Shown: one piece after another, positions 1-64,000 of the stretch
How positions within the stretch are numbered: the first letter of the stretch is position 1
How the letters are laid out: each line of letters begins with the position of its first letter
Source: Gordonia sp. X0973
Lineage (GTDB): Bacteria; Actinomycetota; Actinomycetes; Mycobacteriales; Mycobacteriaceae
Length of the DNA stretch: 64,000 bases
Assembly: GCF_013348785.1 (NCBI RefSeq)
Contig: NZ_CP054691.1
Location: 2,108,001-2,172,000 of the forward strand
Direction of reading: 5' to 3'
Made by a program: the position numbers and the translations under genes
The notes under the pieces: model-generated
Told to the model about the DNA's origin: nothing
Seen by the model: the letters and a program-made list of their open reading frames with translations, nothing else
The model's database searches: none

Positions 1-1332
1 CAGCCCCCACGGCCCGAGTTCGCGGCCGTAGCCGGATTCCTTGACGCCGCCGAACGGCAGGCCGGGCAGGGTGGTGCCGTGTTCGTTGACCATCGCCATG
101 CCGACGTCGAGGCGGTCGGCCAGTGCGCGGGCGCGCTCGACATCGGAACTCCACACCGAGCCGGAGAGCCCGTAGTCGACGTCGTTCGCGAGGGTCACCG
201 CCTCGTCGTCGCTGCTCACCGAGTACACGACGGCGACCGGTCCGAAGATCTCCTCCCGGTAGGCGTCCATCTCCGGCGTCACCCCGGTCAGTACCGCCGG
301 TGCCATGAACGCACCGGGACCGTCGAGCGGCTGCCCGCCGGTGTGCAGCGTCGCGCCCTGCGCCACGGCCGCGGCGACCTGCTCGACGACCCGGTCGCGG
401 GCCTCGATCGACGAGAGCGGACCGACGCGGGTCGAGGCCTGGGTCGGATCGCCGACCGTCGACGCCTCGAAGACGGCGGTGAGGTTGGCGACGAAGTCGT
501 CGACGAGTTCGTCCTTCACGATGAAGCGCTTCGGCGCATTGCAGGCCTGCCCGCAGTTGAGCAGCCGGGCCGCGGCCGCCCCCTTGGCGGTGGCGGCCAT
601 ATCCGGGGTGTCCAGGACGATGAAGGCATCCGACCCGCCGAGTTCGAGCACCGACTTCTTCAGATGCGCCGCCGCGGTCTGTGCCACCGCCGCCCCGGCA
701 CGACCGCTGCCGGTCAGCGAGACGCCCTGCACCCGGCGGTCGCCGATCATGGTCGCCGCCTGCTCGTTGCTGGCGTACACGTTGATATACGCGTCGGCGG
801 GGACGCCCGCTGCGTGCGCGATCTCGGCCATCACCGCAGAACTCGCCGCACAGATCGGCGCATGCTTAAGGATGATCGTGTTGCCGAGCAGCAGGTTGGG
901 CGCCGCGAAGCGGGCCACCTGGTAGTACGGGAAGTTCCACGGCATGATCCCGAGGATCGGGCCGATCGACTCGCGGGTGACCACCGACTCGGCCGCCCCC
1001 TGCGGGTCGAGGACCTCCGGCTCCAGCAGCGCGGGACCGTTCTCGGCGTACCAGTCGTAGATCATCGACGTGAGCATGATCTCGCCGGCCGCCTGCGCCA
1101 GGGGCTTGCCCATCTCCGTGGCGACGATGGCGGCCAACTCGTCGGACCGATCGCGGTAGGCCGCCGCGGTGGCGCGCAGCATGGCGAGGCGCTCGTCGAT
1201 CGGCGTCGTGCGCCACTCCTGATACGCCGCCGCCGATCGCGACAGGACGCCCTCCACGTCGGCGTCGCTCATGGTCTCGAAGGTGCGCTCGACGGCGCCG
1301 GTGGTGGGGTTCGCGGTCACATAGGCGGTCAT
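1..1332 (-). CDS. Aldehyde dehydrogenase, succinate-semialdehyde dehydrogenase-like (3' end cut by window)
   Basis: NAD(P)-dependent oxidation of an aldehyde to its acid; the overall sequence is most like the GabD/succinate-semialdehyde branch, but the substrate is inferred. The reading frame starts at ATG 1332 and stays open to base 1 (444 codons), so only about the last 15 residues are missing. Visible landmarks are PWNFP in the cofactor domain, LTGSGRAG, the general-base glutamate in LELGGSDA, the catalytic cysteine in NCGQACNAPKR, and the late motif EEIFGPV. nadC ends 61 bp upstream on the same strand, and the gap shows no clear promoter. It could equally be a broad-range aldehyde dehydrogenase. 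Confidence 0.85.
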   Translation of the reverse strand, partial: MTAYVTANPTTGAVERTFETMSDADVEGVLSRSAAAYQEWRTTPIDERLAMLRATAAAYRDRSDELAAIVATEMGKPLAQAAGEIMLTSMIYDWYAENGPALLEPEVLDPQGAAESVVTRESIGPILGIMPWNFPYYQVARFAAPNLLLGNTIILKHAPICAASSAVMAEIAHAAGVPADAYINVYASNEQAATMIGDRRVQGVSLTGSGRAGAAVAQTAAAHLKKSVLELGGSDAFIVLDTPDMAATAKGAAAARLLNCGQACNAPKRFIVKDELVDDFVANLTAVFEASTVGDPTQASTRVGPLSSIEARDRVVEQVAAAVAQGATLHTGGQPLDGPGAFMAPAVLTGVTPEMDAYREEIFGPVAVVYSVSSDDEAVTLANDVDYGLSGSVWSSDVERARALADRLDVGMAMVNEHGTTLPGLPFGGVKESGYGRELGPWGL

Positions 1333-1393
1333 GATCGCCACCGTACGCGGGGTTCGCGCCGGTACCTCACGATTTCGACGTTCTGCGGACTTG

Positions 1394-2266
1394 CTACATG
1401 TCCAGGCCGAGGTCGAGGACCGTGACCGAGTGGGTCAGCGCCCCGACGGCGAGGTAGTCGACGCCGGTCTTGGCGTACTCGGCGGCGACGTCGAGGGTCA
1501 GCCCGCCGGAACTCTCCAGCTTGGTCGACGGCGAGCGGGCATCCCGGCGGGTCACCGCCATCTGGGTGGCCCAGAGTGGGAAGTTGTCCAGGAGCACCAG
1601 GGTCGGCGCCAGGGCCAGCACCTCGTCGAGCTGGTCGAGGGAGTCGACCTCCACCTCGACGGGGATGTCGGGGGCCAACTCGCGGACGGCGGTGAGTGCC
1701 GCGGCGACCGATCCGGCAGCGACGACGTGGTTGTCCTTGATGAGTGCCTCGTCGCCCAGCCCCATCCGGTGGTTGACGCCCCCGCCGGCCCGGACCGCGG
1801 CCTTCTGCAGGAACCGCATCCCCGGCAGCGTCTTGCGCGAGTCGCGGATCTGCGCCTTCGTGTCCGCCACCGCGTCGACCCAGGCGGCGGTGGCGGTGGC
1901 GATACCCGACAGGTGGCACAGCAGGTTCAGTGCGGTGCGCTCGGCCGTGAGCAGCTCGCGCGTCGGCGCGCGCAGGGCCAGCACGGTGTCGCCGGGTTCC
2001 ACCCGATCGCCGTCGGCGAGTTCGGCGGTCACCTCGTAGCGACCGGCACCGATCACCTCGTCGAAGACCGCTCGCGCGACGGGCACCCCCGCGACCACCC
2101 CGCGGCCCCGGCTGACGATGGCCGCCTGCGCGACCGCGTCGGCCGGGACCGTCGCGAGGCTGGTGACGTCGGGCCCGTAGCGCAGATCCTCGTCGAGGGC
2201 GGTACGGATCAGCGCCCGAACCTCGTCGGTGACGACATCCCCGGTGACGGTCCCGTGGTCACTCAT
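1394..2266 (-). CDS. nadC: Nicotinate-nucleotide pyrophosphorylase (quinolinate phosphoribosyltransferase)
   Basis: Converts quinolinate and PRPP to nicotinate mononucleotide, the third step of de novo NAD synthesis, in the cytosol. The 290-residue product has the expected family length and motifs: [36 protein letters not shown] and ESSGG, which line the substrate and PRPP site. The ATG at 2266 overlaps the nadA stop by an ATGA junction, so the two are one coupled transcription unit. In related actinobacteria nadB normally sits between nadA and nadC; here there is no room for it. Confidence 0.95.
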
Positions 2267-3297
2267 TCGCCCGAGCCGGGGTTGCCGATCGCGATCATCT
2301 TCTCCACGCTGGCGCGCGCCCGCTCGGCGACGTCGGGTGCGACGTCGACCTCGTCGTCGCCGGTCATCAGGCAGCGCAGGAGCGCGGCCGGGGTGATCAT
2401 CTTCATGTACGGGCAGGACGCGCGGCCGTTGACGGGCTGGAAGTCGACGCCCGGCGCTGCCTTGCGGAGCTGGTGCAGCATGCCGATCTCGGTGGCGACC
2501 AGGACCTGCTTGGCCTTGGTCTCGCGCGCCGCGTCGAGCATGCCGCCGGTGGACAGGATCTTGACCTTCTCCTCCGGCACCGCCCCCTCGCCGGCGAGGT
2601 ACAGCGCCGAGGTGGCGCAGCCGCACTCCGGGTGGATGAAGAGATCGGCGTCGGGGTGCGACTCGGCCTGTTCGGCCAGTTCGTCGCCGTTGATACCGGC
2701 GTGGACGTGGCATTCGCCGGCCCAGATGTGGATGTTGTCGCGCCCGGTCATCCGCTTGACGTGGGCGCCGAGGAACTGGTCCGGCAGGAACAGCACGTCG
2801 CGGTCCGGGTCGATGGACGCGACGACGTCGACGGCGTTGCTCGACGTGCAGCAGATGTCGGTGAGTCCCTTCACCTCCGCGGTCGTGTTCACATAGGACA
2901 CGACGACGGCATCGGGAAACTCTGCCTTCCACGCCCGCAGGTCGTCGGCGGTGATCGAGTCGGCCAGCGAGCAGCCGGCCCGCGCGTCGGGGATCATGAC
3001 GCGCTTGTCGGGACTGAGGATCTTCGCGGTCTCGGCCATGAAGTGGACGCCGCAGAAGATGATCTCGTCCTCCTCCGCGTCGGCGGCGATGCGCGAGAGC
3101 GCAAGCGAGTCACCGGTGTGGTCGGCGATGTCCTGGATCGCGGGCAGCTGATAGTTGTGCGCGAGGATTGTCGCGTTGCGCGCCTTCGCCAGGCGCTTCA
3201 CCTCGTCGGCCCACTCCGGGGTGGCCTCGACGCCGGTGTAGCCGGTCGGGCCGTCGGTCCACGAGAGGGTGCTCGTGAAGTCTGTCGTCGTACTCAT
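2263..3297 (-). CDS. nadA: Quinolinate synthase A
   Basis: Condenses iminoaspartate with dihydroxyacetone phosphate to quinolinate, using a [4Fe-4S] cluster. The 344-residue protein shows [20 protein letters not shown], the cysteine motifs [25 protein letters not shown] and [10 protein letters not shown], and the LSTGGML segment typical of NadA. The start at 3297 was chosen because AAGGAGG lies just upstream; an in-frame ATG at 3366 would place the start upstream of the operator and has no such site. The gene heads a nadA-nadC unit facing nrtR. A perfect 9-bp inverted repeat lies in its leader, so NrtR control is likely. Confidence 0.95.
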
Positions 3298-3334
3298 CGG
3301 TCCTCCTTCGCCGCTGGGCTGGGCGATTCGGGGT

Positions 3335-3357
3335 GTTTTCGACTGACGGTCGAAAAC
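3335..3357. promoter_or_regulatory. Probable NrtR operator in front of nadA
   Basis: GTTTTCGAC (3335-3343), a 5-nt spacer and GTCGAAAAC (3349-3357) form a perfect inverted repeat. It lies 38-60 nt upstream of the nadA ATG and just downstream of the nadA -10 hexamer, where a bound repressor would block transcription. NrtR proteins are known repressors of NAD synthesis genes, and an nrtR gene is the divergent neighbour. The assignment to NrtR is inferred from this context. Confidence 0.75.
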
Positions 3358-3364
3358 CACATTC

Positions 3365-3370
3365 ATCGTA
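3365..3370 (-). promoter_or_regulatory. Putative -10 box of nadA
   Basis: Read on the minus strand the hexamer is TACGAT. It would place the transcript start near 3358, directly at the edge of the inverted repeat. No convincing -35 hexamer is visible. Confidence 0.5.
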
Positions 3371-3437
3371 ACACCACGTCGGTGTCGAGCATTCCCGACC
3401 GTCCCGCCGCGCCACCTGCGGCCCGCCGTCGCTGTCC

Positions 3438-3443
3438 TATGAT
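3438..3443 (+). promoter_or_regulatory. Putative -10 box of nrtR, leaderless start
   Basis: TATGAT is followed by six bases and then the GTG start at 3450. The transcript would begin at the start codon, and there is no Shine-Dalgarno sequence. Confidence 0.55.
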
Positions 3444-3449
3444 CGCCTC

Positions 3450-4139
3450 GTGACCGCCGACGAGCCCGACCCCGTGCGCCTCGAAGTCCGCAGTGCGGTT
3501 TTCCGGGTGGGACCCGACTCGGCGCTGCCCGACCGGCTCGGCCTCCAAGTGCTGGTCATCCCCTCTTCCGAGGACGGAATCGGCACGCTGCCCGGCGGCG
3601 ACATCGACGTCGACGCGGAGCTGGCCGCCACCGCGCTGGCCGCCCTGCACGATCAGGCCGGCATCGCCGACGTGGCGCACCTCGAACAGTTGGAGGTCTT
3701 TTCCGCCCCCGACCGCGTGCCGGGCGGTCGCACCGTCGCGTCGACCTACCTCGGTCTCGCCCGTGCCGACACGCCGGCCGACGCCGGGGCCTGGCACTCC
3801 GTCGACGCGTTGCCCGCGCTGGTGGCCGACCACACGGCCATCGTCGCGGCGGCCCGTCACCGCCTGGCCGGCAAGCTCTCGTACACCAATATCGCGTTCG
3901 CACTCGCACCCGCGGAATTCCCGATGTCGGAGCTGTCGGAGATCTACGGCGCCGCGCTCGGCTATCCGGTCGACACCACCAATCTCCTGCGGATCCTGTC
4001 GCGACGGGCGGTGATCACCGCCACCGGCGGCGTCCGCCGCAGCAACGGGGGCGGTCGTCCGCCTGCGCTCTACCGCTTCACCGAGTCGTCACTGCGCGTG
4101 ACCGACGAGTTCGCCACGCTGCGACCGCCGCTGATGTAG
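3450..4139 (+). CDS. nrtR: NrtR-type transcriptional regulator (Nudix-like domain plus winged helix)
   Basis: Predicted repressor of NAD synthesis. The 229-residue protein has a Nudix-fold N-terminal half (about residues 10-135) and a C-terminal winged helix (about 145-225) with the NrtR-like stretch [20 protein letters not shown]. The Nudix box region around GGDIDVDAE...HDQAGI lacks the catalytic RExxEE residues, which fits a ligand sensor rather than a hydrolase. It is divergent from nadA with an inverted repeat between them. GTG 3450 follows a TATGAT box by six bases, so it is probably translated from a leaderless mRNA. The ligand in the family is an ADP-ribose-type NAD derivative; this is family knowledge, not seen here. 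Confidence 0.85.
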
Positions 4140-4145
4140 GCCTGG

Positions 4146-4211
4146 GTGCCCACTCGACGGGATTGGGGTGCCCACTCGGCGGGGTTGGGGTGCCCACTCG
4201 GCGATCGGTGG
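4146..4211 (+). repeat. Three tandem copies of a 22-bp intergenic repeat
   Basis: Units begin at 4146, 4168 and 4190, each starting with the core GTGCCCACTCGRCG followed by a G-rich tail; the first two units are nearly identical and the third diverges in its tail. They fill the gap between the converging nrtR and DUF2567 genes. Two more copies of the same 22-bp unit, inverted, lie at 31952-31995. They are not palindromic, so they do not look like hairpin terminators. Confidence 0.9.
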
Positions 4212-4224
4212 GGGGGGGCGCCGG

Positions 4225-4851
4225 TCAGTCGACGGTGTCGGCGTCGAGGCCCGGGCTGTCGGACATCAGCACGAAGAACAGGTAGGTGAGCAGCGCTATC
4301 ACGGGCATGAGGACCAGCAGGATGCCCGGCGAGCCCAGCGCCCCGTCGCCCGGCGAGGCCATCCACAGCTTCGGCGCATGTGAGAAGGTCTGCCCGGCGT
4401 CGAGCTTCAACGGGTCGGGCAGGCGGATCCGCAGCACGGTCAGCGCCACCTCGATCGCCAGACCCGAGGACACGACGGTCGTGGCGGCCAACAGCAGCGC
4501 GCCGAGCGGTCCGCGCCACGTCGTCGCGACCCGCCAGAAGATTCCGGCGGCGGCCACCCCGATCACGAGCAGTCCGACGCAGAACCACCCGATTCCGTCG
4601 AAATAGCGGCCGAACTGGTCGGCCGGCACGCTGGCGCGGCCCCGCTCCAGCACCGACCCGGTCGGCATGGGGGCGACGAACGACCACACAACGGCCGCGA
4701 CCACGCTCACCGCCACGACGATCAGCACGGCCTTGACCATCTGCGCCGCGACGAGCACATTGGCGCGCATCGCCGTCGACGGCCGCCCGTGCGCCCCGGG
4801 TAGCGGCGTCTCCGGGAGCGGCCCGGGGGCCAGGATCACCTGGTCGTTCAT
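4225..4851 (-). CDS. DUF2567 family membrane protein
   Basis: Function unknown. The 208-residue product has four predicted membrane helices, roughly residues 38-60, 85-107, 113-136 and 173-195, and a loop between helices 3 and 4 that would face outside. It matches the mycobacterial DUF2567 gene that follows bioB and bsaP (the Rv1591 position). Its ATG overlaps the bsaP stop (ATGA), making it the last gene of the biotin operon. A role in biotin uptake or export is only a guess from position. Confidence 0.8.
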
Positions 4852-5111
4852 CGACGCTCCAGTTCGCTCGAGTCCACTTCGCCGTGCCGCGAGCAGCGCG
4901 CCCACCACCCGTCCGGGCGGACCTGCACGACCATCCGCCGACCGCATTGGCCGCAGTAGCGCGGCGGTTCCAATCCCAACCGGGCCGTGGTCGGCACGGC
5001 GTCCTCGCTCTGCAGCTCGGTCTCGATACCGGTGTACACCCCGAACCTGTGGGGGGCGGCCAGCGGGCCCGGCACCGGGGTCGCTGGCCCGGCGGGCGCG
5101 GCGGGAGTCAC
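4848..5111 (-). CDS. bsaP: Biotin synthase auxiliary protein, small cysteine protein
   Basis: An 87-residue protein with one conserved core, [20 protein letters not shown] followed by ARCSRHG, that is a CxxC pair plus a further cysteine suited to bind iron-sulfur or zinc. It occupies the same place as mycobacterial Rv1590 directly after bioB; that family is reported to be required by actinobacterial BioB for turning dethiobiotin into biotin. The GTG start at 5111 lies 8 nt after the bioB stop, and its own stop overlaps the next gene. Gene length, position and cysteine pattern agree; activity is inferred. Confidence 0.8.
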
Positions 5112-5119
5112 GACGCGGC

Positions 5120-6169
5120 CTACAGGGTGTCGTTGAGGGCCTTGATCGGCATCGACAGGTTGTCGAGCAGATCGAGGTCGGCCTCGGCCGGGCGCCCCAG
5201 CGTGGTCAGGTAGTTGCCGACGATGACGGCGTTGATGCCGCCCAGGATGCCCTTCTCGGCACCGAGATCGCCCAGGGTGATCTCGCGGCCGCCGGCGAAG
5301 CGCAGGATGGTGCGCGGCAGGGCCAGGCGGAAGGCGGCGACGGCTTTGAGCGCCTCCGCAGCGGGCAGCACCTCGAGATCGCCGAACGGGGTGCCCGGGC
5401 GCGGGTTCAGGAAGTTCAGCGGTACCTCGTCGGGCTCCAGCTCGGCCAGGTTCGCGGCGAACTCGGCGCGCTGCTCCAACGACTCCCCCATGCCGAGGAT
5501 GCCGCCGCAGCACACCTCCATGCCCGCGTCGCGCACCATGCGCAGCGTGTCCCAGCGCTCCTCCCAGGTGTGGGTGGTGACGACGTTCGGGAAGTGGCTG
5601 CGCGCGGTCTCCAGGTTGTGGTTGTAGCGGTGCACGCCCATCGCGGCCAGCTCGTCGACCTGCTCCTGGGTGAGCATGCCCAGGCTGCAGGCGATCTGGA
5701 TGTCGACCTCGTTGCGGATCGCCTCGATCCCGGCGGCGACCTGGCTCATCAGGCGCTTATCCGGCCCGCGGACGGCAGCCACGATGCAGAACTCGGTCGC
5801 GCCCGTCTTGGCGGTCTGCTTGGCCGCCTCCACCAGCGACGGGATGTCGATCCACGCGCTGCGCACCGGCGAGGCGAACAGGCCGGACTGCGAGCAGAAG
5901 TGGCAGTCCTCCGGGCAGCCGCCGGTCTTCAGCGAGATGATGCCCTCGACCTCGACCTCGGGACCGCACCAGCGCATCCGCACGTCGTGGGCCAGGGCGA
6001 GCAGTTCCTCGAGCTGTTCGTCGGGCAGCTGCAGGACGGTCAGCACCTGGTCCCGGGTCAGACCCTCGCCCTTCTCGAGCACCTGCTCGCGGGCGACGGT
6101 CAAGATGTCGGTCGCATCACCGTCTCGGGGGGCCGTACTAGCGGCTGCGGCGGTAGGGGTTGAGGTCAC
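5120..6169 (-). CDS. bioB: Biotin synthase
   Basis: Radical-SAM enzyme that inserts sulfur into dethiobiotin to give biotin. The 349-residue protein carries the cluster motif [12 protein letters not shown] (CxxxCxxC), [29 protein letters not shown] and FLNPRPGTP, all typical of BioB. The GTG start at 6169 has AAGGAG seven bases upstream and overlaps the bioD stop in a GTGA junction. It is the fourth gene of bioA-F-D-B and is followed by its likely helper bsaP. Confidence 0.97.
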
Positions 6170-6930
6170 GATCGGACTCCTTCGTCTGGTCGGCTGTCGG
6201 TCTGCTGTCGGGTCTGAGTCGGGGCGGTGCCCGGCGGTGGTGGCACCCACCGCGGGTCGAACCACTGCGGGGCGGCCGCGCCGAACTCGTCGCGCGGCAG
6301 GGAACCGGCGCCTTCGGGCAGCGTACCGATCAGCGGTACACCGGTCACGCGCGGCAGATCGTCGACGTTGCACCTCATCGCCAGGTCGGGGTGATCCGGC
6401 CACGATCCGACGATGAGTCCGGCCGGGGTCAGGCCGCGGGCGCGGATGGCGGCGACGGTGAGTTCGGCGTGGTTGAGGGTGCCCAGCGCGGGCGACACGA
6501 CGACGAGCACGGGTGCGCCGAGGTCGGCGGCGAGGTCGAGCAGCGTCAGCGGCCCGGCGTCGCCACCGCTGTCGGCGAGGCGGACCAGCACTCCCCCGGC
6601 CCCCTCGACGAGGGTCACGTCGTTGACGGCCGCGGCCGCGGTGATCGCCGCGACGGCGGCGGCCCGCTCCAGCGGCGGCATCGCGGCGCGGCGCGCGGCG
6701 ACGTCGGGGGCCAGCGGCTCCGGATACCGCGCGCATTCGACGCCGTGCACCGGCCCGGCCAGGCGCTGCACGTCGGCGAGGTCCCCCGGCTCGTCCGGGG
6801 CGACACCGGTCTGCACGGGTTTCACGACGGCGACGGTGCGCGCGCCGCGCGATCGCGCCCGCGCCACCAGTGCGGCGGTCGCGACGGTCTTGCCGACGTC
6901 GGTGTTGGTGCCGGTGACGAAGGCGATCAT
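6166..6930 (-). CDS. bioD: Dethiobiotin synthetase
   Basis: ATP-dependent carboxylation of 7,8-diaminopelargonate to dethiobiotin. The 254-residue protein begins with the P-loop GTNTDVGKT and has VVKPVQTG (carboxylation lysine) and VEGAGGVLV, the three BioD signatures. The last 30 residues are proline and glutamine rich and look unstructured. ATG 6930 overlaps the bioF stop (ATGA), and its stop overlaps bioB, consistent with a single coupled message. Confidence 0.95.
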
Positions 6931-8057
6931 GCGGTCACCGCCCCGAGGTGGCGGTTCACCACGGCCGCGATGCGGTCGATGTCGGCGCCGTCCAGGTCGG
7001 CGCGCGCGGTGATCCGCAGGCGCGAGGTGCCGACCGGCACCGAGGGCGGCCGGAAACAGCCGACGAGCACCCCGTCGGCCCGGCATCGGGCGGCGAGCTC
7101 GACCGCGGCATGCGGATCGCCGACGATGATCGACACGACCGCCGCCGCCGGTACCGCACCGCCGCAGGCCTGCGCGATGGCCGCGGCGTTGGCGCGCACC
7201 CGCTGCGGCAGGGCCGGGTCGTCGCGCAGGATCCCCAGCGCCGCGCGGGCCGCACCGACGGCCGCCGGGTTGAGCCCGGTGTCGAAGATGAAGGGCCGCG
7301 CCGTGTCGACGAGGTGGGCGCGCAGCGCGGTGCCGCCGAGCACCGCGCCGCCCTGTGCGCCGAGGGATTTGGACATCACCGTGGTCATGATCAGGTCGGG
7401 CGCACCGGACAACCCGGCCTCGGCGATCACCCCGCGCCCGCCGTCGCCGCGGACGCCCAAGGCGTGCGCCTCGTCGACGAGTAGCGCCGCGCCGTGCCGT
7501 CGTGCCGCGCCGTACAGGTCGGCGACCGGGGCGATCTCGCCGTCGATGCTGTACACGGAATCGGTGACGACCAGTGCGCGCCGCCCCCCTCGCCGGGCGA
7601 GCGCCGCGTCGACGGCGGCCACGTCACCGCGGTCGACGACGACGACCTCGGCGCGGGAGAGCCGGCATCCGTCGATCAGGGAGGCGTGTGCCCCGGCGTC
7701 GCTGACGATGAGGTCGCCGCGGCCGACCAGCGCGGTGATCGCGCCGACGTTGGCGAGGTAGCCGGAGGAGAAGCACAGTGCGGCACCGAAGCCGGTGAAC
7801 CGCGCCAACTCCTCCTCGAACCCGATGTGGGCGGTGGTCGTCCCGGCGACCAGCCGCGAGGCGGTGGACCCGGCGCCGAACTCCTCGAGTGCCGCGCGCG
7901 CCCCGGCGACGACGCGCGGATCGGCGGAGAGGCCGAGATAGTCGTTGGAGGCGAGGTTGAGCAGCGGCTCGTCGGCCCGACGGGTGATCGGGTCGCGGTG
8001 CAGCCCGGCCAGCGCCCGCTGCGCGGCGGCCTCGTCGAGCCAGTCCAGTGCGCTCAT
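6927..8057 (-). CDS. bioF: 8-amino-7-oxononanoate synthase
   Basis: PLP enzyme joining alanine and pimeloyl-thioester to 8-amino-7-oxononanoate. The 376-residue product shows [32 protein letters not shown] and the PLP lysine in [16 protein letters not shown] 8057 is chosen because it overlaps the bioA stop (ATGA), like the other junctions in this operon. No pimeloyl-ACP synthesis genes (bioC, bioH, bioW, bioI) are visible in the window, so that precursor must come from elsewhere. Confidence 0.95.
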
Positions 8058-9352
8058 CGCGACACCACCCGCTCGTCGTCGGTGCAGGCGCGGACCACGG
8101 CGTCGATGCCGGCGCAGATCGTGGCGACGTTGTCCGGAGTGCTGATGAACGGCGGCATCGTGTAGACCAGGTCGCGGAAGGGGCGCAGCCACACCCCGGC
8201 ACCGGTCGCGGCCGCGGTGGCCGTGGCCATGTCGACGGGGCGGTCCAACTGGACGACGCCGATGGCCCCGAAGACGCGCACGTCACGCACACCGGGGCGC
8301 TGCGCCACCGGTGCCAGACCGGCGCGCAGGCCGTCGGAGATCGCCGAAACGTGCTCGCGCCACGGACCGGCGAGCAGCAGGTCGATCGAGGCGAGGGCCA
8401 CCGCGCAGGCCAGCGGGTTGGCCATGAAGGTCGGTCCGTGGGCCAATCCGCCGGCCTCTCCCGCACTGATCGTGGCGGCGACCTCCGCGGTACACAGGGT
8501 GGCCGCCAACGTCAGATACCCGCCGGTCAGCGCCTTGCCCACGCACATGATGTCGGGTGCGACGCCGGCGTGGTCGGCGGCGAACAGTTCGCCGGTGCGG
8601 CCGAAGCCGGTGGCGATCTCGTCGAAGATCAGGAGGACGCCGGCCGCGTCGCAGGCCTCGCGCAGCACGCGCAGATAGCGCGCGTCGTGGAACCGCATCC
8701 CGCCCGCACCCTGCACGACCGGCTCGACGACGACGGCCGCCAACTCGTCGGCGTGCTCGGCGATCGCGGCCGTCAGCAGATCGGCGTAGTCGTCGCGGAA
8801 GTCGTGCGGCGGGGCGTCGACGAAGACCTGCTGGGCCAGGACGTCGGTCCACATCGCATGCATCCCGCCGTCGGGATCGCAGACGCTCATCGGGGTGAAG
8901 GTGTCGCCGTGGTAGCCGCCGCGCCAGGTCAGCAACCGGGTCTTGCCCGTTCGGCCCCGCGCGCGCCAGTACTGCAGCGCCATCTTGACCGCCACCTCGA
9001 CCGAGACCGAACCCGAGTCGGAGAAGAACACCCGGTCCAGGCCGGGCGGGGTGATCTCGACGAGCCGCGCGGCCAGCTCGACCGCCGGCCGGTGGGTCAG
9101 GCCGCCGAACATCACGTGGCTCATCTGCCCGAGCTGTTCGACGACGGCGGCGTCGAGCACGGGGTTCCGATAGCCGTGGATGGCGGCCCACCACGAACTC
9201 ATGCCGTCGACGAGCCGCCCGGCGTCGGTGTCGAGGTAGACGCCGGCCGCGGAGTGGACCGGCAACGACGGCACCGCCGCCGGCAGCGCGCCATAGGGGT
9301 GCCAGACGACCTCGGCGTCGATCTGCGCGAGGGAGGACGCGGACACGGGCAC
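8054..9352 (-). CDS. bioA: Adenosylmethionine-8-amino-7-oxononanoate aminotransferase
   Basis: PLP aminotransferase that uses S-adenosylmethionine as amino donor to make 7,8-diaminopelargonate. The 432-residue protein has WHPYG near the start, [46 protein letters not shown] and the PLP lysine in [14 protein letters not shown]. The GTG at 9352 is preceded by GGAGGAG. It is the first gene of the biotin operon, and its promoter lies in the palindrome shared with the divergent TetR gene. Confidence 0.96.
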
Positions 9353-9383
9353 GACTCCTCCTCGGCGACGGTCTGCTGGAATT

Positions 9384-9408
9384 GGCTCCTGTACACTGTA
9401 CAGGAGCC
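9384..9408. promoter_or_regulatory. Biotin operator with two divergent -10 boxes
   Basis: A perfect 12-bp inverted repeat around base 9396, with core TGTAC-N3-GTACA, resembles the TGAAC-N3-GTTCA type sites of BioQ regulators. A -10 like TACACT (9392-9397) reads towards bioQ and TACAGT (9395-9400, minus strand) reads towards bioA. One bound dimer would therefore cover both promoters, giving repression of the operon and autoregulation. Confidence 0.8.
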
Positions 9409-9474
9409 CGACGTGGCGCCGGACACATCCCGTGACCGTCCCCCTGACCGCGGCACCGAGGCGAAGGAGCAGTC

Positions 9475-10092
9475 GTGGCGATCACCCGGACCGACGTGCT
9501 GGACGCGGCGCGGGCGATCCTGTGCCAGCACAGTCTGGCCGACCTCTCGATGCGACGCCTCGCCGCCGAACTCGGCGTATCGCCCAACGCCCTCTATTGG
9601 CATTACCCGGACAAGCAGTCCCTCCTCGCCGCGCTCGGCGACGACATCCTCGCCGGCGTCGCGACGCCGCCGGGCGACCTGCCGTGGGACGAACGACTCG
9701 AGCGGCTGACCAGGGCGATGCGGGCGAGCCTGTGCGCGGTCCCCGACAGCGCCGAACTCGTTTCGTCGAGCTGGTCGAGCGGACTCTCGACGAGGACGGT
9801 GTTGACCCGCCTCACCGAGGCCGCCCGCGCGGGCGGCCTGGGCGAGGCGGACTGCCGCGGGCTGGTCACCGCCCTCGCGCAGCTGACCATCGGGCTGACC
9901 ATCGAGGAACAGACCCGACGGCAGATGGAACGGCTGGGCGCGACCACCCCGGGCAATCGAGATTTCGACGCCGAGTTCGACGACGCGCTGGCCATCGTCC
10001 TCGCCGGCGCGCGCCAGCTCGCCGACTCCTCCGCGACCGCCGCCGATACCGTGCAAGCCGGGCAAAGCGGACCATCATCGCTGCTGGCCTGA
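9475..10092 (+). CDS. bioQ: TetR-family regulator, biotin repressor BioQ type
   Basis: A 205-residue TetR protein. The N-terminal helix-turn-helix is clear: [20 protein letters not shown] followed by [13 protein letters not shown]. The C-terminal ligand domain is less conserved. The GTG at 9475 has AAGGAG seven bases upstream. It is divergent from the bio operon across a palindrome carrying both promoters, as in BioQ systems of corynebacteria and mycobacteria. In those, the signal is relayed through biotinylation state by an unresolved route; this is not visible here. Confidence 0.85.
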
Positions 10093-10106
10093 GCCTTTTC
10101 TCAGGC
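10087..10106 (+). terminator. Short hairpin at the bioQ stop
   Basis: GCCTGAG and CTCAGGC form a 7-bp stem with a six-base loop, spanning the bioQ stop codon. There is no T-run after it, so termination is uncertain. Confidence 0.3.
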
Positions 10107-10130
10107 GGTCCGTGGTATCTTCGCTCACCG

Positions 10131-12413
10131 ATGACCGTCGCCAGCTCCAAGCCCCCAGCCAGCGCCGCCGCCCCTCGCAGTGGCGGCCAGTCCACATCGT
10201 TGCCCTATCGCAAGGACCTCGACGGCCTGCGCGGCGTGGCCATCCTGCTCGTCGCCTGCTTCCACGTCTGGTTCGGCCGGGTCTCCGGCGGCGTCGACGT
10301 CTTCCTCACGCTGTCCGGGTACTTCTTCGTCGGGTCGCTGCTGCGTCACGCCATCGTCGCGCAGTCGCCCGCCATGTCCTACCGATCCGCCGGAACGCCG
10401 TGGCCACGCCTCAAGCGACTCCTCAAGCGCCTGCTCCCGGCGCTGTTCACCGTGCTGATCGGCATCACCTTCCTCACCGTCGCCGTCATCCCGCAGGCCC
10501 GCTGGATCGGGGTCGGCAAGGAGATCGTCGCGTCGGCGCTCTACTACCAGAACTGGTATCTCGCGAAGAACTCGCAGGACTACCTGGCCGCGAGTTCGAC
10601 CAACAGCCCGCTGCAGCACATCTGGTCGATGTCGGTCCAGGGCCAATTCTTCGTCGGACTCCTGCTCATCGCGATGCTGACCACCGTCCTCCTCAAGCTG
10701 GCGGCCCCGCTGTTGGCGAAGACGGGGACCGAGCGCAGCATCCGGGTCGTCGTCGGAACCCTGGTCCTGGGGCTGACCGCGTTGTCCTTCTATTGGGCGG
10801 CCATGCGCCACGGCGTCGACCAGGCGTTCAACTACTACGACACCTTCGCGCGCATCTGGGAGCCGCTGGCCGGCGGGCTCCTCGCGATCTGGATGCCGCG
10901 CGCCCGCGTCGCCAACTGGATCCGCAACCTCGTCGGCGTCGTGGCACTGTTGCTCATCCTCACCTGCGGCTGGTGGATCAACGGCGTCAAGGAGTACCCC
11001 GGCCCGATGGCGCTGGTCCCGGTCGGCGCCACGATCGCCCTGATCTGGGTGGGCGCGACCCAACTCACCCGGCCGCTGCCCGACGGGAGCACCCAGGAGC
11101 CGCCGCTCGTCTCGCGGCTGCTCGCCACCGATCAGGGCGTGTGGCTGGGCAACGTGGCCTACTCCCTGTACCTGATCCACTGGCCCCTGCTGATCTTCTT
11201 CCTGACCTGGCGCGACAAGGCGAATATCGTCGGCGGACCCGACCCCGACGCGTGGAATATGTTCCTCGGCTTCCTCCAGGGCAGCGCGATCCTGCTGATC
11301 TCCCTGCTCCTGGCCTGGCTGTGCAAGCGCTACATCGAGGACCCCGTCCGATACTCCCGCCGCCCGATTCCGCTGCGGCGCGGCGCGACAGCCGCACCGG
11401 AGGTCACCCGCGACGCGGGCAAGTGGCGGCGCCGACTGCTCGGCTACGGCACCGTCGTGTCGACGATCCTCGTCGTCGCGATGCTGGCGGTCGGGGTGTC
11501 GACGAAGGTGTGGACGTGGCACGTCATGTCGCAGAAGGTCGACACCCGCACCCTCAACCCGCACGAGTACCCGGGGGCGCGCGCCCTGCTCGACGGCTGG
11601 CCCGTCCCCGACGCACCGCCGCGGCCCGCGCCGAACGTCGCCGAGTTCGACTTCCCGGAGACCAGCACCGACGGCTACATGTCGAACTTCCTCGACAACG
11701 ACATCCACGTCGGCGTCTACGGGGACAAGAACGCCAAGCGGACCATCGCGCTGGCCGGCGGGTCGCACGCCGAGTTCTGGATCACCGCGATGAACATCCT
11801 GGGCAAGCGCTACGGCTTCAAGGTGAAGACCTACCTCAAGATGGGCTGCCCGCTGACCGACGACCGCCACCCGGTGAAGTCGGGCACCGACAACCCGTAC
11901 CCGGAGTGCTACGACTGGGGCCAGCGCGTCGTCAAGCAGATCATCGCCGACCGCCCGGACGCGGTGATGACGAACTCGACGCGGCCGCGGGACCACAAGC
12001 CGGGCGACTACATGCCGCCGGACTACCTCCCGATCTTCGGCGCCTTCCTGGACGCGGGCATCCCGATCATCGGCATGCGCGACACCCCGTGGCCGCGGGA
12101 TAAGCACGGCCAGGGCTTCATCACGCCGCAATGCCTCTCCGACGGCGGGACGGCCGACAGCTGCGGCACGGTCCGCCGCTCGGCCCTGTCGCCGACCGAC
12201 CCGGCGCTGCCGTTCGCCGCGGAGCACCGCGGCATGTTCTTCCCGATCGATATGACCGCGGGCATCTGCAACGACCTGACCTGCCCGGCGATCGTCGGAA
12301 ACATCGTCGTCTACAAGGACTACCACCACCTCTCGGCGACCTATGTCCGCAGCCTGACCGACGAATTGGGCCGTCAACTCTCCGAGCAGATCGACTGGAT
12401 CGGCAAACACTGA
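10131..12413 (+). CDS. Membrane acyltransferase with C-terminal SGNH domain (OafA/OatA type)
   Basis: A 760-residue integral membrane O-acyltransferase of family 3. The N-terminal domain (about residues 20-410) opens with YRKDLDGLRGVAILLVACFH, contains the family histidine in CFHVWFG, and has about ten hydrophobic helices including SLYLIHWPLL. A further helix near 435-455 leads to an extracytoplasmic SGNH-like domain with GGSHAEFW and the DYHHLS catalytic Asp-His pair near the end. Such enzymes acetylate cell-envelope glycans; the acceptor here is unknown. A TATCTT box lies nine bases before ATG 10131, with no Shine-Dalgarno, suggesting a near-leaderless message. Neighbouring bioQ and treY give no functional hint. 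Confidence 0.85.
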   Translation: MTVASSKPPASAAAPRSGGQSTSLPYRKDLDGLRGVAILLVACFHVWFGRVSGGVDVFLTLSGYFFVGSLLRHAIVAQSPAMSYRSAGTPWPRLKRLLKRLLPALFTVLIGITFLTVAVIPQARWIGVGKEIVASALYYQNWYLAKNSQDYLAASSTNSPLQHIWSMSVQGQFFVGLLLIAMLTTVLLKLAAPLLAKTGTERSIRVVVGTLVLGLTALSFYWAAMRHGVDQAFNYYDTFARIWEPLAGGLLAIWMPRARVANWIRNLVGVVALLLILTCGWWINGVKEYPGPMALVPVGATIALIWVGATQLTRPLPDGSTQEPPLVSRLLATDQGVWLGNVAYSLYLIHWPLLIFFLTWRDKANIVGGPDPDAWNMFLGFLQGSAILLISLLLAWLCKRYIEDPVRYSRRPIPLRRGATAAPEVTRDAGKWRRRLLGYGTVVSTILVVAMLAVGVSTKVWTWHVMSQKVDTRTLNPHEYPGARALLDGWPVPDAPPRPAPNVAEFDFPETSTDGYMSNFLDNDIHVGVYGDKNAKRTIALAGGSHAEFWITAMNILGKRYGFKVKTYLKMGCPLTDDRHPVKSGTDNPYPECYDWGQRVVKQIIADRPDAVMTNSTRPRDHKPGDYMPPDYLPIFGAFLDAGIPIIGMRDTPWPRDKHGQGFITPQCLSDGGTADSCGTVRRSALSPTDPALPFAAEHRGMFFPIDMTAGICNDLTCPAIVGNIVVYKDYHHLSATYVRSLTDELGRQLSEQIDWIGKH

Positions 12414-12417
12414 CCGG

Positions 12418-12423
12418 TAGAGT
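12418..12423 (+). promoter_or_regulatory. Putative -10 box of treY, leaderless start
   Basis: TAGAGT followed by seven bases and GTG 12431. The same hexamer and spacing occur in front of dnaE. Confidence 0.5.
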
Positions 12424-12430
12424 TGCCCCT

Positions 12431-14776
12431 GTGGCGGCTGCGCACTCCTCGAACCCCGACAGCGTGGCTCCGGTGGCCACCTACCGGGTGCAGCTCACGC
12501 CGGAATTCGGCTTCGCAGAGCTGCGCAGGGCGCTCAAACCGATCGCCGCCCTCGGCGTCAGCCACCTGTACCTCTCACCGATCCTGGCCGCGATGCCCGG
12601 CTCGGCCCACGGCTACGACTGGTCGCCGCCGGCGCGGATCAGCACGGTCCTCGGCGGGCGCGACGAGTTCGCCCGGCTGCGCGAGGCCGCGGCCAAACGC
12701 GGGCTCGGGATCATCGTCGACATCGTCCCCCAGCACGTCGGCATCGCCGACCCCGGCGCCAATCCGTGGTGGTCCGACGTCCTGCGCAACGGGCTGGACT
12801 CGGCCCACGCCCACTGGTTCGACCTCCTGCCGGCGCCGGACGGAAAGATCGACCTGCCCGTCCTGGGCGACGACGGATTCGACGCCGTCATGCTCGACGT
12901 CGAGAACGAGCGGCTCTGCTACCACGACCGCTGGTTCCCCACCGCGCCGGCGACGGTACGGCCCGGCGACGACGCCGGCACCGTCGCGGAGCGCCAGCAC
13001 TACCGCCTCGTCGCGCATGCGAGCGGCCGCTACGGATACCGGCGGTTCACCGACGTCGCCGAGCTGGCCGCCCTGCGCGTCGAGAACCCCGAGGTCTACG
13101 AGGCCACCCACGGCTGGTTGATCGACCTGATCGGGGCCGACCTCGTCGACGGGGTACGGGTCGACCACCTCGACGGCATCGCCTACCCCGGCCCCTACCT
13201 CCACCGACTCCGCAAGGACGTCGGCCCGGACCGGCTGATCTACGTCGAGAAGACCCTGAGCCATCTGGAACCGTTGAACCCCGACTACCCCGTCGACGGG
13301 ACCACCGGATACGACCAGCTGGGCGTCGTGGGCGCGCCGTTCACCTCGCACGCCGGGCTGCGCGAACTCACCGAGCTGTGCGAGGTCGCGACCGGGATCA
13401 GCGGCGATTCGGCATGGATGCTCCTGGAGATGCACGACCTCAAACGCCAGTCGCTGGCCACCGCCTACTCGGCCGAACACGCCCGGCTCGCGGTAACGCT
13501 GTGCCAGGCGATCGGCGACGGGGCGCCGACCATCACCGACGTCTGCGCGGCAACGGCCGAGCTGATCGCCTTCATGCCCGTCAGCCGCCCCGACGAGGGC
13601 CACCACGCCGGGCTGATCCGCGAGATCGGCAACCTCGTCGCCGACGGCGACCCGCGGATCGCGCCGTTGATGCCGGCAGTCCTCGACGCCCTGGAGACGA
13701 CACCCGCGGCGGCCTCCCAGTTGGGCCAGCTCTGCGCCTCGGTCTACGCGAGCGCCGTGGAGAACACCCTGGCCTACCGGAACCCGCGTCTGGTCTCCCT
13801 CAACGAACTCGGCTGCCAGCCCTGGTTCGGCCTGCCCGCCCTGCCGACCTTCCACGAGATCAACACCATTCGGGCCGACCGCCTGCCGCGGTCGCTGACG
13901 ATGATGAGTTCCCACGACACCAAGCGCAGCGAGGATGTCCGGACCCGGATCAGCCTGCTCTCGCAGGTACCCCAACGCTGGGCCCTGGTGTTGGTCCAGA
14001 TCAACAAGACCGCGCCGCCGCCGGACCGGATCACCGGCATGTTCGCGCTACAGAACTTCTTCGGGGCCTGGCCGGTGGACGAGGACGGGCCGCTGCAGCC
14101 CGACGAGCAGTGGCGGGCCAGGATGCGCGACTATGCGGTCAAGGCAGCGCGCGAGGCCGGCATCCACTCGTCGTGGGCCGCACCCGATACCGGATTCGAG
14201 ACCGCCCTGCGCGAATGGGTCGACGTGGTTACCGACGATCCGGTCAACGCCCCCCTGATGGACTTGGTCGCCAACACCTTCGAGGCATGGCGGGCCGACG
14301 TCGTCTCCCGCAAGGTCGTCAGCCTGCTCTGCCCCGGCGTCGGCGACCTCTACCAGGGCTCACAATGGTGGACCGACTCACTCGTCGACCCGGACAACCG
14401 CCGGCCCGTCGACTACCAGCGCAGCCTCGAGCATCCCAAAGCCCGCGCGGTGATCAACGCACTCGCCGTGCGCCGCCGCCATCCGGAGGCGTTCGGCCCC
14501 GGCAGCGGGTATCAGGCGATCCCCGTCGCCGGGGAGGCGGCCGATCGGATCCTGGCCTTCGGCCGGGGCAGCGGTGACTCCGACGTCCCGCAGGTCATCG
14601 TGGCCTGCGCGCGGCACACGTACAGTTTCGCGAGCGAACCCAAGGAGTCGACGTTCCTGGAACTGCCGGACGGGGCCTGGCAGGACCGCAGCGACCGACG
14701 ACGCTTCACCGGGAAGGTGACGATCGCCGATCTGCTGACCCGCGACCATCCCGTCGTCGTGCTGGAACGCCGATAG
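12431..14776 (+). CDS. treY: Malto-oligosyltrehalose synthase
   Basis: Glycoside hydrolase family 13 enzyme that isomerises the reducing-end glucose of maltodextrins to an alpha,alpha-1,1 linkage, the first step of the TreY-TreZ trehalose route. The 781-residue protein shows ATYRVQLTPEFGF at the N-terminus, IVDIVPQHVG, the nucleophile region GVRVDHLDG, the acid/base YVEKTLS and the third acid in SSHDTKRSEDVR, plus PGVGDLYQG near the end. GTG 12431 follows a TAGAGT box by seven bases. The usual partner genes treZ and treX (glgX) are not adjacent and are absent from the window. Confidence 0.95.
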   Translation: MAAAHSSNPDSVAPVATYRVQLTPEFGFAELRRALKPIAALGVSHLYLSPILAAMPGSAHGYDWSPPARISTVLGGRDEFARLREAAAKRGLGIIVDIVPQHVGIADPGANPWWSDVLRNGLDSAHAHWFDLLPAPDGKIDLPVLGDDGFDAVMLDVENERLCYHDRWFPTAPATVRPGDDAGTVAERQHYRLVAHASGRYGYRRFTDVAELAALRVENPEVYEATHGWLIDLIGADLVDGVRVDHLDGIAYPGPYLHRLRKDVGPDRLIYVEKTLSHLEPLNPDYPVDGTTGYDQLGVVGAPFTSHAGLRELTELCEVATGISGDSAWMLLEMHDLKRQSLATAYSAEHARLAVTLCQAIGDGAPTITDVCAATAELIAFMPVSRPDEGHHAGLIREIGNLVADGDPRIAPLMPAVLDALETTPAAASQLGQLCASVYASAVENTLAYRNPRLVSLNELGCQPWFGLPALPTFHEINTIRADRLPRSLTMMSSHDTKRSEDVRTRISLLSQVPQRWALVLVQINKTAPPPDRITGMFALQNFFGAWPVDEDGPLQPDEQWRARMRDYAVKAAREAGIHSSWAAPDTGFETALREWVDVVTDDPVNAPLMDLVANTFEAWRADVVSRKVVSLLCPGVGDLYQGSQWWTDSLVDPDNRRPVDYQRSLEHPKARAVINALAVRRRHPEAFGPGSGYQAIPVAGEAADRILAFGRGSGDSDVPQVIVACARHTYSFASEPKESTFLELPDGAWQDRSDRRRFTGKVTIADLLTRDHPVVVLERR

Positions 14777-14777
14777 C

Positions 14778-15596
14778 TCAGTTGCCCGGGACGGGCGCAC
14801 CGGGCGCCGGCACCGCGTTCTGCGGTCCGGCCGGCTGCGATCCGTTGGCACTGAAATCGCCGACGCCCTTGGACTCGGCCACCAGCCACTTGCCGCCCTC
14901 GCGGCGCAGGATCAGGCGCAGCACCACGGTCCGCTTCTGCGGGGTGGGCGAGACGCGCGAAGTCCCGGTGGCGGTCACGACCATCAGCGTCGTCGCCTCG
15001 TCGCGGCTGAGGCTCTCCACCGCGGCCGAATCGATCTTCGCCGTCGCCTTGATCCCGGCGTCGCGGAGTTCCTTGGTCGGCTCCGAGCGGTCGTCGTTCA
15101 GTTCCTTGAGCAGCTTGCCGGTGACCAGCGGGCGCTGCGCCTCGCTGGACTTGTCCACCTTGTCCGAGCTGGTGTACTCGATGCTGGTGACGAGGAAGTT
15201 GCCGGCCGCGTCCTTGACCGCGTCGAAGTCGCGGATCTGCTGTCGGGCCGAGTACCACTGCCAGATCCCGAGGACGAGCAGCGCGACGAGCAGCAGCGCG
15301 CCGAGTGCGATGGCCGCCTTGCGCAGGGTCGTCTTGCTGATCGTCAGCGAGACCGCGCCGTCGCCGGCCGCTGCGTCCTTCTTGTCGCCGTCCTTCGCTT
15401 CGGAGTCCTTCGCTTCGGTATCGGTGGCGTCGGCGACCGCATCCGAGTCGTCGGCATCGTCGTCACCCTTGGGGCGCGGTTTCGCCTTCGGCGTCGACGA
15501 CCCACCCGTCTCGCGGGCCTTGCGCTTGACTTCGGACAGGCCGTCGCGGGACTGGTCGTCGCCGTCGATGGACTCATCGGGGGCAGACTTCGCCAT
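14778..15596 (-). CDS. Mce-associated membrane protein
   Basis: A 272-residue accessory protein of the Mce system. Residues 1-80 are charged and low-complexity with a repeated EAKD-type unit, a single membrane helix lies at about 93-114 (ALGALLLVALLVLGIWQWYS), and an extracytoplasmic domain with a Mas-like fold (about 115-250) ends in a Pro/Ala tail. It is the last gene of the mce operon, 66 bp after mceF, and ends 1 bp from the converging treY stop. Such proteins are thought to stabilise the Mce complex; that is family knowledge. Confidence 0.8.
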   Translation of the reverse strand: MAKSAPDESIDGDDQSRDGLSEVKRKARETGGSSTPKAKPRPKGDDDADDSDAVADATDTEAKDSEAKDGDKKDAAAGDGAVSLTISKTTLRKAAIALGALLLVALLVLGIWQWYSARQQIRDFDAVKDAAGNFLVTSIEYTSSDKVDKSSEAQRPLVTGKLLKELNDDRSEPTKELRDAGIKATAKIDSAAVESLSRDEATTLMVVTATGTSRVSPTPQKRTVVLRLILRREGGKWLVAESKGVGDFSANGSQPAGPQNAVPAPGAPVPGN

Positions 15597-15662
15597 GCAT
15601 CCTTCTTCTGGTCGTGGGCGTCACGTGCATCGACGACGACACACGGGGTTCGAGAACCCCGA

Positions 15663-16817
15663 TTAGCGGTCGAGCGGCACCGTGCGCGCGTTGGGATCGA
15701 AATTCGGCGGCGGACCGGCCGTATCGTCACCCTTCGGGCGCGGAGCGTTGGCCGCGCCGCGGACCTGCTGATTCGGGTCCGCGGTCACACAGTACAGGTT
15801 CAGCGGAATCGTCAGCTCCAGCAACTGCGTCGGACGCGTCGGGGTCACCGGATACGTGCAGTACGGCCGCGGGTACAGCGAGGCCATCGCCCACCAGGCG
15901 CCGTTGTGGAACATCGCCATCGACTTCGACGATCCGTCCCGGACGGCGGGCAGCAGCGCGGCGATCGCCGGGGCGCGCAGGGCGCCCTGGCGGGCGATCT
16001 CGCGGAACTGCTTGAGCACGTCGGTCACCGGGTCGCGGATCTCGCCCAACGACCCGGTCAAGCTGGTCACCTGCCCGGGACCGTTGCCCAGCAGCGTGCG
16101 CAACTCCGCGTCGGCGGCCATCGCCGCGTTGATGACGGCGCTGCCGCCGCCGACCAGGCGCTGCAGATCCGGCTGGATCCCGCTCGAGGTGTTCAGGATC
16201 TTGCCCGTGTTGTTGATCAGGTTCTGCGTCTGCGGCAACACCTTGTACAAATCGGCGAACAGGGTGCCGCCCGAGTCCAGCAGGACGCGCAGGTCGTTGG
16301 AGTTGCCCTCGCTGCTCAGCGCGACGTCGAGCTGTTCCACGGTGGTCTTCAGCTTGGCCGGGTCGATCTGGTCGACCACCTTCAGCGTCGTCTCCAGCAT
16401 CTTCGGGAACGCCACCGCGGCGCCGCCCTCGACCGTGTCGCCGTTCTCCAGATACGGCCCGTCGGCGGTCGGCGGTCGGAAGTCGACGAACTGCTCGCCG
16501 GCCGCCGACAACGCGCTCGCCCGGACCAGGGAGTTGCGGTTGATCTTTGTGCCGCTGTCGATCTTCACCCGCACCGCGACGTGGTCGGGTTGGACCTGGA
16601 TGTCGTCGATGCTGCCGATCCGGGCGCCGCGCAAGGTCACATGCGAGGTCTTCTGGATGCCGCCCGAGTTCGGGAACTTCACCGTGAGGTCGTAGGTGTC
16701 GGCGAAGGGCCGCCACCCCAGCGACACGAACGACAGGTAGGCCAGCCCGACGAACATCACGAGGACCAATGCGATGTTGCCCGACAGCACCGCATGCTTC
16801 TTGACCCAGCCGATCAT
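15663..16817 (-). CDS. mceF: Mce family protein, MceF position
   Basis: Sixth MCE subunit of a lipid transporter. The 384-residue protein has a signal-anchor helix (about residues 10-30), one MCE domain starting around YDLTVKFPNSGGIQ and containing VTLRGARIGSIDDI, then a long helical region expected to build the hydrophobic tube, and a C-terminal part with PYCTYPVTPTR and a proline-rich tail. ATG 16817 overlaps the mceE stop (ATGA). Confidence 0.88.
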   Translation of the reverse strand: MIGWVKKHAVLSGNIALVLVMFVGLAYLSFVSLGWRPFADTYDLTVKFPNSGGIQKTSHVTLRGARIGSIDDIQVQPDHVAVRVKIDSGTKINRNSLVRASALSAAGEQFVDFRPPTADGPYLENGDTVEGGAAVAFPKMLETTLKVVDQIDPAKLKTTVEQLDVALSSEGNSNDLRVLLDSGGTLFADLYKVLPQTQNLINNTGKILNTSSGIQPDLQRLVGGGSAVINAAMAADAELRTLLGNGPGQVTSLTGSLGEIRDPVTDVLKQFREIARQGALRAPAIAALLPAVRDGSSKSMAMFHNGAWWAMASLYPRPYCTYPVTPTRPTQLLELTIPLNLYCVTADPNQQVRGAANAPRPKGDDTAGPPPNFDPNARTVPLDR

Positions 16818-17926
16818 CCGCAGCACCCCTTCGTTCCGGTCAGCTGCGCCAAGATGCGCGTCAGCGTCTGCTCGAGCGCCTTGGTCCCCTCGTCGAGGTC
16901 CTTGAGTTCGGGGAACCGCGAGGCGGCGTCGAACCCGGTGCCCGGCGTCAGGTAGTAGACGCGGGTGCCGACGGTGGCGGCCGACGTCTTCGTCGTGTTC
17001 GCCCACTTCGGCAGGAGCAGGTGCAGGTTGTCCACCAGCGGGCCGACGGTGTTCGTCGCCTCGCGCAGACCGGCGAGCGCCGTCGCCAGGGACTGCAGCA
17101 GCTCGACGGTGTTGTCCTGGTTCGTGTTGAGGAAGTCGGTGGTCGCGGCGGTGACCTTGTTCGTCTTCTCCACCGTGGCCAGGATCATCGACATCTGGCT
17201 GTTCACCGCGTTGATCGCGGCGGGCAGCTTGGCGATCGCCGCCTGGATCTGCGGGCGCCCGGCGGCGACCTGCGCCGTCAGCCGACTGGTCAGCACCATC
17301 GACTCGTCGACCTTCGCCGCGTTGGCGTTGAGGCGGGTGATCGCCGTGGTGAAGCCGCGGATCACCCCCTGGAGGTCGTCGTGATCCGACGGCGTGGATC
17401 CGACCGCAGCAGCAAGTTCGCTGACGATGGTCTGCAGGGAGCCCAGCGATCCGCCGTCAACCGTGGCGGCCGCGGTGACCAGCAGGTCCTCGACCGTCGC
17501 CGCGGCGCGGGTGCTGCCGGTGATCTCGCCACCGTCGGAGACCAGATCGGCGGAGGTACCCGACGGCGGTTCCAGCGCGATGAACACGTCGCCGAGCGGG
17601 GTGGCCTGGCGCAGTTCGGCGCCGGTGTCCTTCGGCAGCTTCGTGTTCTTGTCGATGAGCATCGTGACGACGGCCCGATAGTCGTGCGCCGCGATGTTGG
17701 TCACGATCCCGACGTCGGTTCCGTACAGCTTGACCTTCGCCTTGGCCGGGAGGTTGAGCGCGTTGTCGAACCGCGCGGTGACGTGGATGCCGTCGCCGAT
17801 CCCGCCAGGGGCCGGCAGCGGGATCTGCTCGACGGTCAGACCGGGCAGGTGGCTGCACCCCGAAAGCGCCAGGGTCGCGCTGACCCCCAGCACCAACGCG
17901 GCGCGCGTGGTTGTGCGGACTCGCAT
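16814..17926 (-). CDS. mceE: Mce family lipoprotein, MceE position
   Basis: A 370-residue MCE protein with a lipoprotein signal: LALSGC gives a lipidated Cys24. The MCE domain follows (VTARFDNALNLPAKAKVKLY, GTDVGIV), then a long alpha-helical segment. In mycobacterial mce operons the fifth gene encodes the LprK-type lipoprotein, which this matches. ATG 17926 abuts the mceD stop with no gap. Confidence 0.88.
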   Translation of the reverse strand: MRVRTTTRAALVLGVSATLALSGCSHLPGLTVEQIPLPAPGGIGDGIHVTARFDNALNLPAKAKVKLYGTDVGIVTNIAAHDYRAVVTMLIDKNTKLPKDTGAELRQATPLGDVFIALEPPSGTSADLVSDGGEITGSTRAAATVEDLLVTAAATVDGGSLGSLQTIVSELAAAVGSTPSDHDDLQGVIRGFTTAITRLNANAAKVDESMVLTSRLTAQVAAGRPQIQAAIAKLPAAINAVNSQMSMILATVEKTNKVTAATTDFLNTNQDNTVELLQSLATALAGLREATNTVGPLVDNLHLLLPKWANTTKTSAATVGTRVYYLTPGTGFDAASRFPELKDLDEGTKALEQTLTRILAQLTGTKGCCG

Positions 17927-19042
17927 CTACCCTCCTCCCGTCAACTTCTGCAGGAGCGCCGAGAAGACGCCCATATCGGGACCGAAATCCTTCAGTTGCC
18001 CGGTGCGGCAACCGTTCTTCTGCAGCTTGATCGACTCGCAGAACCGGTTGAGCATCTGGGTGTCCATCAGCGACTTGTCCAGGAAGACCTGTGCGCGCCA
18101 GGCGCCCTGCTCCTCGGAGACCGAGTTCGCCAGGTTCTGGAACAGCAGCGGCCCGAGGTCGATGGTCTCCACCAGCTGCCGGGAGTAGTCGCCGAGGTTC
18201 TCCGCCAGCGCCGCCAGCTTCGACGTCGAGACGCCGATGTTGCCGGAGTTGTCCTTGAGCAACTCCGTGGTGTTGCGCAGCATCGCGTTGAGGTCGGTCA
18301 TCGCGGCGACCAGACCGGGAGACTGGCGGTTCAGTGTGCCCGCGACGTCGGTGACCGAGTTGGAGAACGCCCGCATCTTCGGGTAGTTCACCACCAGCCT
18401 GGTGCTGAGGTCGTTGATCATCTTGATCAGCGAGACCAGGGTGTCGCCGTTGTCCGCGGCCAACTTGCCCGCCTGGCTCATCTGCGTGACCGCCTCGGAG
18501 AACCGCTGGCCGTTCTCCGCGGTGATGCCGTTGGCGATCCCCAGGAAGTCGGCCAGCGGACCCTTCCCGGCTCCGTTGCCGGAGAAGGCCGCCATCAACT
18601 TGTCGATCGAGTCGAACAGCTCGGCGACCTCGACCGGGGCCTTGGCGTTGGCCACGGTGTCGCCGTCCTTGAGCTTGTCCCCGTCGGAATAGGCCGGGGA
18701 CAACTCGATGTGGCGGGTCGTGACGATCGAGGTGTTGACGATCGCCGCGGTCGCGTCCTTGGGCACCGGCACCGACTTGTCGACGGTGAACCGGACCTTG
18801 ACCCGTTTGCCCTGCGGCTCGATCTTGGTGATCCGGCCGACCGGCATGCCGAGCACCGCGACGTCGTTGCCGGTGTAGAGGCCCGCGACGCTGTCGAAGT
18901 AGGCGGTCAGTTCGTACGCCTGCCCCAGGCCGGTCTTCACGGCGCCGGGCACGAAGGAGCACGACGAGGTGGCCACCGCCGCCGAGACGACCAGCGCGGC
19001 ACCCATCGCCGGCCTGGCCCATTTCTTCTGCTTCATCAGCAT
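17927..19042 (-). CDS. mceD: Mce family protein, MceD position, with lipobox
   Basis: A 371-residue MCE protein. Its MCE domain is recognisable from YELTAYFDSVAGLYTGNDVA and VLGMPVGRITKI, followed by a helical region. Unusually for the D position it has a lipoprotein-like signal with VATSSC (Cys28), so this operon encodes two adjacent lipoproteins. The ATG at 19042 and one at 19036 are both possible; the latter overlaps the mceC stop. It is shorter than the large D subunits of mycobacterial Mce1, lacking a long tail. Confidence 0.85.
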   Translation of the reverse strand: MLMKQKKWARPAMGAALVVSAAVATSSCSFVPGAVKTGLGQAYELTAYFDSVAGLYTGNDVAVLGMPVGRITKIEPQGKRVKVRFTVDKSVPVPKDATAAIVNTSIVTTRHIELSPAYSDGDKLKDGDTVANAKAPVEVAELFDSIDKLMAAFSGNGAGKGPLADFLGIANGITAENGQRFSEAVTQMSQAGKLAADNGDTLVSLIKMINDLSTRLVVNYPKMRAFSNSVTDVAGTLNRQSPGLVAAMTDLNAMLRNTTELLKDNSGNIGVSTSKLAALAENLGDYSRQLVETIDLGPLLFQNLANSVSEEQGAWRAQVFLDKSLMDTQMLNRFCESIKLQKNGCRTGQLKDFGPDMGVFSALLQKLTGGG

Positions 19043-20046
19043 CCGTCCACCACCCGGGCCGTACACAGCCAGTTGTCCGGGAACAGGCCCCACGGCAGGT
19101 AGCTGTTCGCGTAGGGGCCGTCACCGGTGATGTTGACCGTCGCGCGCGCGGTGATCGGGAGGATCTCCAGCATCTTGCGAAGGTTGTTGCGGTTCTTCTC
19201 CAGACCGGCCGAGATGGTCTGGATGTTGGCCAGCATGGGGGCGAGCTGACCGGCGTTCTGCGCACCGATCTGCTGCGCGTACCGCGTCAGGGTGGCCAGA
19301 CCGTCGAGCAGGCGGGTGACCAGCGCCTCGCGGGTGACGATCTTGGTGGCCAACTGCTGGCCCTGCCCGATGATCATCGCCAGCTGCACCTGGTTGTCGT
19401 CGACGACGGAGGTGATCCGCTTGGTGTCGGCGATCAACTGGTTGATCTGGTCCTTGCGGCTGGTGATGACCTCCGACATCCGCGCCAGCCCGTCGATCGC
19501 GGGACGGGTCAGCGCGGGGGCGCCGGCCAGCTGACGGTTCAGCTCGGTGAGGCTGCCCGACAGATCGTCGGGGTTGATCCCGGCGAGGATCGGCGTCCCA
19601 GCCTCGATGGTCTTCTGCAGGTCGTAGGGAACGACGGTCTTGTCGATCGGGAAGAAGCCGTCTTTCAGCGCGTCCGGTGCATCCCCGAGCGAGACGTCGA
19701 TGTAGCGCTGGCCCAGCAGGGTCGACATCTTGATCTCGGCCGTTCCGTTGGACTTGACGTTGACGTCGCGGTCGACCTTCATCTTGATCTGCACGTGCGC
19801 CTTGGAATCACGGCTACCGATGACCAGCCGGGTGCCGCTGACCTCGCCGACGTCGATTCCGGCCACCCGGACCTTGTCGCCGGGCCGGATGCCGCCGGCC
19901 TGCTCGAAATCACCCGACATCGTCTTCTTGCCGATGTGGGCGCCGGCGAAGACGAAGACGAGCACGAGTGCCAGGACCATCGCCAGGGCACCGATGATGC
20001 CGGTCCACAGCTGCGGGCGCTCGCGGTAGCGCGATCGGAAACTCAT
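19036..20046 (-). CDS. mceC: Mce family protein, MceC position
   Basis: A 336-residue MCE subunit with an N-terminal helix (about residues 15-37), the MCE domain (FEQAGGIRPGDKVRVAGIDV, GEVSGTRL) and a helical region; the end contains YLPWGLFPDNWLCTARV. The start at ATG 20046 was preferred over the in-frame ATG at 20052, because GGAGG sits seven bases before the former but only one base before the latter. It overlaps the mceB stop (ATGA). Confidence 0.88.
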   Translation of the reverse strand: MSFRSRYRERPQLWTGIIGALAMVLALVLVFVFAGAHIGKKTMSGDFEQAGGIRPGDKVRVAGIDVGEVSGTRLVIGSRDSKAHVQIKMKVDRDVNVKSNGTAEIKMSTLLGQRYIDVSLGDAPDALKDGFFPIDKTVVPYDLQKTIEAGTPILAGINPDDLSGSLTELNRQLAGAPALTRPAIDGLARMSEVITSRKDQINQLIADTKRITSVVDDNQVQLAMIIGQGQQLATKIVTREALVTRLLDGLATLTRYAQQIGAQNAGQLAPMLANIQTISAGLEKNRNNLRKMLEILPITARATVNITGDGPYANSYLPWGLFPDNWLCTARVVDGC

Positions 20047-21062
20047 CGACATGCCTCCGAGTGTGCGGTGCCGCCGACCTTGTTGAAGATCCCCGGTGGG
20101 AGCAGGACGTCGCCGAAGGTGACGTCCAGGTCGCAGGCATAGATGTTGAGGTGGGCGCCCTGCCCCATCACCATCGGGAAGTGCGCGAGGAACACGGGCA
20201 CCTCGACGGCGGCCCGGTCGAGTTTCGAACCGAGCTGGATCAGCTTGTTGGTGGCCAGGGTCGCGTCGCGCCCGGCGCCGACGAGCGAGTCCTGGCTGCG
20301 CGCCAGGATGTCGCCGAACCCGGCCGCGGTGCGCCCGACGTCGGCCACGACCTTGCCGAAGGCGGCGGAGTTCGAGTTGAGGCTGGCGATGAGGTCGGCC
20401 AACCCGCGGGTCAGGTCGGAGACCTGCGATCCCTGCGCGGCCACGTCGTGCAGCACCCCGGAGAGGTTCGTGACGATCGATCCGATGATCTCGTCGCGGT
20501 CGGCCATGTCGTTGGCCAGCTTGCTGATCTGGCCCACCGTCGACGTCAGCGAGACCGTGTCGCCCTGGAACACCGAGATGAGGCCGAGCGAGAGGTTGTT
20601 GATCTGCTCGGAGGTCAGGGTGTCGAACAGCGGCTGGAACCCGGCGAGCAGGCGGGTGACGTCGAAGGAGTCCTCCGACGGCTGCTGCAGCCGGTCCCCC
20701 GGCTTCAACTCGGTTTGCGGCTGCCCCTCCACGAGGCTGAGCGCGAGGTACCGCTGTCCGATGAGGTTCTGGTAGCGGATGGCCGCCTTGGTGGCGGCGT
20801 ACACGCGTTGGCCGGTGTCGACGGTGAAGTCGACCCGCGCCTTCCCGTCGTCGAGCTTCACGTCGGAGACGCGCCCGACGCGGACGCCGGCCATGCGGAC
20901 GTCGTCACCGGAGGCCAACCCGGAGGCGTCGTGGAACACCGCGTTGTACTCGTGGGTGCTGCTGGGGCCGGAGCGTTCCAGCGTGGACCAGATCGTGTAC
21001 GTCAGCAGCAGCGCGAATACCGCGAACAGGGAGAAGCCGATCAACGGCTTGCGGATGGTCAT
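20043..21062 (-). CDS. mceB: Mce family protein, MceB position
   Basis: A 339-residue MCE subunit: signal-anchor helix at about residues 7-27, MCE domain with FHDASGLASGDDVRMAGVRV and GRVSDVKL, YQNLIGQRYLAL, then coiled-coil-like helices and a short conserved cysteine-containing end (NIYACDLDV). ATG 21062 overlaps the mceA stop. Confidence 0.88.
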   Translation of the reverse strand: MTIRKPLIGFSLFAVFALLLTYTIWSTLERSGPSSTHEYNAVFHDASGLASGDDVRMAGVRVGRVSDVKLDDGKARVDFTVDTGQRVYAATKAAIRYQNLIGQRYLALSLVEGQPQTELKPGDRLQQPSEDSFDVTRLLAGFQPLFDTLTSEQINNLSLGLISVFQGDTVSLTSTVGQISKLANDMADRDEIIGSIVTNLSGVLHDVAAQGSQVSDLTRGLADLIASLNSNSAAFGKVVADVGRTAAGFGDILARSQDSLVGAGRDATLATNKLIQLGSKLDRAAVEVPVFLAHFPMVMGQGAHLNIYACDLDVTFGDVLLPPGIFNKVGGTAHSEACR

Positions 21063-22438
21063 CGCCCTCCTTCCGAACGGGGGGTGGTCTGGCCAGGCGA
21101 TGCCGGCGAGTGGTTGCCGTGCTTGCGCTTGGTGGTCGGCTTCGACCCGTTCTTGGGGGCCACCGAGTCGACGAGGGGACCGAGCATGAGGATCTCAGCG
21201 GGCGACGGCTCGTGGCCCAGCATCGCGCGCAGGGTCCCGATGTCGGTGCCGGTGGTCACCGCGCCGGCCGCCGCCGTGCGGCGCATGCTGGGCGGGAAGA
21301 TCGCCAGCGGACCCGAGCTGGTCGGCCCGGTGCCGGTGCCAGGTCCCACACAGCCCGGGCCGCGCAGCTGGCCGTACTTGCCGCCGTTGTACACCGGGCA
21401 GTTCTGACGGGTGTAGCGCATGAATGCGCTGAAGCTGATGCCCAGGTTGAGGCGGGCATGCCCGTTGACCGCGGTGAACACCGTCTGGACGCGGGCGGCC
21501 AGGCGGTTGAGGGCGACCACCGCGTCGGGCAGCGCCCGCGGCTCGAGGACGGCAGCGCCGACCACCTGGTTCAGGTCGGTGACCAGGGCTTTACCGGTGT
21601 CGCCGTTGGCCGCGAACAGGGCTTGGGCCTCATCGGTGACCCCCTGCGCCGCGGACAGCAGCGCGGCGATATTCGCCTGGTTCTCGGCGATGGTCGCGGC
21701 CGGGACCACGCTCTTGCCGAGCGCGTCGAGCAGCTGCGGCGCCGAGCGGGACAGGCCGATCACGGTGTTGTTGAAGTCCTCGAACCCCGACGGCGCGCCG
21801 GGCGGGAACATCGAGTTGAGCTGGTCGAAGTATTCGCGCAGCGATTCGGAGAACATCGCGAAGGTGGTGCCGCCGCCGCGCATCGCGTCGGCGATGGTGG
21901 CGAGCACCTGCGACAGCTGTTCGGGCGGCACGGCCCGCATGATGTCGCGCAACTGGTTCTGCGCGTCCTGCAGCGCGAGGGTCTGCCGGGACTGCGAGGG
22001 CCCGATGTCCTTGTGCGCGGAGATCATCTGCGAGGTCTGCGTCCCGTCGTCGGGGACCAACTCCACCGCGTTGACGCCGAACAGGTTCGACGGCACGGTC
22101 CGCGCGCTGACCGTGCTCGGAATCCCCTTGGCCTGCTTGGGATCCAGGTTGATCGCGACGGTGCGCATCTGGTGCCCGTTGCGCCCGATCCGGTCGGAGA
22201 CGCTCACCCCGGTCACATGCCCGACGATGAACCCGTTGTAGCGGACGTCGGCATCGCTGACCAGGCCGTCGCCGACGTCGTCGAGGGTCGCCGTCACCGG
22301 CATGACCTTGTCGAACTTGCCCTCGTAGCGCAGTGCCAGCACCGCGAAGAGCGCGATCAGCACGGCCAAGAAAGCCACGCCGCGCAGCACGTAGCTGGTC
22401 AGTGACGGATTGCGTCCGGTTGTGTCGATGAATGGCAT
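21059..22438 (-). CDS. mceA: Mce family protein, MceA position
   Basis: The first and longest (459 residues) MCE subunit. It has a membrane anchor at about residues 17-36, the MCE domain (VTATLDDVGDGLVSDADVRY, NGFIVGHVTGV), a long helical segment, a C-terminal region with RYTRQNCPVYNGG, and a basic, Ser/Pro/Lys-rich tail. It follows yrbEB by three bases. The substrate cannot be read from sequence; mycobacterial homologues move fatty acids or sterols. Confidence 0.88.
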   Translation of the reverse strand: MPFIDTTGRNPSLTSYVLRGVAFLAVLIALFAVLALRYEGKFDKVMPVTATLDDVGDGLVSDADVRYNGFIVGHVTGVSVSDRIGRNGHQMRTVAINLDPKQAKGIPSTVSARTVPSNLFGVNAVELVPDDGTQTSQMISAHKDIGPSQSRQTLALQDAQNQLRDIMRAVPPEQLSQVLATIADAMRGGGTTFAMFSESLREYFDQLNSMFPPGAPSGFEDFNNTVIGLSRSAPQLLDALGKSVVPAATIAENQANIAALLSAAQGVTDEAQALFAANGDTGKALVTDLNQVVGAAVLEPRALPDAVVALNRLAARVQTVFTAVNGHARLNLGISFSAFMRYTRQNCPVYNGGKYGQLRGPGCVGPGTGTGPTSSGPLAIFPPSMRRTAAAGAVTTGTDIGTLRAMLGHEPSPAEILMLGPLVDSVAPKNGSKPTTKRKHGNHSPASPGQTTPRSEGGR

Positions 22439-22441
22439 GGT

Positions 22442-23308
22442 CTACCCCGAGATCTGGATTCCGGCCGAGGTGCCCCAGAAGACCAGGGTCATGATCAGGT
22501 TGGCGAACACGATGACGATGATCGCCAGGCGGATGGCGTGGCCGGCGGCCACCCCGACCCCTTCGGGACCACCACTGGCGAAGTAGCCGTAGTAACACTG
22601 GATGAACGTCGTGAGCAGGACGAACACGATGACCTTGAGGAAGGAGAGCACCATGTCCCAGGACAGCAGGAACTGCTGGAAGTAGTAGATGTAGGTGCCG
22701 TCGCCCTGGCCGCTCTGGATCTGGAACATGAACTGCGCGGCCAGATAGTTCGCCGAGAGGGCGATGGCGTACAACGGCACGATCGAGAGCACCGCGGCGA
22801 TCATCCGGGTGGTGACCAGGTACGGCATCGGCCGGATGGCGATCGACTCCAGGGCGTCGATCTCCTCGCTGATCCGCATCGAGCCGAGCTGGGCGGTGAA
22901 CCGGCAGCCCGCCTGCGCGGTGAACGCGGTCGCGGCCAGCAGCGGCGCGATCTCGCGCGTCGTCGCGAAGGAGGAGATGGCGCCGACCACCGGGTCCATG
23001 CCCAGCAGGTGCAGCGCGGTGTAGCCCTCGATGCCGACCGTCGCCCCGCCCATCAGGCCGAGGATGACCATGACGCCGACGGTGCCGCCGCCGACGACGA
23101 TCGCGCCGTTGCCCCAGGCGATGTCGGCCAGGAGGCGCCACACCTCTTTCGAGTACTGCTTGAAGGTGAGGGGTACCGCACCCAGGGCCTTCAACAGGAA
23201 GGTGAGCTGGTGGCCCATCCGGGCGAGCGCGTCGCGCGGTCCGCGATAGATGCCTTTGAGGATCTCGACCGGCCGGAGGACCGGGGGGGTATACCGGGAT
23301 GCCGTCAC
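22442..23308 (-). CDS. yrbEB: MlaE/YrbE family permease, second subunit
   Basis: A 288-residue permease of the Mce ABC transporter. It has five or six membrane helices and the conserved cytoplasmic coupling helix SEEIDALESIAIRPMPYLV, which in this family contacts the ATPase. GTG 23308 lies 4 nt after the yrbEA stop. No ATPase (mceG) is found in the window; in mycobacteria it is unlinked and shared by several mce operons. Confidence 0.92.
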   Translation of the reverse strand: MTASRYTPPVLRPVEILKGIYRGPRDALARMGHQLTFLLKALGAVPLTFKQYSKEVWRLLADIAWGNGAIVVGGGTVGVMVILGLMGGATVGIEGYTALHLLGMDPVVGAISSFATTREIAPLLAATAFTAQAGCRFTAQLGSMRISEEIDALESIAIRPMPYLVTTRMIAAVLSIVPLYAIALSANYLAAQFMFQIQSGQGDGTYIYYFQQFLLSWDMVLSFLKVIVFVLLTTFIQCYYGYFASGGPEGVGVAAGHAIRLAIIVIVFANLIMTLVFWGTSAGIQISG

Positions 23309-23312
23309 GTCG

Positions 23313-24182
23313 TCACACCACCTTCGCCGGGACGATGAGCGCGAACACCTGGGTGAGCGCGACGTTGACGGTGAACAGCAGGATGACCGAGTTGACGACC
23401 GCGGCGTTCACCGAGTCGGCGACGCCGGCCGGGCCGCCGCGCGTGGTCAACCCGCGGTCACAGGCGACAATGGCGACGATGGCACCGAAGATCACCGATT
23501 TGACCAGCGCGAACCACAGGTCGGCGGTACTCGCGAAATTCGCGAAGGAGCCGGTATAGGAACCGGGTGTGCCGCCCTGCATGTACACGTTGAAGACGTA
23601 GCCGGTGATGAAGCCGACGAAGCAGACGAAGCCGCAGAGTAGGAAGCTGACGACCATCGTCGCGAGCAGGCGCGGCGAGATCAGTCGTTCGATGGGGTTG
23701 ACGCCCATCACCTTCATGGCGTCGATCTCCTCGCGGATGGTGCGCGAGCCGAGATCGGCGGCGATCGCCGAGCCGATGGCACCGGCCATGATGAGGGCCG
23801 TGACGAGCGGTGCGCCCTGGCGGATGACGCCCAGACCGGTGGCGGCGCCCGCGAAGGAGTTCGCACCGATCTGACCGGCGATGTTGGAGACCTGGATCGA
23901 GACGATGACGCCGATCGGGATGGCGACGAGCAACGTCGGGAAGACCGAGGTGCTGGCCATGAAGGCGCATTGGCGGACGAATTCGCCGAAGGGGAAGCGC
24001 CGCTTGGCGATGTCGGTGAAGAGGGTGCGGAAGACCTCGACGAACATCCCCAGCTGGCGACCGAAAGTGTCGAAAGAGGCGACGATGTGCTCTCTCCACC
24101 ACTTGCGCACCGGCGAGACCCGCACGGGCTTCACCGGTGTGTCCGCGACCGGAGTACTTGTGACCACTCTCCCCTGCCTCAC
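23313..24182 (-). CDS. yrbEA: MlaE/YrbE family permease, first subunit
   Basis: First gene of the mce operon, 289 residues. It is a polytopic permease with the coupling motif REEIDAMKVMGVNPIERLI and the adjacent ADLGSRTI stretch. The assigned GTG at 24182 has a short GAGGA site; a second GTG at 24167 would shorten the protein by five residues and cannot be excluded. Transcription probably starts in the 159-bp gap towards ilvA. Confidence 0.9.
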   Translation of the reverse strand: MRQGRVVTSTPVADTPVKPVRVSPVRKWWREHIVASFDTFGRQLGMFVEVFRTLFTDIAKRRFPFGEFVRQCAFMASTSVFPTLLVAIPIGVIVSIQVSNIAGQIGANSFAGAATGLGVIRQGAPLVTALIMAGAIGSAIAADLGSRTIREEIDAMKVMGVNPIERLISPRLLATMVVSFLLCGFVCFVGFITGYVFNVYMQGGTPGSYTGSFANFASTADLWFALVKSVIFGAIVAIVACDRGLTTRGGPAGVADSVNAAVVNSVILLFTVNVALTQVFALIVPAKVV

Positions 24183-24341
24183 TCGTCCTCATCGCCCCGA
24201 AGCGTCCGCGCCGGACCCCGACCCCGATACGCTTGCGCCGATTCCGCGAACCGACTCGCGAGTAATATACCGTGCCCGCCGATGGCCATTGCGATTTGGG
24301 TCACATGTCCACCATCGTGTCAGGTCAGGCACCCGATCGAG
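24183..24341 (-). promoter_or_regulatory. Promoter region of the mce operon
   Basis: A 159-bp gap between ilvA and yrbEA, which are transcribed in the same direction. A TATATT hexamer on the minus strand (24263-24268) is a plausible -10 for the mce operon, with an imperfect CGCGA/TCGCG repeat just downstream that could be an operator. No regulator gene is adjacent. Confidence 0.4.
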
Positions 24342-25751
24342 TCAGGTCAGATACCGGTATTCCGGCGATCCCGGGTCCAGTCGGGCACAGTCCAGCCGCG
24401 AGGACTCCATCCGCTCGAGCAGCCCGGCCAGCCCCTGCGGGGACCCCAGCTCGATACCGACCAGTGCCGCGCCGGTCTCGCGGTTGTTCCGCTTGACGTA
24501 CTCGAAGAGCGTGATGTCGTCGTCGGGGCCCAACACCTCGTCGAGGAACCGGCGCAGCGCCCCCGGCTCCTGCGGGAAGTCGACGAGGAAGTAGTGCTTG
24601 AGGCCGCGGTGCACCAGCGACCGCTCGATGATCTCGCCGTAGCGGGAGACATCGTTGTTGCCACCCGACACCAGCACCACGACCTTCGCGTCCTCGCCCA
24701 TTCCCGAGCCGGCGAAGTCCACCCCGTCCAGCGCGGTGGCGGCCAGCGCCCCCGCGGGCTCGGCGATGATGCCCTCGTTCTGGTACAGGTCGAGCAGGGT
24801 CGAGCAGATCGCCCCCTCGTCGACCTGCGTCACCCGGACCTCGCCCGGGCGCATCGGCGCTCCCTCGTCGACGACCCGGACGCCCGACCCGTCCGACCGG
24901 TGGGCGGCGAGGTCGCGGTGGTCGACGACGGTCGGATCGACGGCCGACACCGCGCTGTGGGCGAGGGCGCCGATCCGACGCACCGCCGCCCCGTCGACGA
25001 AGGAGTCGATCTGCTCCAACGTCACCGGGCCGCCGGCGAGCAGTGCGGCGGCCAGCGACGGCGCACCGGCCGGCTCGACGCCGAGGACCCGCACCGACGG
25101 GTCGCTGGCCCGCAGGTAGGTCATGATGCCGGTCAGGCATCCGCCGCCGCCGACGGGAACGACCATCAGGTCGGGGACGCCGTCGAGCTGCTCGACGATC
25201 TCGCGCGCGATGGTGCCCTGACCGGCCGCGGTGCGCGGATCGTCGAAGGGATGGATCCACACCGCGCCGGACTCGCGCACGTCGGCCTGCGCCGCCGCGG
25301 CCGCCGCGTCGTAGGTGTCACCGGTCTTGACCAGCTCCACGAAGTCGCCGCCGTGCCAGAGGATCCGGTCGCATTTCTGCTTCGGGGTGGTCACCGGCAC
25401 GTAGATCCGGCCGTGGACGCCCATCGTGCGGCACGCGAAGGCCACCCCCTGCGCATGGTTGCCCGCGCTCGCCGCGACGACGCCGCGGGCCAGCTCGGCG
25501 GGCGTCAGCTGCGCCATCACGTTGTAGGCGCCGCGGATCTTGTACGACCGCACCGCCTGCAGGTCCTCGCGCTTGAGATAGACCGAGACGCCGTGGCGCG
25601 CCGAGAGGCGCGGGCAGAACTCGAGCGGTGACACCAATGCCGCGCCGGCGATCCGCTCGGCGGCCGCCGCGATGTCGGCGACGGTCGGCAGCGCCGCTCG
25701 CGGCTGCTCGGCGGGCAAGGGGGCGTCGTGGCTGGTCGGGGCTTCGGTCAC
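24342..25751 (-). CDS. ilvA: Threonine ammonia-lyase, biosynthetic short form
   Basis: PLP enzyme converting threonine to 2-oxobutanoate, the first step of isoleucine synthesis. The 469-residue protein has the PLP lysine in SYKIRGAYN (Lys71), SAGNHAQGVA, the phosphate-binding GGGGC and a single C-terminal regulatory domain (about 390-469) containing HYFLVDFPQEPGALRRFLDE. Compared with the usual actinobacterial protein there is an extra stretch at about residues 270-303, rich in Asp, Arg and Val, just before VDEGAICS. GTG 25751 starts 13 bp after dnaE on the same strand. Confidence 0.93.
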   Translation of the reverse strand: MTEAPTSHDAPLPAEQPRAALPTVADIAAAAERIAGAALVSPLEFCPRLSARHGVSVYLKREDLQAVRSYKIRGAYNVMAQLTPAELARGVVAASAGNHAQGVAFACRTMGVHGRIYVPVTTPKQKCDRILWHGGDFVELVKTGDTYDAAAAAAQADVRESGAVWIHPFDDPRTAAGQGTIAREIVEQLDGVPDLMVVPVGGGGCLTGIMTYLRASDPSVRVLGVEPAGAPSLAAALLAGGPVTLEQIDSFVDGAAVRRIGALAHSAVSAVDPTVVDHRDLAAHRSDGSGVRVVDEGAPMRPGEVRVTQVDEGAICSTLLDLYQNEGIIAEPAGALAATALDGVDFAGSGMGEDAKVVVLVSGGNNDVSRYGEIIERSLVHRGLKHYFLVDFPQEPGALRRFLDEVLGPDDDITLFEYVKRNNRETGAALVGIELGSPQGLAGLLERMESSRLDCARLDPGSPEYRYLT

Positions 25752-25764
25752 GACACCAATCGTC

Positions 25765-29316
<3,552 letters not shown>

Positions 29317-29323
29317 GGCGTCC

Positions 29324-29329
29324 ACTCTA
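29324..29329 (-). promoter_or_regulatory. Putative -10 box of dnaE, leaderless start
   Basis: TAGAGT on the minus strand, seven bases before GTG 29316. It is located in the 102-bp gap between dnaE and the pseudouridine synthase gene; nothing else was recognised there. Confidence 0.5.
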
Positions 29330-29418
29330 GGACGCGGGTCGGACACTCATCGGCCGCCACGCCCGGACGTGATTGGTGTGGCAGATGTGACACCGATCCG
29401 GGTGCGCCCGGACGCGGC

Positions 29419-30345
29419 TCAACCCTGCCGCAGGACGTCCAGCGCGTGCTGGAGATCCTCCGGGTACTCGCTGATGAACCGGACCTCGCGACCGTCGGCG
29501 GGGTGGGCGAAGGCCAACTCGCGCGCGTGCAGCCACTGCCGGTCCAGGCCGAGCCGCTTGGCGAGCACCGGGTCGGCACCGTAGGTCGGGTCGCCGCAGC
29601 ACGGATGGTGCAGCGCCGAGAAGTGCACCCGGATCTGGTGGGTGCGCCCGGTCTCCAGGTGGACGTCGAGCAGCGACGCCGCCGCGAACATCTCCAGCGT
29701 GTCGTAATGCGTCACCGACGGCTTGCCCGAGGCGGTGACCGCGAACCGCCAGTCGTTGCCCGGATGGCGGCCGATCGGGGCGTCGATCGTCCCCGAGGGC
29801 GGATCGAGGTGTCCCTGCACCAGCGCGTGATAGCGCTTCTCGACGGTGCGCTGCTTGAAGGCGCGTTTGAGCACCGAGTAGGCGTGCTCGGAGACGGCCA
29901 GCACCATCAGGCCCGAGGTGCCGACGTCGAGGCGCTGCACGATCCCCTGCCGCTCGGCCGCGCCGGAGGTGGAGATGCGGAACCCGGCCGCCTCCAGCGC
30001 CCCGACGACCGTCGGCCCCGACCAGCCCTGCGACGGGTGGGCGGCCACGCCGACCGGCTTGTCCACGACGATGATGTCCGAGTCGTGGTAGACGACGCCC
30101 AGGTCTTCGACGGGGGTCGGCTCGACGCGCAGCGGCTGGGCCGGTTCGGGCAGCAGGACGTCGAGCATGGCCCCGGCGGGGAGCTTGTCGGATTTGCCGA
30201 CGACCGCCCCGTCGACGGTGATGTCGCCGGCCGCGGCGAGCTCGGCCGCCACGGTGCGCGAGAGGCCGAGGATGCGCGCCACCCCGGCGTCCACCCGCAT
30301 CTGGGCCACCCCGTCGGGCACCGGCAGCGTCCGCGACTCACGCAC
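29419..30345 (-). CDS. RluD-family 23S rRNA pseudouridine synthase
   Basis: Isomerises uridines of large-subunit rRNA to pseudouridine. The 308-residue protein has an S4-like RNA-binding N-terminus (about residues 18-75: [20 protein letters not shown]) and the catalytic domain with the active-site aspartate in [11 protein letters not shown], then KRYHALVQG and [12 protein letters not shown]. It equals the length of mycobacterial Rv1540 and also follows lspA. GTG 30345 overlaps the lspA stop by 8 bp. The exact target uridines cannot be told. Confidence 0.92.
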
Positions 30346-30916
30346 GGGTGTCGCCCGTCTCGATATCCGCGGCGGCCGGATCACCGGCACCCTCTCCCTC
30401 GACGGCGCCGCGCCGACGGGCCGCCCACCCGCTGCGCCCGCCGTCGTAGTCGAATCCGAGGATCGTGAGCACCACGAGGAGCGCCGCGCCGCAGACGACG
30501 GCGGAGTCGGCCACGTTGAACACCGGCCACCACCCGACCGCGATGAAGTCGACGACGTGGCCGCGCAGCACCCCGGGCGAGCGGAACACCCGGTCGATGA
30601 GGTTGCCCAACGCACCGCCGAGGACCAGCCCCAGACCCAACATCCACCACCCGGAGCGCAGCCGTCCGGCCAGCCGGATGATTGCCGCGACGACGACGAT
30701 CGCGATGATCGTGAGCACCCAGGTGTACCCGGTCGCCATCGAGAAGGCCGCGCCGCTGTTGCGCAGCAGGACCAGCCGGAACCAACTGCCGACGAGGTAG
30801 ACCGGGTCGCGATCCTCCAGGTGCGCCACCGCCCACGTCTTCGTCGCCACGTCGGCCAGCACCACCGCGAGCGCGGTGCCGAACACCGTGAGGGTCGTCA
30901 GGTATCGCTTCTGCAC
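30338..30916 (-). CDS. lspA: Lipoprotein signal peptidase
   Basis: Membrane aspartyl peptidase that cleaves the signal of prolipoproteins after lipidation. The 192-residue protein has four helices and the two catalytic aspartates in GNLIDRVF and [18 protein letters not shown] and GHVVDFI are also typical. A charged tail follows the last helix. GTG 30916 has a TACCCT box seven bases upstream, pointing to a leaderless transcript. The window encodes at least four likely lipoprotein substrates. Confidence 0.95.
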
Positions 30917-30923
30917 GTCGCCC

Positions 30924-30929
30924 AGGGTA
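30924..30929 (-). promoter_or_regulatory. Putative -10 box of lspA, leaderless start
   Basis: TACCCT on the minus strand followed by seven bases and GTG 30916. It is back-to-back with the promoter of the 30965 gene inside a 48-bp gap. Confidence 0.45.
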
Positions 30930-30952
30930 CTGGTGCGCCCATTCCCGCCCGC

Positions 30953-30958
30953 TAGTCT
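30953..30958 (+). promoter_or_regulatory. Putative -10 box of the 30965 gene, leaderless start
   Basis: TAGTCT followed by six bases and GTG 30965. Confidence 0.45.
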
Positions 30959-30964
30959 GGGGCC

Positions 30965-31948
30965 GTGCTTGCCGCGACGACCTCCCCGACCGCCCGACCG
31001 ACGGCACTGTGCGGGCGGCTGCTGGGTTCGACCGCCGTGGCGTTGCTCGCGCTCTGCCTGCCCGCATGCGGATCGAAGGACTCGGGTGCCGACACCGCGC
31101 CGTGCGCCGCCGAATCGACGACCGCCGATGCGACCGTCCGGCCGATCCCGTTGGCGCAACCGACCGTCGAACTGGTCTCCGCGGGCGACGGCGACCGCGC
31201 GGTGTTGCGCGCCGCGCCGGACCGCGGGTCGGCCCAACACGTGCGCTTCTCGGCGACGACGACGGTGCTGTCGCGGTTGGCCGACGCACCCGCCGACGAC
31301 AAGGAGTCCTCGTCGCGGCAGGACCAGGCGGTCAACGTCGAGCTGACCGCACGGCACCATTGCACCGACGACGCCGACGTCGCGCTGCGCTTCGATTCCT
31401 TCTCCGCCGCCGACCCCGTCGTCGCCGGCGATCTCGGCAAGGACTCCGGCTCGCGCGGCGGCCTGACGGTGGGCGCGGCGCGCGTACCGATCTCGCTGCG
31501 CTTGTGGCCGAACGGCGGCGCCCCGGACAACTCCCGCGCGATCATCGAGAACACCCTGGTGACGGCATTGCAGACGACGGTCGCCCTGCCGGATCAGCCG
31601 GTCGGCACCGGTGCGACGTGGCGCTCGACCCGGACACTGCTCGGCGCCACGACGCTGCGCCAGACCATCACCGCCACGCTGCGCGGGCGCACCGGCGACG
31701 CCGTCGACCTCGACGTCTCCCTCGACGAGTCCCCGACGGGCTCGGACTACACGGTGCCCGGTACCAGTCAGACCCTGCGGATCGCCCGCTATTCGTCGCT
31801 CGGCCGCGGAACGCTGCGCATCGACCTGCGCCGCGCGCTGCCGGTCGGCGGGAAGCTCGACCTGCGCGGTGCGCGCGAGCTGATCGGCGCCGACGCCGCC
31901 CATCCCCTGGTCCAGCAGACCCGCTACCAGCTCTCCTGGACCGGGTAG
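30965..31948 (+). CDS. Putative lipoprotein of unknown function
   Basis: A 327-residue exported protein that I do not recognise. Residues 14-35 form a lipoprotein signal with LCLPAC (lipidated Cys35). The mature part is rich in beta-strand patterns, Thr and Asp, with a second cysteine pair near residues 47 and 136, and ends in YQLSW. It lies divergent to lspA, the enzyme that would process it, with only 48 bp between them, and converges on another lipoprotein gene. Expression looks leaderless. Confidence 0.75.
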
Positions 31949-31951
31949 CGC

Positions 31952-31995
31952 CCCAACCCCGCCGAGTGGGCACCTGAATCGCGTCGAGTGGGCAC
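31952..31995 (-). repeat. Two tandem copies of the 22-bp intergenic repeat, inverted
   Basis: Read on the minus strand, both units begin with GTGCCCACTCGRCG. The unit at 31952-31973 is identical over 22 bp to the second unit at 4168-4189; the unit at 31974-31995 resembles the first one at 4146. As at 4.15 kb, the repeats lie immediately after the stop of a plus-strand gene and between converging genes. Confidence 0.9.
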
Positions 31996-32010
31996 CCGCC
32001 GGATACGACG

Positions 32011-32048
32011 AGACCCGCCACCGGTCCGTTCGGTCCGGTGACGGGTCT
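32011..32048. terminator. Hairpin between two converging lipoprotein genes
   Basis: AGACCCGCCACCGG and CCGGTGACGGGTCT form a 14-bp stem with one mismatch and a 10-base loop. Placed 63 bp after one stop and 14 bp after the other, it could stop transcription from both sides, although a T-run is missing. Confidence 0.6.
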
Positions 32049-32061
32049 GCGTCGCTGGTGG

Positions 32062-32640
32062 TTATCCCGCGGGGTGCGGCTTGTGCTTCGACGCGCCTGC
32101 GGGCGCCGGGCACATCGCGGTCCTCACGTTGTTGCCGCTGAGCAACGGGCACACGGTGTTCTTCGAGAGCTTCCAGCGGCCGTCGACGTAGACGATGCCC
32201 GCCTCGGCCTTCGCCGGCGGGTTCTCGCCGATCTTCAGCTGAACCTTGACGGTCGCGCGACGCGGGCCGTCGGGGATCACCGGCGGGAAGATCTTGTACG
32301 TGGCGTCCGGGTTCTCCTTGCGGGCCTGCACCAGCTTGTCGAACACGGCCGGATCCTTCTCCGACCCCTCGACCAGCTGGGTCTTCTCCGAGTTCGGCAC
32401 GTTCGGGTCCAGCGCCATGTCCAGCATCGCGTTGAGCGTCTTGACCGTCGGACGCTTCTTCGGGTCAGTCACGCCGGTGATCACGTGCCCGCCGTCCGGG
32501 GCGGCCTGGGACGCCTCGGCTGACGAACTCACCGGGGGCAGTGACGGCAGGCCGTCGTCGTTGTTGCCGCCACCACAGGCGGCGAGCGACAGCGCCACGC
32601 CGACAACCATCGCGCCGGCAGCAATCTTCGGTAGTTTCAC
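32062..32640 (-). CDS. Lipoprotein with MTB12-like domain
   Basis: A 192-residue secreted lipoprotein: signal with LSLAAC (Cys22), a Gly/Asn/Ser/Pro linker, then a compact domain (about 60-165) with [20 protein letters not shown] and [17 protein letters not shown]. This layout resembles the low-molecular-weight antigen MTB12 family of mycobacteria, function unknown; the match is by eye. GTG 32640 has a GAGGG site about eight bases upstream. Confidence 0.7.
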
Positions 32641-32758
32641 AGTCCAATCCCTCTCTGACGGCGCACAACGGCTGCGCACCTCTTGCCAAAGCCCCCATGA
32701 GGCTAGTCCACGCGACCCGTGAATTATCTGAGCGCCCGGGTCAACACGCCGTCAACGC

Positions 32759-32787
32759 TTGACCCCGCCGAATGGTTCCCACACGCT
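32759..32787 (+). promoter_or_regulatory. Putative promoter of the asparaginase gene, leaderless start
   Basis: TTGACC (32759-32764), a 17-bp spacer, CACGCT (32782-32787), then seven bases and ATG 32795. It lies in the 154-bp divergent gap with the MTB12-like lipoprotein gene; the rest of that gap shows nothing distinct. Confidence 0.45.
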
Positions 32788-32794
32788 AGATCAG

Positions 32795-33775
32795 ATGGGG
32801 ACGAAAAAGGTCGTGCTGATAACCACCGGCGGCACCGTCGCCTCGCACCGGACCGCCGGGGGCGCCATCCCGGTACTCCATTCCGGTGACCTCATGTCGC
32901 TGGCCGAACGGGCATTTGACCAGGCCGGGACCACCGGGCCGCCGGAGATCACGACCGTCGACCTGATGACCAGGGACTCGTCTGCCCTGCGGACCCGCGA
33001 CCAATTCATCATCACCACCGCCGTCCAGGGCGCCCTTGCCGATCCCGACGTCGCCGGCGTCGTTGTGACGCACGGCACCGACACGATGGAGGAAACGGCC
33101 TTCCTCGTCGATCTCTACGCCCACGACCCCCGGCCCGTCGTGTTCACCGGCGCACAGCTGCCCAGCGATCATCCCGACGCCGACGGCCCGGCCAACATCG
33201 CCGCCGCCATCGCCTGCGCGCTCGACCCCGCGTCGACCGGGCGCGGGGTCCAGGTCGTCGTGGGCGGTCCGCCGCAACCGATCCGGGGCCTGTTCAAGGT
33301 CGACACCGAGGCGCTGCGGGCCTACGACGCGGTCCACCCGTCTCTCGGCCGACCCCTCGTCGACCTGCCCGTGCCCGCCGGGCGCACCGCCCGGGTCGAC
33401 ACGATCGCCCTGTATCCGGGTGTCAGCCCAGGGACGATCGCCGCCGCCGTCTCCCAGCACGCGGCGGGGATCGTCCTGTCCGCCACCGGTTCGGGCAATA
33501 CCCACCCCGACATCACCGCCCAGGTCTCGTTGGCCGTCCAGCAGGGGGTGACGGTGGTGGTGAGCACCCGCGTGCCCTACGGCGAGGTCGCCGCGCTGTA
33601 CGGCGGCGGTGGCGGTGCCGTCGACCTCGTCGCGGCGGGCGCCCTCATGTCGGGTTGGCTGCGCGCCCCGCAGGCGCGCATGGCGCTGGTCGCGCTGTTG
33701 ACCGCCGGGGCCACACGGGCCGAAGTCGCCGAATTCTTGGCGAAATCCGGGCCCGTCGACGGCGGGGCGGACTAG
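32795..33775 (+). CDS. ansA: L-asparaginase
   Basis: Hydrolyses asparagine to aspartate and ammonia, probably in the cytosol because no signal peptide is seen. The 326-residue protein has both type I/II catalytic loops: VLITTGGTVAS near the start and VVTHGTDTMEETA about 80 residues later, then FTGAQLPSDHPDADGPANI and STRVPYG. ATG 32795 was preferred to an in-frame TTG at 32759, which would lie in the promoter. The stop overlaps the converging GNAT stop by a shared CTAG. Confidence 0.92.
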   Translation: MGTKKVVLITTGGTVASHRTAGGAIPVLHSGDLMSLAERAFDQAGTTGPPEITTVDLMTRDSSALRTRDQFIITTAVQGALADPDVAGVVVTHGTDTMEETAFLVDLYAHDPRPVVFTGAQLPSDHPDADGPANIAAAIACALDPASTGRGVQVVVGGPPQPIRGLFKVDTEALRAYDAVHPSLGRPLVDLPVPAGRTARVDTIALYPGVSPGTIAAAVSQHAAGIVLSATGSGNTHPDITAQVSLAVQQGVTVVVSTRVPYGEVAALYGGGGGAVDLVAAGALMSGWLRAPQARMALVALLTAGATRAEVAEFLAKSGPVDGGAD

Positions 33776-34311
33776 ACCAGGTCGTAGAAGGGCTCCGCGT
33801 ACCGGAAGACGCAGTGCTCGACCGACCCGTGCTCGCCGGCGAGTACCCGCGCCTGGAACGGCGGCCCACCCCATTCGCCGACATCCGGCACGATCCCCGC
33901 ATCCGATGCCGGGCCGAAGCCGAAGCGGCGGTAGTACGCCGGATTGCCGAGGAGCACCACGACCGTCTCGCCGAGGGCCTCGGCCGCGCCGAGGGCCGCA
34001 TGCATGAGGGCGCTCCCGACGCCGTGCCCCTGTGCGGCCGGAAGGACGCCGAGCGGCCCCAATCCCAGCGCGCCGGTATCCGCACCGGTACCGCGCAGCA
34101 GTCCGCGGGTCAGGCAGACGTGTCCGACGATCCCGTCGCCGCCGTCGGCGACCAACGACAATGCCGGGACCCACGACGGACTCGCGCGCAACGCCCGCAC
34201 CAGGGCCACCTCGGCCGGTTGGCTCCCCGGCTCCGACGCCGCGGCGAACGCCTGACGATGGACCTCGTCGATCCCCAGCTCGTCCCCCGCGCGCTCCCGG
34301 CGGATGATCAC
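33772..34311 (-). CDS. GNAT family N-acetyltransferase
   Basis: A 179-residue acetyl-CoA-dependent acetyltransferase. The CoA-binding segment is PLGVLPAAQGHGVGSALM, and LLGNPAYYRRFGF is typical of the YhbS-like subgroup. The substrate is unknown. GTG 34311 overlaps the GT87 stop (GTGA), so it is translated with that gene. Confidence 0.88.
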   Translation of the reverse strand: MIIRRERAGDELGIDEVHRQAFAAASEPGSQPAEVALVRALRASPSWVPALSLVADGGDGIVGHVCLTRGLLRGTGADTGALGLGPLGVLPAAQGHGVGSALMHAALGAAEALGETVVVLLGNPAYYRRFGFGPASDAGIVPDVGEWGGPPFQARVLAGEHGSVEHCVFRYAEPFYDLV

Positions 34312-35606
34312 GACGACACCTCGCGCGCGTTCCGCTCGCGCGGACCGCGGTAGCGGAGCAGCAAGACGACGAGGCCGGCCAGCGCCGTCCATCCATAGAA
34401 GTCTCCGACGATGGTCTGCCACCAGTTCCAGTGCAACTCGCGCGCGTAGCCGGCCGGTACCGTCCAGTGCGGACCGACGTAATAGGCGACGACCACGACG
34501 ACGATGGCCGCGATCGGCCACCACCGCAGCGGCGCCCCCGACTGACGTCGCCTCAGCACCGTGTCGACGGCCAACACGATGGCCGGGACGATCCACACCC
34601 AGTGGTGCGACCACGAGACCGGTGAGATCAGCAACACCGTCGCCGCGTTCACCACCATCGCGGCCAGGGGGTCACCGGCGACGACCATCCGCCGCATGAC
34701 GACAAGGGCCATCGCGACCACGACGGCGGAGGCGGCCAGCCACACCACGATGGTGGCCGAATCGGACCAGCCGAATCGGATGACCATCCCCTTGATCGAC
34801 TGGTTGCTGGAGAACTGCGGCGGTCCGATCCGATTGGTCGAGACGACGGTGCCCCGCAACCAGTACTGCACCGAATCGGCGCGGGCCAGGAGGAACCCGA
34901 TCCCGGTGGCGACCGCGGCCGCCACCGCGACGGTGATCGCGGGCCGCCACTGCCTACCGGCGACGAAGTAGAGGATGAACGCCGCCGGGGTGAGCTTCAC
35001 CGACGCCGCGATACCGATCAGGGTGCCGCGCGGCCACCACGGCTTGTCGACGAGGATGTCGGCGGCCACGAGGAACATCAGGATCAGGTTCACCTGTCCG
35101 AACCCGAGCGTCTCGCGCACCGGCTCGATGAACAGCGCGGCAGCGGTGACCAGGACCACCACCGTCAGCCGGGTGACCGCCCGGGTATCCGGCCGGATTC
35201 GGGCCAGGACCAGCCACAGCGTCCCGGCCAGTGCGGCCGTCGACAGCGCGAACATCACCGCGGCGGCCGGGTGCTCCGCCAGCATCGCCATCGGCGCGAA
35301 CACGATCGCCGCCAACGGCGGATAGGTGAAGGGCAGTTCCTCGCCGTTCAGCACCGGCGGCAACGGCCCGTAGAGCAGATTGCCGTCGAGCCAGGTGCGC
35401 CCGCCGAGCCGGTAGACGAGCAGGTCGATGTAGGCCCGCGCGATCGGCAGCCACAACCAGACGGCGATCGCCGCGGCGAGGACGACGAGTGACCCGACGA
35501 GCAGCAGTGCCGATCGGCGCGAACCGCCGACGCGCGGCTCGGCACGGTCGCCGCCGTCGGCCGGTTGGGGCCCGTCCGGCGGGGAGTCGATCTGTGGCTC
35601 GCTCAC
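34308..35606 (-). CDS. Glycosyltransferase family 87 membrane protein
   Basis: A 432-residue polyprenyl-phosphate-sugar-dependent glycosyltransferase of the GT87 (DUF2029) type, probably adding mannose in the outer leaflet to lipoglycans such as PIM or LAM. It has ten or more helices. The first extracytoplasmic loop contains DLLVYRLGGRTWLDG, with the aspartate common in this class, and FTYPPLAAIVFAP; NQSIKGM and SPVSWSHHWVW are further GT87 landmarks. GTG 35606 has a TAGGCT box six bases upstream, within the end of dinB. The exact product is not determinable. Confidence 0.83.
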   Translation of the reverse strand: MSEPQIDSPPDGPQPADGGDRAEPRVGGSRRSALLLVGSLVVLAAAIAVWLWLPIARAYIDLLVYRLGGRTWLDGNLLYGPLPPVLNGEELPFTYPPLAAIVFAPMAMLAEHPAAAVMFALSTAALAGTLWLVLARIRPDTRAVTRLTVVVLVTAAALFIEPVRETLGFGQVNLILMFLVAADILVDKPWWPRGTLIGIAASVKLTPAAFILYFVAGRQWRPAITVAVAAAVATGIGFLLARADSVQYWLRGTVVSTNRIGPPQFSSNQSIKGMVIRFGWSDSATIVVWLAASAVVVAMALVVMRRMVVAGDPLAAMVVNAATVLLISPVSWSHHWVWIVPAIVLAVDTVLRRRQSGAPLRWWPIAAIVVVVVAYYVGPHWTVPAGYARELHWNWWQTIVGDFYGWTALAGLVVLLLRYRGPRERNAREVSS

Positions 35607-35612
35607 CGCGAC

Positions 35613-35618
35613 AGCCTA
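35613..35618 (-). promoter_or_regulatory. Putative -10 box of the GT87 gene, leaderless start
   Basis: TAGGCT on the minus strand includes the dinB stop codon and is followed by six bases and GTG 35606. Confidence 0.45.
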
Positions 35619-37013
35619 CTTCTCATCCCAGGCCAGCGAGTCCAGCGGATCGGCCGGGTGCAGCGCGGGCTCGGGGAGATCGAAGGTGCGCGCGGCGCCG
35701 GGGCCGGTGGCCCTCGTCTCGAAGCGCACGGTCACCACGCCGTGGCCGGTCCCCTGCACCCACCCGTGACCGAACTCGTCATGCGCGACGTCGGCGCCGG
35801 TGTCCCAGAGCGGTGGCGGGTCCGCCGGAGCCGTCGCGGCGTCGTCGGTGGGCCCCGGGGCGGGCTCCGGGACAGGCGCCGGCATCTCCCGGTCGCCCTC
35901 GACGCCCCCCTTCTCCTCGTCGAACAGCGTGAACTGTTCGGCATCGGTCAGTCCCGAATACCCGACGCCGACGAGGCGGATCGGTCCTACTTCGAGCGGG
36001 TCGAGGGCGAGCCGCTGGGCCGCTGCGGTCAATTCGGCCCGGTCGGCGGTCCCGACCGGCAGCGTCGCCGACCTGGTCAGCACGGACATGTCCGCGCGCT
36101 TGAGTTTGACCACGACCGTGCGCGCGAGCCGCCCGTCGGTCACCAGCCGTCGGTGGGCGTCGGCCGCGGAGCGGGTGATCTCCTCGCGCAGCGGTCCCAT
36201 CGCGACGATGTCGACGGCCATCGTCGACTCCGAGCTGATCTGCTTGGCCTCGGCACGCTCGTGGACCGGCCGGTTGTCCACGCCCCGGGCCAACTCGTGC
36301 AGCGCCAACCCGACCTTGGACCCCAGCACCGATACGACCTCGGTGGGCGCGAGGGCGGCGAAGTCGCCGATCGTCTCGATCCCCAGCCGCGCCAGGCGCT
36401 CCCCCGACACCGGCCCGATCCCCCACAGCTTGCGGACGGGCAGGCCGTGCAGATAGTCCAGTTCGCGCGACGGTGCGACGACCAGCACGCCGTCGGGCTT
36501 GGCGTCGCCCGAGGCGATCTTGGCGATCTGCTTCCCCGATCCCAGGCCGACGGAGGCGGTCAGCCCGGTCTGCGCGCGGATCGCCGCCCGCAGCTCCTGG
36601 GCGAATTCACCCGCCCGTGCCGCGGACGCGCCGGCCAACTCGGCGGGTTCGCCGAAGGCCTCGTCGAAGGAGAGCATCTCGATGATCGGAATCCGCGCCC
36701 GGACGACGTCGAAGACGCGCGTGCTCGCCGCCCGGTACACCGCGCCGCGCGGCGGCACCACCACGGCGGCGGCCCCGACGAGTCGGCGCGCCTGGTGCAT
36801 CGGCATGGCCGAGCGCGCCCCGAAGGCGCGTGCCTCGTAGCTCGCCCCGGCGACCACCCCGCGGCCACCGCGCCCGCCGACGAGGACGGGGCGCCCGCGC
36901 AGTGTCGGCCGGGTCAGCTGCTCCACCGACGCGAAGAACGCGTCCATGTCCAGGTGCAGCACCCAGCGCGGGCTGGTCTCGGCACCGGCCCCACCCCCGG
37001 GGGAGGAGGACAC
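35616..37013 (-). CDS. dinB: DNA polymerase IV (Y family)
   Basis: Translesion polymerase, 465 residues, close to mycobacterial DinP in size. The palm has [12 protein letters not shown] and the second acidic pair in [22 protein letters not shown] and [14 protein letters not shown] are family motifs; the little finger follows. EQFTLFDEE at about residue 345 fits a beta-clamp binding motif (QxxLF). An acidic, proline-rich extension of about 115 residues comes after it and is less conserved. GTG 37013 begins right after the ileS stop. No clear LexA box was seen close to it. Confidence 0.93.
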
Positions 37014-37014
37014 G

Positions 37015-40000
37015 TCAGGCCTTGCGGATGTCCGCGCTCGCGCCGTCGCCGAGTTCGACGGCGGCCGGTCCGCCGTCGGCGGCCTCGACGTCGAACTCGG
37101 TCGCCAGGATCTCCCCGGCGATCATCGACGCATGCTCGCGGGCGGTGTCCAGGCGCGGCGCCGGAACCACCAGGCGGACGACGATGCGATCGGAGATGTC
37201 GAGGTCGAGGTCGCGGCGGGCCTCCTGCAGCTCGCGCACCCGGTCCTTCGCCCAGCCCTCCGCCTCCAACTCCGGGGTCACCGTGGTGTCGAGGACGACC
37301 AATCCGGTTCCGCCCGGCAGCTCGGCTGTCGAGTCGGGGGCACTCGCCACGAGCTTGCGGCTGTATTCGCCGTCGCGCAGCTCGATACCGTCGGCGACGA
37401 CGACCTCCGCGCCGTCTTCCCCCGTCGCCACCGACCAGTCGCCGGACTTGACCGACTTGATCGCGCGTTGGACGTCCTTGCCCAGCCGCGGACCGGCGGC
37501 GCGGGCGTTCACGACGACTTCGCTGCTACCGAATTTCGACGGATCCGTGTGCAGTCCAACCGATTTCACGTTCATCTCGTCGGCGATGAGATCGGTGAAC
37601 GGTGCCAACCGTTCCGCGGTCGGCGAGGCGATCGTCAGCTCCCGCAACGGCAGTCGCACGCGCAGCTTGTTGGCCTTGCGCACACTGGAGGTCACCGAGC
37701 ACACCGCCCGCACCTCGTCCATCGCGGCGACCAGCTCCGCGTCGCGCGGTAGGAGATCGGCCGACGGCCAGTCGGTCAGGTGTACCGACCGCTCACCGGT
37801 CAGGCCCCGCCAGATCGCCTCGGTCGCCAGCGGCAGCAGCGGGGCGGCCAACCGGCAGGCGACCTCCAACACCGTGTAGAGCGTGTCGAAGGCGGCCGGA
37901 TCCTCGTCCTGGCCGGCCCAGAAGCGGGCGCGTGAACGCCGCACGTACCAGTTGGTCAGCGACTCGCAGAACTCCCGGAAGGAGTCGCAGGCCCCCGAGA
38001 TGTCGTAGGTCTGCAGGGCCGCGGTGATCTCGTCGCGGGTCTGCGCCAGCTTCGCGAGGATGTAGCGGTCCAGCACGTTGTCCGAGTCGGTCCGCCACTG
38101 CGCCGGCCGCTGCGCGTAGAGCTGCAGGAAGCTATAGGCGTTCCACAGGGGCAGCAGCGCCTGCCGGACGCCCTCGCGGATCCCCTGCTCGGTGACCACG
38201 AGGTTGCCGCCGCGCAGGATCGGGCTGGCCATGAGGAACCAGCGCATCGCATCCGACCCGTCCCGGTCGAACACCTCGTTCACGTCGGGATAGTTGCGCT
38301 TGGATTTGCTCATCTTCTGACCGTCGTTGCCGAGCACGATGCCGTGCGCGGCGACCGTCTTGAACGCCGGCCGGTCGAACAGGGCCGTCGACAGCACGTG
38401 CAGGTTGTAGAACCACCCCCGCGTCTGACCGTTGTACTCGACGATGAAATCGCCCGGGTTGTGGGCAATTTCGCCGGTGGCGGGGTCGCCGTCGAACCAA
38501 TCCCGGTTCTCGAACGGGTAGTGCACCTGGGCATACGGCATCGATCCGGACTCGAACCAGCAGTCGAGCACCTCGGGGACGCGGCGCATGGTCGAGCGGC
38601 CCGTCGGGTCGTCCGGATTGGGCCGCGTCAGTTCATCGATATGCGGCCGGTGCAGGTTGTCCGGGCGCACGCCGAAGTCGCGCTCCAGCTCGTCGAGCGA
38701 TCCGTAGACGTCGACGCGCGGATGCGCCGGGTCGTCGGAGACCCACACCGGGATGGGTGCACCCCAGTACCGGTTGCGGCTGATGTTCCAGTCGCGGGCA
38801 CCCTCCAGCCACTTGCCGAATTGGCCGTCGCGGATGTGTTCGGGCGACCAGTTGATCTCCTGGTTCAGCTCGACCATGCGGTCGCGGATCTTCGTCACGG
38901 CGACGAACCAGCTCGGCACCGCCATGTAGATCAGCGGCTGCCCGGAGCGCCACGAGTGCGGGTAGGAGTGCTCGATGGTCTCGTGCCGCAGGATCCGACC
39001 CTGCAGATGCGACCCGCTCGCTGCGCTCCCGGCGTCGGCCGCCTTGAGGTCTTTGATGATCACCGGGTTGGCGTCGAAGACCATCTGGCCCTCGTAGGGG
39101 GGCACCTCGGCGGTGAACCGGGCACCGTCGTCGAGGGGGCGGACCACCTCGATGCCGTTCGCCGCGGCGACGTCGAAGTCCTCCTCACCGAAGGCCGGCG
39201 CGAGGTGGACGATGCCGGTACCGGAATCGGTGGTCACGTAGTCGGCGAGCAGGACGACGTGGGAATTAGCACGACCGGCGAAGAAGTCGAACGGCGGCGT
39301 GTAAGAGAGTCCGGCGAGCTGCTTGCCGGTGTAGGTGCCGAGGGTCTCCGCGTCGCCCAGTTCGGCGGCGTACGCACCGACCCGCTCGGTGGCCAGCAGG
39401 TATTCGGTGCCGTCCTGCGCGCGGACGTGCGAGTACTCGACATCCGGGTGGACGGCGATCGCGAGGTTGGACGGCAGCGTCCACGGCGTGGTCGTCCAGA
39501 TCACCGCGTTCACCCCGTCCAGGGCGGCCAGCTCCCCCGACGCCGAGAGCGGCATGGTCACCGTGAGCGCCGGGTCCTGGCGCATCTTGTAGGCGTCGTC
39601 GAGCTTCGACTCCTGATTCGACAACGGCGTCTGCTCGTACCAGCTGTAGGGCAGCACGCGGTAGCCCTGATAGATCAGGCCCTTGTCGTAGAGCTCCTTG
39701 AACGCCCACATGACCGACTCCATGAAGTCGAGGTCGAGCGTCTTGTAGTCGTTGTCGAAGTCGACCCAGCGGGCCTGCCGGTTCACGTAGGTGCGCCATT
39801 CGCCGGTGTAACGCAACACCGAGTCGCGGCAGTATTCGTTGAACTTGTCGACGCCCATCGTCTCGATCTGCGCCTTGTCGGTGAGGCCCAGCTGCCGCTC
39901 CGCCTCCAACTCGGCGGGCAACCCGTGGGTGTCCCACCCAAAGCGTCGTTCCACCCGCTTGCCGAGCATCGTCTGGAAACGCGGGACGACGTCTTTCACG

Positions 40001-40248
40001 TAGCCGGTCAGCAGGTGGCCGTAGTGCGGGAGACCGTTGGCGAACGGCGGCCCGTCGTAGAAGACGAATTCGGGGGCGTCGGCCCGCTGCTCGATCGAGG
40101 CTCGGAACGTGTCGTCGGCATCCCAGTACGCGAGCACCGTCTCTTCGATGTCGGGGAACTTCGGCGCGCGCGGCGTTCCGCCGGTCAGATCGACCACCGG
40201 ATAGGGGCGGGACTGGTCAGACGACAGGGATTCCTGCGATGTCGACAT
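37015..40248 (-). CDS. ileS: Isoleucyl-tRNA synthetase, eukaryote-like type
   Basis: Charges tRNA-Ile. The 1077-residue enzyme has the HIGH-like motif [27 protein letters not shown] in the editing domain, [10 protein letters not shown], and the KMSKS loop [11 protein letters not shown], followed by the anticodon-binding region. These motif forms and the absence of a C-terminal zinc knuckle place it with the eukaryote-like (IleS2) group, which in other bacteria is naturally less sensitive to mupirocin. ATG 40248 is preceded by a T-box leader ending in GGAGG, so expression is tied to uncharged tRNA-Ile. Confidence 0.96.
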
Positions 40249-40472
40249 GGCGTTCGGGTGCCTCCGTGCTCGTCACTGCACGGGGACGGCGCCGACCTGG
40301 CGGTCGGTCGTCGCGGTACCACCCCGCTTGCCCGTGACCGCCCGACGATGCGGGCGAGCCGGACCACTCGACTTGATCGGGAGTAACGGGCCCGGACCCG
40401 CCCGGTTCTACTGGGATCCACGTGCGGATCTGTTCTTCCGGGTGCTCCCCGGTGATGGCCGGATCATCGCGG
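40249..40472 (-). promoter_or_regulatory. T-box riboswitch of ileS
   Basis: On the minus strand the conserved T-box GGGTGGTACCGCG lies at 40324-40312, the tRNA-acceptor binding element. About 140 nt upstream, near the predicted transcript start, GCGATGATCCGG contains an ATC isoleucine triplet (40464-40462), a good specifier codon within a very short stem I, as in actinobacterial translational T-boxes. The region ends with GGAGG (40265-40261) 12 nt before the ATG, so the switch probably hides or exposes this ribosome site rather than terminating transcription. Confidence 0.88.
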
Positions 40473-40477
40473 TGCCC

Positions 40478-40483
40478 AGTTTA
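40478..40483 (-). promoter_or_regulatory. Putative -10 box of the ileS leader
   Basis: TAAACT on the minus strand, at the very end of the upstream gene; it would start the leader near 40471, just ahead of the specifier region. Confidence 0.5.
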
Positions 40484-40484
40484 G

Positions 40485-41624
40485 TCAGTTCGACGGCGGA
40501 CGCCAATTCGGATCGAGGGGATCAATCGGCCGCGCGGCTTCCTCGCTCGGCGGCCGGCGCCGCGCTCGGCGGCCCACCGGATTCGACGGGATGTCGTTGA
40601 CGTGCGCGATGGCCGCGCGCGACTCGTCGGCGACCAGGCCGGACCCCGAGGTCGGCGGAATCGACGACTCCCACCGGATGCCGGAGACCTCTTCGCTGTC
40701 GCCGACCACCTTGGGAATCGAACCGGTCGTCTCGATCCGCGGGATCGACCCGGTCGACGTCACGTAATCGTGCAGGTCACCCACCCGCGGGGCGCGCCCG
40801 GTCGACGCCGGGGTGGGCCAAGCGGCGGTCGAGGACTGCGCGGGCGGCTGCTGGGCCGCGGGCTGAGGCACCGCAGGTTGCGGCACCGGAGGTTGCTGGG
40901 CCGGAGGCTGCTGCCCCGGGGGGTGGACGGGCGGTTGGGGCGCCTCGGTGCGCTCCCAGGTCGGCACCGGACGCGAACCGGGCGCCGGGGCGGGAGGCTG
41001 ATTCACGGTCTCCACCGTGAGCAGGGTGAACGCCGGGTCCGACTCCGCCGGAGGGGCCGGCTGTGCGGCGGGCGCCGGCGCCGGTGCTGCTCCGCCGCCG
41101 AAAACCGGGATCGGCCCGGTGAAGTCGGGTTCGGGGTCGCGGAAACCGGCCGCCGCGGCGGTATCGCCGACCGGGGCGGCGGTCGAGGTCGTCGTCCACC
41201 CCGATCCGGGCGGAGCGGGTCGACGGGGGGCGGCGAATTGGCCGGATGCCGGCGCCTCACCCTCGCGCACCCCGTGTCGTGCCGCGGGGAACTCCCCGGT
41301 CCGCGGGCCGATACGGGTGTGCGAACCGGTGTTCCCCATCGACAGGGCGCCGGTGCCCGCTACGTCGGCGTAGGCGCCGGCGTCGCGCTTCGCCTCGCGC
41401 TGCGCGGCGTAGGCAGCGACGTCCTCACCGAGGAAGGCGCCGGTGGTCGGCGCCTCTTCCACCGGATTGGCCCGGGCGGTCCGCCTCGTGTCGACCAGCA
41501 GCAGGATCAGCCCGATCGCCGAGGCGACGACACAGGCGACGGCCAACCAGACGTGACCGGTCAGAAGTCCGGCGACGAGCAGCCCGAAGGCCGTGAGAGC
41601 GGCGAGGATCGCGGCAACCAACAT
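40485..41624 (-). CDS. Proline-rich membrane protein downstream of wag31
   Basis: A 379-residue protein of unknown function. Two membrane helices occupy about residues 2-23 and 26-46, and the rest is a long cytoplasmic or exported low-complexity region rich in Pro, Ala and Gln, with a PQ-type tract near 235-265 and a duplicated TGSIP motif (TGSIPRIETTGSIPKV). Mycobacteria carry a shorter two-helix protein gene (Rv2144c) in the same place after wag31. The position at the end of the division cluster suggests an envelope or growth role, but that is inference. Confidence 0.75.
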   Translation of the reverse strand: MLVAAILAALTAFGLLVAGLLTGHVWLAVACVVASAIGLILLLVDTRRTARANPVEEAPTTGAFLGEDVAAYAAQREAKRDAGAYADVAGTGALSMGNTGSHTRIGPRTGEFPAARHGVREGEAPASGQFAAPRRPAPPGSGWTTTSTAAPVGDTAAAAGFRDPEPDFTGPIPVFGGGAAPAPAPAAQPAPPAESDPAFTLLTVETVNQPPAPAPGSRPVPTWERTEAPQPPVHPPGQQPPAQQPPVPQPAVPQPAAQQPPAQSSTAAWPTPASTGRAPRVGDLHDYVTSTGSIPRIETTGSIPKVVGDSEEVSGIRWESSIPPTSGSGLVADESRAAIAHVNDIPSNPVGRRARRRPPSEEAARPIDPLDPNWRPPSN

Positions 41625-41644
41625 GGCTCACTCCAACCGAACGA

Positions 41645-42466
41645 CTAGTACTGCCCGCTGCCCGGGTAGCCACCCGGGTCGGCGATGGCCTCGCGGCCGC
41701 CCTCGACCGGCGCGGCGCTCCCGCGCTGCGCGAGCTCTTCGAGCTGGGACTCCAGGTAGGTCTTCAGTCGCGTGCGGTACTCGCGCTCATAGGTCTTGAG
41801 CTGCTCGATCCGACCCTCGAGGACGCCGCGCTGCTGGCTGATGGTCGCCATGATCTCGCTGTGCTTGCGCTCGGCGTCGGCCTGCAGCGCCTCGGACCGC
41901 TCGGCGGCCTGGCGCAGCTGGGCCTCGGCCCGGGTCTGCGCGTCGGCCAGGATGGCCTCGGACCGCTGCCGGGCGTCGACGAGCATGCCGTCGGCCTTCG
42001 CCTGAGCCTCGGCGACGATCGAATCCGCACGGCCGCGGGCGTCGTTGAGCGTGGCCTCCGACTCGCTGCGCGCGGTGGCGGTGACGCGGTCGGCGGTGTC
42101 CTGGGCCAGCGCGAGCACGCGGGCCGCGCGGGCGTTCGCCTCCTCTTCGGACTGACCCGCCGGTCGCGGCGGCTCGGCCGGGGCCGCGTAGGCGGGCGGC
42201 TGTCCGGCGAATACCTGTGTGGGCGCCGGCTGCGGCTGGGCCGGTTGCGGCGCGGCGGGTGCGGGACCGGCGGCACGGGCGTGGGCCAGCTCGGAGTCGA
42301 GTTCTTCTACTCGCGCGGTGAGGTCGGCGTTCTCATTGATGAGACGGGCGAGTTCGGCTTCCACGAAGTCGAGGAACTGGTCGACTTCGTCCTCGTTGTA
42401 GCCGCGTTTCCCGATGGGCGGTTTGCTGAATGCAACATTGTGCACATCAGCCGGTGTCAGCCGCAT
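41645..42466 (-). CDS. wag31: Polar growth scaffold DivIVA/Wag31
   Basis: Coiled-coil protein that marks poles and septa and directs polar cell wall growth. The 273-residue protein has the membrane-binding DivIVA N-terminus ([34 protein letters not shown]), a first coiled coil to about residue 62, a Pro/Ala/Gln linker (about 65-115) and a long second coiled coil (about 118-250). It ends with a glycine-rich tail. A 262-bp gap upstream suggests its own promoter. Confidence 0.95.
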
Positions 42467-42728
42467 GGCCTATTCCCCTCTACCTCGGTGTCGTAGACGC
42501 ATCTCGTCTGCGACGTCTGGCGTGGCGCGCTGAACCGCTGAGTGCGAAAAATACACTGTTCACAACGGACAGTTCTGCCCCTAGCGCACCATCCTGTCAC
42601 AACCATCCCGCCCGTCGCACCCGTCCGAGACGGTGTCGCAACCTAACGGTCGCCCAACAATGACCTTGGGCTCGAGCCGGTATACGCGGCGGCAGGACTC
42701 CCACCAGCGAGTTTACCCCCGCAACTCC
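42467..42728 (-). promoter_or_regulatory. wag31 upstream region with an inverted repeat
   Basis: This 262-bp stretch has no gene. It contains an AT-rich patch with TATTTT on the minus strand as a possible -10. GTCGTAGACG and CGTCTGCGAC (42490-42514) form a 10-bp inverted repeat with one mismatch that would lie in the wag31 leader. AGGGG before the ATG is the likely ribosome site. Confidence 0.4.
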
Positions 42729-43016
42729 TCACATCAACGCGAGGACGACGCGCTGCGCGATGATGACGAGAATCATTACGATCATCAATGACAGGTCGAG
42801 TCGCACGGCGCCGAGGTTCAGCGGCGGGATGACCCGCCGCAGCAGTTTGATGGGTGGATCGGTCAACGTGAAGATCGTCTCGACGATGACGACCACCGCC
42901 CCCTTCGGGTGCCAGTCCCGGGCGAAGGAGCGAACCAACTCGAGGACGAGGCGGGCGAGCAGGAGCATCCAGTACAACCACAGGACGTAGTAGACGATGG
43001 TGAGGAAAACGGTCAC
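42729..43016 (-). CDS. yggT: YggT family membrane protein
   Basis: A 95-residue protein with two hydrophobic segments (about residues 3-25 and 70-92) separated by the YggT signature LTDPPIKLLRRVIPPL. This family is conserved next to sepF and wag31 in actinobacteria, and its role in division or osmotic tolerance is unclear. It uses a GTG start at 43016. Confidence 0.88.
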   Translation of the reverse strand: MTVFLTIVYYVLWLYWMLLLARLVLELVRSFARDWHPKGAVVVIVETIFTLTDPPIKLLRRVIPPLNLGAVRLDLSLMIVMILVIIAQRVVLALM

Positions 43017-43058
43017 ATCATCACTTTGCCGCAGATCGCCGCGCGCGGCACGTCCGGG

Positions 43059-43796
43059 TCACGAGTGACTGTAAAAACCGGTCTCGGCGATCCGGCGACG
43101 ATCCTCGGGTGAGACGTCGATATCGGCCGGTGCCAGCAGGAAGACCTTGGTCGCCACCTTGTCGAAGGAGCCGCGCAGCGCGAACGCCAGACCGGCGGCG
43201 AAGTCGACGAGCCGCTTGGCGTCGGCGTTGCTCATGTCGACCAGGTCCATGATCACCGGGTTGCCGCTGCGGAAGCGCTCCCCGATCGTCCGGGCCTCGC
43301 TGTAGCTCGACGGGCGCAGCGTGGTGATCTTCTGGCCGTCGCCGAAGACGGCGGGCTCGGCCTCTGCGGCCAGGCCGGCGGTGGCGCCGACCGCCCGCAG
43401 CGTCGACCCCGCCGAGCGGTGCAGCGGCTCGAGGCGCGCGTTGCCGCGGGCACCGCCGGTGTAGACATATCCCCCGTTGCCGACGGCGGCGTAGTCGCGC
43501 TCGTCCTCCTCGTAGCGGTTCGAGGAACGGACGCGCTCGCGCCGCTGTTCGGTTTCGCGGACCGGTTCGCCGTAGGGATCGGCACCGTAGGAATCGGCAC
43601 GGTACGACTCGGCGAAGCCCTCGTCCCGGTAGGAGCCGTCGCGGTAGGCGCTCTCGCCGTAGTAGTCGTCGTAGTCGTAGCCGCGACCGCGCACGCGCCG
43701 GATCGCGCCGGTGCCCTCGTCCTCGAGGTAGTCGTCCTCGTAGTCACTCGGCGGCACCATGCCGAAGTAGGCCTTGAACTTCTGCATCGTGGTCAT
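43059..43796 (-). CDS. sepF: Cell division protein SepF
   Basis: FtsZ membrane anchor. The 245-residue protein starts [16 protein letters not shown], the amphipathic membrane-binding helix, followed by an acidic Tyr/Arg-rich linker (about 20-135) and the FtsZ-binding C-terminal domain with [40 protein letters not shown] and [10 protein letters not shown] 43796 has GAGGGG seven bases upstream; an in-frame upstream extension lacks any support. Confidence 0.94.
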
Positions 43797-43881
43797 CGTG
43801 CGCCCCTCTATGTCTATCGGCTCTTCTGGTTGGTCGGTGACGCTGGCTTCGCCAAAGTCGTGGTGTTGCTGTGTCTCATGT

Positions 43882-43905
43882 GACCAATGTGATTGCCCAT
43901 TGGTC
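43882..43905. promoter_or_regulatory. Inverted repeat in the pgeF-sepF gap
   Basis: GACCAATG (43882-43889), eight bases, and CATTGGTC (43898-43905) form a perfect palindrome in the 168-bp stretch 43797-43964 between pgeF and sepF. It lies 86-109 nt upstream of the sepF ATG, where an operator is as likely as a terminator. yggS would normally occupy this gap; no remnant of it was seen. Confidence 0.5.
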
Positions 43906-43964
43906 CTTACGGTAGCCCTCGGGCCAGACCGTTGGGCGGCACGACACGCGCAGAAAAGCACCAC

Positions 43965-44702
43965 CTATCCGTCCTCGCGCCAAATCACCGAGGCGAGCCG
44001 GCCCGTCGGGGCGCCGCGCCGGTGGCTGAACAGCTTCTCGTCGGCGATGGTGCACCGCGGGTCGACGGCGATCGACCGGATGCCGGCACCGGCCAGCTGT
44101 CGGGAGATCCCGGCCCGCAGGTCCAGGCCGACCGTCCCGGCCTCCGTCCGGCAGAGGCTGCCCGGCAAGTGGCCCTCGACGTCGCGCGCCATCTCCGGCG
44201 GCACCTCGTAGAAGTTGCCGGATGCTGCCGGCCCGAGCAGGGCGGTGATCCGCCCCGGTTGCGCGCCGAGCCCGGCCATGACGCGCAGGGTCTCGACGAC
44301 GATGCCGTTGCGCGCGCCCACGCGTCCGGCGTGGACCGCGGCGATGACCCCGGCCTCCTCGTCGCCCAGGAGCAGCGGCACACAGTCCGCGGTGAGCACG
44401 GCCAGGGCGAGGTTTGGTTGTGCGGTGACCAGTGCGTCGGTGGCGAGCACCGGGCGCTGCTGCGGCCCGTCGACCACGGTGACCGTGGTGCTGTGGATCT
44501 GTTCCATCCAGACCACCCGCTCGTCGGGCAGGCCGGTCGCGCGGGCCAGCCGCGCCCGGTTGGCGGCGACCGCCTCCGGGTCGTCGCCGACGTGATCGCC
44601 CAGATTGAACGAGTCGTAGGGCGGCGCGGAGACCCCGCCCTCGCGAGTCGTGACGATTCGACGGATGCCGCGCTTGGCGGGCTTAGCGGTGGCGCCGGCC
44701 AT
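43965..44702 (-). CDS. pgeF: Purine nucleoside phosphorylase/laccase-domain protein (YfiH, PgeF)
   Basis: Belongs to the multicopper-like DUF152 family, now linked to correction of wrong residues in peptidoglycan precursors and to purine nucleoside activity. The 245-residue product has the metal ligands in VVWMEQIHSTTV, LTADCVPLLL and AAVHAGRVGARNG, and HRRGAPTGRLASVIW near the end. The usual GWRG after AVHA reads GRVG here. Its ATG shares one base with the ftsZ stop. Confidence 0.88.
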   Translation of the reverse strand: MAGATAKPAKRGIRRIVTTREGGVSAPPYDSFNLGDHVGDDPEAVAANRARLARATGLPDERVVWMEQIHSTTVTVVDGPQQRPVLATDALVTAQPNLALAVLTADCVPLLLGDEEAGVIAAVHAGRVGARNGIVVETLRVMAGLGAQPGRITALLGPAASGNFYEVPPEMARDVEGHLPGSLCRTEAGTVGLDLRAGISRQLAGAGIRSIAVDPRCTIADEKLFSHRRGAPTGRLASVIWREDG

Positions 44703-45856
44703 CACTTCATGAAATCGGGGATGTCGACGTCGTCGTCGTCGAGCCGCACCGTGTTGGGCCGGAGTTCGTCGGTCTTCGAAACCGCCGACTCGGCACTGCC
44801 GGAGCTGCTGAAGATCGACTCGCCCGACGCGGGTGCGTTGACCTTGCCCGCCTGCCCGGCCGCGACGTCGGTGTGACCGATCGCCGGCGCGTCGCTCCGG
44901 CGCCGCGGCGACCCGCCGTCGAAGCCGGCCGCGATGACCGTCACCCGCACCTCGTCGCCGAGGTTGTCGTCGATGACCGTGCCGAAGATGATGTTGGCGT
45001 CCTCGTGTGCCGCCTCCTGCACCTGCGTCGCGGCGTTGTGGATCTCGAAGAGTCCGAGGTCCGAGCCGCCGGCGATCGAGATCAGCACGCCCCGCGCACC
45101 CTCCATCGACGCCTCCAGCAGCGGCGAGTTGATCGCCAGTTCTGCGGCCTTCTTCGCGCGGTCCTCGCCCCGCGCCGAGCCGATGCCCATCAGCGCGCTG
45201 CCGGCATTGCTCATCACGCCTTTGACGTCGGCGAAGTCGACGTTGATCAGGCCCGGAGTGGTGATCAGGTCGGTGATGCCCTGCACGCCGTTCAACAGCA
45301 CCTCGTCGGCGCTGCGGAAGGCGTCCATCAGGCTGACGTTGGCGTCGCCCAGCTGCAGCAGGCGGTCGTTGGGGATGACGATCAGGGTGTCGCACGACTC
45401 GCGCAGCGCGGTGATCCCGGTGTCGGCCTGGCCGCTGCGCCGCTTGCCCTCGAAGGCGAAGGGGCGGGTGACGACGCCGACGGTGAGCGCGCCGAGCTTC
45501 TTGGCGATCGACGCGACGACGGGTGCGCCGCCGGTGCCGGTGCCGCCGCCCTCGCCCGCGGTGACGAAGACCATGTCGGCACCCTTGAGGAGTTCCTCGA
45601 TGTCGTCGCGGTTGTCCTCGGTGGCGCGGCGGCCCACCTCCGGGTCGGCACCGGCGCCGAGGCCGCGGGTCGAGTCGCGCCCGACGTCGAGCTTGACGTC
45701 GGCGTCGCTCATCAACAGCGCCTGCGCGTCGGTGTTGATGGCGATGAACTCGACGCCCTTGAGCCCCTGCTCGATCATCCGGTTGACGGCGTTCACGCCG
45801 CCACCGCCGATGCCGACGACTTTGATCACGGCCAGGTAGTTGTGCGGTGCCGTCAT
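44702..45856 (-). CDS. ftsZ: Cell division protein FtsZ
   Basis: Tubulin-like GTPase that forms the Z ring. The 384-residue protein shows [23 protein letters not shown], the GTP signature [22 protein letters not shown] and [16 protein letters not shown] short linker leads to the conserved tail [11 protein letters not shown], the binding site for SepF and FtsW. ATG 45856 has an AGGAAGG site. The 253-bp gap to ftsQ suggests separate transcription in addition to read-through. Confidence 0.97.
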
Positions 45857-46109
45857 TGCCGACTCGCCTTCCTCTGTGTCACCGGGGGTCGGCGGGGAGA
45901 AGTCCCCGCCATTCCCTCGGGCAAACCCTAAACCTGAACCACAGATTTAGAGTTATGTCAAGTAGTACACGTTCAACGGGCAACGCTAGGCACTGCGCCA
46001 CCGCCGGGCCAGCATCGACTCGGCGTGTCGCCAAACTCGTCATGCGATCACCTGAACCATTTGCCCAGTGCCTGGTCAGAGCCTTGGCGCTGTCACACGC
46101 GTCACTCTG
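45857..46109 (-). promoter_or_regulatory. ftsZ upstream region
   Basis: A 253-bp non-coding stretch between ftsQ and ftsZ. It holds an AT-rich patch unlike its GC-rich surroundings, with TTGACA on the minus strand at 45956-45961 and several TAnnnT-like hexamers (for example TAGGGT at 45925-45930) further down, though not at ideal spacing. One or more ftsZ promoters are likely here. Confidence 0.4.
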
Positions 46110-46802
46110 TTAACGGTACGAGGGAAGGTCAGGGCTCGACACGTTGTAGAGGGTTCCCTTGCGCGTGGTGATGGCCCGCCACGCGATCGCCTTGTCCCCG
46201 ACCCGCGTCCCGTCGCCGAAGACCACCGTCGTCCCGTTGCGCAGGATGAAGGCGATGTCGACCGGCGACTGCGCGCGGACCGTCGCGATCGACGCGCGCA
46301 GGTCGTCGGGCAGCTCGACGACGATGTGCAGCGCCGCCGTCGTGGCCGGGTCGGTCGGTCCGACGTTGGGGGTGTCCAACTGGGGCAGACGCCGCACATC
46401 GGCCGGCACGGCGGTCCCCCGGTCGTAGTGCCGGTAGCCGACGCCCAACCGGTCGAGCACCGTCGTGGCGCGCTCGGTCTCCACCCGGACCACCGGCATC
46501 CGCTCGACGACGATCACCTCGATCGTCGACGGGTATTTGCGGCGCACCCGCGCCGACTCCACCGCACTGATCGCCGCCACCCGCGAGGCCGCCTGCGCGG
46601 TGTTGATCTGCAACAACGGCCGTCCCGACGGGATCTGCGCCTGCTGGCGGATCTGGTCGTCGCTCAATCCGGAGGTCGCGGTCACCCCGGAGACGGCGAT
46701 GGTGCGCACCGCCATCAGCGGGGTGAAGTAGGCGACCGCGACCAATCCGCCGAGCACCGCCACCACGGCGGTACAGACGAGCCAGAACCGTGTACGGCTC
46801 AC
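46110..46802 (-). CDS. ftsQ: Cell division protein FtsQ
   Basis: Single-pass divisome protein, 230 residues: membrane helix at about 7-28, a POTRA domain (about 33-100, [16 protein letters not shown], then [20 protein letters not shown]) and the beta domain with [11 protein letters not shown]. The cytoplasmic part is very short compared with mycobacterial FtsQ. GTG 46802 overlaps the murC stop. Confidence 0.9.
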
Positions 46803-48289
46803 CGGGACGGCTTCCCCAGCGCCGCGAGGATCTCCGGGCCCTGCATGGTGACGTCACCGGCACCGAGGGTCAGGATCACGTCGCCGGACTCGGCCAGCCC
46901 GACGACGGCGGGCACCAGATCGTTGAGGTCGGGCACGAACCGGCCCGAGTGGGTCATCTGCTCGGTGATGAGCCGCCCGGTGACACCGGGCATCGGATCC
47001 TCCCGGGCGCCGTAGACGTCGAGCACGATCGCCTCGTCGGCGAGGTCGAGCGCGCCCGCGAACTCACGCGCGAACTCCTGGGTGCGCGAGTACAGATGCG
47101 GCTGGAAGACCGCGATCACGCGACCGCCGCCGGCGGCGACGCGGGCCGCCGACAGGACTGCGCGGACCTCCGTCGGGTGATGGGCGTAGTCGTCGTAGAC
47201 GCGGACGCCGCCCGCGCTCCCCCGATACTCGAAGCGCCGGCGCACCCCGGAGAACTCCGCGATGCCCTCGGCCAGGGAGTCCAGCGACGCCGCCCCCGCA
47301 TCGGCCGTCACCGCGTTCGCGGCCAGCACTGCGGCCAGCGCGTTGAGGGCCATGTGTACGCCGGGCATCGGGGTCGTCAAGGTGATCTCGGTGGATTCCG
47401 GCACCACCGGCGGGTGCAGCCGCACGCGGCTGCTCCCCCCGTCCGGGCCGCCGGTGAACTCCAGCAACTCGGCCACGAAGCGCTCGCGCCGCGATTCCGG
47501 CTCGCCCGCACCGTCGTTGTGGCCGTATCCGAGGACCGTCACCCGGTTGTCCCGCAGCACCTCCTCGGTGCGGTCGAGCAGTGCTGCGACCCCCGGGTCG
47601 TCGAGGCAGGCGACGACCGCCCCGCCGGGCTGCACCCCGGCGAGGAATTTGTCGAAGACCTCGACATAGGCCGCCTCGCTGCCGAAGAAGTCCAGGTGGT
47701 CGGCCTCGATATTCGTCACCACCACGACCGTGGCCGGGTACTCCAGCAGCGAGCCGTCGCTCTCGTCGGCCTCGGCGACGAAGATCTCCCCGCTGCCGTG
47801 GTGCGCATTGGTCCCCGACTCGTTCAGCTCGCCGCCGATCGCGAACGAGGGGTCGGCGCCGGCGTGCTGGAGTGCGGCGACGGCCATCGACGTCGTCGAC
47901 GTCTTGCCGTGGGTGCCCGCGACGAGCAGCGTGCGGTGTCCGGCCATCAGGGTCGCCAGCACCGAGGGCCGCAACACCACGTCGATCCCGCGTTTGCGCG
48001 CCTCGACGAGTTCGGGGTTGTCCTTCGGGATGGCCGCGTGGGTGGTCACGACGACGGTGGGCCCGCCGGGCAGCGAATCCAGCGCCGCCGGGTCGTGTCC
48101 GATCGTGATGACCGCACCGCGGGTGCGCAACGCGAGGATGCCGCGACTCTCCTTGGCGTCCGACCCGGACACCTGCCCGCCGCGGGCGAGCAGGATCCGC
48201 GCGAGACCCGACATGCCGGCCCCGCCGATGCCCACCATGTGGACCCGGCCCAGGTGCTCCGGCAGTGGTTCCGCTTCGCTTTCGGCCAT
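46799..48289 (-). CDS. murC: UDP-N-acetylmuramate--L-alanine ligase
   Basis: First amino-acid-adding Mur ligase, in the cytosol. The 496-residue protein begins with a UDP-binding Rossmann motif [18 protein letters not shown], has the ATP P-loop [30 protein letters not shown] and [13 protein letters not shown] 48289 starts 35 bp after murG. Confidence 0.96.
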
Positions 48290-48324
48290 CGGTCGTCGTC
48301 GTCCTCTCGTCGTGCCGGTTAGGG

Positions 48325-49461
48325 CTACAAGTCTGCCCGGTGATCGCGCCGGGCCAATTCCAGGGCCGCCCGCGCGACCGTGGCGGCCGCGTCGCGGTGC
48401 CCGCCGATCGCCGCGTTCGCCGCCATCGCGGCGAGCCGCTCGTCGTCGCCCAGCAGCGCGGGAACCTCGCGGGCCACCCACTGCGGGGTCATCTCGTCGT
48501 CGGGAACGAGCAGACCGCCGCCGGCCTCGACGACGGGCAGCGCGTTGAGGGCCTGTTCGCCGTTGCCGTGCGGGAGCGGCACGTAGACCGCGGGCAGCCC
48601 GGTCGCCGAGACCTCGGCCACGGTCATCGCACCGGAGCGGCAGATCACCAGGTCGGCGGCCGCATAGGCCAGGTCCATCCGCTTGAGGTAGCCGACGCCG
48701 ACATACGGCGGTGCCCCCTCGACCCGTTCCGGCGAGATCGTGTTCTTGGGGCCGTAGGCGTGCAGGACGCCGATGCCCGCGTCGCCGAGTTGCCTGGCCG
48801 CGCCGACCACGGCGTCGTTGAGGCGCACCGCCCCCTGCGATCCGCCGAAGACCAGCAGGTTGCGCACCGATTCGTCGAGGCCGAAGTAGTGGCAGGCCTT
48901 GGCGCGCAGCGCGGACCGGTCCAGGCCGGCAAGGCTGCCCCGGACGGGGATCCCGACGACCTCGGCGCCGGGCAGACCGCAGTCGGCGACGGCCGCCATG
49001 ACCCGCTCGGCCCAGCGGGCGCCGATCTTGTTCGCGATTCCGGCGCTGGCGTTCGCCTCGTGGATCACCAGCGGAATGCGTCGGCGGCGCCTGGCCCGGC
49101 CGCGCGCGGCCAGATAGGCGGGCAGCGCGACGTAGCCGCCGAATCCGATGACGACGTCGGCCGACACGTCGTCGAGCACCTTGCGCGTCGCCCGCACCGA
49201 GCGGGCCAGGCGGCCGGGGGTGAGCGCCAGATCCATGCCGACCTGGCGCGGCAGCGGCGCCGGCGGGATCAGGCGCAGGTCGTAGCCGCGGTCCGGGACG
49301 ATGGTCGTCTCCAGGCCCTTCGCCGTGCCCAGCGCGGTGATCCGGGCGGTCGGGTCGATGGCGGCGATCGCGTCCGCGACGGCCAATGCCGGCTCGATGT
49401 GTCCGGCCGTGCCGCCGCCGGCCACCACCACCGAGACCGGCCGTGTCACCGGGTCCTTCAT
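48325..49461 (-). CDS. murG: UDP-GlcNAc:lipid I N-acetylglucosaminyltransferase
   Basis: Makes lipid II from lipid I on the inner membrane face. The 378-residue GT28 enzyme has [58 protein letters not shown] and [23 protein letters not shown] 49461 overlaps the ftsW stop (ATGA). Confidence 0.96.
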
Positions 49462-51017
49462 CGCCACCCGTCCCGGGGCCGTGTCGTCCGCGTCGGATCG
49501 GATTGCGCCCGCGCGCCGCCGCGAGCCGAATGACTCCGGCGTCCGGGAGCGCGTTCGGTCCGCGGGATCGCCCCGGTCTCGGTGCGCCGCGGGCGCGGCG
49601 AGGTGGACCGGCCGCCCGAGGCGATCGGCCGTGCGTCGCGCGCCTGCGGTCGGCGGCGCGCCACCGGCTCGGACCGGCGCGGCCGCTTGGCCAGCCGTTC
49701 GCGCAGCTGGTCGGTGCGCGAGGGCCGGTAGGCGACCGGCGCGGGCAGTCGCGACAGGCGGGCGCGCCAACCGAGCGGTTTGACGTCGCCGAGCGCGGCG
49801 ACCGATTCCGGTTCGTGCCGGGCGGCATTCGCCATCAGCCCCAACATCGCCAGGACGGTGAGGGTCGACGTCCCGCCCGCGGACACCAACGGCAGCTGGA
49901 TACCGGTCACCGGCAGCAGCCCGACGACGTAGCCGATGTTGATGATCGCCTGCGCCGTGATCAACACGGTGATCGTCGACGTCATGAGCTTGAGGAAGGG
50001 ATCCTCCGAGCGCAGCGCGATGCGGATCCCGATGAGCATGAGCCCGACGAAGAGGCTGATCACGACCAGCGCGCCGAGGAGGCCGAGTTCTTCGCCGACG
50101 ATCGCGAAGATGAAGTCGTTGTGCGCGTTCGGCAGATAGTTCCACTTCGCCCGGCTCTGTCCGAGGCCGACCCCGAAGACACCGCCGTTGGCCAGCGCGT
50201 AGAGGGCCTGTCTCGCCTGGTAGCCGGCGCCCTGCGGGTCGTGGATGGCCCCGATGAAGCTGCGGACGCGCTCGGACCGGTATCCCTCGACGAGCGCCAG
50301 ACCGACGGCGAACACGACGACGGTCGCGCCGAAAGCCAGGAAGACCCGCACGGGCAGGCCGGCGAACCACAGCAGGGCGCCGACGATGATGGCGATGGTG
50401 ATCGTCGTCGAGAGGTTCGGCTCCAGCAGGATCAGCAGACAGATGAGGACGGCCACCGGCAGGAGCGGGACGAGCAGCTCGCCCATCGTCGCGTTGTCGC
50501 GGCGCCGCGACGCGAGCAGGTGGGCGCCCCACACGCACAGCGCCACCTTCACCAGCTCGGAGGGCTGCACCGACAGGCCGTAGATGACGAACCAGCGACG
50601 GGCGCCCTGGCTGAGCGTGCCGACACCGGGGATCAGGACCAGTGCGCACAGCAGGGTCGTCAGCACGATCATCGGCCCGGCCATGCGCCGCAGCAGCCGC
50701 ACCGGCAATCGGACGGTCCCGTAGAACACCACCAGCCCGAGGATCGCGAAGATCACCTGCGTCGTGAACAGGCTGTAGGCCGACCCCTCCTTGGAGTAGC
50801 CCTCCACCGACGAGGCGGACAGCACCATGACCAGGCCCAGGATGGTGAGGACGATGGCCATGCCGACGATGAGGTGGAAGGACGCGGTCGGCCGGGCGAG
50901 CAGATTGCGGACGGCCTCGGCGATGACCCGCGGCCACGCCAGCAACGACTCGCCGCCCGTGTCCGCCTTCCCGGCGGAGGGCTTGGCGGTGTCGGCCTGT
51001 TCGGCGGCGGCGGTCAC
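49458..51017 (-). CDS. ftsW: Septal peptidoglycan polymerase FtsW
   Basis: SEDS-family glycosyltransferase, 519 residues, that works with FtsI. Ten membrane helices occupy about residues 45-405; the signature [17 protein letters not shown], then [19 protein letters not shown], is intact, as are [11 protein letters not shown] and [18 protein letters not shown] basic cytoplasmic tail of about 115 residues, rich in Arg, Pro and Ser, follows; mycobacterial FtsW has such a tail that binds FtsZ. GTG 51017 overlaps the murD stop. Confidence 0.95.
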
Positions 51018-52555
51018 GACGTCGCTCCGGCAAGCGCGGCTGCGGCCGCGGCGAAGGCGTCCCCGCGCGCCGCGTAACTTCCGAACATGTCCAACGATGC
51101 CGCCGCGGGTGCCAGCAGCACGGCGTCGGCCCGGCCGTCGGCGCGCGCCAACTCCCACGCCGATCCGACGGCGGCCCGCATCACGGCGTCGGCGGCGGCC
51201 CGGTCGCCGGCGCCGGTATCGGGCGAACCCAGCGGTGAATCAGTCCCTGGAACGTGCTTGGCAACACTCACCCGCCCATCGTCCCCTGTGAATACTGTGA
51301 CTGCTGGGACTTCTGGGGCGTGTCGCGCAATCGCCCGCACAAACTCGTCGCGGTCGCGGCCGATCGCGACGACCCCGGCCAGCCGTTCCCGCGCCCCCCG
51401 GATCAATTCGTCCACCGACGCCCCCTTGAGCAGTCCGCCCGCGACGAGGACCACGCGGTCGCGGGCGGCGATCGCGGCGGCCGCGGCATGCGGATTGGTC
51501 GCCTTCGAATCGTCGATGAAGTCGACGGCGACCCCGTCGGCGCGGTCACGAGAGGCGACGCGCTCCCCCCGGTGCTTCGCCGGCGCGAACCCGGCCAGCC
51601 CCTGCGCCACGGCCGCGGCGGGCACCCCGATCGCGAGCGCCAGCGCCGCCGCGGCCAGCGCGTCGGCCCGACCGGACGGGCCGGGCGGATGGATGAGTCC
51701 GGCGGCGACCAGCTCGCGCGGCTCTCCGGCCGGTTCGCCGAATGCCCGGTCGACGAGCATCTCGCCGACGACGCCCAGTTCCCCCGCCGCCGGCTCGCCC
51801 AGCGTGAAGGCGACCCGGCGAGACGTCGGGCCGACCGGCAGCGCCGAGGCGATCTCGTCGTCGCCCCCGACCACCGCCACCGCGCCCAGCAGCGCGCCCG
51901 CCTTGGCGTCGCGATACCCCGCCATGCCGCCGTGCCAGTCCAGGTGGTCCTCGGCGATGTTGAGCACCACCCCCGCGGCCGGGCGCAGCGACGGCGCCCA
52001 GTGCAGCTGGAAGGAGGACGCCTCGACGCACAGCACCTCCACCCGCGGCGAGGCCGTCAACACGTCGAGCACCGGGGTGCCGAAGTTGCCGCAGGCCGCG
52101 ACGGTGCGCCCGGAGGCGGCGACGATCTCCTCGAGCATCGCGGTGGTCGTGGTCTTGCCGTTGGTCCCGGTCACCACCAGCCAGGTGCGCGGCGGACCGG
52201 TCACCGCGTTCTGGTCGACCCACCAGGCCAACTCGACCTCACCCCAGACCGGGACGCCCGCGGCATGCGCGGCGGCCACGAGGGGGTGATCGGGCGGGAA
52301 GCCGGGCGAGACGACCAGCAGGCGGGCGCGGCGCCACAGCTCCGCGTCGCCCAGCGCCTCGTCGACCCCGATGCGGGTCACGCCGTCGACGGTCTCCGGT
52401 GCGCCGAATGCGCCGTCGATCGCGGTGACCCGGGACTGTGCCGCGGTCAGAAAGGTGGTCGCCGACCGACCGGCGCTGCCGAACCCGGCGACGAGCACGT
52501 CGGCGCCGCCCAACCCGGCGACGAGTTCGGCGGCGGCACGAGTCTGGCGGTCCAC
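51014..52555 (-). CDS. murD: UDP-N-acetylmuramoylalanine--D-glutamate ligase
   Basis: Adds D-glutamate to the peptidoglycan precursor. The 513-residue protein has the UDP-binding [14 protein letters not shown]-loop [35 protein letters not shown] and the late [21 protein letters not shown] stretch of about 40 residues near 425-470 ([15 protein letters not shown] and following) is an insertion also seen in some actinobacteria. GTG 52555 follows the mraY stop by one base. Confidence 0.95.
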
Positions 52556-52556
52556 C

Positions 52557-53687
52557 TCAGTTCTTGTACTCGCTGTAGAACAGCGACAGCCCCAGGCCGA
52601 TCGACAGTGCCGTCAGCAGCCAGAAGCGGATGATGACCGTCGTCTCGGCCCACCCGCCCAACTCGAAGTGGTGGTGGAAGGGCGCCATCCGGAACAGGCG
52701 GCGTCCCGAGGTGCGGAAGACGAGGATCTGCAGCACCACCGAGACCATCTCGGCGACGAAGAGCGCTCCCAGGACCACGGCGATCAGCTCGGTGTGGCTG
52801 ACGATGGAGATCCCGGCGAGCAGGCCGCCCAACGCCAAGGATCCGGTGTCACCCATGAAGATCTTCGCCGGCGCGGCATTCCACCAGAGGAATCCAAGGC
52901 AGGCCGCACCCCCGGCGGTGGCGAGGATGGCCAGGTCGAGCGGGTCGCGAACCTGATAGCAGCCCTGCGCGAGCTGTTTGCCCGCCGCCCCGCCCTGACA
53001 GGCGTTGCGGTACTGCCAATACGTGATGAGGACGTAGGAACCCATGACCATCGCCATGGTTCCGGCGGCCAGGCCGTCGAGCCCGTCGGTGAAGTTCACG
53101 GCGTTCGACCAGGCCGCGACGACGAACCACACGAAGACGACGAAGACGACACCGCCGAGCCCGGCCAGCGAGATCGCCGAGATGTCGCGGGCGTACGAGA
53201 GGTGCTCACTGGCCGGTGTGTAGCCGAACCCGTTGCGGAAGCGCAGCACGAGGATGCCGAAGAGGATGGCGGCGGCGGCCTGGCCGACCGACTTGGCGGT
53301 TTTGTTGAGTCCGAGGTTGCGGTGCTTGCGGACCTTGATGATGTCGTCGAGGAAGCCGACGAAGGCCAGCAGCACCGTCAGCCCGAGGACGAGCATTCCC
53401 GACGCGGTGGGTCCCGGCCCCGGACCGCCGGGCTTCTCCGCCTTCGCGCCGAGGAGATAGGCGACGAGGTGCGCGGCGAAGTATCCGACGACGATGGCGG
53501 CGACGATGGCCACACCGCCCATCGACGGCGTACCGCGCTTGGTCTGATGGCTCTCGGGTCCCTCGACGCGGATCTCCTGGCCGAAGCCCTGCTTGGAGAA
53601 CTGCCTGATCAGGACCGGGGTCAACGCGATCGCCACGAACAGCGCCACCGCCCCGGCCACCAGAATCTGCGTCACGTCATGCGCCAC
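52557..53687 (-). CDS. mraY: Phospho-MurNAc-pentapeptide transferase
   Basis: Makes lipid I by moving phospho-MurNAc-pentapeptide to undecaprenyl phosphate. The 376-residue, ten-helix membrane enzyme has [37 protein letters not shown] and [12 protein letters not shown], covering the Mg and substrate residues. GTG 53687 has GGAG five bases upstream and lies 48 bp after the murF-position gene. Confidence 0.95.
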
Positions 53688-53735
53688 ATCTACTCCATCC
53701 CATAGCGATCAACCCCAACACATCCAACCCGGTGC

Positions 53736-54227
53736 TCAAATCTGCCGGACCACCAGGTCCCAGTCCGCCAACGCGTCGAGCACCCGCCGGGGCCCGATCG
53801 CCCCCGCGATCGCCACCACGTCGCCGGCACCGGGGCGCTCGGCGCCGGGCTGATTCCACCGCGCCAGCAGTTCGTCGACGTCGGCGACCAGCATCGCCTC
53901 GTCGCCCCAGGAGCCCTCCATCACCGCCCCCTGCCAGGCGGCGCGCTCGGCGCGGGTCGGTCCGACGCAGACGACCTTGTCGATGGCCAGCCGTACCGCG
54001 GCCCGTCCCAGCAAATCGTGGTCGACGACGCTGCGCTGTTCGTCGGCGTCGCCGAGGGCGAGCCCGCCGACCAGGAACCAGGTGCGGGCCGCGGACTCCT
54101 CGTCGCGGTGGGCGGAACCTGCTCCCGCGTCGGCAGCGGCCTCGACGAGCCGCCGCAGCAGCACTTTGCCGTGGGCGACATCGGCCTCCGGGGCGCTCAG
54201 CACGACGACCGGCCGCTGCTCGCTCAC
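53736..54227 (-). CDS. MurF C-terminal-domain-like protein in the murF position
   Basis: A 163-residue protein located exactly where murF (about 500 residues) stands in related dcw clusters. It aligns by eye with the third domain of Mur[61 protein letters not shown] and [11 protein letters not shown]. The N-terminal UDP-binding domain and the ATP-binding domain with GTxGKT are wholly absent. The substrate motif DAYNANP is replaced by LSAPEADV, and KASNAxGL by AIAGAIGP. It therefore cannot ligate D-Ala-D-Ala. GTG 54227 overlaps the murE stop, the frame is clean, and base usage matches its neighbours, so it looks translated and retained rather than decaying. It may be a relic, a regulator or a scaffold; an active MurF must be encoded elsewhere. 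Confidence 0.8.
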
Positions 54228-55789
54228 GACCGGTCACCGCCGTCGACGATCGCCGTCAACGCCCGTCGCAGGACCACCCGGTCGTCGAACTCGTGCTTCA
54301 CGCCGTTGATCTCCTGGCCGGCCTCGTGGCCCTTGCCCGCGACGACGACGACGTCACCGGGGCGCGCCCACGCCACCGCCGCCGCGATGGCCTGCGCGCG
54401 ATCACCGATCTCGCGGATGTCGCGGGCGCGCCGTGTCGCGGCGTCGACGCCGTTCGCCCCCGCACTGACGGCGGCGCGGATGGCCGCCGGGTCCTCGGTG
54501 CGCGGGTTGTCGTCGGTGACGATCACCAGGTCGGCGCCGCGGGCCGCCGCGGCACCCATCTGCGCCCGCTTGCCGGTGTCACGGTCGCCGCCCGCTCCGA
54601 CGACGATGCCGACCCGGCCGCGGCAATCGGCGGCGAGCGTCGCCAACACCGCCTCGACCGCGGCGGGTTTGTGCGCGTAGTCGACCACGGCGAGGAAGTC
54701 CTGACCGGCCCGGACCGGTTCCAGGCGCCCGGGCACGACGACGTCGGCGATACCCGCGCAGGCCCGGTCGACGGCGGCGCCGGCCGCCACGCTCAGGGCG
54801 ACCGCCAGGGCCGCGTTCGTCACGTTGTAGCGCCCGGGCAGTGGAACCGGAAGGTCGTGCGCGGTGCCGTCGGGATCGATCAGCACCGGCGCCCCGTCGC
54901 CGACGACCGCCGTCCACCGGCCCGGTACACCGCTGCGATCGGCCGCGGCGTCCACCGTCTCGACCGTCGTCGGGTCGACGGCGATCTGCGCCATCCGGCG
55001 GCCCCACTCGTCGTCGACGCACACCACCGACGCGGCGGCCGCGGTCGGTGCCGCCGGGTCGAACAGGGCCGACTTGGCGGCGAAGTAGTCCTCCATCGTC
55101 GGATGGAAATCGAGGTGGTCCTGCGAGAGATTCGTGAACCCGCCCACCGCGAACGAGGTACCGGCCACCCGGCCGAGGGACAGCGCATGGCTGGAGACCT
55201 CCATGACCACGCTGTCGGCGCCGCGCTCGACCATCGCCGCCAGCAAGGCCTGCAGGTCGGGCGCCTCCGGCGTCGTGAGGGTCGCCGGGGCGGTCTCCCC
55301 GTTGATCCGCGTCGCCACGGTGCCGATGAGGCCCACCGAACGGCCCGCGGCCATCAGCGCGGACTCCACCATGAACGCGGTGGTCGTCTTGCCCGAGGTT
55401 CCGGTGATGCCGATGACGGTCAGGGCACGGCTCGGGTGGTGGTAGACCGCCGCACTGGCCGCGCCGAGCACCGCGCGCGGATCGTCGTGGACCAGCACCG
55501 GCGGTCGGCGGTCGGCGGCTATCGCCGCGTCGATGATCGCGGCACCGGCCGGGTCGGTGAGCACCGCCGCGGCGCCGCGCGACACCGCGTCGTCGGCGAA
55601 GGAGGCGCCGTGGACGCGGGCGCCGGGAAGTGCCGCGAACAGGTCTCCCGGTTCGACTCGCTGGGCCCGCAGCGTCACGCCGGTGACCGCACCGTCGTCA
55701 CCGCCGCGGACGCCCGCGCCGATCAGCTCGGCCAACTCCGCGATCGGTGTCGGCGCGACGTGTTCGGGCCGGGTGGAATCAGTCCCCAT
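54224..55789 (-). CDS. murE: UDP-MurNAc-tripeptide synthetase, meso-diaminopimelate type
   Basis: Adds meso-diaminopimelate as the third peptide residue. The 521-residue protein is complete: N-terminal UDP domain ([20 protein letters not shown]), P-loop [39 protein letters not shown], and DNPRTEDP, the motif that selects diaminopimelate. ATG 55789 lies 36 bp after ftsI. The stop overlaps the murF-like gene. Confidence 0.96.
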
Positions 55790-55825
55790 GGCGTGCCAAT
55801 CTACCGGCCCGCCGTCCGCGGCGGA

Positions 55826-57796
55826 TCAATCAGCCTCGAGGACCAGGCGGGGTCCGGGCGGCGAGTACGGCACCCGGGCGCGTTGCAGCAGCCAACCCGC
55901 GATCGTGGCGAACATCGGGCCGGCGGATTGCCCGCCCGAGCCGTCGGAACTGCGCTGCGGGTTGTCGAGCACCAGGCCGACGACGTAGCGCGGATTGTCC
56001 GCCGGTGCGATCCCGGCGAAGGTGATGTTGTACCGGGAATTGGAATAGCAATTGCAGCGCGGATCCACCTGCTGGGCGGTTCCGGTCTTGCCCGAGATCT
56101 GGTAGCCCGGTACCGCCGCGGTGTACCCGGTGCCGCGTTGTACGCCGGTCGGGTCGTTCTGGGTGACCGCCTGGAACATGGTGCGCACCGTCCGCGCGGT
56201 GTCGGCCGAGACGACCCGCACCCCGTCGGGCGCTGGGGTGGGCGACTCGGGGTGGCCGTCGCGGGTCTCGGCCGCGATGATCCGCGGCGGGATCCGCACC
56301 CCGTCGTTGGCGATCGTCTGATACACCGACGTCATCTGCAGCAGGGTCATCGAGAGCCCCTGCCCGATCGGGAGGTTCGCGAAGGAGCCGCCCGACCATT
56401 GCGAGAGTGCCGGGACCTGCCCCGGGCTCTCGCCGGGCAGCATCACACCGGTGCGCTGACCCAATCCGAAGGCGGACACCATGTCCGCGAACCGCTTCTC
56501 GCCGACCTGGCGCGCCAGCATCAGGGTGCCGACGTTGGACGACTTGCCGAAGATTCCCGTCGTCGTGAAGCGCGTCGGGCCGTGCGACCAGGCGTCCTTC
56601 ACCGTCACCCCGGCCATCTGGATGGCTCCGGGCACCAGGTGCGTCGCCTCCGGTGTCGTCACCCCGTATTGCAGGGCGGCCGAGGCGGTGATCACCTTGT
56701 TGACCGAGCCCGGCTCGAACGGCGTCGTCACCGACGGGTTGTCCAGGCTCGCGTCCTTCTGCTCCGAGAGCGGCCGCGAGGCGTTGAACGTCGAATCGTT
56801 GGCCATCGCCAGGACCTCGCCGGTCTTGGCGTCGAGCACCACCGCCGCGACGCGCTTGGCGCCCGAGGCGGCCTTCGCCGCGTAGACCTGGCTCTGGACG
56901 AACCATTGGACGTCGGAGTCGAGCGTCAGCCTCACGGTGGCCCCGTTGAGCGCCGGATGCACGTTGCGCGCACTGCCCGGGATGATCGCCCCGTCCGAAC
57001 CGCGGTCGAAGGTCTTCGAGCCGTTGGTGCCGCCGAGCACCGAGTCCATCGAGGACTCGAGGCCGATCAGCCCGTTGCCGTCGTAGTTCACGTCGCCCAC
57101 GACATTCGCGGCCAGGGAGCCGCCCGGATAGAGCCGCATATCCTCCGGATCGGCGCCGACCTCGGGATAGTCGGCGACGATCTTCGCCGCGACGTCGGTG
57201 GCGACCGACCGTGCCAGATAGACGAACTGGTCGGAGCTGGTGAGTTTGGCCAGCAGATCCGATTCCGAGATGGAGCCGCCGAGCGCGGAGGACACCCCCT
57301 TGGCGATCTCGGCGAACCGCTTGTTCGCATCCGGCAGTTTCGGATCGCGCGCATGCGCCGCGTCGGTGGCGGTTCGCACCGCCTGCGGGAGGAAGGTCAG
57401 CGCCCTGGCCTCGTCGGTGTAGGCCAACGGCCGTCCGTTGCGATCGAGGATCGACCCGCGCTTGGCCGTGAGGACCTGGGTGTACTCGCGCTGCGCGGCG
57501 GCCTGGGCGGCCAGCGACTGGGCCTCGACGGTGTGCACGTAGACCAACCGCGCGGCGATCACGATCACCGCCATCGCGACGACGACGACCGCCCAGCGGG
57601 ATCGGATGGTGAACCGGTCCGGCCGGTCACCGGAGCCGCGTCGACCGCCCTTTCCCGGACCGGTCGGCGGACCGTCGGCCGACTTCGCACCGCGCGCCGC
57701 GGAGCGGGCGGCGGACCGCGACGACTCGACCCCGCGTCGGAGTCGGCCCAGCGGGCCCGAGCGGAGGGCCCCCGGGTGAAAGTCGGCGCGCGTCAT
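55826..57796 (-). CDS. ftsI: Septal class B penicillin-binding protein FtsI (PBP3)
   Basis: Transpeptidase for septal cross-linking. The 656-residue protein has a basic cytoplasmic N-terminus, one membrane helix (about 68-87), a dimerisation domain starting RGSILDRNGRPLAYTDEA, and the transpeptidase domain with all three motifs: EPGSVNKV (catalytic Ser364), KSSNVGT and SGKTGTAQ. ATG 57796 was preferred to an in-frame TTG nine bases upstream. It follows the ftsL-like gene by 21 bp. Confidence 0.95.
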   Translation of the reverse strand: MTRADFHPGALRSGPLGRLRRGVESSRSAARSAARGAKSADGPPTGPGKGGRRGSGDRPDRFTIRSRWAVVVVAMAVIVIAARLVYVHTVEAQSLAAQAAAQREYTQVLTAKRGSILDRNGRPLAYTDEARALTFLPQAVRTATDAAHARDPKLPDANKRFAEIAKGVSSALGGSISESDLLAKLTSSDQFVYLARSVATDVAAKIVADYPEVGADPEDMRLYPGGSLAANVVGDVNYDGNGLIGLESSMDSVLGGTNGSKTFDRGSDGAIIPGSARNVHPALNGATVRLTLDSDVQWFVQSQVYAAKAASGAKRVAAVVLDAKTGEVLAMANDSTFNASRPLSEQKDASLDNPSVTTPFEPGSVNKVITASAALQYGVTTPEATHLVPGAIQMAGVTVKDAWSHGPTRFTTTGIFGKSSNVGTLMLARQVGEKRFADMVSAFGLGQRTGVMLPGESPGQVPALSQWSGGSFANLPIGQGLSMTLLQMTSVYQTIANDGVRIPPRIIAAETRDGHPESPTPAPDGVRVVSADTARTVRTMFQAVTQNDPTGVQRGTGYTAAVPGYQISGKTGTAQQVDPRCNCYSNSRYNITFAGIAPADNPRYVVGLVLDNPQRSSDGSGGQSAGPMFATIAGWLLQRARVPYSPPGPRLVLEAD

Positions 57797-57817
57797 GATC
57801 GTCAATCATTCCCGGCG

Positions 57818-58705
57818 CTACGACCGACGCTGCGGATTTGAGCCCGGCGCGCCGCGGTTCGACTCCGCCGGGCGCGGGGTGGCCGGATGCTGGGCGGAGG
57901 GCGCGGGCAGCACGTTGGGCGCTGCCGCCGGTGTCGGCGGCGCCTGATCCGGCGTGGCCGGGGCCGCATCGGGCGCCTGCCCGTTCTGCGGCGCCGGGGC
58001 GGCCGGCTGGGAGGTCTGCGGTGCGTCGTCACCGGGCAGGCCGGTCGAGTCCTCGACCTTCGACTTGTCGATGTGGCGGAGCGGATCGTCGCTGGACTTG
58101 GGGTTGATCGACTGCGGCGCGCGGCCCGTCGCCGGCGCGGGCTTTCCGCGCACGGTGACCCGGCCGTCGTCGCCGACGACGAGTCGAGCCGCGTTGCGCG
58201 CCGGGACCAGGCCGAGGCGGGCCGCCTTGTCCGAGAGCTCCGGAGCCGAATCCCCCGACTCGTAGGTGCGCTTGAGCCCGTCCCGCTTGTCGAGCAGGGA
58301 CTGGTTCTGGGTCTTGGCGACGGTGAGTTCGTAGGAGTCCTGGGCCGCCCGGGTGGACAGCCACAGGGTGCCGACCAGGCCGAGTGCCACCAGCGCGATC
58401 ACCGGTACCGCGAACGGGAGTTCGCGCACCCGCTCGACCAGACCCGGGCCGACCGGGCGGGAAGCGCCCGCGGTCGTGCGGACGGTGGCCTTGCGCTCCT
58501 TCTCCTCCCGGTCGAGCCGGGCGGCGCGGCGGTTCACCGCGCGCTGCGCGGCCCGCGAGCGGTTCGCCCGCTGCGGCGCACCCGCACCGACCCGGCGTCG
58601 CCCCGCCTCACCGGCGCGGCGCCGGCGACCCGGCGCGTCGATCACCGAGAGTTCACCGGTGGGAACGGCGTCCAACTCGCCGGTGTCCTCCGCCCTGTGC
58701 CTCAC
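57818..58705 (-). CDS. ftsL: FtsL-like divisome membrane protein
   Basis: A 295-residue single-pass protein in the ftsL position between rsmH and ftsI. It has a basic cytoplasmic region (about 1-95, many Arg and Ala), a helix at about 97-118 ([19 protein letters not shown]), a short coiled coil ([29 protein letters not shown]) and a long Pro/Ala/Gln-rich exported tail. Sequence identity in this family is low, so the name rests on layout and position (compare Rv2164c). GTG 58705 overlaps the rsmH stop. Confidence 0.82.
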
Positions 58706-59709
58706 TGCGCTCCCCCCTCTGCCCCGTCCGGGGCGATCCGTTCGACGGCGCGGACGCGCGCCGGGGCCGAACGCGGGTTCGCGTCGACCTCCTCCGGCGT
58801 CGCCTGCTCGGCGCCACGTGTGACCAGCTCGAACCGCGGCGCGGTGCCCGGCAACTCGACCGGGAGCCCGGCCGGCGAGGTCGAGCGGCAGCGGGCCGCG
58901 AACTCCCGCTTGACGATGCGGTCCTCGAGCGACTGGTAACTCATCACCACGACGCGCCCGCCCACGGCCAGCGCGTCGAGTGCGGCGGGCAACGCCTGTC
59001 GCAACGAGTCGAGTTCGCCGTTCACCTCGATCCGCAAGGCCTGGAAGGTGCGCTTGGCGGGGTGGCCGCCGGTCCGCCTGGTGGCCGCCGGGATCGTCGC
59101 GTACAGCAATTCGACCAGTCGGCCGCTCGTGGTGAAGGGCTCGCTCCGGCGGGCGTCCAGCACGGCCGAGGCGATCCGGCCGGCGAATCTCTCCTCGCCG
59201 TAGTCCGACAGCACCCGCGCCAGGTCGCCGTGCGAGTAGGTGTTCAGCACGTCGGCGGCGGTCAGCGGGTCCTCCGGATTCATCCGCATGTCCAGCGGGG
59301 CGTCCACCGAGTACGCGAAACCGCGGTTTCGCTGGTCGAGTTGCATCGAGGAGACGCCCAAGTCGAACAGGACGCCGTCGACCGCGCGGAGCGGCCCGTC
59401 CAGACCCTCCGGTTCGGCCAGGACGCGGGCCAGCTCGTCGTAGCGGCCGGCGTTGATCGAGGCGCGGGCCCCGAAGGGGGCGAGGCGCTGCGCCGCCTGC
59501 GCGCGCGCCGCACCGTCTCGGTCGATGCCGACGACGGTCAGCTCGGGAAAGGTCTGCAGCAGGAGTTCCGCGTGTCCGCCCGCGCCGAGTGTGGCGTCGA
59601 CGACGACGGCACCCGCGCCGGCGGGGTCGACCCGGGTCAGCGCCGGGGCGAGCAATGCCACGATCCGGTCGGCCATCACCGGGATGTGTCCGTGCTCGGC
59701 GCCGCTCAT
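58702..59709 (-). CDS. rsmH: 16S rRNA (cytosine-N4) methyltransferase
   Basis: SAM-dependent methylation of C1402 in 16S rRNA. The 335-residue form begins at ATG 59709 with AAGGG six bases upstream and contains [60 protein letters not shown] and [15 protein letters not shown]. An in-frame ATG at 59853 would add 48 residues without a clear ribosome site; mycobacterial proteins also have long N-termini, so the start is not settled. Confidence 0.93.
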
Positions 59710-59862
59710 CGCGAACCCTTCTGTGTCTGCCGGTGGTGCGGGGTGGATGAATCGGGGTCCCCGCCCGATTCCGAACCTGGCGCTGGGGAAGTGCGTCAGG
59801 GTCAGATCGGGCGCAGGCCTCGTCCCATCCACCGTGGCGGTCGCGGGGCGCATCGCCGTTGT

Positions 59863-60306
59863 CTAGAGGAGGGTCTCGAAGGCTTCCGAGCCCGCAGCCG
59901 AGAAATCCTCCTCGTGGTCGGATTGATAGGAATCCCAGGCTTGGGCGTCCCAGATCTCCAAGTGGTCGAAGCTGCCGATGACCACGCAGTCCTTCGTCAG
60001 GCCGGCGTAGGCGCGGTGGTCCGGGGAGAGGGTGATCCGCCCCTGCCCGTCGGGCCGCTGCTCGTCGGCACTCGCGAAGAAGTACCGCTGGTAGGCGCGG
60101 GCCTGCGGGTTGTTCCGCGAGGCCGCCCTCGTCTTCTCCGCGATCGCGTCGAAGTCCTCGAGGCGGTAGACGGCGAGGCTGTTGTCCTGGTTGCGCGTGA
60201 CCATCACCCCTCCTGCCAGAGCGTCTCGAAACTTCGCGGGCAGCGTCAGCCGCCCCTTGTCGTCCAACTTGGGCGTGTAGGTGCCGACGAGTCGTTGACC
60301 CGACAT
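59863..60306 (-). CDS. mraZ: Transcriptional regulator MraZ
   Basis: DNA-binding protein with two AbrB-like halves that controls the dcw operon. The 147-residue protein shows both repeats: [19 protein letters not shown] and [21 protein letters not shown] 60306 has AGGAGG six bases upstream. It is the first gene of the cluster, and G-rich tandem boxes lie in its promoter. Confidence 0.95.
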
Positions 60307-60348
60307 CTCGCACCTCCTACACCCGCCGGGTTCGACGTCCGGTTCGTC

Positions 60349-60388
60349 TCACCCAGTTCCCACACTGTACCCCACTTTCCACCACTTT
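60349..60388 (-). promoter_or_regulatory. MraZ box array and mraZ promoter
   Basis: On the minus strand four consecutive 10-nt units read AAAGTGGTGG, AAAGTGGGGT, ACAGTGTGGG and AACTGGGTGA. The first two fit the AAAGTGKNNN-type repeat reported for MraZ, and the spacing is exactly one helical turn. A TACAGT hexamer (60364-60369) within the array could be the -10, so binding would repress mraZ and the cluster. Confidence 0.75.
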
Positions 60389-60614
60389 CCACCCCAATAG
60401 TCTTTCGAATAGTGGATGCGCGCGAGAAAGTGCAGGTCAACGCCATGAGAATCGGTGGGGGAAGTCGCCCTCCCCCGTGTGCCACACCGGCCCCGTGGCC
60501 CGGATCCACCTGGGCCGAACACCCTCGGGCCGCATCCGAAGTGCGGTTATGCCGGCGGGTGGTGGAAAGTGGGGCATATCCCGATGGAGCGGTGGGGGCA
60601 CGTGGGGCGCACAA
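60389..60614. other. Non-coding part of the 364-bp gap upstream of mraZ
   Basis: This stretch (part of 60307-60670) has no convincing gene. It contains single plus-strand copies of the MraZ-like unit, AAAGTGCAGG at about 60427 and AAAGTGGGGC at 60566-60575, pointing away from mraZ, and G-rich tracts around 60590-60608. Whether these are distal MraZ sites is unknown. Confidence 0.4.
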
Positions 60615-60647
60615 GAAGGCCGCACATCCGAATGATGTGCGGCCTTC
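60615..60647 (-). terminator. Strong hairpin after the DUF3040 gene
   Basis: GAAGGCCGCACAT and its exact complement form a perfect 13-bp stem with a seven-base loop, 24 nt after the DUF3040 stop. It would insulate the dcw promoter from upstream transcription. On the minus strand the stem is followed by TTGTG, so the T-run is weak. Confidence 0.8.
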
Positions 60648-60670
60648 GAGAAATCTGGTCGAGGAGTTCG

Positions 60671-61063
60671 CTACTCCTGCGTGAACCGCTTGTTGAAGCG
60701 GTCCTCCATGCGCTCGGAGAAGCTGCGCGACGGGGTCTTCGCGCGGGCCGTGCCGCCCGCGCCGCCGTCGACGGACTTGAGCGAGGGCTTACCCCGCCCG
60801 CCCCGCAGGGCCCACAGCCCCGCGCCGAACATCACCAGGAAGCCGATCAGACTCAGGATCGGGAATCCTCCGATGTGCACGCCGGCGACGATTCCGCCGA
60901 TCAGCAGCGCGAGTCCGAGGATGAACAGCGCGATCGCCTGCAGCCGGCGGCGCCCGCCGCCGAGTGCCGAACGTTGCACCGTCGAGGCGAACTTGGGGTC
61001 GTCGGCGTACAGCGCATTCTCGATCTGGTCGAGCATGCGCTGCTCATGTTCCGAAAGTGGCAC
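60671..61063 (-). CDS. DUF3040 family membrane protein
   Basis: A 130-residue protein typical of actinobacteria, also found beside mraZ in mycobacteria (Rv2169c). The start MPLSEHEQRMLDQIENALYA is the DUF3040 signature; two membrane helices lie at about 41-61 and 66-85; a basic tail follows. Function unknown. TATCAT on the minus strand at 61102-61107 is a possible -10. A GGGGAGGGG-type site precedes GTG 61063. Confidence 0.88.
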   Translation of the reverse strand: MPLSEHEQRMLDQIENALYADDPKFASTVQRSALGGGRRRLQAIALFILGLALLIGGIVAGVHIGGFPILSLIGFLVMFGAGLWALRGGRGKPSLKSVDGGAGGTARAKTPSRSFSERMEDRFNKRFTQE

Positions 61064-61159
61064 CGCCCCTCCCCTTCCTCAATCGTGCTTCTAGAACTCC
61101 AATGATACGAGGTACACGGCGGAACGACCACAATTCGACGCGGCCGTCGGCCAAACCGG

Positions 61160-61606
61160 TCACGCGGAGCGCCGCGACACCGTGGTCACGAGCGGTTCGC
61201 GACCCTGCTCATATGCGGCGAGCACCGATTCCGTCGCCTCGATGAGCTCGGCGAGCCGGACGCGCACCCGCGCCACGACATCTTGCGGCACGTCGGCGAC
61301 CAGGCCGGTTTCGATGCGCGAACGCAGGCCGGAGTGACCCGCGAAGAAGGCGGAGAGGACCGCCAATCGGTCGTCGGCGCCGACCTGTGCGTCGAGGCGC
61401 CGCCAGGCGTTGCGGACTCCGCGCGGTCCCCGGCGGCGCGACTCCAGGACGGCCAGCGCCGCGCCCGTCGTCCGCAAGGCCGCGAGATAGTAGAGGCGCA
61501 TCCGCTCGGCGCTGCCGGCCACCACGTCGGCGTCGTCGGCGATGGCCACGGCCTGATCGAGCAGCCGGTGGGCGTCGAGCACCACCTTCGGTTCCACCGG
61601 TCCCAT
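61160..61606 (-). CDS. SAV_6107-like HEPN domain protein
   Basis: A 148-residue all-helical protein resembling the SAV_6107 group of HEPN proteins, which are common near the actinobacterial dcw cluster; the role is unknown. LDQAVAIADDADVV and MRLYYLAALRTTGAALAVLE are the most regular parts. The classical HEPN Rx4-6H ribonuclease motif is not evident, so nuclease activity is doubtful. ATG 61606 has GGAGG five bases upstream. A TAGGTT box (61649-61654, minus strand) could be its -10. Confidence 0.7.
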   Translation of the reverse strand: MGPVEPKVVLDAHRLLDQAVAIADDADVVAGSAERMRLYYLAALRTTGAALAVLESRRRGPRGVRNAWRRLDAQVGADDRLAVLSAFFAGHSGLRSRIETGLVADVPQDVVARVRVRLAELIEATESVLAAYEQGREPLVTTVSRRSA

Positions 61607-61679
61607 ATCGCCTCCTCGGCCATCCGTCTGAATCCCGTTGTCTGGAAAAACCTATCGTCGGGGTCGGACATTCCCATTA

Positions 61680-61695
61680 TCGAACATTTATTCGA
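61680..61695. promoter_or_regulatory. LexA-type (SOS) box candidate
   Basis: TCGAAC-ATTT-ATTCGA differs by one base from the actinobacterial LexA consensus TCGAAC-N4-GTTCGA. It lies between the divergent promoters of the HEPN-like gene and the GNAT gene and could control either or both. Confidence 0.6.
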
Positions 61696-61728
61696 TTCCG
61701 TCAATGCTAGCGTGATGCTGCGACGGCG

Positions 61729-61734
61729 TAGAAT
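61729..61734 (+). promoter_or_regulatory. Putative -10 box of the GNAT gene
   Basis: TAGAAT, giving a leader of about 40 nt that ends in AGGAG before ATG 61781. Confidence 0.45.
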
Positions 61735-61780
61735 CGTCTCGACCGGCCCGGGCGGAATCCCGCCCCTTCCAGGAGCAACC

Positions 61781-62509
61781 ATGGTGAACGAGCCGACCGG
61801 CCCCCCGGTCGACGTCCGCATCGTGCGACTGCCCGGCGGCGACGCGCACCGCTGGCTGGATCCGGCGCTCAACGTGTACGTCACCGCGATGGGGTATCCG
61901 CGCGGCGTCGAGGCGCAGCGCCGCACGCTCTGGCGCCAACACATCGCCCGCCCCGGATGGAACGCCTTCGGTGCCGTCGCCCCGCTGGACCACCGATGGT
62001 CCCCCGGCACGCGGCTGCGGCCGTCGGTGATGACGCGCCGCATCCCCCGGCTGGCCGGCGCGCCCGACTCGCGCGACGAGATCCTGCTCGGCATCGCCTA
62101 CGGCTACCGGGGCGCGCCGGATCAATGGTGGAACCAGCAGCTGCGCATCGGCCTGCGCCAGGCCGGCTGCCCGCCCGACCGCGCGGCCCACCTCCTCGCC
62201 GACTACTTCGAGCTGACCGAGCTCCACGTCCATCCGGACGCACAGGGTCTCGGGGTGGGCCAGGCGCTGCTGAACGCGCTGCTGCACGGGCGCCCGGAGG
62301 CACGGGTGCTGCTGTCCACCCCGGAGGTGGCCGGCGAGGGCAACCGCGCCTGGGCGCTCTATCGCCGATTCGGATTCGGCGACGTCCTGCGCAACTTCAC
62401 CTTCGCCGGCGATCCCCGCCCGTTCGCCTTCCTCGGCCGCGATCTCCCGATCCCGACGACCGACGGTCCCGCGCTGCGCAGTTCGGATACGCGGGTCGGC
62501 GGGCCGTGA
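61781..62509 (+). CDS. GNAT family N-acetyltransferase
   Basis: A 242-residue acetyltransferase. The CoA-binding motif is ELHVHPDAQGLGVGQALLNA, with WALYRRFGFGDVLRNF near the C-terminus. Position next to the dcw cluster and DUF3040 matches mycobacterial Rv2170. ATG 61781 has AGGAG five bases upstream. The stop overlaps the next gene (GTGA). The substrate is unknown. Confidence 0.88.
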   Translation: MVNEPTGPPVDVRIVRLPGGDAHRWLDPALNVYVTAMGYPRGVEAQRRTLWRQHIARPGWNAFGAVAPLDHRWSPGTRLRPSVMTRRIPRLAGAPDSRDEILLGIAYGYRGAPDQWWNQQLRIGLRQAGCPPDRAAHLLADYFELTELHVHPDAQGLGVGQALLNALLHGRPEARVLLSTPEVAGEGNRAWALYRRFGFGDVLRNFTFAGDPRPFAFLGRDLPIPTTDGPALRSSDTRVGGP

Positions 62510-64000
62510 CCGACGACTTCGACGCGATCGTCGTCGGCGCGGGGCACAACGGCCTGATCGCCGCGGCCTACCTGGCGCGGGCGGGCCGCTCGGTGTGCGT
62601 ACTCGAACGCGACCCGATCCCCGGCGGCGCGGTGTCCACCGTGCAACGATTCCCCGGCTACGCCGTCGACCGCGGATCCTCGGCGCACCTGATGATCCGG
62701 CACACCCCGATCCTCGCCGAACTCGACCTGGCCGCCCACGGACTCCGCTACGCCGACTGCGATCCGTGGGCCTTCGCCCCCGCCGAGACCGACGACGAGC
62801 AGCCCATCGTGTTCCGCCGCGACCTGGCGGCCACCTGCGCCTCCATCGAGCGCTCCTGCGGGCGTCGCGACGCGGATGCCTATGCCGCATTCGTCGCGGT
62901 GTGGGCGCCGCGGGCACGGGCGATGATGGCCTCGTTCGTCGACGAGCCCACCCCGACGCGGTTCGCGCGGGCCTTCGCCGCCAGCGGTTGGCGCACCCGC
63001 AGCGCGCGGCGCTCGCCCGTCGGCAGGCGGATCGGCGCGTTCTCGTCGATGTCACAGGACATGATGCGGCCGGGCGACGCACTGCTGGACGAGTGGTTCG
63101 ACGCCGAGCGGCTCAAAGCCGCCCTGGCCTGGTTCGGCGCCCAGTCCGGACCGCCGATGGATCTGCCAGGCACCGCGCCGATGGTGGGCTTCGCCGCCCT
63201 GATGCACGACATCCCGCCCGGTCGGGCCATCGGCGGCAGCGGCGCGCTGACCACCGCGTTGCTCGCCCGCCTGGCGTCCGACGGCGCCCGGGTCCACACC
63301 GGCGCCGCGGTCACCGCGCTGCACCGGGAACGCGCCGGTTGGCGCGTGGTCGCCGCCGACGGGCGGGTCCGCCGGGCGCGCCACGTCGTCGCCGCCTGCC
63401 ACATCGGGGCCACGCTGGACCTGCTCGAGGCCGGCGGCCTCCGCACCGCTGACCTGGACCGGTGGCGGCGCGCCATCGTCGTCGGCAACGGGATCGGCAT
63501 CGCCGTGCGGCTGGGCACCACCGCCCTGCCCGCCTACCGGAACCTGCCGGCCGACCTGCCCTCGCACGGTCTGCACAGCGGATTGGGGCTGCTCGTCGCC
63601 GATCGGGCGCTTCTGCGCCGCGCCCGGGCGGCCAGCGTCGTCGGACGGCTGCCCGACCGTCCTGCGGTCCTGCCGATGGGCTTCTCCGCACTCGATCCGA
63701 GTATCGCCCCCGCCGGGCGGCACCTGGTCAACGTCTGGGCGCAGTGGCACCCGTACGCGCTGGCCGACGGCCGGTCCTGGGCCGATGCGGCGCAGCCGGC
63801 CGCCGACGCCGTCGTCGCCGAGATCGAGCGGTTCGCCCCGGGTTTCGCTGGTTCCATCGAGCACTGTCACATCCAGACGCCGGCCGACCTCGAGGCGGAG
63901 CTCGGCCTCCCGGCGGGCAACATCATGCACGTGGAGATGAGCATCGACCAGATGTTCGGCTGGCGACCACACCCCGATCTGGCCGGTCGGCGCGTGCCCG
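62506..64000 (+). CDS. FAD-dependent oxidoreductase, phytoene desaturase-like (3' end cut by window)
   Basis: The frame opens at GTG 62506 and runs to the window edge (498 codons). It starts with the dinucleotide-binding motif DAIVVGAGHNGLIAAAYLAR followed by VLERDPIPGG and AVSTVQRFPGYAVDRGSSAH, the pattern of phytoene desaturase/amine-oxidase-type flavoproteins. GRAIGGSGALTTALLARL and RHVVAACH are later landmarks. The true substrate is not clear; carotenoid genes are not adjacent. It is translationally coupled to the GNAT gene. Confidence 0.85.
   Translation, partial: MTDDFDAIVVGAGHNGLIAAAYLARAGRSVCVLERDPIPGGAVSTVQRFPGYAVDRGSSAHLMIRHTPILAELDLAAHGLRYADCDPWAFAPAETDDEQPIVFRRDLAATCASIERSCGRRDADAYAAFVAVWAPRARAMMASFVDEPTPTRFARAFAASGWRTRSARRSPVGRRIGAFSSMSQDMMRPGDALLDEWFDAERLKAALAWFGAQSGPPMDLPGTAPMVGFAALMHDIPPGRAIGGSGALTTALLARLASDGARVHTGAAVTALHRERAGWRVVAADGRVRRARHVVAACHIGATLDLLEAGGLRTADLDRWRRAIVVGNGIGIAVRLGTTALPAYRNLPADLPSHGLHSGLGLLVADRALLRRARAASVVGRLPDRPAVLPMGFSALDPSIAPAGRHLVNVWAQWHPYALADGRSWADAAQPAADAVVAEIERFAPGFAGSIEHCHIQTPADLEAELGLPAGNIMHVEMSIDQMFGWRPHPDLAGRRVP

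What the first reader, a model, noticed from the sequence alone, without database searches (positions are those of the whole stretch)
53736..54227. murF replaced by a stand-alone C-terminal-domain-like protein inside an otherwise intact dcw cluster
Between murE and mraY there are only 537 bp, too few for a full MurF. The gene present encodes 163 residues similar to MurF domain 3 but without the UDP and ATP domains, and with the DAYNANP and KASNA substrate motifs changed. It is coupled to murE by a GTGA overlap and has no stops, so it appears maintained. MurF is essential, so a catalytic copy must lie elsewhere. This small protein could be a pseudoenzyme that organises or tunes the Mur ligase complex, or the relic of a deletion.
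Basis: partly seen in the sequence, partly recalled or inferred. Interest (0 to 1): 0.85.

Follow-up and report, generated by a model that had tools for sequence, protein, structure and literature searches.

The report
Orphaned MurF tail kept beside murE
In the bacterium Gordonia and its closest relatives an imported enzyme has taken over an essential cell-wall step, yet the tail of the old enzyme, stripped of its active site, has been kept intact in its original place, which suggests that it does a second, still unknown job.

Summary

All 59 Gordonia genomes also carry one intact MurF elsewhere. It looks imported: it groups with MurFs of another class (100/100; a clade with the family's own MurFs is rejected, p-AU 5.5e-5) and lies head-to-head with a matching ddl. 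Native ddl was not found in nine of ten genomes tested, but the MurF tail stayed.

Most likely the tail is a non-catalytic docking module coupled to MurE. Retention without catalysis is shown; docking is inferred. Our searches found no paper describing it.

The parts
53736..54227 (-). stand-alone MurF domain-3 protein (163 aa, GTG start), the subject of the finding
   Evidence: orthologues in 79 genomes
53898..54029 (-). most constrained 44 residues (window protein residues 67-110, [23 protein letters not shown]...[12 protein letters not shown])
   Evidence: pN/pS 0.028 over 19 chosen pairs and 0.110 over all 302 close pairs; QG[AT][VI][MQ]EGSWG.E in 79 of 79
54224..54227 (-). GTGA overlap of the short gene's start with the murE stop
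   Evidence: a 4-base overlap in 58 of 79 genomes, in-frame fusion in 18 of 79
54224..55789 (-). murE, intact
   Evidence: NF001124 589.7 bits, cut-off 476
52557..53687 (-). mraY, intact
   Evidence: TIGR00445 263.6 bits, cut-off 192
51014..52555 (-). murD, intact
   Evidence: TIGR01087 345.3 bits, cut-off 212

Best explanation
The gene is the surviving C-terminal domain of the native dcw MurF. In the common ancestor of Gordonia, Williamsia, Jongsikchunia and two unnamed genera, a head-to-head ddl-murF pair, most simply read as an import from another class of the phylum, took over D-Ala-D-Ala synthesis and MurF catalysis. The native ddl was lost (not found in nine of ten genomes tested). The native murF lost its UDP-binding and ATP-binding domains and its substrate motifs. 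Its domain 3 stayed in place, made in step with MurE by translational coupling or by fusion to MurE. I infer that the domain works as a non-catalytic docking module. The face built from the helix EHD..GR.AVRL and the loop [12 protein letters not shown], already conserved in the catalytic MurFs of the family, binds a partner of the cytoplasmic or membrane wall machinery (MraY, MurG, FtsW, Wag31 or the second MurF), so MurE's product is still handed on at the right place although the catalytic MurF is now a protein of other descent that lacks the segment leading into this loop. Shown: fold, loss of the active-site motifs, purifying selection, presence of a second MurF of other descent, overlap with or fusion to murE. 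Inferred: direction of transfer, docking, the partner, and hand-over.
For: Fold of MurF domain 3. 0 of 79 orthologues have YNANP or a P-loop and 79 of 79 have QG[AT][VI][MQ]EGSWG.E. One MurF over the cut-off per genome, away from this locus, in 59 of 59 Gordonia. In 40 genomes of 31 genera the second MurF is the only MurF in six genera, 24 genera have only the native type, and one incomplete genome gave no match; the same six genera are those with the short form, and in 21 of the 24 others I fetched the locus and found the full MurF between murE and mraY, 29 of 29 loci. The second MurF groups with MurFs of another class, 100/100; a clade with the family's own MurFs is rejected, p-AU 5.5e-5. 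A ddl motif lies beside it in 27 of 30 Gordonia and 11 of 12 sister loci and in 7 of 8 other-class loci; head-to-head order is the same in the window's genome and five other-class genomes. Nine of ten clade genomes have a single Ddl. The 44-residue core is not relaxed: pN/pS 0.110 (302 pairs), against 0.156 in catalytic dcw MurFs (586 pairs). 18 of 79 are fused in frame to murE. In the alignment the second MurF has no letters at residues 86-100. MurF of Mycobacterium tuberculosis interacts with FtsW, FtsQ, FtsZ, Wag31, SepF and PknA/B (PMC3605390, section 17 read; figure corrected in PMC10965061).
Against: No partner is known and no interaction was tested. In PMC3605390 the Mur ligases did not interact with one another, and PMC4929429 reports that MurD, MurE and MurF did not bind each other without MreB or MurG; both speak against a direct link to MurE or the second MurF. 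The core is not more conserved than in catalytic MurF: mean identity 0.704, against 0.782 in a motif-selected sample. Outside the core the constraint is modest, pN/pS 0.284. Some invariant residues (D71, R75, R79, R92, E104, E110) could equally form a ligand site. The fused model (pTM 0.72) came without an inter-domain error estimate, so it fixes no interface. Import is the simplest reading of the second MurF, but loss of an ancient second copy in other lineages is not excluded; with same-class sequences alone the test was not significant (p 0.077 and 0.139).
Confidence: 0.5

Rival explanations
1. Regulatory subunit: the domain binds a small ligand (a UDP-precursor, D-Ala-D-Ala or a nucleotide) and tunes MurE, or senses supply of the D-Ala-D-Ala branch, which now comes from the ddl-murF cassette.
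For: In 76 of 79 genomes it overlaps murE by 4 bases (58) or is fused to it (18). Invariant residues D71, R75, R79, R92, Q99, E104, S106, W107, E110 and D136 look like a site rather than a fold core.
Against: The substrate motifs DYNANP and KAS are gone. The same segment is conserved in catalytic relatives, so it did not arise as a new sensor. No ligand is known.
Confidence: 0.2
2. Kinase or divisome target: the retained domain carries the site by which native MurF was recruited or phosphorylated (PknA/PknB, Wag31, FtsW), and serves only as that handle.
For: MurF of M. tuberculosis interacts with PknA, PknB, Wag31, FtsW, FtsQ, FtsZ and SepF, and alone among the Mur ligases with DdlA and NamH (PMC3605390 section 17).
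Against: Which MurF domain makes those contacts is not known from what was read. The aligned short proteins have no invariant Thr and one invariant Ser, S106. The kinase and division contacts were seen for all Mur ligases, so they are not special to MurF.
Confidence: 0.15
3. Passive relic or spacer: the piece survives only because it keeps translation coupled from murE to mraY or because deletion would disturb the operon.
For: It overlaps murE and lies in an essential operon. Ends vary in length and sequence: split genes are 148-215 aa.
Against: Amino-acid constraint: dN/dS 0.035-0.315 in the 52 close pairs listed; the core has 16 nonsynonymous against 206 synonymous differences in 19 chosen pairs. 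The genome searches show no stop inside any listed match of the clade. Fused and split forms interchange on the tree with both frames open. It does not overlap mraY (48 bases apart in the window).
Confidence: 0.08
4. Assembly or sequencing artefact: domains 1-2 were lost in assembly.
For: None found.
Against: Same arrangement in 59 of 59 Gordonia genomes and 20 of 20 fetched genomes of sister genera; the window's genome is a single 3.75-Mb contig with an intact MurF elsewhere.
Confidence: 0.01

Closest known systems
MurF (UDP-MurNAc-tripeptide:D-Ala-D-Ala ligase), domain 3; structures 1GG4, 4QF5, 4CVM, 2AM1
   Different: Domains 1 and 2 absent; P-loop, YNANP and KAS/KGS motifs absent; 16.4 bits against a cut-off of 288.6.
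MurE-MurF bifunctional fusions (Bordetella pertussis and other species)
   Same: MurE and a MurF-derived part in one chain; the Bordetella fusion binds MurG (PMC6420597 passages; PMC4929429 passages).
   Different: In Bordetella both enzymes are complete and active. Here only the inert tail is fused, in 18 of 79 genomes, and catalysis must sit in an unlinked second MurF.
MurT/GatD (Mur-ligase-like protein as partner of an amidotransferase)
   Different: MurT keeps its ATP domain and catalysis (recalled). The neighbours here are murE and mraY, and the match is far weaker than to MurF.
Mur-ligase-like subunit of the plastid-encoded RNA polymerase complex
   Different: Different complex, related to MurE (recalled); not a lone C-domain.

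Membership tests
MurF enzyme (TIGR01143) | score above the curated cut-off over the full three-domain length | tested here: not met
   16.4 bits against 288.6; only positions 324-405 of 418 matched
MurF enzyme (TIGR01143) | ATP-binding P-loop in a central domain | tested here: not met
   absent in 79 of 79; the protein starts after where that domain would end
MurF enzyme (TIGR01143) | substrate motifs DYNANP and K-A/G-S of domain 3 | tested here: not met
   YNANP in 0 of 79; a V[KR][AG][ST] string in 1 of 79, L030. In 94 catalytic MurFs YNANP and the lysine are 1.00 and the serine 0.78-1.00; these 94 were picked by YN[AS]NP, so for that motif the contrast is partly by construction
Mur ligase C-terminal domain (PF02875) | sequence score over the gathering threshold | tested here: not met
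   22.3 bits against 28.4 for the window's protein; some orthologues carry the PF02875 label
Mur ligase C-terminal domain (PF02875) | fold of Mur domain 3 | tested here: met
descendant of the dcw MurF of the family | same locus and same C-domain core as catalytic relatives | tested here: met
   between murE and mraY motifs in 79 of 79 and in 29 of 29 catalytic relatives; shared core columns. No tree of domain 3 alone was built
MurE-MurF bifunctional fusion | both catalytic units in one chain | tested here: not met
   the 18 fusions carry only the tail
MurT/GatD complex | GatD partner encoded next to it | tested here: not met
   neighbours are murE and mraY; GatD elsewhere in the genome was not searched
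non-catalytic docking module | physical partner | not testable with these tools
   no interaction data; inference only

The most novel reading that the evidence does not exclude
Domain 3 of MurF in Mycobacteriales has a second function, separable from catalysis, so important that when a foreign MurF took over catalysis the domain was kept alone (or moved onto MurE) in a whole lineage while its UDP and ATP domains, and the native ddl, were discarded. Gordonia and Williamsia would then be a natural separation-of-function experiment, exposing a non-catalytic role of MurF in assembling the wall-building complex that is hidden inside the full-length enzyme of their relatives.
Probability: 0.5. Interest if true: 0.88.

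Novelty: new variant of a known kind. Interest (0 to 1): 0.75.

Why it matters
Whether the cytoplasmic Mur enzymes form a working complex, and by which surfaces, is an open question (PMC4929429 and PMC6420597, passages read). Here evolution has removed the enzyme and kept one surface. That names a 44-residue segment to test, and it makes a non-catalytic role of MurF testable in a lineage where deleting the gene should not block the MurF reaction itself. It also corrects databases: most of the named entries listed call this protein a D-Ala-D-Ala ligase, so a model or drug-target list that takes the dcw gene as MurF in Gordonia or Williamsia would be wrong.

Tried and rejected
Assembly gap: rejected by 79 genomes. 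Overlap artefact of high G+C DNA: rejected by codon-level constraint. The short gene as a split half of the active MurF: rejected, since the second MurF has its own domain 3 with YNANP and KGS. My first reading that the core became more conserved after catalysis was lost ([12 protein letters not shown] columns at 0.77-1.00 in the short form, 0.38-1.00 in 29 family MurFs, mostly lower in 23 class MurFs) was tested and dropped: over the whole 44-residue core the constraint is similar (pN/pS 0.110 against 0.156) and mean identity is lower (0.704 against 0.782), the latter in a sample biased to conserved motifs. Import of the second MurF was not significant with same-class sequences only (p-AU 0.077 and 0.139); it became clear only with sequences of another class. 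For ddl, import rests on identity, a starred clade with the other-class genes and shared gene order; its AU test gave p 0.038 in one grouping and needed no test in the other, where the grouping was already on the tree. The PDB sequence search found no MurF, only two weak unrelated rows, E 0.24. Foldseek gave no E below 0.001; MurF rows had probability 0.97-1.00 but unrelated aldolases stood among them. The fused MurE-tail model gave no usable interface. Searches for a published account: (listings). Read: passages of PMC6420597, PMC6736417 and PMC4929429; passages and section 17 of PMC3605390; PMC10965061 whole. None mentions this protein in what I saw. One search returned mostly muscle MuRF papers and is a weak search.

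Rows dropped or chosen: three of 26 class loci (L183, L198, L202) had no motif match and were left out of trees and columns; trees used 10 of 30 or 8 of 30 Gordonia MurFs, 20 or 16 of 29 family MurFs, and 4 of 8 other-class loci (L301-L303 and L306 read YNAGP and were missed by my motif). The fusion tree used 30 of 59 Gordonia genomes. The 52 pairs passed a shared-word filter within genus; the 19 were chosen by me from them. In one search one catalytic locus (L240) was miscounted as short and so left out of the 76. The second MurF was tested in 71 of the 79 short-form genomes (8 of 9 g10 genomes were not searched for it). Ddl was counted in 10 of 79. One search listed only part of its matches; one search listed 120 of 1016. 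L089 was a placeholder fetch and was not used.

Full report

It is not an accident of one genome. The window's genome is one 3.75-Mb contig. All 59 genomes searched in the genus have the short form. Names in protein databases identify the genus as Gordonia. Among 301 genomes of the family, 263 have a match. Where I fetched the locus in other genera, 29 of 29 loci from 21 genera have a full MurF with YNANP and P-loop between murE and mraY. The exceptions are genera g7, g10, g12, g16 and g18, which have the short form in 20 of 20 genomes fetched. A profile search limited to proteins of similar length listed 120 of 1016 hits; every listed row with an organism name is Gordonia or Williamsia except one labelled Nocardia sp. 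348MFTsu5.1.

Coupling to MurE. Of 79 short genes, 58 start in a 4-base overlap with the murE stop, 18 (all Gordonia) are fused in frame to murE, and three have overlaps of 11, 1 and -6 bases. On the tree of the second MurF (30 of 59 Gordonia and 12 sister genomes) the 13 fused genomes fall in one clade of 17 (96/94) that also holds four split ones, the window's genome among them; the tree needs four changes, and starred branches force three. Fusion and splitting have thus happened more than once with both frames left open.

What was lost and what was kept. None of 79 has YNANP or a P-loop; all 79 have QG[AT][VI][MQ]EGSWG.E; no listed match of the clade has a stop inside. In 29 family MurFs, 23 other MurFs of the class and 42 second MurFs the YNANP and lysine columns are 1.00 and the serine column 0.78-1.00, whereas the short proteins vary there. 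Those 94 were picked by YN[AS]NP, so for that motif the contrast is partly by construction; for the KAS or KGS motif it is not. Invariant columns in 46 aligned short proteins are D71 G74 R75 V78 R79 G89 R92 Q99 G100 E104 G105 S106 W107 G108 E110 D136, most of them on helices 63-79 and 92-103 and the loop 104-110 of the model. Nei-Gojobori dN/dS is 0.035-0.315 in the 52 pairs listed. Pooled over 19 chosen pairs, the core has 16 nonsynonymous and 206 synonymous differences (pN/pS 0.028) and the rest 0.284. Over all close pairs the 44-residue core gives 0.110 in the short form (302 pairs) and 0.156 in catalytic dcw MurFs (586 pairs); mean core identity is 0.704 and 0.782. The core is constrained in catalytic relatives and still is in the short form; I do not claim that constraint rose.

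Where catalysis went. All 59 Gordonia genomes have exactly one MurF above E 1e-60, away from this locus and over the curated cut-off; in the window's genome it is at 266851-268170, with P-loop, YNANP and KGS. Across 40 genomes of 31 genera this type is the only MurF in g1, g7, g10, g12, g16 and g18; 24 genera have only the native type, and one incomplete genome (66%) gave no match. Of the 79 short-form genomes 71 were tested for it, and all 71 have it. Its best relatives outside the clade are not in the family or class but in another class of the phylum (up to 59% identity and 451 bits, against at most 321 bits inside the class sample). The tree joins them at 100/100; holding the second MurFs with the family's own MurFs is rejected (p-AU 5.5e-5, and 1.2e-4 with the order's other family). 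Before the other-class sequences were included the same test was not significant (p 0.077, 0.139). A ddl motif lies within 1.5 kb in 27 of 30 Gordonia and 11 of 12 sister loci and in 7 of 8 other-class loci. Coordinates show ddl and murF head-to-head in the window's genome and in the five other-class genomes examined. The window genome's Ddl is 55-60% identical to the other-class Ddl and 42-50% to the family's. Nine of ten clade genomes tested have one Ddl; G067 has a second, distant one. The simplest reading is that a ddl-murF cassette was imported and replaced the native pair; loss of an ancient second copy elsewhere is not excluded. Native ddl disappeared, as far as ten genomes tell; native murF was cut down to domain 3 and kept.

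What it does. The contrast between the vanished ddl and the kept tail, the constraint on one segment, and the overlap with or fusion to murE argue for a job that needs neither ATP nor substrate. A docking role is the simplest: MurF is reported to contact MreB, and Mur enzymes MraY and MurG, in other bacteria (PMC4929429, passages); the Bordetella MurE-MurF fusion binds MurG (PMC6420597, passages); and MurF of M. tuberculosis contacts FtsW, FtsQ, FtsZ, Wag31, SepF, PknA, PknB, DdlA and NamH in a fragment-complementation assay (PMC3605390 section 17, figure corrected in PMC10965061). The second MurF has no letters at residues 86-100 of the alignment, the segment that leads into the EGSWG loop. 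Against it: Mur ligases did not contact each other in that assay, nor MurD, MurE and MurF without MreB or MurG; no partner is known here; and the fused model (pTM 0.72) does not fix an interface. A ligand-binding regulatory role remains open.

Novelty. Pieces are known: MurF domain 3, MurE-MurF fusions, non-catalytic relatives of enzymes, replacement of a gene by a foreign homologue. I found no account of a lone MurF domain 3 kept after such a replacement (one library, open-licence papers only). I rate it a new variant of a known kind.

Noticed in passing
G000 C1:265682-268170 (L001, L101): Head-to-head ddl and murF pair, both closest to another class of the phylum; nine of ten clade genomes tested have only this Ddl type, so the whole D-Ala-D-Ala branch seems to have been replaced.
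   Followed up: partly
L301, L302, L303, L306: Four of eight other-class MurFs read YNAGP where the other MurFs have YNANP.
   Followed up: no
window 54105-54131: The 18 fused proteins, and the window's protein, share a further motif (A.D.G.GS.HR) just after the region that replaces DYNANP.
   Followed up: no
L203 (NZ_JNYV01000005.1): A record titled Kitasatospora arboriphila NRRL B-24581 holds a locus 100% identical in protein to a short form of genus g10 (Williamsia muralis type); the record may be mislabelled or contaminated.
   Followed up: no
L233 and L248: Records titled Acidobacteriaceae bacterium and Bifidobacterium breve match this query at 48% and 52% identity; they may be misbinned (not checked).
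   Followed up: no
L335 (G067 C26:617213-618244): A second, distant Ddl-like gene (40% identity) in one genome of genus g10; very long branch in the tree.
   Followed up: no
protein database entries listed: Most named entries of the short protein are annotated as UDP-N-acetylmuramoyl-tripeptide--D-alanyl-D-alanine ligase, although it lacks the ATP and UDP domains.
   Followed up: yes
G434, G436, G445, G452, G507, G513, G522, G523, G537, G546: Ten of 246 genomes of the class sample have two MurF matches at E 1e-60 or better, possible intermediate states of a similar replacement.
   Followed up: no
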